Position numbers and translations under genes: made by a program
The notes under the pieces: model-generated
Databases searched by the model: none
The model's input: the letters and a program-made list of their open reading frames with translations, nothing else
Told to the model about the DNA's origin: nothing
In this document: positions 1 to 27,196 of the stretch, one piece after another
How the letters are laid out: the number at the start of each line of letters is the position of its first letter
How positions within the stretch are numbered: position 1 is the first letter of the stretch
IMG/VR virus record: IMGVR_UViG_3300044638_003842
Location: 1-27,196 of that record
Strand: one strand, 5' to 3'
From: a virus
Length of the DNA stretch: 27,196 bases

Positions 1-1
1 T

Positions 2-526
2 CCACCCAACGGGAGGGAATTTATAGCCTTTATTCAAATCAGTTACGGAAAATATCCCTATGACATTTTAGATAAAGCCGTAATTAGTTGGGTTAATGGG
101 CATATAGATGTAAAAGCCCCGAAGGTAATGAACGTAAAATTTATGAGTGATGTGGTTCGGTTGTATATAGAAAGCAACCGCCACAACATTCAGAAAAAGG
201 AGCGTGAATACCTGATGATAAAAGCCGAGGAAAACCGCAAAGCGGATATGATTCAGGTGGCAAAAACCAATTACACCAAGGTCAAGAATGGTGAGAAGGT
301 CAATATTTACCCATTGACAATGGCATTGGCATTTGATGAACTGGGGGTTGATCCTACCGGTAATGTGTTGGATAAAATTGAGTTCATCAAGACACACGAG
401 GCAGCAATGAGAAATGAGATGTTAAACAAGTTAGGAAAAAATAAAATAAAATCAGATTATGGCATTAATGACGAAATTTACCACAAAGCCGCAAAATTTG
501 CCCTTTGGTGCGATGGACAAGGATAG
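2..526 (+). CDS. 5'-truncated phage protein of unknown function
   Basis: The frame is open from the first bases of the window to the TAG at 524-526, so the start lies upstream and the gene is partial. The visible part is about 174 residues. An internal ATG at 128 would be a start only if this were a short gene, but in-frame coding continues upstream of it (it reads YGKYPYDILDKAVISWVNGH). The protein is rich in Lys, Glu and Asn, looks helical and soluble, and shows no membrane segment or motif I can name. It lies directly before an orphan DnaA-domain gene, with a 14-base overlap, so a replication or early role is likely from context only. Confidence 0.75.
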   Translation, partial: PPNGREFIAFIQISYGKYPYDILDKAVISWVNGHIDVKAPKVMNVKFMSDVVRLYIESNRHNIQKKEREYLMIKAEENRKADMIQVAKTNYTKVKNGEKVNIYPLTMALAFDELGVDPTGNVLDKIEFIKTHEAAMRNEMLNKLGKNKIKSDYGINDEIYHKAAKFALWCDGQG

Positions 527-899
527 AGAGATTTACTACCTTAAATCACGTATAAACGAATTAGAAAACGAAATCAGGGAACTGAAAGGAATACCGATGA
601 TAGTTGACTATCAAGATTTAATTGTGGCAATGATACGGGCTACGGGAGTGACCGAGGCAGAAATAATGGGGCGTTCAAGAATTAGAGATATTGTGGTATG
701 CCGCCAGTTGTTGGGGCATTACCTACGAATGGGATTAGGGCTACCATATAACGAATGTGGGAAGGTTTTAAAGCGTCACCATTCATCTATCATTCATTCA
801 GTTAAATTAGTTGAAGATTGGCTTTTATACCCAAAAATTTACATATTTGAAAACAAACTACTAAATCAGATAAATTATGCTAAACATTTTCAAAAGTAG
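513..899 (+). CDS. DnaA domain IV-like DNA-binding protein with N-terminal coiled coil
   Basis: This 128-residue protein has a charged heptad-like coiled coil at residues 4-26. It is followed by a domain resembling the C-terminal DNA-binding domain of DnaA at about 45-105. The visible signature is R54-x-R, then VVCRQLLGHYLR (61-72), then RHHSSIIHS (88-96). In DnaA the equivalent helix-turn-helix motif is RDHTTVxHA and reads the DnaA box. Here His89 replaces the usual Asp. There is no AAA+ ATPase region, so it is an orphan domain that probably binds origin or operator DNA, or recruits or blocks host DnaA. I chose the ATG at 513 because the coiled coil starts there. An upstream ATG at 459 would only add residues that overlap the previous gene. 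The last 23 bases overlap the next gene. Confidence 0.8.
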   Translation: MDKDREIYYLKSRINELENEIRELKGIPMIVDYQDLIVAMIRATGVTEAEIMGRSRIRDIVVCRQLLGHYLRMGLGLPYNECGKVLKRHHSSIIHSVKLVEDWLLYPKIYIFENKLLNQINYAKHFQK

Positions 900-1248
900 G
901 GCGAAGTCGGAAGATAACGCCCCGAAGACCAACAAGGAATTATTGTTAAAATTATTACAGGATCGTTCACGAACCACCGAAGAATTAAGGCAGCACATTG
1001 CCCATCAAACTTTGACCTCTGCACTTTCCCAACTGGAAGCCAAAGGGGTTATCTACAAAAACGGAAGGGTAAAGGGAGGTAAAAGATATTTCACACTTTG
1101 GACGTACGAACCAAACGAGGACATTCAGAAGCAACGCAGCAAAATGATTGCTCACGACAAGTATCACGCTTGGGTAAGGCAAGGCAAAAAGAACGGATGG
1201 TTTGAAAGATTTGGAGGTTTAACGATGCAGGATGCACCCAATGGATAA
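877..1248 (+). CDS. Winged helix-turn-helix protein
   Basis: This is a 123-residue basic protein. Residues about 18-72 look like a winged helix: a first helix (NKELLLKLLQDR), a TTEEL turn, a recognition helix (LTSALSQLEAKGVI) and a wing ending in RYFTLW. This layout is typical of small MarR- or ArsR-like regulators and of phage replication initiators. The C-terminal half (about 80-115) is basic and aromatic (KYHAWVRQGKKNGWFERFG), which resembles a tail seen on similar small phage proteins. It follows the DnaA-domain gene with a 23-base overlap and is translationally linked to it. It is probably a DNA-binding regulator or replication accessory; the target is unknown. Confidence 0.6.
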   Translation: MLNIFKSRAKSEDNAPKTNKELLLKLLQDRSRTTEELRQHIAHQTLTSALSQLEAKGVIYKNGRVKGGKRYFTLWTYEPNEDIQKQRSKMIAHDKYHAWVRQGKKNGWFERFGGLTMQDAPNG

Positions 1249-1462
1249 ACAATTAACGGCAGTAGAGTGGTTGCACTTAAAATTATCAACATCCTCATCA
1301 GAAGAAATGGTTGGAAATATAAACCTATGGTTTGAACAAGCCAAAGAAATGGAGAAGGAGCAAATGATTGATTTTGCAAGAAAATATATGTTATATATTC
1401 ATAAGGAAGGAATAATAACAATCGAAACTTTTTACAACGAAACATACGGAGGTAACAAATGA
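1241..1462 (+). CDS. Small phage protein, unknown
   Basis: This is a 73-residue acidic helical protein that begins MDKQLTAVEWLHLKL. The TAVEWL opening is a pattern I recall from small proteins in Bacteroidota phages, but no function is attached to it. An ATG at 1232 would add MHP; I prefer 1241 because it gives the familiar N-terminus. It overlaps the end of the winged-helix gene by 8 bases and the next gene by 4 bases (ATGA at 1459-1462), so it is part of the same operon. It has no membrane segment or signal peptide. Confidence 0.6.
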   Translation: MDKQLTAVEWLHLKLSTSSSEEMVGNINLWFEQAKEMEKEQMIDFARKYMLYIHKEGIITIETFYNETYGGNK

Positions 1463-1680
1463 GCGATAAACCCAAACTTGAAAAATGCTCGTTTACCTTT
1501 GAGCAAAATGGCAACGATGAGATTGAAATCCTTACAATAGAATGTGAGTCATCATTGGGAATAGATAACGATGAGGGTTGTTTTTATGTGCTAAAAACCG
1601 ACGGTTGGAGTATCGATAGCGTAAATGAATTGCAAGAATTATTTGATAGGATTCAAAAAGTAATAAAAAATGAAGGCTAA
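1459..1680 (+). CDS. Small acidic protein, unknown
   Basis: This is a 73-residue acidic protein (many Asp and Glu) with three cysteines. It starts at an ATGA overlap with the previous stop, a strong sign of coupled translation and therefore of a real gene. The pattern suggests two or three beta strands (residues 10-50) and a C-terminal helix (VNELQELFDRIQKVIK). I do not recognise a family. It sits in the run of small early genes between the winged-helix and VRR-NUC genes. Confidence 0.55.
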   Translation: MSDKPKLEKCSFTFEQNGNDEIEILTIECESSLGIDNDEGCFYVLKTDGWSIDSVNELQELFDRIQKVIKNEG

Positions 1681-1879
1681 AATTGATAAATGGAAAGAAT
1701 ACTACCTCCGCAAAGGTCAAGAAGTAGGGTATCACCCACCAGGTGCAACTAAAACTCAATACGGAATAATTGATGAGGTTGGAGAAAAAACCGTTATCGT
1801 GGATTTTTATGGTGATTTAAAAGCCGTTGAAAAGGAATATTGCAATGCCATCTTTCACCGAAAGTCAAGTACAAATTAG
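1670..1879 (+). CDS. Small basic protein, unknown
   Basis: This is a 69-residue protein that overlaps the previous gene by 11 bases. Residues 20-55 alternate in a beta-barrel-like way (YGIIDEVGEKTVIVDFYGD), much as small SH3-like barrels do in phage accessory proteins. The N-terminal helix is basic. This is a fold impression only; no family is recognised. The 3' end overlaps the start of the nuclease gene by 35 bases, which is long for this window. The final residues (IFHRKSSTN) are therefore encoded in DNA shared with the nuclease N-terminus. Confidence 0.55.
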   Translation: MKAKIDKWKEYYLRKGQEVGYHPPGATKTQYGIIDEVGEKTVIVDFYGDLKAVEKEYCNAIFHRKSSTN

Positions 1880-2195
1880 TTTAGTTAAGTGGTTCAGGAT
1901 TAAATACCCTGAACACGTTTTATATGCCATCCCCAATGGGGGTAAAAGGTCGGTAATTACCGCAGCAATAATGAAAGCCGAAGGAGTATTGGCTGGTGTT
2001 GCTGACCTTTTTTTGATGCAACCCAACAAAGATTACCACGGTTTATATATTGAAATCAAAACCGAGAAAGGAAAGCAAAGCCCCTACCAAAAAGAATTTG
2101 AACGCAAGGCAAAACAAAGGGGTTACGATTACCAAGTGTGTAGAAACTTTGACGAATTTCAAGAAATTATAACAAAATACCTTTCTATTTTGTAA
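1845..2195 (+). CDS. VRR-NUC domain nuclease
   Basis: This 116-residue protein is a complete stand-alone VRR-NUC domain of the PD-(D/E)XK nuclease superfamily. Visible catalytic and signature residues are Glu6 in TESQVQ, the PNGGKR motif at 30-35, Asp54 in GVADLFL, Glu70-x-Lys72 in YIEIKTEKGK, and Gln82 in SPYQ. In cellular FAN1 the domain is a 5' flap and structure-specific nuclease. Single-domain phage versions are thought to act as structure-specific or Holliday-junction-type nucleases in replication, recombination or DNA clean-up before packaging. I chose the ATG at 1845 because it places the catalytic Glu near the N-terminus as usual; an ATG at 1827 would add only six residues. Confidence 0.85.
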   Translation: MPSFTESQVQISLVKWFRIKYPEHVLYAIPNGGKRSVITAAIMKAEGVLAGVADLFLMQPNKDYHGLYIEIKTEKGKQSPYQKEFERKAKQRGYDYQVCRNFDEFQEIITKYLSIL

Positions 2196-2216
2196 ATTTG
2201 AAAAGTGGTCACTATT

Positions 2217-2786
2217 ATGATGATAGCATCAAGACACCGTGAATGGATAAAAATGGCAAATTATCTCGGCTCTGACCACCCCGAAGATGCCGTCCAAGAA
2301 ATGTATCTGAAATTGTGTGAGATAAACGAAGTTGAAGGCAGCCTGAATAGGTTTGAGTATCACGGGCAAGTAAACACAATGTACATTTTTAAGATTCTTC
2401 AAAGTAAGGTTATCGATGCTTTTAGGCAAAAGAAACGTGAGGTGTACGATGAGCAGCAATTCAACCCAGTTGAACCTATCCAAGAGTGCGAATACGCATT
2501 TGAGGACCTGATGTCGTGCGTAAAGTCAACCATTGATGAGATGGGTGATTATGACCAAATGTTATTGGAGTTGTATTTTGTGTATGGGTTCAGTATGCGT
2601 GAGATTGAAAGCCGCACGGGAATACCATTGCACTCCATTTTTAACCGATTACAGGTATCAAAAAACATTATTAAACAAAAAACTAAAGACAAGTATTATG
2701 AATATTGCGAACAAAAAATCTCCACGGAAGAGGTTGCAAGGCTTGGGGGATGCAGTCGAGATAGTAACGAAGGCAACTGGGATTGA
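2217..2786 (+). CDS. Sigma-70-like transcription factor
   Basis: This 189-residue protein has the layout of a small sigma factor. A region 2-like part is at about 8-75, with HPEDAVQEMYLKL and the helix ILQSKVIDAFRQKKRE. A linker is followed by a region 4-like helix-turn-helix at about 115-155 (LLELYFVYGFSMREIESRTG, then an LHSIFNRLQVSKN recognition helix). Sigma region 4 reads the upstream promoter element and contacts RNA polymerase. The gene lies just upstream of the packaging and virion genes, where many phages keep a late-gene activator, so a late-transcription role is my inference. I use the ATG at 2217; the ATG at 2220 and a GTG at 2205 are alternatives. The 3' part overlaps the next gene by 89 bases, the longest overlap of two accepted genes in different families here. 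Confidence 0.75.
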   Translation: MMIASRHREWIKMANYLGSDHPEDAVQEMYLKLCEINEVEGSLNRFEYHGQVNTMYIFKILQSKVIDAFRQKKREVYDEQQFNPVEPIQECEYAFEDLMSCVKSTIDEMGDYDQMLLELYFVYGFSMREIESRTGIPLHSIFNRLQVSKNIIKQKTKDKYYEYCEQKISTEEVARLGGCSRDSNEGNWD

Positions 2787-3099
2787 TAAGGTTGCCAAGT
2801 TTGTTTTGGGTGAGGATTGCGGTTGTGAGGAACGTAAGGAAAAACTAAATAAGTTATTTCCGATAGGCAGACAACCCAAAGAATGTATGACCGAAACCGA
2901 ATACCAGCGTTGGGGTGAATTACGGGCTTCAACTACTGATACACTTTCAAAAGAAGAGGCGGATTTGGTGGCTCAACTTTGGAATAAATTATTTAACACC
3001 CGTAAATTTTACCGCCCTTGCACTTGTAACCCAAAGGAATGGCAAAGGATGGTAAATGATATTCACCAAGTTTATGATACCTATGATGCTGGAAATTAA
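2698..3099 (+). CDS. Cysteine-containing small phage protein, unknown
   Basis: This is a 133-residue protein. Its N-terminus (RLQGLGDAVEIVTKATGI), the following DCGCEERKEKLNKLFP (40-55) and a second pair near the C-terminus (PCTCNPKEW) form a pattern I recall as common in Bacteroidota phages, without a known function. Two CxC pairs could bind a metal. The ATG at 2698 starts exactly at the conserved part. A longer in-frame extension back to 2533 would be read entirely inside the sigma-like gene and looks non-protein-like (Cys- and Trp-rich), so I rejected it. It lies in the same run as the sigma-like gene and precedes the HNH nuclease. Confidence 0.7.
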   Translation: MNIANKKSPRKRLQGLGDAVEIVTKATGIDKVAKFVLGEDCGCEERKEKLNKLFPIGRQPKECMTETEYQRWGELRASTTDTLSKEEADLVAQLWNKLFNTRKFYRPCTCNPKEWQRMVNDIHQVYDTYDAGN

Positions 3100-3244
3100 A
3101 TTTGCCGAGTGGATTGCTGATTATCATTGGACTTGCTGCGATGAACACGACTTCATTTACTATTGGTGTTCTGAAATCAAAGGAATGTCACACGTTCCAA
3201 CGGAATTACTATTTGATATGTTTTTAGATGAAAAATCACACTAA
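3083..3244 (+). CDS. Small acidic protein, unknown
   Basis: This is a protein of about 53 residues rich in Trp, His, Cys and acidic residues (WTCCDEHDFIYYWCSE). Alternative ATG codons are at 3056, 3074 and 3086; I prefer 3083, which overlaps the previous gene by 17 bases, in line with neighbouring spacings. The end overlaps the HNH gene by 17 bases. The Cys, His and Asp cluster could hold a metal, but no family is recognised. Confidence 0.45.
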   Translation: MMLEIKFAEWIADYHWTCCDEHDFIYYWCSEIKGMSHVPTELLFDMFLDEKSH

Positions 3245-3479
3245 AATATATTTTGATTATTTTGGATATGATAAAAATTCATTTATCGAATGTGAGGTTT
3301 GCGGAGCGAAGGCGGTTGACCTGCACCACATCGAAAGGCGTGGAATGGGTGGGAGTAAGTCAGCGGATAGGATAGAAAATATAATGGCTTTATGCCGTAA
3401 GCACCACGAGGAATATGGCGATAAAAAACAATGGAAAGAATGGTTAATAAAACTGCACAACATCAAATTAAAAAAGTAA
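3228..3479 (+). CDS. HNH endonuclease
   Basis: This 83-residue protein is a minimal HNH nuclease. It has the first metal-binding pair C22-x-x-C25 (CEVCG), the catalytic HHI at 33-35, an Asn in IENIMAL (51), and the second pair C56-x-x-H59 (LCRKHH), ending in EYGDKKQW. HNH proteins next to terminase genes are known in several phages to help the terminase cut DNA at packaging, as in HK97. Here the gene is separated from terminase by about 2.7 kb of other genes, so that role is plausible but not shown. It overlaps the previous gene by 17 bases and the ParB-like gene by 40 bases. Confidence 0.85.
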   Translation: MKNHTKIYFDYFGYDKNSFIECEVCGAKAVDLHHIERRGMGGSKSADRIENIMALCRKHHEEYGDKKQWKEWLIKLHNIKLKK

Positions 3480-3973
3480 GCATCAAAGAGGTTTTTCCGA
3501 ATGGATCAAATCCCCGTTTGATTCGTGATGCGAAATTTAAATCCCTTTGTCGAAGTTTAAAGGAGTTCCCCGAAATGTTGGACATTCGCCCCATCGTTGT
3601 CAATAAAGATATGGTTGTGATAGGTGGCAACCAACGATATAAGGCAGCGGTTGAAATTGATTTGAAAGAAATACCCATCATTCAGGTGGATTTAACACAA
3701 GAACAAGAACGAGAATTTGCCATCAAGGACAACGCAAGTTCAGGCGAATGGGATTGGGAAGCCCTTGCCAACGAATGGGAAGTTGAAGAATTAGCCCATT
3801 GGGGAGTAGATATCCCCATCGAGGTAGTTGAGGAAGAAAAAGAACAATCAATCAAACACACGAAGAATATCACGTTAACTTATTCGATAGAGGAAGCCGA
3901 TAGAATCGAAGAGGAACTTTATCGCATAGCGTCAACATTAGAACAAGCAATACAAATATTACTACAAAAATGA
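3440..3973 (+). CDS. ParB/sulfiredoxin-like domain protein
   Basis: This is a protein of about 177 residues with a ParB N-terminal-like domain. It shows VFPNGSNPRLIRDAKF, then FPEMLDIRPIVV, then the core VIGGNQRYKAAVE (equivalent to the GxRRxxA box of ParB, which binds and cleaves CTP in true ParB), then IKDNASSGEWDWEALANEW. The last part is typical of phage ParB-like proteins related to adenine methyltransferase N-terminal regions, rather than of chromosome-partition ParB. No ParB helix-turn-helix follows; the C-terminus is acidic and then helical. It may act as a nuclease, nucleotide-binding or DNA-modification accessory. The ATG at 3431 is an alternative start. The end overlaps the next gene by 4 bases (ATGA). 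Confidence 0.75.
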   Translation: MVNKTAQHQIKKVSIKEVFPNGSNPRLIRDAKFKSLCRSLKEFPEMLDIRPIVVNKDMVVIGGNQRYKAAVEIDLKEIPIIQVDLTQEQEREFAIKDNASSGEWDWEALANEWEVEELAHWGVDIPIEVVEEEKEQSIKHTKNITLTYSIEEADRIEEELYRIASTLEQAIQILLQK

Positions 3974-4158
3974 AAATGTGGAGAAAATCAGAAATACAAC
4001 AACCAAACCCGTTTGAATACGTTTTGGTAAAGTTAGAAAATGAAGATGTGGCATATATTGCCTACTGGGATGAAGACCATTATTTTGAAGCCCATACAAA
4101 CGAGGTGCTACACAATGTAAGCATTTGGATGTATATACCTGTTTTCCCAAATGACTAA
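3970..4158 (+). CDS. DUF551-like small protein
   Basis: This is a 62-residue protein with the spacing seen in DUF551 proteins: an N-terminal PNPFEYVLVKLEN (the VLV strand), a central Trp and acidic patch (YWDEDHYFEAH), and a C-terminal VSIWMYIPVFP matching the usual tHWMpLPepP ending. DUF551 proteins are common small phage and prophage accessory proteins with no agreed role. It starts at an ATGA overlap with the ParB-like gene and overlaps the glycosyltransferase gene by 8 bases, so it is translated as part of this operon. Confidence 0.5.
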   Translation: MKMWRKSEIQQPNPFEYVLVKLENEDVAYIAYWDEDHYFEAHTNEVLHNVSIWMYIPVFPND

Positions 4159-5191
4159 AATAGAACGAGCCACAATAGCAGATGATGAGCAACCCTCCAA
4201 AAAAAGGGTACTTGTTCTTATCGACCAAATCGGTGCGGTTGATTACCATCGCATCGCTATGCCTTTACGCTACATCTATGAGAAAAACATTTTTCACATA
4301 GACTTTGCCATCCAAGAAAAAGAGGTAAACGAAGCGAAGGTTGAGGATTACGACATTGTGATTTTCTCACGCTACTTGTTAAATATGTCAATCGTTGACC
4401 GCTGCATCGCTGCCAAAGTGAAATTAATCGTTGACATTGATGACTATTGGAATGTACCCAAGTACAACCCAGCATACAAGCAATACAAAGAAAAGGGCAA
4501 AGATGCCGTTTTAAAGTCATTGAAGGCTGCATCTATGGTTTGGACAACCACGCCACAACTTGCAGAAAAAGTAAAGGAAATAAACCCCAATGTACATATA
4601 CTTCCCAACTACATTGACCACCAAGAAAACCAATGGTTAGAAAAGAATGACCATCCTTTAACCATCGGATACGTTGGAGGGTTTTCGCACCTGGAAGATA
4701 TCAAGTTACTGCGTGGGCAGATAGGGGATATTTGTGAGAAGTATAATGCAAGGTTTTTATTTTGCGGTTACAATTCAACCGATCCAAATTCCGCAGAGAT
4801 GGAATATCAAATCACAGGTACCCGTCAGCGTCCTGATTGGTTTTGGGTTGGTGAGGTTACAAGTGTATTAAATTACGGAAAGTATTATTCCCACATTGAT
4901 ATAGTACTTGCCCCATTGACTGAAACCCATTTCAATAAACACAAATCAGAATTAAAGATTGTTGAGGCGGCAGCCTATAAATTACCGATACTTGTAAGCG
5001 AAGTTGAACCATACACCAACCACCGAGATAATGAAGGTGTTACATTTGTAAAAAATAATGACTGGTCAATAATTGGTGAGGTGATTAAAAACCGAAAGGA
5101 ACTTGGTGAGAAGAATTATAAGTATTGCCTTGAACACCACAACATTGATACGATAAATAACAAGCGGATAAAACTGCTTACAATGATTTGA
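4151..5191 (+). CDS. GT-B fold glycosyltransferase (GT4-like)
   Basis: This 346-residue protein has the two Rossmann-like halves of a GT-B glycosyltransferase. The N-terminal half begins KKRVLVLIDQIGAVDYHR (18-35) and includes VDIDDYWNVP and a WTTTPQLAEKV segment. The C-terminal donor-binding half starts at IGYVGGFSHLEDI and includes DIVLAPL and SELKIVEAAAYKLPILVS with Glu272, the position that in GT4 enzymes contacts the nucleotide sugar. It would move a sugar from an activated donor to an unknown acceptor. There is no membrane segment, so it acts in the cytoplasm. It pairs with the next gene, 4 bases downstream. Possible acceptors are a virion protein, modified phage DNA or a host surface-glycan precursor. 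Confidence 0.85.
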   Translation: MTKIERATIADDEQPSKKRVLVLIDQIGAVDYHRIAMPLRYIYEKNIFHIDFAIQEKEVNEAKVEDYDIVIFSRYLLNMSIVDRCIAAKVKLIVDIDDYWNVPKYNPAYKQYKEKGKDAVLKSLKAASMVWTTTPQLAEKVKEINPNVHILPNYIDHQENQWLEKNDHPLTIGYVGGFSHLEDIKLLRGQIGDICEKYNARFLFCGYNSTDPNSAEMEYQITGTRQRPDWFWVGEVTSVLNYGKYYSHIDIVLAPLTETHFNKHKSELKIVEAAAYKLPILVSEVEPYTNHRDNEGVTFVKNNDWSIIGEVIKNRKELGEKNYKYCLEHHNIDTINNKRIKLLTMI

Positions 5192-5195
5192 AATT

Positions 5196-5972
5196 ATGGA
5201 AAACTTTAAAAAAACCATCAGCGTTTTGCAATCAGGTCACTTGGGCGATTTGATTTATTCATTGCCCTTTGTAAAACGTGCAGCGGAAATAAACGATTCC
5301 AATGTAAATTTTAATGTTGGGTTCGATGAAATATCAGGAACGCCAAATCATTGTAGTGGTAAATATTGTATCAACGAAACCACTTATAACTACATAAAGC
5401 CACTATTGGAATATCAAAGTTATATTGCCAATGTACAAAAGCACGATGGAAATTTGGTAAATTACAACTTCGACCAATTTAGAAGGATTGGCTTGAATAT
5501 ATCCGCTGGGGATTTAAGGCGAAATCACGGTTATGTATATCCCGAATTGCAGCAAGATTTAAGCGGTCCATTTATTGAAGCCCCAATGGATGAACAATAT
5601 AAAAATCTTATCGTTGTTAATTTAACCGACCGTTATCGCAACCCCAAAGTGGATTATCGCATATTGGCAAATTATGATTTTGTTTTTGTGGGTTTAAATC
5701 ACGAATACGATAATTTTTGTAAAATTCATTATATAAAGCCCGAACGGATAATTCTTGAAAATGCCTTGCAAACTGCAACCTTGCTAAATTCTTGTAAGTT
5801 ATTTATCGGGAATCAATCATCGACCTTTGCAATTGCCGAAGGTTTAAAAATAAAAAGAATGTTGGAGGTTTTTAACACTTGCCCGAATGTTATTCCTATG
5901 GGTGCTAATGGGTATGGTTATATAAACCAACACGGATTTGAAACCTTGTTAAATTTAATTTATGGCTTATAA
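5196..5972 (+). CDS. GT9-like (heptosyltransferase-like) glycosyltransferase
   Basis: This 258-residue protein begins SVLQSGHLGDLIYSLPFVKR (9-28). It matches the N-terminal GDxxxxxPxxxxL motif of glycosyltransferase family 9 (LPS heptosyltransferases and relatives). Near residue 200-220 it has LFIGNQSSTFAIAEGL, the equivalent of the GNDSGxxHLAxA motif that binds the ADP-sugar. It is shorter than a bacterial heptosyltransferase (about 320-350 residues), so it is a compact variant or lacks part of the acceptor domain. There is no membrane segment. It lies 4 bases after the other glycosyltransferase and overlaps the small-terminase gene by 11 bases, so all are co-expressed. Confidence 0.75.
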   Translation: MENFKKTISVLQSGHLGDLIYSLPFVKRAAEINDSNVNFNVGFDEISGTPNHCSGKYCINETTYNYIKPLLEYQSYIANVQKHDGNLVNYNFDQFRRIGLNISAGDLRRNHGYVYPELQQDLSGPFIEAPMDEQYKNLIVVNLTDRYRNPKVDYRILANYDFVFVGLNHEYDNFCKIHYIKPERIILENALQTATLLNSCKLFIGNQSSTFAIAEGLKIKRMLEVFNTCPNVIPMGANGYGYINQHGFETLLNLIYGL

Positions 5973-6312
5973 TAGAGATGAATTAGAAAAAAAATCACTT
6001 GAAGTAATTGAGAAGCATAAATTGTTTTTCATTCAGGATATTATTGCATATCTACCTTGTACAAGTAGTACCTTTTATCATTTGGAATTGGAAAAATCGG
6101 AAAAGATAAAAGATGCACTTACCGAGGTAAAAACAAACCTTAAAGTTAATATGCGTTCCAAGTGGTATAGGTCAGAAAATCCAACCTTGCAGCTGGCGTT
6201 GATGAAGTTAGTTTCTACCGATGAGGAGTTAAGAAAGTTATCAATGCAACATCAGGTGAATGAAGACTTTGAAAAGCCTATCTTCAATGGGATTGATTTG
6301 GATGTAAAATAA
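5962..6312 (+). CDS. Putative terminase small subunit
   Basis: This 116-residue helical protein lies directly before the large terminase, with its stop sharing a base with that start (TAATG). Residues about 20-40 (LFFIQDIIAYLPCTSSTFYHL) could form a helix-turn-helix. They are followed by KWYRSENPTLQLALMKLVST, a segment I recall from putative small terminases of Bacteroidota phages. Small terminase recognises the packaging site on phage DNA and loads the motor. Identification rests on position and this weak similarity. Confidence 0.65.
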   Translation: MAYNRDELEKKSLEVIEKHKLFFIQDIIAYLPCTSSTFYHLELEKSEKIKDALTEVKTNLKVNMRSKWYRSENPTLQLALMKLVSTDEELRKLSMQHQVNEDFEKPIFNGIDLDVK

Positions 6313-7469
6313 TGTTACAAAAGACCACCGCACAAAATAAGATAGCCCAACTCAAAAAAAGGGTTCGCATTGTCAGAGGTGGTACATCCAGTTCCAAGAC
6401 GTTTAGCATTATCCCAATGCTCATTACCTATGCGGTGCAGAAAGAAAACACCGAGATAAGTGTCGTATCGGAATCTATCCCTCATTTGAGGCGTGGTGCT
6501 ATCCGTGATTTTCTTAAAATTATGCAAATGGTGGGGATGTACGATCCCAACAAATGGAATAAGTCATCTTTAACCTATACTTTTTCCAACAATAGTTTTA
6601 TTGAGTTTTTCTCCGCTGACCAACCTGATAAATTAAGGGGTGCAAGGCGTGATGTGTTATTCATCAATGAGTGCAACAACGTAGATTGGGAATCTTATTA
6701 CCAACTTGCTATTCGTACCCGAAAATTTATTTATTTGGATTACAATCCAGTAACTGAATTTTGGGTTGATACGGAACTTGTACATGATGCAGATTCCGAG
6801 ATGATAGTCCTTACCTACAAAGATAATGAGGCGTTGGATTCATCAATCGTTGCCGAGATAGAGAAAGCCAAAGAGAAAGCCGAAACAAGCGAGTATTGGC
6901 GTAATTGGTGGGCAGTTTACGGACTTGGGCAAATTGGAAATCTTGAAGGGGTTATATTCAGCAACTATCAACTAATTGACACCATCCCAAGCGATGCAAG
7001 GTTATTGGGTTGCGGTGTTGACTTTGGTTATTCAGTTGATCCGACTGCAATAGTTGAGGTGTACCAATACAACGACCAAAGGATAATAAAAGAAATTTGT
7101 TACCGTACGGGGATGCTAAATTCCGACATTGCCAAAGTTTTACCAAAAGGAATACCCGTGTATGCTGATTCTGCTGAACCTAAATCAATAGAAGAAATAC
7201 GAAGATTTGGAATCAGTATCAAAGGAGTAACCAAAGGTAAAGATTCTATCAATTATGGTATTCAGGTGATGCAAGGTCAAAACTATATGATAACCAAAGA
7301 TTCAACCAACCTCATAAAAGAACTGCGTGGATATTGCTGGGACAAGGGCAAGGATGGGAAAACCTTACCGATTCCTGTAGGTGATGACCACATCATCGAT
7401 GCGTGGAGGTACTTTGAAATGGAATCACTTGGGTTAAAAAAGAATTTTGGCTCTTACGACATACGTTAA
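6312..7469 (+). CDS. terL: Terminase large subunit
   Basis: This 385-residue protein is the DNA-packaging motor: an N-terminal ATPase plus a C-terminal RNase H-like nuclease that cuts the concatemer. The Walker A variant GGTSSSKT is at 23-30. Walker B with catalytic Glu is DVLFINE at 114-120. Nuclease metal ligands are Asp237 (GVDFGYSVDP), Asp286 (YADSAEP) and Asp358/Asp359/Asp363 (GDDHIIDAWRY). This matches the PBSX/Terminase_3 type and is close to the family's usual 400-430 residues. It starts at a TAATG overlap with the small subunit. The portal gene, normally next, is over 11 kb downstream in this phage. Confidence 0.95.
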   Translation: MLQKTTAQNKIAQLKKRVRIVRGGTSSSKTFSIIPMLITYAVQKENTEISVVSESIPHLRRGAIRDFLKIMQMVGMYDPNKWNKSSLTYTFSNNSFIEFFSADQPDKLRGARRDVLFINECNNVDWESYYQLAIRTRKFIYLDYNPVTEFWVDTELVHDADSEMIVLTYKDNEALDSSIVAEIEKAKEKAETSEYWRNWWAVYGLGQIGNLEGVIFSNYQLIDTIPSDARLLGCGVDFGYSVDPTAIVEVYQYNDQRIIKEICYRTGMLNSDIAKVLPKGIPVYADSAEPKSIEEIRRFGISIKGVTKGKDSINYGIQVMQGQNYMITKDSTNLIKELRGYCWDKGKDGKTLPIPVGDDHIIDAWRYFEMESLGLKKNFGSYDIR

Positions 7470-7484
7470 AACATACAATAAATC

Positions 7485-7500
7485 AATCGTTAATTATATG
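7485..7500 (+). promoter_or_regulatory. AATCGTTA start-codon element, copy 1
   Basis: AATCGTTAATTAT runs directly into the start ATG of the tail chaperone gene. It is one of four copies of an AATCGTTA core followed by a T/A-rich spacer, each ending at a start codon of this late region. No Shine-Dalgarno sequence is present, so the element may be a translation-enhancing leader. It is too close to the ATG to be a normal promoter for this gene. Confidence 0.5.
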
Positions 7501-8219
7501 ATGGAAATAACCATACCAACCAAATTGAGTGAAATCCCCTTGTATCAGATGCAAGAATATGAATCCTTGAAAATGGATGCAGAGGAAAGGGCATTGAATG
7601 CGGTTGCAATCTTTTGTAATATCTCTTTATCAGAGGTGAGTAAGTTACCATTAAAGATTTTAAACCACGCCTTGGATTTAATTACCAAGTGTTTGGATGA
7701 GAAACCAAGATTTCAGCATCGTTTTACTTATGAAGGTGTGGAATACGGATTTATCCCTAACTTGGATGAAATCAGTACGGGTGAATTTGTTGACCTTGAT
7801 TCGTATCAGAAAGAAGGAATGGCACTTTGGAAAATGATGTCGGTGCTATATCGCCCCATCGTTACACAAGGGCAAAACAACCGATACTTAATTGCACCTT
7901 ATCAGGGCAAATTAAACGAGAGTTTTAAACAAATGCCAAGTGATATTGCATTCGGATCGCTGGTTTTTTTTTGGAGTTTAGGAAACGATTTAATGAGTTA
8001 TATCCTGAAATTTTCGGAGACGCAGAGGGAAAAACTGATGAACACCAGTTCAACAAAAAATGGGGGTGGATGGGATTCATACATCTCCTCACTGACGGAG
8101 ATGTCACAAAATTTGACGCAGTTAGCAAACTCCCCATGCACACCAATGCGATGTGGGCGGCTTACAAGAGCGACCTGGCAACATTGGAAAGACAAATTAT
8201 TAATAAAGCAAAACGATGA
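7498..8219 (+). CDS. Tail assembly chaperone, -1 frameshift product
   Basis: This would be a join of 7498-7971 with 7971-8219, giving about 240 residues. The ribosome would slip back one base on T-TTT-TTT (7965-7971) and continue in the -1 frame. That frame encodes 82 residues that look like a real domain (FNELYPEIFGDAEGK, HQFNKKWGWMGFIHLLTDGD, KLPMHTNAMWAAYKSDL). The KKWGW and LLTDGDVTKFDAVSKLPMH segments resemble a separate C-terminal chaperone domain I recall in this phage group. Position after terminase and before other tail genes, and the lambda G/GT precedent, support it. Unlike lambda, both products end within four bases of each other and have nearly equal length. The alternative is a homopolymer sequencing error. 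Confidence 0.6.
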
Positions 8220-8223
8220 ATAA
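7498..8223 (+). CDS. Tail assembly chaperone, zero-frame product
   Basis: This is a 241-residue product if no frameshift occurs. The first about 155 residues (MMEITIPTKLSEIPLYQMQEY onward) look like an ordinary folded protein and resemble tail assembly chaperones of Bacteroidota phages (LVFFWSLGNDLMSYIL near 154-169). After the nine-T run the zero frame continues for about 80 residues rich in Ser, Thr, Asn and Arg (LTEMSQNLTQLANS). I recall this kind of tail from related proteins. Chaperones of this kind coat the tape measure during tail assembly, as lambda gpG and gpGT do. The ATG at 7498 sits at the AATCGTTA element; 7501 is also possible, and a TTG at 7447 was rejected because it lies inside terL. 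Confidence 0.7.
   Translation: MMEITIPTKLSEIPLYQMQEYESLKMDAEERALNAVAIFCNISLSEVSKLPLKILNHALDLITKCLDEKPRFQHRFTYEGVEYGFIPNLDEISTGEFVDLDSYQKEGMALWKMMSVLYRPIVTQGQNNRYLIAPYQGKLNESFKQMPSDIAFGSLVFFWSLGNDLMSYILKFSETQREKLMNTSSTKNGGGWDSYISSLTEMSQNLTQLANSPCTPMRCGRLTRATWQHWKDKLLIKQNDE
7965..7971 (+). other. -1 frameshift slippery heptamer
   Basis: The zero frame here reads GTT TTT TTT TGG, so T-TTT-TTT is in the correct X-XXY-YYZ phase for a -1 slip with full re-pairing in both sites. It is part of a run of nine T at 7964-7972. After the slip the next codon is TTG at 7971, leading into the 82-residue -1 frame. I did not identify a clear downstream stimulatory hairpin by eye. Confidence 0.6.
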
Positions 8224-8707
8224 TAACATAGGCACGGCATTCGCCATTGTTCAAGAGATATCAGAGGAATTAGGGTGGAACTATTCCCATGGAAATTTGA
8301 CCGAGATGGGTTTTAAAGCGGTTACGGTTTACCCGTTAACACACTTGACCATTCAAACCGTTCAACTAAACGATTATGTAAGCACCATTCAGATGAATGT
8401 GATTATTGCGGACATTGTCAACTTTTTGAAGGGTGAGAATGAGCAGGAATCTTTGATTACTTTGTATTCCGAGCAAGGGTACACCGAGAATCAAAACTAT
8501 GCCCATATTTTACAGGACCTATATGTGAAATTCAGTTTGAAATTGCGTGAAAAAGAAATGCAATATAATCAATCAATAATGATTCAAAAACCTATTGCAT
8601 TCGTGCCATTCATTGAGGCTGACAAAGATGTGTTGGCTGGTTACAACATCACGATAAATATGGATGTTCAATCACCTTGGGTAACGGACTGCTACAATGA
8701 AGTATAA
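8216..8707 (+). CDS. Probable tail completion or neck protein, unknown family
   Basis: This is a 163-residue protein whose ATG at 8216 overlaps the stop codons of both chaperone frames, so it is translationally linked to them. It is acidic, mixed alpha and beta, with strands such as HLTIQTVQLNDYVSTIQMNVIIA and a C-terminal GYNITINMDVQSPW. It has no signal or membrane segment. Its place between the chaperone and an HK97 gp10-like protein suggests a tail-terminator or head-tail joining role. I do not recognise its family directly. Confidence 0.6.
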   Translation: MNNNIGTAFAIVQEISEELGWNYSHGNLTEMGFKAVTVYPLTHLTIQTVQLNDYVSTIQMNVIIADIVNFLKGENEQESLITLYSEQGYTENQNYAHILQDLYVKFSLKLREKEMQYNQSIMIQKPIAFVPFIEADKDVLAGYNITINMDVQSPWVTDCYNEV

Positions 8708-9269
8708 ATTAACCGAAGCGGTTGTTGAAAGGGCATCGGACTTTTTCGCATCCCAAGCCAAATTGGAACTTCAAGCCAAACGCCCACGAATGGCTATTCG
8801 TGCAACTTGGAAAAAGGTTGGTAATGGATGGCAGCCCGTAAGCGTGAGAAAAACAACCATTCGTTCAAACTATGTTGCATCAGGCAACTTGGTGCGTTCA
8901 TTACAAGGATATTCCAAAGGATTGGAATTTGGTGTGCAGATGGATTGGTACGGACAGGCAATTATAAACGGAAGGCAGCCAGAAGGGAAGTACAAAGGTG
9001 GCAAAGGTATCCCAACGGATAAAATTAAAAATTGGGCAAAGATGAAAAACATTAAGCCCCGAAATATAAAGACTGGGCAGTTTATCAAGAACTCCGAGGA
9101 AAACCGAAGGGCAATGCTATTTATGATGAACCGTAAAATTAAACACTTTGGTATTGAACCATTTGATTTCATTAAGATGCCCCGAAGGGCAACACTTGCA
9201 AAATATAGAGATGAGATTGCAGCAGCAGTAAAAAAAGACATACAAAACAATTTAAGAAATGAACTTTAA
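8697..9269 (+). CDS. HK97 gp10-like neck or tail-completion protein
   Basis: This is a 190-residue basic protein. The centre (YVASGNLVRSLQGY then EFGVQMDWYGQAIINGRQPEG) has the pattern of HK97 gp10-like proteins: a 'tGnLrrSl' helix followed by strands that end in a 'YaxxvefGr' loop. It is followed by a Lys-rich segment (GIPTDKIKNWAKMKNIKP) seen in Bacteroidota phage versions. These proteins sit at the head-tail junction and are needed for tail completion. It overlaps its neighbours by 11 bases on each side. Confidence 0.65.
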   Translation: MKYKLTEAVVERASDFFASQAKLELQAKRPRMAIRATWKKVGNGWQPVSVRKTTIRSNYVASGNLVRSLQGYSKGLEFGVQMDWYGQAIINGRQPEGKYKGGKGIPTDKIKNWAKMKNIKPRNIKTGQFIKNSEENRRAMLFMMNRKIKHFGIEPFDFIKMPRRATLAKYRDEIAAAVKKDIQNNLRNEL

Positions 9270-10347
9270 CGAACAACCAAGCGGAAGAGTTGGGGCATTA
9301 TCCTCAATGATATATCAGGCTTATGATAGCCTTTATGCAAGTGCTGGATTCTACTATGAATTTAAAGTGTTTGCGTGGAGTGGTACAACTACCATCCCAG
9401 CGAACCCCAATGCAACTATTCAGAAATTTCCCGACCAATTCGGTAGCGGAAGGGCTTGGATAGATGTACATAAGATTGTACAACAACAACTCACAAGCGA
9501 CTTTTTTACCGATGGTACTTATAAACCAAACATTGGTGGGGGTGCTTGTTATGTTGCGGTAAAAGTACAAGGGAAATATACCGCTGGAAGTACCTCGGTG
9601 GTGACATCCAACACGGTGTTGGCTACAATGGGTTATGTGTACACCTCGGAAGGTTTTAACGCCTCGTTAACAGGTCCCGTGTTTACCGATAAGGAAACCT
9701 TTTATATTACCGAAGGTGCTGAATCGTATTATATTTGGTACGATGCCGATGTAATTACTGGTATCACCATTGGTGCAACTACAATCACACCCAACACGGT
9801 TAGCACATCTTCAACTAAAATTCAGGGTGTTGACTTGATTCAGTTATTATCGGCTGCGGCAGTTAGCGGAAATACTAACGTGACTTTTACAACGGCTTCA
9901 ACATCTTATGTATTCCCTATTGTTCGTAATTGCTTGAACCGATACGGGAATGTAACTGCCCATTTTTTAAATAAGTGGGGTGTGTACGATTCGTATTGCT
10001 TTAATGCGGTGAGCAAAAAGACACAAAACGTATCATCTGAAATTTACGAGAAACCTATTTACCGACAAACGGATTTATCACAGGCGTGGGATTATGGTGT
10101 TCAAGTGATGACACCTTTTAACGTGAACGCAAAAACCCAGTTAACAATCAACACGAATTGGATTCCTGAAAATGATAACCAAGTTATTCAACAAATGTTT
10201 TTAAGTAGTTCAATAATAGTTGATGATTTTTCAGCAAGGGTAACTGATTCGGCATTTGCTGAAAAGAAGCGTGTGAACGACAAGTTAATCGACTACACAA
10301 TTCAACTTGAATTTAACCAGCCTTTAATAAATAAAATAGTACGATGA
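9259..10347 (+). CDS. Probable tail tip or baseplate structural protein
   Basis: This is a 362-residue protein rich in Thr, Ser, Asn and aromatic residues, with long beta-type stretches and few Lys and Glu in the middle, as in virion beta-sandwich proteins. It has an N-terminal SSMIYQAYDSLYASAGFYYEF, a central TITPNTVSTSSTKIQGVDL, and an ending DYTIQLEFNQPLINKIVR that leads directly (ATGA overlap) into the 876-residue tail protein. The two are likely assembled together near the tail tip. No named domain is recognised. It lies upstream of the tape measure, the reverse of lambda-like order. Confidence 0.6.
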   Translation: MNFNEQPSGRVGALSSMIYQAYDSLYASAGFYYEFKVFAWSGTTTIPANPNATIQKFPDQFGSGRAWIDVHKIVQQQLTSDFFTDGTYKPNIGGGACYVAVKVQGKYTAGSTSVVTSNTVLATMGYVYTSEGFNASLTGPVFTDKETFYITEGAESYYIWYDADVITGITIGATTITPNTVSTSSTKIQGVDLIQLLSAAAVSGNTNVTFTTASTSYVFPIVRNCLNRYGNVTAHFLNKWGVYDSYCFNAVSKKTQNVSSEIYEKPIYRQTDLSQAWDYGVQVMTPFNVNAKTQLTINTNWIPENDNQVIQQMFLSSSIIVDDFSARVTDSAFAEKKRVNDKLIDYTIQLEFNQPLINKIVR

Positions 10348-12974
10348 GATTTTCATTAGTAATTGAAAATGTTGCGGTGGATTTGTTCAACGATGAATCC
10401 ATCCAACTTGTACGACAAATTAAGGACTATCAGGATTTATCAAATTCAAAAACCGACTTTACACAACAATTTGTAATTCCATCCACAAGTATCAATGATC
10501 CGATATTCCAAAACTACTTTGATGAAAATGCGGTGTTTAGTGGGTGGAATGCCTTTATAAAGTTAGATGCTCAAATATTTATTCATTCGCTTCCTGTGTT
10601 CACGGGGTGCGTTGAGTTGACGGGGGTTGAGTTCAAAAACGGATTACCACGCCAATACAACTTGGTATTTTACGGGCAAGGGAAAAACGCAATGTCACAA
10701 TGGGGCGAAAAAACACTACAAGAAATAGATTGGAGTGATTACAACCACGTTGTGAGTTATGCCAATGTAATTTCATCCTGGGGCGGTGGCTTGGTTGGTG
10801 GTTCAATTTTATATCCAATAGTTGATTGGTACAAGGGAATGCAGTATTGCAGAACTCCAACGGTTCAAAACAATATGTATGGGGGTGGTACTGCCCTAAA
10901 TGGTGGATTTTTAGTCAATGATTTACGCCCAGCAGTATTGTTAAAGGATATGATAACCACTTGTTTTGATGACATTGGTTATACACTTTCAGGTTCGTTA
11001 TTGGATAGAGATGAATTTGATGATTTGTATGTCGCACCTATGGGGACATCAGGACCGATTCAGAATAGTTCAAACCAAAATGCAAAATTCAAGGTTACAT
11101 CAGGAAGCCAAACAATTACAACTCCTGCCTTTGGATATCAATTTTTAACATTTACAACGGTTGTAAGTAATCCAAGTGGGGCTTGGAATAGTATAAATAA
11201 TTGGTATTTGACATATTTACAAGGTGATTACACCTTTAAATTTTCTTGCGATGTAACTGCTAATGGTGGTTCAGTTGCATTTGTTTTTGCGGGGGCAAAT
11301 AATCCTTTTAGTTATAATAACTCAATTACGGGTACTGGTCCTTATTCAGTAGAATACACCGTTAGTTTTAATACAAATGTAAAAGCACAAATTGCAATAG
11401 TTGCTGCAAGTGGGTGTACAATTAATAATTTAGTTTTTGAATTAATTAAAGTTCCATTTGGAATTGAAGGTACAACACTTAACATCGTTGACACGATGCC
11501 ACAAATGAAGGTTAGTGACTTTATGAACGGAATTTTGAAAACCTTTAACGGAGTTCTAATTCCAGTTAACCAAACCGAATTTGAGTTACACAACATTGAC
11601 GATTATTATGCCCTTGGTAGTACAAAAGATTGGACAAAATATATTGATGTGGAAAACATACGACACGAAAAAATGTCGATACCACGCCAAATAGAAATGA
11701 ATCATTTGGAAGGTCAAGATGTTGCATCTTTAAATTTTCAATCTACGTTTAATCGGTTGTTCGGTGAAGTTAAGGCTTCGCCCGATGTTGACTTCGCCAA
11801 TGATGAATTGATGATTGAAACCCCATTTAATGTACTTGTACCATCAATCATAAAAGAAGTTAACGATAAAGGGCAATATGTAGGCAATACTAATTTGCAG
11901 ATTCCCGTGATGTTGGACAACGACAATAAGCAAGTCAAACACGATTTACTTTTGTTCTATTATGTCGGGCAAACCAACACGACTTACACCTATGACTTGA
12001 ACCAAACAACACAATTTGCTTATCCTTTAATTTCAAGTTACTCTGAATTTCCAACGACTGAAAATTCATATAGTTTGGCGTTCGGTTTAGAAACCACCAT
12101 CCAAGGGGATATGGCAACCAAAACGATGTTCACCCAGTATTGGCAAAAGTATTTATCACGCCTATTCTCATCAAGGAGCCGTGTGGTTTATTTTTCTGCT
12201 ATATTACCCGTTGGGGAATGGTTAAACCTACAAATGAATGACACTATTGCCGTAAGTGGAAATTACTACAAAATTCAGCAAATCGAATACGATATGCTTA
12301 ACGAACGTGCATCGCTTCAATTAATAAGTTATCCTGATGTTGACATTTTACGAATTGCATCTGATGGAATCACGCCAAGCTGGGAAAATGCAACAGGTGG
12401 ACCATCGGGTACAACCCTTTTAAATGGTGATATAGTTGGAAGAGCAATCACAAACGCCATCCCTTTGGTGGGTGGTGGCTTGTCAACTGGTACATTGGGC
12501 AAAGTTGAGTATTTAGATTCCAACACTAATTGGCATCAAGGTAGTTTGAATGAGTTGGTTAGACGCAAAAGAATCAAAACTGGGCAAGGACTTGGACAAA
12601 CGGTTACCATTCCAACAAATGAAACTTATGTTGTTGTACCACTTACAACCGAGTATCAAACTGGTGACACCCAAGACTTGGTATTTTCAACGGCTACCGA
12701 TTCAATAACGCCCTTGTATGGCGGTCAATTTAAAATTACTGCCGAGTTATCCTATGAACACGGACAAAGCCACGATTTGACTTTCGCAATAATGGTTGGT
12801 GGTAAGCCTACTTTTTCAATTGCGGTATTAACCTCCAATAAAGGTAATGCAACTTTGAACGGGTACTTTGACATTCCTTTGTCAGCACCGATACAAATGG
12901 CACTAAAAAAATCAAGTGGAAGTAGTCACACGATAGATATAGGGGTTGCAACGCTAATGGTTGAGCATATATGA
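10344..12974 (+). CDS. Large tail tip or baseplate-like protein with inserted and C-terminal beta domains
   Basis: This 876-residue protein starts LVIENVAVDLFNDESIQLVR and DYQDLSNSKTDFTQQFVIP. This N-terminal pattern ('dLYedesi ... sdFSktvtiP') is one I recall from Bacteroidota phage tail proteins. The middle (PQMKVSDFMNGILKTFNGV to about residue 690) continues that core. Two parts differ. Residues about 240-375 are an AT-rich, Asn- and Ser-rich insertion (TSGSQTITTPAFGYQFLTFT and AFVFAGANNPFSYNN), probably a carbohydrate-binding-like beta sandwich. The last about 150 residues (VTIPTNETYVVVPLT and ELSYEHGQSHDLTFAIMVGG) look like a jelly-roll receptor-binding head. A role in host contact at the tail tip is inferred. 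Confidence 0.65.
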   Translation: MRFSLVIENVAVDLFNDESIQLVRQIKDYQDLSNSKTDFTQQFVIPSTSINDPIFQNYFDENAVFSGWNAFIKLDAQIFIHSLPVFTGCVELTGVEFKNGLPRQYNLVFYGQGKNAMSQWGEKTLQEIDWSDYNHVVSYANVISSWGGGLVGGSILYPIVDWYKGMQYCRTPTVQNNMYGGGTALNGGFLVNDLRPAVLLKDMITTCFDDIGYTLSGSLLDRDEFDDLYVAPMGTSGPIQNSSNQNAKFKVTSGSQTITTPAFGYQFLTFTTVVSNPSGAWNSINNWYLTYLQGDYTFKFSCDVTANGGSVAFVFAGANNPFSYNNSITGTGPYSVEYTVSFNTNVKAQIAIVAASGCTINNLVFELIKVPFGIEGTTLNIVDTMPQMKVSDFMNGILKTFNGVLIPVNQTEFELHNIDDYYALGSTKDWTKYIDVENIRHEKMSIPRQIEMNHLEGQDVASLNFQSTFNRLFGEVKASPDVDFANDELMIETPFNVLVPSIIKEVNDKGQYVGNTNLQIPVMLDNDNKQVKHDLLLFYYVGQTNTTYTYDLNQTTQFAYPLISSYSEFPTTENSYSLAFGLETTIQGDMATKTMFTQYWQKYLSRLFSSRSRVVYFSAILPVGEWLNLQMNDTIAVSGNYYKIQQIEYDMLNERASLQLISYPDVDILRIASDGITPSWENATGGPSGTTLLNGDIVGRAITNAIPLVGGGLSTGTLGKVEYLDSNTNWHQGSLNELVRRKRIKTGQGLGQTVTIPTNETYVVVPLTTEYQTGDTQDLVFSTATDSITPLYGGQFKITAELSYEHGQSHDLTFAIMVGGKPTFSIAVLTSNKGNATLNGYFDIPLSAPIQMALKKSSGSSHTIDIGVATLMVEHI

Positions 12975-13114
12975 TAACACAAATAATTAAATTAGTCCAA
13001 ACTAACGAGTTTTATGGCGTTAGTTCAAATGTAGAGATAGCCAAAGGGGCGTACCAATATGCCACAACTTGGAAGCAAACATTTAAAAAAGTAAAAAGAT
13101 GGCAGAAAAAATAG
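12971..13114 (+). CDS. Hidden 47-residue protein between tail tip and tape measure
   Basis: An ATG at 12971 overlaps the previous stop as ATGA, and the frame runs 47 codons to TAG at 13112-13114, overlapping the tape-measure start by 16 bases. It encodes a small basic protein (begins MITQIIKLVQTNEFYGVSSN, ends KKVKRWQKK). The tight overlaps at both ends are the pattern of real genes in this window, and it fills what would otherwise be a 124-base gap. It may be a tail accessory protein; no family is recognised. Confidence 0.55.
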   Translation: MITQIIKLVQTNEFYGVSSNVEIAKGAYQYATTWKQTFKKVKRWQKK

Positions 13115-14820
13115 TCATACCAATAGAGGTACAAGGCTCAAAGGCAGTTAAAGACATTAGCAAAGTCAATGATGCCCTTGATAATACGGGCAAGGCTGCC
13201 GAAGGTAGTAAAAAAGGCTTCGGAAGTTTAGCGGGGCTTTTAAAAGGCGGTCTTGGTATTGGGGCGGTAATGTCATTACTTGATAGCCTTGGCGGTGCAT
13301 TGATGGAAAACCAAAAGGTTCAGGATTTAATGAACAAGGCTATGGTGGTTTTTCAGGGCGTTGTCAATGGAGTTATTGAAGTTCTTGAACCATTATTCGG
13401 ATGGTTGGAAAAAGTATTCAAGGATCCAGTTAAATCAATAAAGGAATTTGGCGAATTGGTTAAGCAAAATTTGATTAATCGTTTTAACGGATTATTGGAA
13501 TTGATACCCCAATTAGGTAAAGCCCTTTCATTATTATTTAAGGGTGAGTTTACCGAGGCTGGTAAAGTAGCGGTTAACGCCTTTGGAAAGGTTGCACTTG
13601 GTGTTGAAGATACCGTTGGTTTAGTTGAAAAAGGTGTAAAGGTGGTAAGTGATGCGGTTGTAAAAATAGGCAAAGCCACAAAGAAAGCATTTGACAACAA
13701 AGATGCCCTTGCGGCTGCCGAAAACAACCTTGCGAGATTATCAATTTTGTTTCAGGGTATCGTTGAGAAATATGATTTGATGGCTGAAAAGCAAAGGCAG
13801 TTGAGGGATGATGAAACCAAAACCATTGAAGAACGTATAAAAGCAAATGAGGAATTATCAAAGGTACTGGATGAAGGGCAGAAAAAAGAACGTGAAAACA
13901 TTGAAGCCCGTATTGGCATCATCCAAATGCAAAATAATCTTTTGGGTAAAACCAAAGAACGGACAAACGAAATATTATCGCTTCAACAAGAATTAACGGG
14001 GATTGACGCTAAATATGCTGGTCTTAAATCCGAGCAATTAACAAATATCAATTCACTTGAAAAAGAGAAAATCGAGTTAAAACGTGCCGAGGTTGAAGGA
14101 ACACTTGAAGCGAATAAGATTATTGCAGATAGCGAAGCCGAATTGGCTGCCGAGGGAATGGATCAGTTTGAGAAAAAAATGGCTGCCATCCAACAAGAAT
14201 TTGAAGCCCGAAGAAAGTTGCTTGATGATGAGATAAGCCAGTTGAAAGAAGGAACACAAGCCTATGTTGATGCAACAAATGAAAAGAAAGTCTTGGATGC
14301 TCAATATACGGCAGACACAAAAGCCCTTGCCAAAGAACGTGCGGACTACGAAACCGAACAGGCGAAATTAGTTGCCGAAAACCAAATGAGTGCCGTGATG
14401 GGTGCTTTAAGTGGTGTTCAATCGTTGGTTGGAGAAAATTCAAAATTCGGTAAAGCCTTGGCAGTGTCTATGGCAATTATTGACACTTATTCAGGGGCAA
14501 CCAAAGCACTTGCACAAGGTGGTACATTTGGATTTATTGGTGCTGCTGGTGTTATCGCTTCGGGTTTGGCGAATGTCAGAGCGATAATGCAACAAGAATT
14601 GCCAGGCGTTGAAGGTGATAGTTCGGGCGGTGGAGTTTCAATGACTGCACCCACAGGACCAAATGTGGGTATAATTAGCGGTCAGATAAATTCATCGGCT
14701 CAATTACTTGGTAGTTTGAATAATTCATTAAGCACCCCACCAAGGGCGTACGTTGTCGGTCAAGATGTAAACTCACAACAATCACTTGATAGGCATATCA
14801 GACAAAATGCAACACTATAA
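13099..14820 (+). CDS. Tail tape measure protein
   Basis: This 573-residue protein sets tail length and is thought to enter the host envelope on infection. It shows a short N-terminal strand (KIVIPIEVQGSKAVKDISKV) and a hydrophobic, Gly-rich segment at about 41-70 (SLAGLLKGGLGIGAVMSLLD). Long charged coiled coils follow at about 200-430 (Glu-, Lys- and Gln-rich). A C-terminal hydrophobic domain at about 445-500 (MAIIDTYSGATKALAQ, then FGFIGAAGVIASGLANVRAI) is typical of Bacteroidota phage tape measures. At the usual about 0.15 nm per residue the tail would be about 85 nm, short to medium for a siphovirus. It precedes the head genes here. Confidence 0.9.
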   Translation: MAEKIVIPIEVQGSKAVKDISKVNDALDNTGKAAEGSKKGFGSLAGLLKGGLGIGAVMSLLDSLGGALMENQKVQDLMNKAMVVFQGVVNGVIEVLEPLFGWLEKVFKDPVKSIKEFGELVKQNLINRFNGLLELIPQLGKALSLLFKGEFTEAGKVAVNAFGKVALGVEDTVGLVEKGVKVVSDAVVKIGKATKKAFDNKDALAAAENNLARLSILFQGIVEKYDLMAEKQRQLRDDETKTIEERIKANEELSKVLDEGQKKERENIEARIGIIQMQNNLLGKTKERTNEILSLQQELTGIDAKYAGLKSEQLTNINSLEKEKIELKRAEVEGTLEANKIIADSEAELAAEGMDQFEKKMAAIQQEFEARRKLLDDEISQLKEGTQAYVDATNEKKVLDAQYTADTKALAKERADYETEQAKLVAENQMSAVMGALSGVQSLVGENSKFGKALAVSMAIIDTYSGATKALAQGGTFGFIGAAGVIASGLANVRAIMQQELPGVEGDSSGGGVSMTAPTGPNVGIISGQINSSAQLLGSLNNSLSTPPRAYVVGQDVNSQQSLDRHIRQNATL

Positions 14821-14825
14821 ATTTA

Positions 14826-14844
14826 AATCGTTATTTAATATATG
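14826..14844 (+). promoter_or_regulatory. AATCGTTA start-codon element, copy 2
   Basis: AATCGTTATTTAATAT leads directly into the ATG of the 110-residue protein gene at 14842. It is the most diverged of the four copies (TTATTTAA in place of TTAATTAA). It lies in the 21-base gap after the tape measure stop, so it marks the border between the tail and head blocks. Confidence 0.45.
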
Positions 14845-15174
14845 CAAAAGAGAGTAATAAATATCCAATTTGCGGATAACCCAGGTGATGTATCAAAAAA
14901 AATTAAAAGTGCAATAGATTCAAGCGATGAAGTTGCATCAAGAATGCAAAGAATTGCCGTTGATGTGGGCAACTGGGCATTATCTATCAATAACGCTTTA
15001 AAGGTTTTGAATGATGCTAAAAGTACCGCTAAATTAGGTAGAATGCAATCGGAAAGAGCAAAACAAAAGGATGCCGCAAAACAATGGGGTAAACTTGAAG
15101 GACAGGCAATTGATGCGATTAACAAATACTCAAAATTAGCCAAAGCGGTTCAATCACTTGACAAAGTATTATAA
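14842..15174 (+). CDS. Small helical protein of head block, unknown
   Basis: This is a 110-residue, mostly helical and basic protein (begins MQKRVINIQFADNPGDV; KVLNDAKSTAKLGRMQSERA in the middle). It is preceded by the AATCGTTA element and its stop shares a base with the protease start (TAATG). A second protein of equal size, also starting MQK, flanks the protease on the other side at 15742. The pair may be internal head, scaffold-helper or decoration proteins. No family is recognised. Confidence 0.55.
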   Translation: MQKRVINIQFADNPGDVSKKIKSAIDSSDEVASRMQRIAVDVGNWALSINNALKVLNDAKSTAKLGRMQSERAKQKDAAKQWGKLEGQAIDAINKYSKLAKAVQSLDKVL

Positions 15175-15761
15175 TGAAAATCGTTGAATTGATTTTGGAT
15201 GAAGATAGTAAGGTAAGCGGTATTGATGCAATCAGTATCGTTGAAAGCCCCGCCATCGAATCCAATTTTATAGCACTAAACAACCATCAAGTGAAATTTG
15301 CCACCGTTGACACGGATAAGCGGATTTTGATGGGACCTGCCTTAATTCCAAATAAACCAATTTACCGCAACCAAGACGGTGAGGAGTTTTATGTTTATTT
15401 TTCCAAGGCTACCATCGAGAAGGCGATGCAGTTGTACTTGAAAAAGGGCAACCAACACAACGCAACTTTGGAACACGATGGTAAAATCAATGGTTTGACA
15501 TTGGTTGAATCTTGGATTAAAGTAGATGCCGAAAAAGATAAGAGTGCAGCCTATGGGATGAACGATCCAGTAGGTACTTGGTACGTATCAATGAAAGTTG
15601 ATAACGAAGAAATTTGGCAAGAATATGTGAAGAGTGGTAAAGTAAAGGGATTTTCCATTGAAGGTTTCTTTGCCGATAAATCAACCACTATGAGCAAAGA
15701 GGAAATGATGTTAACCGAACTAAAAAAATTATTAAAACTATATGCAAAAGAAAGCAATTAA
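15174..15761 (+). CDS. XkdF-like prohead serine protease
   Basis: This 195-residue protein matches the XkdF-type phage protease (Peptidase_S78_2). It has an N-terminal strand and VSGIDAISIVESPAIESNF, then RILMGPALIPNKPIYR. The likely catalytic His101 is in TLEHDGKINGL. A DPVGTWYVSMKVDNEEIW segment follows, and the likely catalytic Ser161 is in VKGFSIEGFF. Such enzymes cleave scaffold and capsid proteins during head maturation. The protein is the bare protease. The extra C-terminal modules that, from memory, often follow XkdF in this phage group are instead found on the portal (18868-21084). It precedes the scaffold-like and capsid genes. Confidence 0.85.
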   Translation: MKIVELILDEDSKVSGIDAISIVESPAIESNFIALNNHQVKFATVDTDKRILMGPALIPNKPIYRNQDGEEFYVYFSKATIEKAMQLYLKKGNQHNATLEHDGKINGLTLVESWIKVDAEKDKSAAYGMNDPVGTWYVSMKVDNEEIWQEYVKSGKVKGFSIEGFFADKSTTMSKEEMMLTELKKLLKLYAKESN

Positions 15762-16071
15762 AATAAACCTTGCCTTATTAGACGAGGCTTCTAAAGTTAC
15801 TCAAAACGCAATTACGGCACGAAAAGAATTAATTCAATTTGTTCAAGATTTGCAAAAAATCAGTTCATTGGTTGACAAAGCAAAAGCAAAGGCAAAAGAA
15901 GGTAACGGCATTTACGATAATGGTAAATCAGTTGCAACAAAAATTGCAAGTCAAATGGAGAATATAGGTATTGAGCCAAGGAGTAGTGCTGAATACAATA
16001 AATTGTGGGAAGCAATAAATGATGTTCAAGACGAAATTTCAAAAATTGAATATTACACCAAAAATTTCTAA
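15742..16071 (+). CDS. Small helical protein of head block, unknown
   Basis: This is a 109-residue helical, Lys-rich protein (begins MQKKAIKINLALLDEASKV; then KISSLVDKAKAKAKEG). It overlaps the protease gene by 20 bases. It matches the protein at 14842 in length, N-terminal MQK and overall helix content, although I cannot align the rest convincingly. It could be an internal head protein, a scaffold helper or a protease substrate. It is followed by a 38-base gap that carries the third AATCGTTA element. Confidence 0.55.
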   Translation: MQKKAIKINLALLDEASKVTQNAITARKELIQFVQDLQKISSLVDKAKAKAKEGNGIYDNGKSVATKIASQMENIGIEPRSSAEYNKLWEAINDVQDEISKIEYYTKNF

Positions 16072-16092
16072 AAACCCAACACCATTTAAAAC

Positions 16093-16112
16093 AATCGTTA
16101 ATTAATTATATG
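16093..16112 (+). promoter_or_regulatory. AATCGTTA start-codon element, copy 3
   Basis: AATCGTTAATTAATTAT runs directly into the ATG of the scaffold-like gene at 16110. It is identical to copy 4 before the tail fibre gene over the first 15 bases. It lies in a 38-base gap with no hairpin or Shine-Dalgarno sequence. Confidence 0.5.
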
Positions 16113-16745
16113 AGCAACGCAAAAGACATCCTTAACCGTGTTTACGATATCGTAATGGGTAAGGAATCAACCGAGGAAACAAAGGTTGAATTAGCACAAG
16201 TAAAAACAATGGATGGTGAAGCCATCTTTGATGCAGAGGCGTTTGAAATAGGTAATGCAGTTTTCATCGTAACCGAAGAAGGTAACATCCCCGTACCAAT
16301 GGGCGAATATATGCTTGAAGATGGAATGAAAATTGAAGTTGATGAGCAAGGCGTTATCGTTGAAGTTTCAATCGAAGGCGAAGAAAAAGAAGAGGAAATC
16401 GTTGAAGAAGTTATCGAAGCAAAAGACGAAATTGAAAAAGAGGAAACCGGTATGATGGAATCAATGCCTAAAAAGGTGGTGAAGTCAAAAACCGAAATGG
16501 AAGAATCTTATTTCTCTAAAATCGAAACTCGTTTAAGTGCTATCGAAAAAGCCAACGAAGATTTGAAAGCCGTTAACGTGCAGTTATCTGCCGAGAATGA
16601 AGAGTTGAAAAAGCAACTTGCTGAAAGCCCAGCAGAACACACAAAGTTCAACCCCGAAGCCACTACACAAACCAACGTACAATTTAAACTTGGTGCAAGA
16701 AGAGGCGAAACAATCCAAGATCGAGTATTTAACCAATTATTTTAA
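16110..16745 (+). CDS. Putative capsid scaffolding protein
   Basis: This 211-residue, very acidic protein lies between the protease and the major capsid gene, the usual scaffold position. The N-terminal part has a beta-rich module (EGNIPVPMGEYMLEDGMKIE and VDEQGVIVEVSIEG) that I recall from Bacteroidota phage head proteins. Then comes a long Glu-rich stretch (about 90-115) and a coiled coil (about 130-172: SKIETRLSAIEKANEDLKAV). The basic C-terminus (FKLGARRGETIQDRVFNQLF) may dock onto the capsid protein. Scaffolds guide procapsid assembly and are removed by the protease. A capsid decoration role is an alternative. Confidence 0.65.
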   Translation: MSNAKDILNRVYDIVMGKESTEETKVELAQVKTMDGEAIFDAEAFEIGNAVFIVTEEGNIPVPMGEYMLEDGMKIEVDEQGVIVEVSIEGEEKEEEIVEEVIEAKDEIEKEETGMMESMPKKVVKSKTEMEESYFSKIETRLSAIEKANEDLKAVNVQLSAENEELKKQLAESPAEHTKFNPEATTQTNVQFKLGARRGETIQDRVFNQLF

Positions 16746-16757
16746 AAACCAAAAATC

Positions 16758-17696
16758 ATGTCAAATAGAAAAATTCATTTAAGCGGACCTACTATCAGTC
16801 CAAACACCTACGCTGGTCAGTTTGCTGGTAAATACATTGCCGCAGCACTTTTGTCAGGTGATACCCTTGCAAAAGATTTAATCACTGTACACCCTAACGT
16901 GGCGTTCAAGCAAGTTATCCGTAACTGGCAGAACACCGTTGCCGTTGCTGATGCAACTTGCGACTTTACTGATTCAAGTTCAGTAACTTTGGGTGAATAC
17001 GTTTTGACCACAACTGAAAAACAAGTTAACTTGCAGTTGTGCAAAAATAACTTGCGTACAACTTGGGAAGCGGCTGAAGCGGGTTACTCTGCATTTGAAA
17101 AATTACCAGCTTCGTTTGAAGAGTTCTTGTTGGCACAAGTTGCTGCCGAGGTTGCTCAATCAATCGAATTGGGTATTTGGAAGAGCAATTTGTTCTATGA
17201 TTCAGCGGTTACTGCTGGTCAAGATGGTATGTTCGGTTACTTGGCTGATAACTCTGCAATCGCAGTAACAGGTTCAGGTGCAACAACTGGTTCAAACGTA
17301 GTTGCTCGTTTACAAGCGATGTTGGATGCTTCTCCAGCTGCGTTGTACGGTAAAGAAGGATTCCAATATTACGTTGGTCCAACTACTATGAAGGCTTACC
17401 AAGCGGCTTTATCTGCTGGTAATTATAACTTCCAGTTCTACGTTGGTGAAAAACCAATGAACTTCCAAGGTATTCCAGTTAACCTTTGCCCAGGTCTTAA
17501 CGACTCTGATTGTGTACTTGGTCTTAAATCTGACTTACACTTTGGTACTGGTTTGTTGAGCGATATTACGAATGAAGTTAAGGTCATAGACATGTCAGAT
17601 ATCGACGGGTCACAAAATGTTCGTGTAATTATGCGTTTCACTGGTGGTATCATCGCTACTAACCCAACTCAACAAGTTATTCTTAACATTTCCTAA
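16758..17696 (+). CDS. Major capsid protein
   Basis: This 312-residue protein forms the icosahedral shell and is probably of HK97-like fold. Its sequence is close to a capsid family I recall from Bacteroidota phages: SPNTYAGQFAGKYIAAALLS, then DLITVHPNVAFKQVIRNW, ATCDFTDSSSVTLGEYVL, VNLQLCKNNLRTTWEAAEAG and a C-terminal VRVIMRFTGGI. It has an even composition and no long charged stretch, as in shell proteins. The start at 16758 follows an A-rich leader (AAAACCAAAAATC) typical of strongly translated Bacteroidota genes. A strong terminator follows the stop. Confidence 0.9.
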   Translation: MSNRKIHLSGPTISPNTYAGQFAGKYIAAALLSGDTLAKDLITVHPNVAFKQVIRNWQNTVAVADATCDFTDSSSVTLGEYVLTTTEKQVNLQLCKNNLRTTWEAAEAGYSAFEKLPASFEEFLLAQVAAEVAQSIELGIWKSNLFYDSAVTAGQDGMFGYLADNSAIAVTGSGATTGSNVVARLQAMLDASPAALYGKEGFQYYVGPTTMKAYQAALSAGNYNFQFYVGEKPMNFQGIPVNLCPGLNDSDCVLGLKSDLHFGTGLLSDITNEVKVIDMSDIDGSQNVRVIMRFTGGIIATNPTQQVILNIS

Positions 17697-17720
17697 TAAT
17701 AATCTGATTTGTAGTTCATC

Positions 17721-17750
17721 AAAGGGGGAGGGGTGATTCCCTCCCTTTTT
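17721..17750 (+). terminator. Intrinsic terminator after the major capsid gene
   Basis: This is a hairpin with GGGAGGG pairing CCCTCCC, extended by two G-T pairs and three A-T pairs. The loop is GTGATT and the right arm runs into TTTTTATTT. It lies 25 bases after the capsid stop, so capsid mRNA can end here while part of transcription reads on. Confidence 0.85.
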
Positions 17751-17769
17751 ATTTAAAAATCAAAATAAA

Positions 17770-18333
17770 ATGGCTTGTAATACATTAGCAAATAGATCAG
17801 AGCCCTGCAAAGAGTTTGTAGGCGGTCTGCGTGGCGTGTTTTTAGTACCTTACGTTTTTTCAAACGTAGTTAGTAAAGATGCGAGTGGTTTAGTAACCTC
17901 AATCAATAACGGTGCGTCTCCAACGCCTGTTAAATCAACTGCATATTTTTGGGAATTAAAAGGTTTATCAACCTTGGAAGTAAGTGGTGCTGCGTCACGC
18001 GACAACGGTACAACTGCTTACACCCAAACTTTAACACTATCTTTGAAGCCAAGCGGAAGCACTCCTAACGCTGCGGATAGTGATGCGGAAATCTTCGATA
18101 CCTTGACAAAAGGTCGTTGGAGAGTAATCGTTTGGGATAGAAATGATGTGTTTACTCTTTTGGGTGAAACCGAAGGAATGGACGCAACTACGGACGTTGA
18201 ATCTTGGGGAACTCAAATGGGTGATGCACGTTTGAACACCATTACCCTTGTGGGAATGGAACCAACCCCAAAGGCAATCGTTGACGCTGAATCTTATTCA
18301 GATATGTCAACGGTGGTAACTGTGGCTTCTTAA
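17770..18333 (+). CDS. Probable major tail tube protein
   Basis: This 187-residue protein starts MACNTLANRSEPCKEFVGGL. This opening, with Cys residues and a GGLxxVFLxPY strand, is one I recall from putative tail tube proteins of Bacteroidota phages. Alternating beta strands (TAYFWELKGLSTLEVSGAAS, YTQTLTLSLKP and WRVIVWDRNDVFTLLGE) fit a tube subunit. It is set off as a single gene between two strong terminators (17721-17750 and 18361-18391), consistent with high and separately tuned expression. The leader AAAATCAAAATAAA is A-rich with no Shine-Dalgarno sequence. Confidence 0.7.
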   Translation: MACNTLANRSEPCKEFVGGLRGVFLVPYVFSNVVSKDASGLVTSINNGASPTPVKSTAYFWELKGLSTLEVSGAASRDNGTTAYTQTLTLSLKPSGSTPNAADSDAEIFDTLTKGRWRVIVWDRNDVFTLLGETEGMDATTDVESWGTQMGDARLNTITLVGMEPTPKAIVDAESYSDMSTVVTVAS

Positions 18334-18360
18334 GTTTTCCATATTTCTTGTTTAGGTTTC

Positions 18361-18391
18361 AAGGGAAGGGGCATCACGCCCCTTTTCTTTT
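18361..18391 (+). terminator. Intrinsic terminator after the tail tube gene
   Basis: A 12-pair hairpin: AAGGGAAGGGGC (18361-18372) pairs with GCCCCTTTTCTT (18378-18389), including two G-T pairs, around the loop ATCAC. A T-rich right side follows. It lies 28 bases after the stop at 18333. Confidence 0.85.
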
Positions 18392-18424
18392 ATAACAAGA
18401 TTTTGATTTTTCGTTACTTATAAA

Positions 18425-18871
18425 ATGGTTATCAATAATACCACAACATCTATTTCATTTTTCCCCTTTACATCATTTGACGGTGTAAGTCAAGGGGGCG
18501 GTGGGAATGATTCATTTTTATTACTTGAAAGTGGTGATTTTCTTTTACAAGAAGATGGATCAAAATTTGTACTTGCGTACGCTGGTGGTACGGTAGATGT
18601 TGAGGTGTGGCATAAAAACACAAAAACAATGGTTGAAGCAGAATCATCAGTTACAATAGTAGGCAGCAAGGTGACGGTAACTTTGCCGTCATTGTCAAAC
18701 ATTACTGCGGTGGCACAGGACCTCGATACTATTTTAATTAGAATTAAATACGAAGGAAAGTTGATGTGGGAATATGTGGCTACTTGGTCAACCGAATCAA
18801 CAAACATTAATAATACCTTTAAAACTTGGGATACAACTGCTGACGAAAGCCCTGAATGGATAACGATATGA
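18425..18871 (+). CDS. Small virion-type protein with ESGDFLLQEDG hairpin repeat
   Basis: This is a 148-residue acidic, beta-rich protein. Residues 32-50 form two tandem copies of a short beta motif (LLLESGDF and LLQEDGSKF), a pattern I recall in structural proteins of freshwater and marine phages. The remainder alternates strands (VDVEVWHKNTKTMVE; SSVTIVGSKVTVTLPS), like an immunoglobulin-type or tail-attached domain. Its stop overlaps the portal start (ATGA at 18868). It lies just downstream of the second terminator; I saw no matching promoter in the 91-base gap, so it may depend on readthrough. It could be a tail- or head-decorating protein. Confidence 0.6.
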   Translation: MVINNTTTSISFFPFTSFDGVSQGGGGNDSFLLLESGDFLLQEDGSKFVLAYAGGTVDVEVWHKNTKTMVEAESSVTIVGSKVTVTLPSLSNITAVAQDLDTILIRIKYEGKLMWEYVATWSTESTNINNTFKTWDTTADESPEWITI

Positions 18872-21084
18872 GTAATTTGAAATTTATACAATTAGAAACC
18901 TATACAAGCCCAACCATCGTTGAGCAAAAAAATAAAGAGTGGGTTGAATACGGTCAGGATAATAACTATTATCAATACCTTATTGACCTTTACTACGGCT
19001 CTGCAACCAATAACGCTTGTATAAAAGGTATATCAGATTTAATCTACGGGGATGGTTTAGAGGTGGTTCGTGCCGATAGGCATTTATCGGGTTACCTTGA
19101 CTTAAAAAAACTATTTCACGAAGATTGTTTGCGAAATGCTGCAATGGATTTGAAGATGCTTGGTCAATGTGCTATTCACTTGGTTAAGTCCAAGGATAGA
19201 AAAAAGTACGTTAAGGCTGAACATTGGGCAATTCAAACTTTACGCCCTGAAAAATGCAACGATAAAGGGGAAATTGAAGGCTATTATTTTGCACCTGATT
19301 GGAGTAAATTAAAGAGAGGTCAAAAACCACACCGATTTGCTGCCTTTGGCTTTGATGAAAATGCAACCGAGTGCGTATTGGTTATTAAACCTTACTCAAC
19401 GGGTAACTATTATTTCAGCCCAGTAGATTACCAAGGGGGTACACAATGGGCAGAACTTGAAACCGAGATTTCAAACTATCATATCAATAACATCAAGAAC
19501 GGAATGGCTCCGTCAATGTTGATTAACTTCAACAACGGACAACCACCAGCAGAGGTTAAAGATATGATTGAAGCCCAAATCATCAATAAGTTCACAGGCT
19601 CATCAAATACGGGTAAGTTTATCCTATCGTTTAACGATAACGCAGAAAGCAAAGCGGACATAACACCCGTTCAGTTATCTGACGCACATAACCAATATCA
19701 GTTCCTTTCAACGGAATCAATGCAAAAGGTAATGATGTCGCACCGTGTGACCTCACCAATGCTTTTAGGTATAAAAGACCAAACTGGATTCGGTAATAAT
19801 GCAGAGGAGTTAAAAACCGCATCTATATTATTTGATAACACGGTTATAAGACCTTTCCAAAGATTGCTTTTAGATGGTGTGAGAAAGATAATGAACGCCA
19901 ATGGTTACAACTTGGACATTTATTTCAAGACATTGCAGCCTTTGGAGTTTACTGATTTATCGGGTAAGGTAGTAAACGAAGAAACAAAAGAAAAGGAATT
20001 TGGATTCAGTAAAGTTGAACTTGTTAAACCTAACCCAAGTGAGAGCAAAGATGATTTTTTAGCACGTTGCATCCCTGTTGTCGTTAAAGAGGGCAAGGAT
20101 GCGGATCAAGCGGCTGCAATTTGTTATTCATATTTTGAAGGTGAGAAGGTAGAACTTGAAGAATCATTCACCGATTACCCCGAAGGGGCATCCAACAACG
20201 CTAAAAGGGCGTTAAAATGGGTGATGCAACACGGTTGGGGTGACTGCGGTACAAACGTAGGTAAAGCAAGGGCGCACCAATTAGCCAATAAAGAACCCAT
20301 CTCAATTGAGACGGTTAAAAGAATGGCTGCATTTCGTAGGCATCAACAAAACAAAGATGTGCCATATTCCCAAGGATGTGGTGGATTGATGTGGGATGCT
20401 TGGGGCGGTGACGCTGGAATCCGTTGGGCAGAAACCAAGGTTAACAATTTGCAGTTAAGTGCAGACTTACCCGAATTTACCGAGGAAATAGAGAACGAAT
20501 GGTTGGACTATTTGAAAGACAAAGGCGAAGTTATTGGTGAGGAGTTTGAATTGATTGATGAAAGCCCCGTTACTGATGACAACGAATATAAGTTTTTCAA
20601 AAGATTTGCCAACCCCGAAGATAAAAGCAAGGATGATAAAGGGGTTTACCTGATTCGCTACCGATACGCACCAATGAGTGCAAGTGGTAACTCTCGTCAA
20701 TTCTGCAAAGATATGGTTGCCAATGCCAAGTTAGGCGTGGTATACCGAAGAGAGGACATTGATACGATGGGCGATGATGGAATAAACGGTCAATTTGCCC
20801 CAAGTGGAAAATCAAATTACTCTATTTGGAAGTACAAAGGGGGCGTGAATTGTAAACATCAATGGTATCGCTTGACCTATATGCGTAAACGTGTGAGTGG
20901 TGGTAAGTTTATCCCATTGACACCCGAAGAGAAAAGCCAAGCCATCAAAGATTTGGACAATTACAAAAGGGTAAGTAACCAAAGTGCGGATGCAGCTGGT
21001 GTACCTTTCAGTCCACCTGATTGGCAAACCGCATCAACCAAGACCATTGATTTACCGAACAAAGGAAGTTTAAAGAATAAATAA
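18868..21084 (+). CDS. Portal protein fused to C-terminal protease-associated modules
   Basis: This is a 738-residue protein. Residues 1 to about 370 are a portal: the dodecameric DNA gate at the head vertex (YFSPVDYQGGTQWAELETEI, then ISNYHINNIKNGMAPSMLIN, KFILSFND, QYQFLSTES and SHRVTSPMLLGIKDQTGFG). After it come three extra modules. One is KPNPSESKDDFLARCIP with DADQAAAICYSYF (388-427). One is a basic helical module with NNAKRALKW, CGTNVGKARAHQLAN, ETVKRMAAFRRHQ and GGDAGIRWAE (434-530). The last is a C-terminal module with YRYAPMSASGNSRQFCKDM, GVNCKHQWYR and a DLPNKGSLKN end. From memory these modules more often follow the prohead protease, so this is an unusual fusion. The start 18868 is an ATGA overlap; 18856 is an alternative. 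Confidence 0.85.
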   Translation: MSNLKFIQLETYTSPTIVEQKNKEWVEYGQDNNYYQYLIDLYYGSATNNACIKGISDLIYGDGLEVVRADRHLSGYLDLKKLFHEDCLRNAAMDLKMLGQCAIHLVKSKDRKKYVKAEHWAIQTLRPEKCNDKGEIEGYYFAPDWSKLKRGQKPHRFAAFGFDENATECVLVIKPYSTGNYYFSPVDYQGGTQWAELETEISNYHINNIKNGMAPSMLINFNNGQPPAEVKDMIEAQIINKFTGSSNTGKFILSFNDNAESKADITPVQLSDAHNQYQFLSTESMQKVMMSHRVTSPMLLGIKDQTGFGNNAEELKTASILFDNTVIRPFQRLLLDGVRKIMNANGYNLDIYFKTLQPLEFTDLSGKVVNEETKEKEFGFSKVELVKPNPSESKDDFLARCIPVVVKEGKDADQAAAICYSYFEGEKVELEESFTDYPEGASNNAKRALKWVMQHGWGDCGTNVGKARAHQLANKEPISIETVKRMAAFRRHQQNKDVPYSQGCGGLMWDAWGGDAGIRWAETKVNNLQLSADLPEFTEEIENEWLDYLKDKGEVIGEEFELIDESPVTDDNEYKFFKRFANPEDKSKDDKGVYLIRYRYAPMSASGNSRQFCKDMVANAKLGVVYRREDIDTMGDDGINGQFAPSGKSNYSIWKYKGGVNCKHQWYRLTYMRKRVSGGKFIPLTPEEKSQAIKDLDNYKRVSNQSADAAGVPFSPPDWQTASTKTIDLPNKGSLKNK

Positions 21085-21085
21085 G

Positions 21086-21598
21086 ATGTACGCAAACGAT
21101 AATGTACTTTTAATAACCAAAGACCACTTGTTTAAATACACCCAGTTGGGTGGCAATGTGGATATTGACAAGGTTACACCATTTATAAAAATAGCCCAAG
21201 ACATCCAAATCCAAGAGGTGTGTGGAACGGCTTTGTATCGGTCAATCTTAACCAAGGTTCAAGGAAACACCCTTGCAGGTAATTATTTAACTTTGGTGAA
21301 TCAATATCTCCAACCGATGCTCATTCACTATGCAATGGCTGACTTTTTGTTATTCCACGGCTATGAGATAAGTAACGCTGGTATCGTTCGGAATACTCCC
21401 GAAAACACGCAGTTGCCTGATAGGGTTGAGATTGATATGATTGTCAAGAGACAAAGGGATATCGCAGAAACTTATCGTCAAAAGACGGTGAGTTATTTGA
21501 ATTATTACCCTCAATTATTCCCCGAATTTACACAAGACCAACAAAGTGGAATGTACCCCGACCAAGATCCCTCAAATTACACAGGATGGAATCTATAA
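21086..21598 (+). CDS. Putative head-tail adaptor protein
   Basis: This is a 170-residue helical protein that starts two bases after the portal stop. Its first half (LLITKDHLFKYTQLGGNVDI, then IKIAQDIQIQEVCGTALYRS) matches a family I recall as DUF6712-type proteins in Bacteroidota phages, which sit where gp6/gp15-like connector proteins are found. A connector closes the portal and prepares the neck for the tail. The Asp- and Pro-rich C-terminus (GMYPDQDPSNYTGW) is likely exposed. It overlaps the next gene by 13 bases. Confidence 0.65.
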   Translation: MYANDNVLLITKDHLFKYTQLGGNVDIDKVTPFIKIAQDIQIQEVCGTALYRSILTKVQGNTLAGNYLTLVNQYLQPMLIHYAMADFLLFHGYEISNAGIVRNTPENTQLPDRVEIDMIVKRQRDIAETYRQKTVSYLNYYPQLFPEFTQDQQSGMYPDQDPSNYTGWNL

Positions 21599-22077
21599 AA
21601 AAACCCTACAAACCCAAGCCCGACAAGGTGCAAAAGTTGGAGAAAGTATATAAGGAAATCAAGGCTTCCAAGCCTGTGAAATCCTTTTTATTTGCCAAGG
21701 CAGTTGTGTTGATGGTATTGCTATCATCTTGCTCGGCTCAATGGCACTTAAAACAAGCCTGTAAAAAAGATGGTACAATTTGTAAACCACAAGTAGTAAA
21801 ATTAGACACCATCATTTATACGGATTCGGTAGAGATTTATGAGACTTTTCAAACCGAGGTACACGATACTATTATCATTGATACGGGTAGTGTGAGGGTT
21901 GAAATTTATCGTGACCACGATGTTATTCGTACATACATAAAGCAACGCCCTGACACGATTAAAATCACTAAAACCGTAAGTGTACCCCAAGTGATAATGA
22001 AGGAAAAGGATTGGAATCCTTGGGTTATTCTGATAGCATTAATTTCAATTTTATTATGGCTAATCAAAAAGTTTTAA
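21586..22077 (+). CDS. Phage lipoprotein with C-terminal membrane anchor, spanin-like
   Basis: This is a 163-residue protein. A basic N-terminal 35 residues precede a hydrophobic stretch (LFAKAVVLMVLL, about 35-46) and a lipobox LSS-C with Cys49, followed by SAQWHLKQACKKDGTIC. The middle is beta-rich and Asp-, Thr- and Ile-rich (KLDTIIYTDSVEIYETFQTE). The C-terminus (WVILIALISILLWLIKKF) is a clear membrane anchor. A lipid-anchored N-terminus plus an inner-membrane C-terminus fits a single-protein spanin that fuses inner and outer membranes at lysis. The cytoplasm-side length before the lipobox is unusual for a signal peptide. It is located with tail genes rather than next to the endolysin. 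Confidence 0.65.
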   Translation: MESIKKPYKPKPDKVQKLEKVYKEIKASKPVKSFLFAKAVVLMVLLSSCSAQWHLKQACKKDGTICKPQVVKLDTIIYTDSVEIYETFQTEVHDTIIIDTGSVRVEIYRDHDVIRTYIKQRPDTIKITKTVSVPQVIMKEKDWNPWVILIALISILLWLIKKF

Positions 22078-22214
22078 AAGAAACCCCATCGAGGTCCTCA
22101 CCTCCGAGTTCAAAGCGTGGATGCCTCTGCAAAAATACTTTAAAATATAGTGTGAAATGTTGTGACGGCACACTATGGGCGCAAGGAATCGGACCTATAA
22201 CAAAAACACCTTAA
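22056..22214 (+). CDS. Small Cys-rich phage protein (CCDG/QGIG type)
   Basis: This is a 52-residue basic protein with RGCLCKNTLKYSVKCCDGTL and an ending WAQGIGPITKTP. Such 'KGCLCxxGxYSxxCCxGxLxAQGIG' mini-proteins recur beside tail fibre genes in Bacteroidota phages from memory; the function is unknown. The four Cys could form disulphides or bind metal. I chose the ATG at 22056 over 22011 because the conserved part starts there. It overlaps the lipoprotein gene by 22 bases. Confidence 0.6.
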   Translation: MANQKVLKETPSRSSPPSSKRGCLCKNTLKYSVKCCDGTLWAQGIGPITKTP

Positions 22215-22231
22215 ATCGTTAATTAATTATG
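22214..22231 (+). promoter_or_regulatory. AATCGTTA start-codon element, copy 4
   Basis: AATCGTTAATTAATT leads straight into the ATG of the tail fibre gene at 22229. The A at 22214 is also the last base of the previous stop codon (TAA, 22212-22214). This copy matches copy 3 over 15 bases. Confidence 0.5.
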
Positions 22232-23749
22232 CCAGATCAAAAGATAAGTCAACTCACGGCAATAACCACGGTAGCCTCTACGGATGTGCTTCCCATTGTG
22301 GATGTGAGCGATGATACAACCAAAAAAATAAGTATTTCCCAAATAGCGGCTCAAAGCCCCGTTCAAAGTGTAAATGGTTCAACTGGTTCAGTTACCGTTC
22401 AACCTACACTTGTAAGTGGAAGCAATATCAAAACCATTAATAACGAATCACTTTTAGGCAGTGGAAATATAACCATTAGCGGCAGCGGTGGCGTTACAAC
22501 CCTAAACACGTTAGATGGTGCTATTACCTTGGCTGCTGGTTCAAACGTAACGATTACCGACAACGGCACAAATCAAATCACTATTGCGGCTGCAAGTGGT
22601 GGAGTTACCGATGGCGATAAAGGTGATATAACCGTATCAGGCAGTGGAGCAACTTGGACAATAGACAACGGTGTTGTGTCAAATGCTAAATTAGGCACAG
22701 GGATTGACGCTGCGAAGTTAGGTGACGGAAGTGTAAGTAATACTGAGTTTCAATATTTGAACGGTGTAACCTCTGCAATTCAAACGCAATTAGATGCGAA
22801 ACAAGCGACTTTGTCAGTAGACGCAAATGAAGGGTTAACACTTTCCTCAAATTCGTTAGGCACTATTTATAACTCAACAATATCTGACGGTGTTAATAGT
22901 GTTGCAGTAGGTGGAGCAACCGCACAACCAGCATCATTTTGGAAGTCAAAAACATTGGTTCAAGTTTTAGATACTATTTTATTTCCTACTATTTTGGCAT
23001 CAATTAAAACTGCAAAATCAGTAAACTTGACCATAAGCGGTTCAAGTGGAACTTTAGAAGTAGGTCAAACCATTTCAAGGGATTTGACCGCTACATTTGA
23101 TAGGGGTGCAATCTTTAACGGAGACGGTACAACTAACGCTAACCCTTTAGTGGGTCTTGCAACTCAATATACATTCACAGGTACGGGCATTTCATCAACT
23201 TCACAAGCAGGTAACACCCTTGCAGTTTCAAACGTAATTGCAAACGGTTCAAATAACTGGGCGGTAACAGTTAATCACGATGCAGGTACAGGTGATTATT
23301 TTGATAACAAAGGAAATGTTGGCACTAACTTGGACGCATCACGTGTAAGCGGAACGGCTACTGATTCAGCATCAAGCCCAACGGTTACGGGTGTATATCC
23401 TTGGTTCTATTTGAAATCAAGTTCACCAATTACAAGTGCAGCAATGGCTTCCGCAATCGCAGCAGGAACGGCAACCAAAGTAGTAGCAGGTTCAACGGGT
23501 ACTTTAAGTGTACCTTACAACGTAAATGCACAATATTTAGCGGTGGCTTACCCAGCAGCATCAACTACAAAAACGGTGTACTATGTAACGGCATTGGATA
23601 ACGGAGCAATTACGGTAGTATTTGAAGCAGTTGCAACTGAAAGTGTTAACTCACCTGATAGTTATTGGACTGCACAATCATATAAAGTTCACGTTAGTAA
23701 ATCAGCATTGACTAACTCTAACCCAACAATCGAATTAAGAAACTCATAA
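22229..23749 (+). CDS. Tail fibre protein
   Basis: This is a 506-residue protein rich in Thr, Ser, Ala, Gly and Asn. It begins [20 protein letters not shown] with [16 protein letters not shown] (the attachment-type N-terminus seen in many phage fibres), followed by repeat-like strands such as [16 protein letters not shown] and [20 protein letters not shown]. An [20 protein letters not shown] segment, common in fibre shafts, follows. The C-terminal half (about 225-506) is a separate beta-rich region with [15 protein letters not shown], probably the receptor-binding or stalk end. Virion surface fibres bind host glycans or proteins. It is preceded by the AATCGTTA element. Confidence 0.8.
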
Positions 23750-23750
23750 A

Positions 23751-24365
23751 ATGGCATTATCAGGTATACAATTATCAGCGGGTATCGTAGTAGGTTCTAA
23801 CACGGCAGTAGATGCCAAATATGGACCTTATGCGGATGTAGCGACTGCAAAGAGTGAGATAGGCTCAACCCTACGTTATAAAGGCTTAACGGTGGGAATT
23901 TTAGTGAGTGGGGCGGTTGTTGAATATTGGTGGAAGGATGGCATAACCGATAGTGATTTAATCTCTAAAGGAGGTGCGACCGCTTGGGGTACAATCACAG
24001 GTACATTATCAAGCCAAACCGATTTGCAAACCGCATTAGACACCAAGACAAATAAGTTAATTACAACAAACCGCCAAACGGCATCTTATACACTTGTTTT
24101 AAGTGATGCGGATAAGTTAGTTGAAATGAACGTAGGTAGTGCAAATAACCTTACAATCCCTTTAAATTCTTCAGTTGCATTTCCAACAGGAACTCAAATT
24201 CTACTTGCCCAATACGGAGCAGGACAAACTACAGTAGTTGCAACAAGTGGAGTGACCGTTAGAAGTAACGGAGGCAAATTAAAGTTAAATGTTCAGTATA
24301 GCGGTGCAACTTTGATAAAGATAGGCACTGATGAGTGGTATTTATTTGGAGATATCGTAGCATGA
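23751..24365 (+). CDS. Second tail fibre-type protein
   Basis: This is a 204-residue protein. Its N-terminus (AVDAKYGPYADVATAKSEIG, then GLTVGILVSGAVVEYWWKDG) matches a fibre module I recall ('vdaRyG ... gltVyvv...veYwfk'). It has a linker with LQTALDTKTNKL and a C-terminal beta domain (SYTLVLSDADKLVEMNVGSA; TVVATSGVTVRSNGG) like the beta-barrel ends of phage fibres. It starts two bases after the previous fibre stop and ends in an ATGA overlap with the next, so the three are a translational unit. It likely forms a separate receptor-binding layer. Confidence 0.7.
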   Translation: MALSGIQLSAGIVVGSNTAVDAKYGPYADVATAKSEIGSTLRYKGLTVGILVSGAVVEYWWKDGITDSDLISKGGATAWGTITGTLSSQTDLQTALDTKTNKLITTNRQTASYTLVLSDADKLVEMNVGSANNLTIPLNSSVAFPTGTQILLAQYGAGQTTVVATSGVTVRSNGGKLKLNVQYSGATLIKIGTDEWYLFGDIVA

Positions 24366-25120
24366 TATTAGCAACACACGGAATAGTTGGAAGTCAAATT
24401 ACTCAATTTGTTGGGCTGCTTGATTTATACCCAAATGCAGCGGCTGCCTATTCATTGCGCAAATTAAGAAATGCGTATACGGGTAATGCTATTCGTGTGC
24501 GTAGAGCATCCGATAACGCAGAGCAAAATATAGGATTTGTTAATAATGTACTTGATACTGCTTCATTAGCTACTTTTTGCAGCGGAACAAATGGATTTGT
24601 GAAAACTTGGTTTGATCAAAGTGGAAATGGTTTAAATTTTGACACTACCGCAATTTCTGCTCAACCCAAAATTGTAGACAATGGTTCTTATTTAGGTTAT
24701 TTACAAACGCTAATAGGTATGCCTGGAAGTTATCAATTTAAAAATAATAATTCTTACTCCTATTTTGCTGTATTTCAAAATTTTGGTAATTGTATTATTA
24801 TGGGAACGGATACTATATATAAAGGTACAGGCGAAAATGGAAGTGGAAGTTTATCATTTACTAATCAATTTACAAATTATTCAAATTACAAAAACAGTAC
24901 TTTATTTGGCAATACAAGGGATAACTTTTTTGATAATACAGTAAATTTTTGTTTAATTACAATTAAAGCAACATTTTCGACGACAAACATCAATATAACT
25001 TTAGGAGATAGTGCATATGGGTATGATTCAAATAGATTTAAAGAATTAGTAATTTGGGATAATCAAACAGTAAGTCAATCAGGTGTTGAAGGAGAAATAA
25101 TTAATTATTATGGTTTATAA
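24362..25120 (+). CDS. Putative receptor-binding protein with arabinofuranosidase-B/LamG-like fold
   Basis: This is a 252-residue protein. Residues about 13-90 (LDLYPNAAAAYSLRKLRNAY, then RVRRASDNAEQNIGFV, LATFCSGTNGFVKTWFDQSG) resemble the start of the alpha-L-arabinofuranosidase B catalytic fold, which has the same AAYSxRxLxxxYxGxxxxVRRxSD and FCxGxxxxxxxWYDQSG signature. The rest is a concanavalin/LamG-like beta sandwich ending in FKELVIWDNQTVSQSGVEGE and IINYYGL. It probably binds or cleaves host polysaccharide. The second half is visibly more AT-rich than its neighbours, suggesting exchange. The start at 24362 is an ATGA overlap; the 24335 alternative was rejected. Confidence 0.6.
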   Translation: MILATHGIVGSQITQFVGLLDLYPNAAAAYSLRKLRNAYTGNAIRVRRASDNAEQNIGFVNNVLDTASLATFCSGTNGFVKTWFDQSGNGLNFDTTAISAQPKIVDNGSYLGYLQTLIGMPGSYQFKNNNSYSYFAVFQNFGNCIIMGTDTIYKGTGENGSGSLSFTNQFTNYSNYKNSTLFGNTRDNFFDNTVNFCLITIKATFSTTNINITLGDSAYGYDSNRFKELVIWDNQTVSQSGVEGEIINYYGL

Positions 25121-25352
25121 AGGCTACAAATATCAAACCGAAAAAGAAGCAATCGCAGCACGTCAAACCGCAGCCACTTATATGGGCTTACCCGTGCCAA
25201 ACGGAGAAACGCTTTATTGGGTAAATTATAATTACTCTGAACTTGATGGCTTTTATTACATCACCTACGTCGATGGATTAGAAGCGGCATTAGGTGAACC
25301 CATCCAATTTGAAATCACTTACCCAGCTTTCCCTTTCGATGAAACTAACTGA
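25110..25352 (+). CDS. Small tail fibre-associated protein
   Basis: This is an 80-residue acidic protein (VYKGYKYQTEKEAIAARQTA, then GFYYITYVDGLEAALGEPIQ). The YxxGLxxxLGEPxxF ending is a pattern I recall in small proteins after tail fibre genes of Bacteroidota phages; it may assist fibre folding or attach to it. It overlaps the previous gene by 11 bases. It has no membrane segment, and its function is not established. Confidence 0.6.
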   Translation: MVYKGYKYQTEKEAIAARQTAATYMGLPVPNGETLYWVNYNYSELDGFYYITYVDGLEAALGEPIQFEITYPAFPFDETN

Positions 25353-25357
25353 TACCA

Positions 25358-25615
25358 ATGAAACTACCAATAACCTTTGACGAATTTAAGAGCGATCCAA
25401 CCAAGGCAATAACCTTTTTAATGTTGGTCGTTGTGAGTGTACTATATTATCGTGCTGAACGCCAAAGCAAAGCCATCAATGACCGATGTGAGCAGCGTTT
25501 GGAGTTATGTGAGGCGAAGTTAGAGAAAATGTCCAAAATGTTAAAAACGCAAGATTCATTGTGTTCTGCGTTAATTACTGAAATAAACATTTATAAAAAA
25601 TTAGGTACGATATGA
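25358..25615 (+). CDS. Membrane protein with coiled coil, possible lysis protein
   Basis: This 85-residue protein has a single membrane helix at about 17-31 (ITFLMLVVVSVLYY) after an acidic N-terminus. A coiled coil follows at about 33-75 (RAERQSKAIND; EQRLELCEAKLEKM). This is the layout of an Rz-type inner-membrane spanin or of a small holin-associated protein. It starts 5 bases after the fibre-associated gene and overlaps the next by 4 bases (ATGA), in the stretch leading to the endolysin. Confidence 0.55.
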   Translation: MKLPITFDEFKSDPTKAITFLMLVVVSVLYYRAERQSKAINDRCEQRLELCEAKLEKMSKMLKTQDSLCSALITEINIYKKLGTI

Positions 25616-25806
25616 AATTTTTATATGCGTTATCGCTTATCGCTTTAATAATGGCGGTTGCAGTTGAACCTGATGTTGAACAGAAAGCCGAAGAGCAAAT
25701 CCATCATTCCGAAATGATGTGCGATTCTGCGGCAATAGTTTTAGAAGAAATCAGAGCCGTTAACGATAGCCTATTAATTGAAAAATACTTTTATGAAAAT
25801 AAGTGA
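25612..25806 (+). CDS. Small exported or membrane protein of lysis region
   Basis: This is a 64-residue protein with a hydrophobic N-terminus (FLYALSLIALIMAVAV, 3-18). It fits a signal peptide or anchor and is followed by an acidic helical tail (EQKAEEQIHHSEMMC; EEIRAVNDSLLIE). No lipobox Cys follows the hydrophobic stretch. Position in the lysis run suggests a partner to the preceding coiled-coil membrane protein. The start is an ATGA overlap. It overlaps the next gene by 14 bases. Confidence 0.5.
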   Translation: MKFLYALSLIALIMAVAVEPDVEQKAEEQIHHSEMMCDSAAIVLEEIRAVNDSLLIEKYFYENK

Positions 25807-26002
25807 GTTATTCAAAGGGGATAAAGGCGAATTTTCGTCCAAGAGGTTTGTTGGTATTTTTGGCGCTTTGGTCCTATTTGGCTCTATGGTTTATTATAAT
25901 AGCGATAAACTCGTGGAGGCGGTGGAGTTCATCACAATTTTCTCGCTTGGTTACACGGTTATAGATAAATACACCAATGGCAAAAACAACGCAAGTCAGT
26001 AG
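25793..26002 (+). CDS. Putative holin (two membrane segments)
   Basis: This is a 69-residue protein with a basic N-terminus (LFKGDKGEFSSKRF) and two membrane helices at about 19-36 (VGIFGALVLFGSMVYY) and 43-60 (AVEFITIFSLGYTVI). It has a polar C-terminus (DKYTNGKNNASQ). Size, two helices and position two genes before the amidase fit a holin that permeabilises the inner membrane. The ATG at 25793 is preferred over an upstream TTG at 25778. It overlaps the next small gene by 26 bases. Confidence 0.6.
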   Translation: MKISELFKGDKGEFSSKRFVGIFGALVLFGSMVYYNSDKLVEAVEFITIFSLGYTVIDKYTNGKNNASQ

Positions 26003-26096
26003 TTTTAAGGCGAAGCCCAAATCGAAATTGGGAAGGCATACTAAACACGTTAACAAACACAAGTCAAGCAAGGCTTATAAAGGACAAGGCAGATGA
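25977..26096 (+). CDS. 39-residue highly basic phage protein
   Basis: An ATG at 25977 opens 39 codons ending in TGA at 26094-26096, which overlaps the amidase ATG (ATGA). The product is almost all Lys, His, Ser and Gly (SKLGRHTKHVNKHKSSKAYK, ending GQGR). A closely similar 'HxKxxxSKxKxSKxYKKxYxGQGR' mini-protein is common in Bacteroidota phages as I recall, which makes this a real gene despite its size. Such a basic peptide could bind nucleic acid or membrane phospholipids; the role is unknown. Confidence 0.65.
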   Translation: MAKTTQVSSFKAKPKSKLGRHTKHVNKHKSSKAYKGQGR

Positions 26097-26719
26097 AAAT
26101 AACACAAATACCATTTAACGATTACTACAAAGAGGCAACCAACAAAACTCAAATCTACCTACACCACACAGCTGGTACTGGTAAGGGTGATGATGTATTT
26201 GGTTGGTGGGGTAAAGATAAACCACGCATTGCAACTTGTGTTGTAATTGATCGTGACGGTTCAATTAAGCAAGGCTTCGGCTCACAATTTTGGGCTTACC
26301 ATTTAGGGCTTCCCAACTCCGTGTTCAAAGAAAACGGGTTGAGTTACCTTAACTTGGACAAGTTGAGCATCGGAATTGAACTAATTGCCTGGGGGCAACT
26401 AACCAAAAAAGGTGAGAAATACTATTCTTATACAGGTAAGGAAATCCAAGGCGATGAAGTTACCACATTAGCAAAGCCACACCGAGGCTTCAAGCACTAC
26501 CATTCATACACACAGGCTCAAATTGATGCGGTTGTACACCTATTAAAGTTGTGGAAAGACAAGTACGGGATTGATATTTCTTATAATGAAGATATTTGGG
26601 ATGTAACTAAACGTGCTTTGAGTGGTGAGAATGGCGTTTTTACGCATTGTAGTGTACGCAAAGACAAGGTTGATACATTTCCCCAACCCGAATTAATTGA
26701 GGCTCTTAAAAGCCTTTAA
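26093..26719 (+). CDS. N-acetylmuramoyl-L-alanine amidase endolysin
   Basis: This 208-residue protein is a single Amidase_2 (T7 lysozyme/PGRP) domain that cuts between muramic acid and L-alanine in peptidoglycan. Visible motifs are YLHHTAG (22-28), the core strand TCVVIDRDGSIKQ, AYHLG, SIGIELIAWG, and the C-terminal THCSVRKDKVD with His185 and Asp194 as likely zinc ligands, followed by TFPQPELI. There is no signal peptide, so release needs a holin, in line with the two-helix gene upstream. It is the last gene of the long late operon and is followed by a weak hairpin at 26700-26715. Confidence 0.9.
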   Translation: MKITQIPFNDYYKEATNKTQIYLHHTAGTGKGDDVFGWWGKDKPRIATCVVIDRDGSIKQGFGSQFWAYHLGLPNSVFKENGLSYLNLDKLSIGIELIAWGQLTKKGEKYYSYTGKEIQGDEVTTLAKPHRGFKHYHSYTQAQIDAVVHLLKLWKDKYGIDISYNEDIWDVTKRALSGENGVFTHCSVRKDKVDTFPQPELIEALKSL

Positions 26720-26790
26720 TTCCATTCACTCATAAAAACCGTTCATTCACAAAATATTCGGGTTATTTTTTGATATTCTTTCTTTTTATT

Positions 26791-26820
26791 TTTGAAATAT
26801 AAAATATGGGTGTATATTTG
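26791..26820 (+). promoter_or_regulatory. Bacteroidota-type promoter
   Basis: TTTG at 26791-26794, an 18-base spacer, then TATATTTG at 26813-26820. This matches the Bacteroidota consensus TTTG (-33), about 17-23 bases, TAnnTTTG (-7) exactly. It lies in the 123-base gap after the amidase and 22 bases before the ATG at 26843, so it would drive the small downstream gene. The gap is otherwise AT-rich with no other feature I could see. Confidence 0.75.
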
Positions 26821-26842
26821 CTATACAATTAAACGAAACAAT

Positions 26843-27085
26843 ATGAAAAACGCACAAAACAACAAAGAAACGGTTATCGCAAAATTCATCGAGAAGTTAA
26901 GTGTTAAAGGTTATGATTTTGCTACTTATGAAGATTTGCTTTACTATTTTATGTATTTGACAGGTAAAAGCGTTGAAGAATCAATGAACTATTTTAAAAA
27001 ATCAGGTATTCGTAACACACACCAAGTGTACGTATATATAGCACAAGACATTCATAAAATTCAATTCAGCAATTTAAATAAATAA
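26843..27085 (+). CDS. Small protein after promoter, unknown
   Basis: This is an 80-residue Lys-, Tyr- and Asn-rich protein (VIAKFIEKLSVKGYDFATYE, then YFMYLTGKSVEESMNYF, then HQVYVYIAQDIHKIQ). It is helical and soluble, with no family recognised. It is flanked by its own promoter at 26791-26820 and terminator at 27091-27112, making a one-gene transcription unit, typical of early or constitutively expressed phage genes. The ATG at 26843 is right; an upstream TTG at 26792 would run through the promoter and give an odd N-terminus. Confidence 0.7.
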   Translation: MKNAQNNKETVIAKFIEKLSVKGYDFATYEDLLYYFMYLTGKSVEESMNYFKKSGIRNTHQVYVYIAQDIHKIQFSNLNK

Positions 27086-27090
27086 TTCAC

Positions 27091-27112
27091 AGGGGCTTAA
27101 CCGCCCCTTTTA
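27091..27112 (+). terminator. Intrinsic terminator
   Basis: AGGGGC pairs with GCCCCT (27103-27108) around the loop TTAACC and is followed by TTT. It lies 5 bases after the stop at 27085 and closes the small one-gene unit. Confidence 0.7.
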
Positions 27113-27124
27113 AAACAAAACAAT

Positions 27125-27196
27125 ATGACACATTTAGAATTTCAGTTAGTATTTGTATGTATTGCCGCATTCTTTTTCGGCTTATATTTAGGAATT
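27125..27196 (+). CDS. 3'-truncated small membrane protein
   Basis: An ATG at 27125 opens a frame that runs off the window end after 24 codons. The visible part starts MTHLEFQLVFVC and continues with a strongly hydrophobic segment (IAAFFFGLYLGI), so an N-terminal membrane helix is likely. It starts 13 bases after the terminator, with an A-rich leader (AAAACAAAACAAT). The full length and function cannot be seen. Confidence 0.45.
   Translation, partial: MTHLEFQLVFVCIAAFFFGLYLGI

Follow-up and report, generated by a model that had tools for sequence, protein, structure and literature searches.

A viral DNA stretch of 27,196 nucleotides (IMG/VR record IMGVR_UViG_3300044638_003842; hereafter the window) carries a gene that, with a probability of roughly 0.6 on comparative grounds, encodes two proteins with a common N-terminal domain, the shift between them arising mainly by transcriptional slippage and the two products forming a pair similar to G/GT of phage lambda. 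By comparison with relatives, zero-frame reading leads to a helical tail (83 codons here, in most relatives about 50-65), and a net shift of -1 at a T run leads to a helical domain of about 82 codons under its own purifying selection. In the proposed mechanism, RNA polymerase would add one U when copying a nine-T run, and the resulting U10 mRNA would be translated normally into the fusion, while U8 or U11 mRNAs would yield the N domain with a stop a few codons on; the ribosome, slipping on T_TTT_TTT, may contribute as well. The two forms would act in tail assembly, where the fusion would bring in a second partner by means of its added domain, and at the -1 stop (ATGA) ribosomes would pass to the next gene. 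The odds appear to be about even for a wider proposal: that throughout a family of Bacteroidota phages the balance between two structural-assembly proteins is set in transcription, by slippage of RNA polymerase on an obligatory run of nine or more T with some 55 codons under selection in two frames after it.

Gene layout and slip site

The zero-frame ORF (7501-8223, + strand, 240 aa; phrog_32199, E 3.7e-22) consists of the shared N-terminal domain, an alpha/beta fold of 157 aa (7501-7971) with AF2 pLDDT mostly above 90, and the zero-frame tail. The nine T at 7964-7972 are the sole T run of at least eight on the + strand of the window. Read from the ATG at 7501, the codons are GTT (7963-7965), TTT, TTT (7969-7971) and TGG, and T_TTT_TTT (7965-7971) is thus in slippery phase, as the first-pass annotation had claimed; the run is real and is conserved in all sampled relatives. 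The -1 frame (7971-8219, + strand) begins with TTG at 7971, extends for 82 codons to the TGA at 8217-8219 and encodes the all-helical C-terminal domain of a predicted 239-aa fusion. The zero frame stays open for 83 codons past the run, to the TAA at 8221-8223, and the third (+1) frame is closed two codons past the run by a TAG (7979-7981).

The next gene (8216-8707, + strand, 163 aa) starts with an ATG that overlaps the -1 stop as ATGA, a probable case of translational coupling that is found in 159/272 relatives. An overlap of this ATG with both stop codons had been proposed, and it holds for the -1 stop only: the zero-frame TAA begins two bases past the end of the ATG at 8216. Likewise, the two products are nearly equal in length in the window's clade, as had been noted, but not in most relatives, with their shorter zero frame.

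Conservation of the T run and the -1 domain

Relatives were collected by scans of IMG/VR and of GTDB genomes, each scan giving the best 80 of up to approximately 590 matches, and together with one phage record these yielded at least 419 loci in addition to that of the window. Two domain profiles applied to 420 records, window included, found the N domain in 418, the C domain in 412 and both in 411; L101 and L102 (without N) and seven records with N but without C, mostly at contig ends, were left out, and removal of repeats of the same N-to-slip stretch reduced the 411 to 336 distinct sequences. An earlier set, which predates the last scan, held 341 records with both domains (289 distinct) and left out the window itself (L186), four records with N but without C, and L102. 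Pairwise changes and stop positions were counted on the 272 of these 289 having both stops and a start, and the nulls for zero-frame openness were run on 124 representatives of the 272, omitting L332 (inner stop) and over-short -1 frames. Loci of the last scan enter only the run-length and phase, RNA-structure, flanking-codon, third-frame and parsimony analyses, the last using a tree of 333 of the 336 distinct sequences thinned to 81 representatives with less than 60% identity. Distant relatives with other slip sites may lie outside the best 80 matches per scan.

Within this sample, all 411 records that have both domains (336 distinct; best 80 matches per scan) carry the second one in the -1 frame, which supports the -1 shift with two products put forward in the first-pass annotation. 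An unbroken stretch of nine or more T marks the junction in 336/336 distinct sequences (T9 in 304, T10 in 30, T11 in one and T12 in one), and no T7 or T8 run was seen among these 336, drawn from the best 80 matches per scan. The window's own clade comprises 11 distinct records including the window, all with T9 at the same site, and T9 is also present in three contigs of bacteria (L183-L185), including one from the cultured Galbibacter pacificus, in two more genome matches and in Nonlabens phage P12024S. The third frame is closed within 12 codons in 336/336 sequences and within four codons in 309. Chance can be excluded for the -1 frame, given this 411/411 conservation and the null model of zero-frame openness described below. 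One record, L187 (1719-1835), has a T9 but a -1 frame cut short at 38 codons past it. Relatives were found in 3/397 genomes of the family of genome G001 (G001 among them) and in 1/395 genomes of its phylum (G001 itself), and prophages of this kind are therefore rare.

The two domains correspond to PHROG 32199 and PHROG 38404, which are gp38 and gp39 of Nonlabens phages P12024S/L and homologues of the N and -1 domains, respectively; the membership of gp39 in PHROG 38404 is deduced from its length. In P12024S they are annotated as separate hypothetical genes, without a frameshift, and the record (NC_018271; L001, 2001-2695) could be re-annotated as a frameshift gene.

Run length, heptamer and the mechanism of the shift

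The run occurs in all three codon phases (phase 2 in 292, phase 1 in 35 and phase 3 in nine of the 336 distinct sequences), and by simple arithmetic T_TTT_TTT requires nine, eight or seven T in codon phase 1, 2 or 3. Every sampled combination of length and phase thus holds the heptamer in phase, yet no run is shorter than T9 in phase 2 (0/292) or phase 3 (0/9), though eight and seven would suffice there. The codon after two TTT is T-first in 292/292 phase-2 cases (first run codon NTT), while the codon after the third TTT is T-first in only 1/35 phase-1 cases (first run codon TTT). At the protein level, 262/262 phase-2 T9 cases have W, Y, S or C directly after the pair of Phe codons, and the 34 phase-1 T9 cases, in which the T's are supplied by the third TTT, have V, I or L after the run. 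The length and phase state changes 13 times by parsimony on the 81-row tree, so that the length is both kept in all phases and re-formed, as selection for run length predicts.

The RNA-DNA hybrid in transcription is about nine pairs long, and genes with programmed transcriptional slippage produce mRNAs that have gained or lost nucleotides at the run. In the relevant passages of PMC1088944 and PMC5009743, nine A/T is the threshold for transcriptional slippage, eight As are called non-slippery, and A/T runs that reach a length of nine are avoided by many bacterial genomes. The same passages describe mxiE, spa13 and IS-element genes, whose A or T runs serve programmed transcriptional slippage (PMC1088944, PMC5009743). 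The present gene resembles them in having at least nine T in the coding strand, in that one added nucleotide would join two ORFs, and in keeping a run of at least nine A/T without regard to codon phase (336/336, three phases); it differs from them in its conservation across a phage family and its approximately 55 two-frame codons, and in being known from sequence alone. Searches of the open-licence PMC literature brought up no account of transcriptional slippage acting in a phage tail gene.

A length that is independent of phase appears to be a better fit to slippage of RNA polymerase than to a ribosomal frameshift alone. A purely ribosomal -1 shift, with tRNA-Phe pairs slipping on T_TTT_TTT and the extra T's being incidental or serving the flanking amino acids, is given somewhat under one chance in three. 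The X_XXY_YYZ heptamer of ribosomal -1 frameshift genes is matched by T_TTT_TTT in every run seen, hence in all 336 distinct sequences, the phase-1 T9 is exactly what the heptamer needs, and known tail-chaperone shifts are described as ribosomal in the portions of PMC5009743 that deal with them. This reading is opposed by the absence of runs under nine T in phases 2 and 3 and by the post-run residue, which switches between W/Y/S/C and V/I/L with how the T9 is completed. It is also opposed by the lack of any U_UUU_UUC variant in an 8-T run among the relatives sampled and by a downstream RNA structure that is not above control (mean z 0.01 for 147 representatives versus -0.24 in controls, pseudoknots not covered). 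A Shine-Dalgarno-like motif lies 4-20 nt upstream in 19/147 representatives versus 0/147 at one control position. The first-pass annotation had assumed a ribosomal slip, and while the heptamer is indeed present, at least nine T in every phase point at least equally to RNA polymerase; since fusion by one extra U equals fusion by a ribosomal -1 shift, sequence alone cannot decide between the two. Far less probable is an internal start that would make the -1 frame a gene of its own, as annotated for gp39 of P12024S: the window's TTG at 7971 can act as a start and gp38 and gp39 are annotated apart, but the junction has no conserved start, the -1 frame of relatives opening also with TTA or GTC, homology begins at the run itself, and the junction of at least nine T would be left unexplained. 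The least credible reading of all is a gene that varies in phase or is decaying, or a T run with miscalled bases. Homopolymers are generally prone to indels and miscalls, but 0/411 records have N and C in one frame, the 11 distinct records of the window's clade all have T9, and constraint is strong in both frames; phase variation and sequencing error were rejected, no run-length variant being found that fuses the frames. An assembly error in the window's own T count is unlikely, given T9 in 11/11 of its clade and at least nine T in wider relatives.

Two-frame coding after the run

The zero frame stays open past the run for a median of 57 codons. When the -1 protein was held fixed and synonymous codons were drawn at random, 3.9% of trials kept the zero frame open through 50 codons, while it is open over that length in 95% of the 124 representatives. 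Zero-frame stops are avoided in the first 50 codon positions, with 15/6200 there versus 403/2831 after the first zero-frame stop. At the amino-acid level, zero-frame L160, G161, D163, L164 and some hydrophobic positions farther on show identity above the null in distant pairs (0.90 versus 0.35 for L164). The overall excess in zero-frame identity is modest (0.279 versus 0.202 in the null), and since a baseline excess exists outside the zero-frame ORF (0.241 versus 0.189), part of it is baseline.

The share of changes falling at -1 third positions was determined in 82 independent close pairs (63 short-tail and 19 long-tail). In short-tail pairs it is 0.32 in codons 1-20, 0.46 from there to the zero-frame stop and 0.58 after it, and in long-tail pairs, the window's kind, the same three intervals (codons 1-20, middle and last) give 0.55, 0.49 and 0.82. 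These patterns show a zero-frame amino-acid constraint that is clear in short-tail clades and weak in long-tail clades, where few changes are available; beyond codon 55 no such constraint was detected in the 19 long-tail close pairs. On family evidence, the stretch under selection in both frames in the window corresponds to about codons 1-55 after the run (7973-8136), and the clade-specific rest of the zero frame (8137-8220) is open without visible zero-frame amino-acid constraint. Selection in two frames over about 250 bases, as had been suggested, is therefore upheld for the first 50-55 codons or so and not for the last 28 or so, where 45/55 changes within the window's clade fall at zero-frame second positions.

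The window's last zero-frame codons are nevertheless open beyond expectation (P 0.039 or 0.006 under two codon-usage nulls), an uneven effect, as the first null gives P of at least 0.2 in 4/13 long-tail representatives. The zero-frame stop lies 4 or 7 nt past the -1 stop in 55/63 cases, and we infer that this late openness lets both ribosome streams reach the start of the next gene.

Predicted products and possible role

AF2 modelled the zero-frame product with pLDDT 87.8 and pTM 0.77, with a confident N domain and a helix (residues 147-183) that crosses the slip site into the zero-frame tail, and the -1 domain alone as all-helical with moderate confidence (pLDDT 77.4, pTM 0.55). Neither product matched a family in Pfam or NCBIfam, the best matches of the PDB sequence search had E above 0.1, and all PDB Foldseek matches had E above 1 (best 2.0 for the zero-frame product). 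VIA-align found for the zero-frame product only helix arrangements at about residues 154-216, with Z up to 6.9, below the level that the tool deems meaningful for helices, and for the -1 domain a best Z of 2.8. The BFVD relatives are uncharacterised phage proteins, one from Nonlabens phage P12024S, with a single 'Tail assembly chaperone' match at E 0.64; certain BFVD targets, 226-267 aa long, are matched by both models and may represent fusions in a single frame. PHROG 32199 matches the N domain in 69/69 rows and PHROG 38404 the -1 domain in 20/68 rows, with E up to 0.1. Matches to the 'tail protein' phrog_166 (6/69 rows, best E 2.4e-4) were set aside; one alignment places residues 2-75 of L178 on the C-terminal part of the profile (E 0.056).

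The lambda gene for gpG/gpGT has the slip site GGGAAAG, and genes of this type lie directly upstream of the tape-measure gene and behind the major tail protein gene, their products binding the tape measure and the major tail protein and being absent from the virion. The present gene is like it in that one gene with a -1 shift before its end gives two products sharing an N domain (by comparison only, from the 411/411 records and the constraint on both frames) and in lying within the structural gene block. It is unlike it in its slip site of T9 or longer, in the lack of any sequence or fold match, and in its position beside the gene of the terminase large subunit (TerL; 6312-7469, + strand; Terminase_3, phrog_2), with a probable tape-measure gene (13099-14820, + strand; phrog_21537, phrog_3336) as the fifth gene downstream, 4.9 kb away. 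According to the sections consulted of PMC5009743, the two lambda forms control tail assembly at a fixed ratio of 30:1, and in those of PMC10885494 the zero frame past the slip averages 26-36 nt in known chaperone sets, as against the median of 57 codons here.

The tail-chaperone label of the first-pass annotation thus stands as an analogy to lambda G/GT, under which such a role is plausible; given the adjacency of TerL and the lack of a Pfam, NCBIfam, PDB-sequence or PDB-fold match, the gene is not filed as a G/GT member. A true two-product frameshift gene whose products are instead a head or packaging factor or similar, which would be compatible with any mechanism, is a substantial possibility, although it falls short of an even chance. 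TerL adjoins the gene here and in Nonlabens phage P12024S, where the homologous gene likewise follows it, and no chaperone family is matched. The shared-N-domain pair is, on the other hand, a hallmark of G/GT, and the gene stands first in the block leading to the tape measure, a position that together with the two-product design suggests a G/GT-like role. The same role is favoured by the ten relatives inspected (L068, L069, L063, L213, L191, L181, L276, L279, L219 and L158), in which the gene is preceded at a short distance by a terminator-like hairpin followed by nine T, about 500-550 bases before the slip; it looks like an intrinsic terminator that separates the gene from the upstream genes in those relatives. 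Several relatives have such upstream T9 runs (about 520 bases before the slip), and 10/10 inspected follow hairpins.

Elsewhere in the window, the portal ORF (18856-21084, 742 aa) matches portal proteins at residues 8-366 only and phrog_2859 at 442-530, and it looks like a portal fused with further domains. ORFs 15174-15761 and 16110-16745 match consecutive parts (4-196 and 202-280) of phrog_24921, with ORF 15742-16071 between them, and a protease- or scaffold-like gene seems to be split at 15174-16745.

Implications

The locus is a case of long two-frame coding of a kind that gene callers split or miss. A run of at least nine T that is invariant across codon phases offers a clean comparative test of the slippage mechanism, and the Nonlabens phages P12024S/L provide a cultured system for the frameshift gene. 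If the proposed mechanism is true, recoding in tail assembly would have moved from the ribosome to the polymerase, and these phages would reach the same end by way of the polymerase.

Follow-up and report, generated by a model that had tools for sequence, protein, structure and literature searches.

A phage portal protein carrying three C-terminal modules that reside in the XkdF protease of related phages

Results

A portal joined to three conserved modules

The window, the whole stretch of 27,196 bases that was analyzed, is a virus record and harbors on its plus strand an uninterrupted open reading frame of 738 aa (18868-21084), in which a portal is joined to three C-terminal modules (M1, M2 and M3). 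An in-frame ATG is present four codons upstream, at 18856; the start at 18868 is plausible because its ATG overlaps the stop codon of the upstream gene as ATGA. The portal core (residues 1-378, 18868-20001) is HK97/PF04860-like. In profile searches residues 4-362 matched phrog_33693 with E=1.8e-102, as expected of an HK97-type portal, and Pfam Phage_portal (PF04860) was matched with E=5.6e-7, under the curated cut-off. Homologous portals were found in six bacterial genome contigs, all of them Bacteroidota MAGs, and the window is a phage of Bacteroidota.

M1 (residues 381-428, 20008-20151) is predicted to form a helical hairpin and contains two cysteines (ESKDDFLARC...AAAICYSYF). It is followed by M2 (residues 437-530, 20176-20457), which is all-alpha in the structure model with a core pLDDT mostly above 90, and by an acidic linker (residues 532-585, 20461-20622) that is partly of low confidence and runs into M3. 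The core of M3 (residues ~586-680, 20623-20907) is a Cys/His module, and a C-terminal tail (residues 691-738, 20938-21081) lies outside the three modules. A scan with M1 retrieved 300 encoded relatives, M2 matched phrog_2859 (E=2.9e-17) and has at least 597 relatives, and across the 23 aligned M3 members 12 columns are invariant, FC and C.H.W among them. The conserved Cys and His residues of M3 hint at metal binding. By their sequence conservation M1, M2 and M3 are judged to be conserved domains and not chance products. Neither Pfam, NCBIfam nor PHROGs offers a named function for any of the three. The polypeptide contains several modules, but none of those in the window has a recognized enzymatic function that would mark it as a polyvalent protein. 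M2 is present in one copy in the record.

The earlier note on this DNA had described a portal fused to three modules, and this description was confirmed, each module being located where it had been placed. A hidden stop codon or frameshift separating the two halves was ruled out: the translation is uninterrupted, and independent contigs encode the same fused open reading frame (742 aa, counted stop to stop).

The head genes of the window

The gene of an XkdF-type head maturation protease (15174-15761, plus strand, 195 aa) is located 3.1 kb upstream of the portal gene. Residues 41-165 of its product matched Peptidase_S78_2/XkdF (PF14550) with E=1.6e-15, identifying the catalytic domain. In line with the earlier note this protease is bare, as none of the modules lies within its 195 aa. 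When it was aligned with its relatives, an empty slot was observed after residue 38 (about 15287/15288), exactly where these hold M1-[M2]-M3. Two further genes on the plus strand lie between protease and portal. The first (16110-16745) encodes an acidic, Lys/Glu rich protein of 211 aa and adjoins the major capsid gene; from this position it is probably the scaffold. The second (16758-17696, 312 aa) is without a Pfam hit and probably encodes the major capsid protein, as suggested by position and composition; related contigs have a homologue of this gene between those for protease and portal. Upstream of the protease, a coiled-coil-rich open reading frame (13099-14820) resembles a tape measure by eye, which makes the gene order unusual. 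A glycosyltransferase gene (4151-5191; Glyco_trans_1_4, E=1.3e-9) is found upstream of the terminase gene (6312-7469).

M3 as the regular C-terminus of the portal clade

Among the IMG/VR relatives, the complete portal open reading frames closest to that of the window have M3, with or without M1 and M2; in one locus (L122) M3 is a separate open reading frame. The phrog_33693 model itself includes M3, and the portal of an isolate, Nonlabens phage P12024S, has it as well. Fusion of M3 to the portal appears from these sequences to be ordinary for the clade of the window. The earlier note had treated all three modules as foreign to the portal, a view that depends on their being rare in this clade; this does not hold for M3, the standard C-terminus, but does hold for M1 and M2, which are carried by a minority. 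Stand-alone M3 open reading frames of ~195 aa were seen in L122, directly after a portal-M1-M2 open reading frame, and in L127. With the M3 of L127 as query, only four loci were found.

The modules inside the proteases of relatives

The earlier note had assigned the modules to XkdF-like proteases of Bacteroidota phages. This was supported by about 45 contigs, retrieved by the scan with M1, that have bare portals and an XkdF with M1, in many cases M2 and in most M3. The modules are inserted between the N-terminal segment of the protease and its catalytic domain, mostly in the order M1-[M2]-M3 and in five contigs as M2-M1-M3. Median identity between the protease-borne and the window modules is 61% for M1, 49% for M2 and 46% for M3. 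Among records whose protease carries M3, all 15 complete portal open reading frames are short (379-419 aa), and these bare portals are homologous to the portal core of the window (E 1e-82 to 1e-92). A record-wide search detected exactly one M3 copy in 24/24 of these records, M3 being single-copy in all searched records that had it, and no M3 was found in proteases of the clade of the window. Across the sampled relatives M3 is thus carried by portal or protease, never by both. The sample consists mostly of metagenome fragments with many near copies, and the fetched loci are best matches, not a random draw.

In two contigs (L345 and L357) the cassette is split: the protease holds M1-M2, and M3 is found in a portal of 667-668 aa; in L357 the portal M3 was missed by the local model and detected by the record-wide search. 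M3 was not found in three protease-cassette records (G063-G065), two of which have a portal cut at the contig end and one a bare portal, and in L260, with a short portal, M3 was not seen in the protease. The bare portals of phages that have M3 in the protease group into a single supported clade, and the change of carrier was therefore perhaps a single event. For M2, 58 contigs were scored: it is in the portal in 22, in the protease in 25, in neither in 11 and in both in none. A strict statistical exclusion of M2 between portal and protease was nevertheless not supported, as just one or two independent switches underlie these counts and the tree-aware test was non-significant. In the record of L012, a second and different head module was observed at about 16 kb, in which XkdF holds M1-M2 (L279); this 62-kb contig may join two viral genomes because the second head module differs from the first. 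In the open-access full-text literature searched, no earlier account of domain exchange between XkdF and portal, or of portal cleavage, was found.

A variable hinge between portal and M3

The region between the portal core and M3, here called the hinge, differs even between close relatives. In a portal-only scan M2 was found in 13/80 loci. A portal 99% identical to that of the window (L004) has M2 and no M1, whereas one 82% identical (L007) has M1 and no M2. L013 lacks both modules and its neighbor L012 has both, and L066 and L077, with near-identical portals, differ in the absence and presence of M2. The hinge of L023 contains an in-frame remnant of M2 of which both ends are kept and the middle is deleted, a fossil that we read as direct evidence of M2 loss. 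On the portal tree at least six changes are needed for M1 and at least six for M2. In comparisons that allow dS to be estimated, purifying selection on M2 was found, with omega mostly about 0.05-0.15.

Other hinges harbor different inserts. The portal of L028 (1081-3153) holds a HAD-like domain with the motifs DYDDT, ISAR and DNN.D, which shares 51-60% identity with HAD-like domains that are joined to M2 in other phages; its family was not recognized in a Pfam search. In L257 the hinge is occupied by DUF3721 and a CWxGYE..PNC motif, in L077 and L133 by M2 and the CWxGYE..PNC motif, and some hinges are empty of inserts. Judged from this distribution, M1 and M2 are accessory modules that come and go.

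Fold and profile searches

As a candidate family for M3 the classical MuF domain was considered and rejected on sequence grounds, after negative results with Pfam, PHROG and hhalign. Phage_Mu_F (PF04233) was detected in 0/23 M3 members and nowhere in the window record, and the hhalign alignment of M3 with MuF scored no better than controls. The model of M3 (pLDDT 75.5) had no match in the PDB. In BFVD it matched, among others, XkdF, portal and HAD-like proteins from uncultured phages significantly; the first named match beyond those, the GpF-like protein of HCTV-1, is insignificant (E=1.7, probability 0.13). The all-helical model of M1-M2 (pLDDT 83.4) gave no Foldseek match with E<1 in the PDB, and its best VIA-align Z of 3.0 is uninformative. 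Solved relatives by sequence were significant neither for the whole protein nor for M2 or M3. The best PDB sequence match of M2 was a DeoR-type regulator at a non-significant E=1.5; the M2 segment ISRDTIARM resembles a helix-turn-helix.

M2 in other viruses

M2 was also found in archaeal viruses and in those of several groups of bacteria. In the L144 family it follows a canonical MuF domain (PF04233, E=1.9e-7), in the haloarchaeal viruses HRTV-28 and HRTV-4 portal, M2 and MuF form one protein, and in HGTV-1 M2 is located within the prohead protease. In Roseobacter phage CRP-811 (L275:3971-6418) it is the N-terminal part of a protein that fuses an S78 protease to the capsid domain; this protein, annotated as major capsid protein, consists of M2, a TUDOR-like domain, the S78 protease and the capsid domain. 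M2 also occurs alone, as a gene between a glycosyltransferase gene and terL (L141:7863-8288) and in phage PaBG beside topoisomerase II genes, where the record annotates it as putative DNA-binding. Conserved basic charge as a sign of DNA binding was rejected, as M2 varies widely in net charge, being strongly acidic in halophilic viruses and, at the other extreme, strongly basic in PaBG. The portal of HFTV1 aligns to that of HRTV-4 on both sides of ~150 aa that hold M2 and are absent in HFTV1, and from this alignment the two can be regarded as a natural pair with and without M2 in archaeal viruses.

Discussion

The portal and the maturation protease are commonly regarded as distinct parts of the head, and the C-terminus of the portal faces the capsid interior. 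Either of the two fusions would bring M3 inside the head, because of this orientation of the portal and because the protease resides within the prohead. The reading we favor, at a probability of roughly 60%, is that the product of this open reading frame is a portal to which an inner-head cassette is covalently joined, and that in the cassette M3 behaves like a MuF protein of the SPP1 gp7 type and M1 and M2 are swappable passengers. M3 would have been fused to the C-terminus of the portal in one lineage and inserted into the XkdF protease in a sister lineage, so that portal fusion and protease insertion would be two routes for carrying M3, along with its passengers, into the prohead. The hinge and the matching slot of the protease would accept M1, M2, the HAD-like domain, DUF3721 and the CWxGYE..PNC module, and such accessory modules may ride inside the head as passengers that are rapidly gained and lost, possibly with a role in ejection. 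That M3 works like MuF is meant by analogy, as a claim of function and not of membership. SPP1 gp7, a MuF protein, enters the procapsid via the portal, is not needed for assembly and supports infection (PMC6316719). This precedent favors the reading, as do the cassette in XkdF of phages with bare portals, the one M3 copy per record, the split cassettes of L345 and L357, the empty slot in the window protease, the changing hinge contents and the similar layout in haloarchaeal viruses. Counted against it are the negative MuF comparisons of M3, the single clade behind the complementary pattern of M3, the records in which M3 was not found (G063-G065 and L260) and the occurrence of M2 on its own beside terL or topoisomerase genes, outside the head genes.

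Known systems show several of these features. In MuF proteins of known phages the domain is fused either to the portal or to the protease. HRTV-28 gp9 and HRTV-4 gp30 (Pormufvirus) are alike to the window protein in combining portal, M2 and a C-terminal minor-head domain in one polypeptide, and M2 of HRTV-28 is 52% identical to that of the window. However, the C-terminal domain is a PF04233 MuF in HRTV-28 (E=9e-11) and annotated as Mu gpF-like in HRTV-4, whereas M3 of the window is without detectable MuF similarity; M1 was not seen in either virus, and tblastn with the window protein matched only M2, the portals not being detectably similar. The portal gp13 of HFTV1 (PDB 8QQN, PMC12494034) likewise has a MuF-like C-terminus in the same chain, but it has no M2, an archaeal host and no sequence match to the window protein. 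Fusions of a capsid maturation protease with a MuF-like domain in mycobacteriophages and Streptomyces phages place the minor-head domain on the protease, as in the relatives of the window, although the domain is of the PF04233 type and not M3, and the protease part is assigned by record annotation. Nonlabens phages P12024S and P12024L are closest in having a homologous portal with a C-terminal M3 and a homologous XkdF protease, and they differ by having neither M1 nor M2. Extra domains inside the head are also carried by the portal or MuF in polyvalent proteins and MuF toxins (PMC5512222, PMC5576092); these domains are enzymatic or toxins, and M1, M2 and M3 go unnamed in the available portions of the two papers.

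Portal and MuF proteins carry effector domains, including enzymes, in many phages (PMC5512222), and M1, M2 and the HAD-like domain could accordingly be injected effectors of the polyvalent type that act on host nucleic acids or nucleotides. The recognizable motifs of the HAD-like domain in the same slot, the annotation and the topoisomerase II neighbors of M2 in PaBG and the helix-turn-helix-like segment of M2, with its non-significant DeoR-type match, point in this direction. We nevertheless consider such effectors unlikely, as M2 matches no fold or family significantly and varies in net charge, and the HAD-like domain is not recognized by Pfam.

The earlier note had suggested that, if the protease cuts the portal polyprotein, the modules could serve as internal proteins of the head, to be delivered or removed at maturation; in this model XkdF would cut at the hinge and free M1-M2-M3. 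Sister lineages do carry the modules in their maturation protease and the window carries them in its portal, the hinge is short, variable and linker-like, and phages such as SPN3US have heads in which internal proteins are cleaved and ejected. However, insert-free hinges showed by eye no obvious common motif beyond TGVKLS, and the HFTV1 portal was deposited at its full 675 aa with the MuF-like end, a length that refers to the deposited sequence and not to modelled residues; we regard cleavage as quite unlikely. A purely structural role, with M3 as a portal crown or internal-core domain stabilizing the DNA-filled head or prohead core and M1 and M2 as neutral decorations, would agree with the near universality of M3 in the portal clade of the window, its invariant Cys/His residues and the erratic presence of M1 and M2, but it is improbable, since M3 in the protease of the sister lineage would form no crown on the portal, and purifying selection on M2 and its recurrence in archaeal and bacterial viruses are unexpected for neutral filler.

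The reading of a portal with an inner-head cassette can be extended, and the extension is put forward tentatively, as a possibility. M3 may be an unrecognized, obligatory, single-copy inner-head domain, equivalent to MuF without detectable homology, that has changed its covalent carrier from one to the other of portal and protease; M3 and the slot beside it may constitute a general docking system that loads exchangeable passengers, including enzymes, in phages of bacteria and archaea.

Taken together, the distribution of M1, M2 and M3 suggests that they form a set of interchangeable inner-head parts, and the three domains, for which Pfam, NCBIfam and PHROGs name no function, gain a shared context. 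The hinge would be a point at which the portal tolerates insertions and is a candidate passenger slot. The natural swaps between portal and protease would make the function of a MuF-like minor head domain directly testable. A domain that occurs once per genome and lives in either carrier would imply that it is entry into the prohead that matters, and not the protein that carries it.
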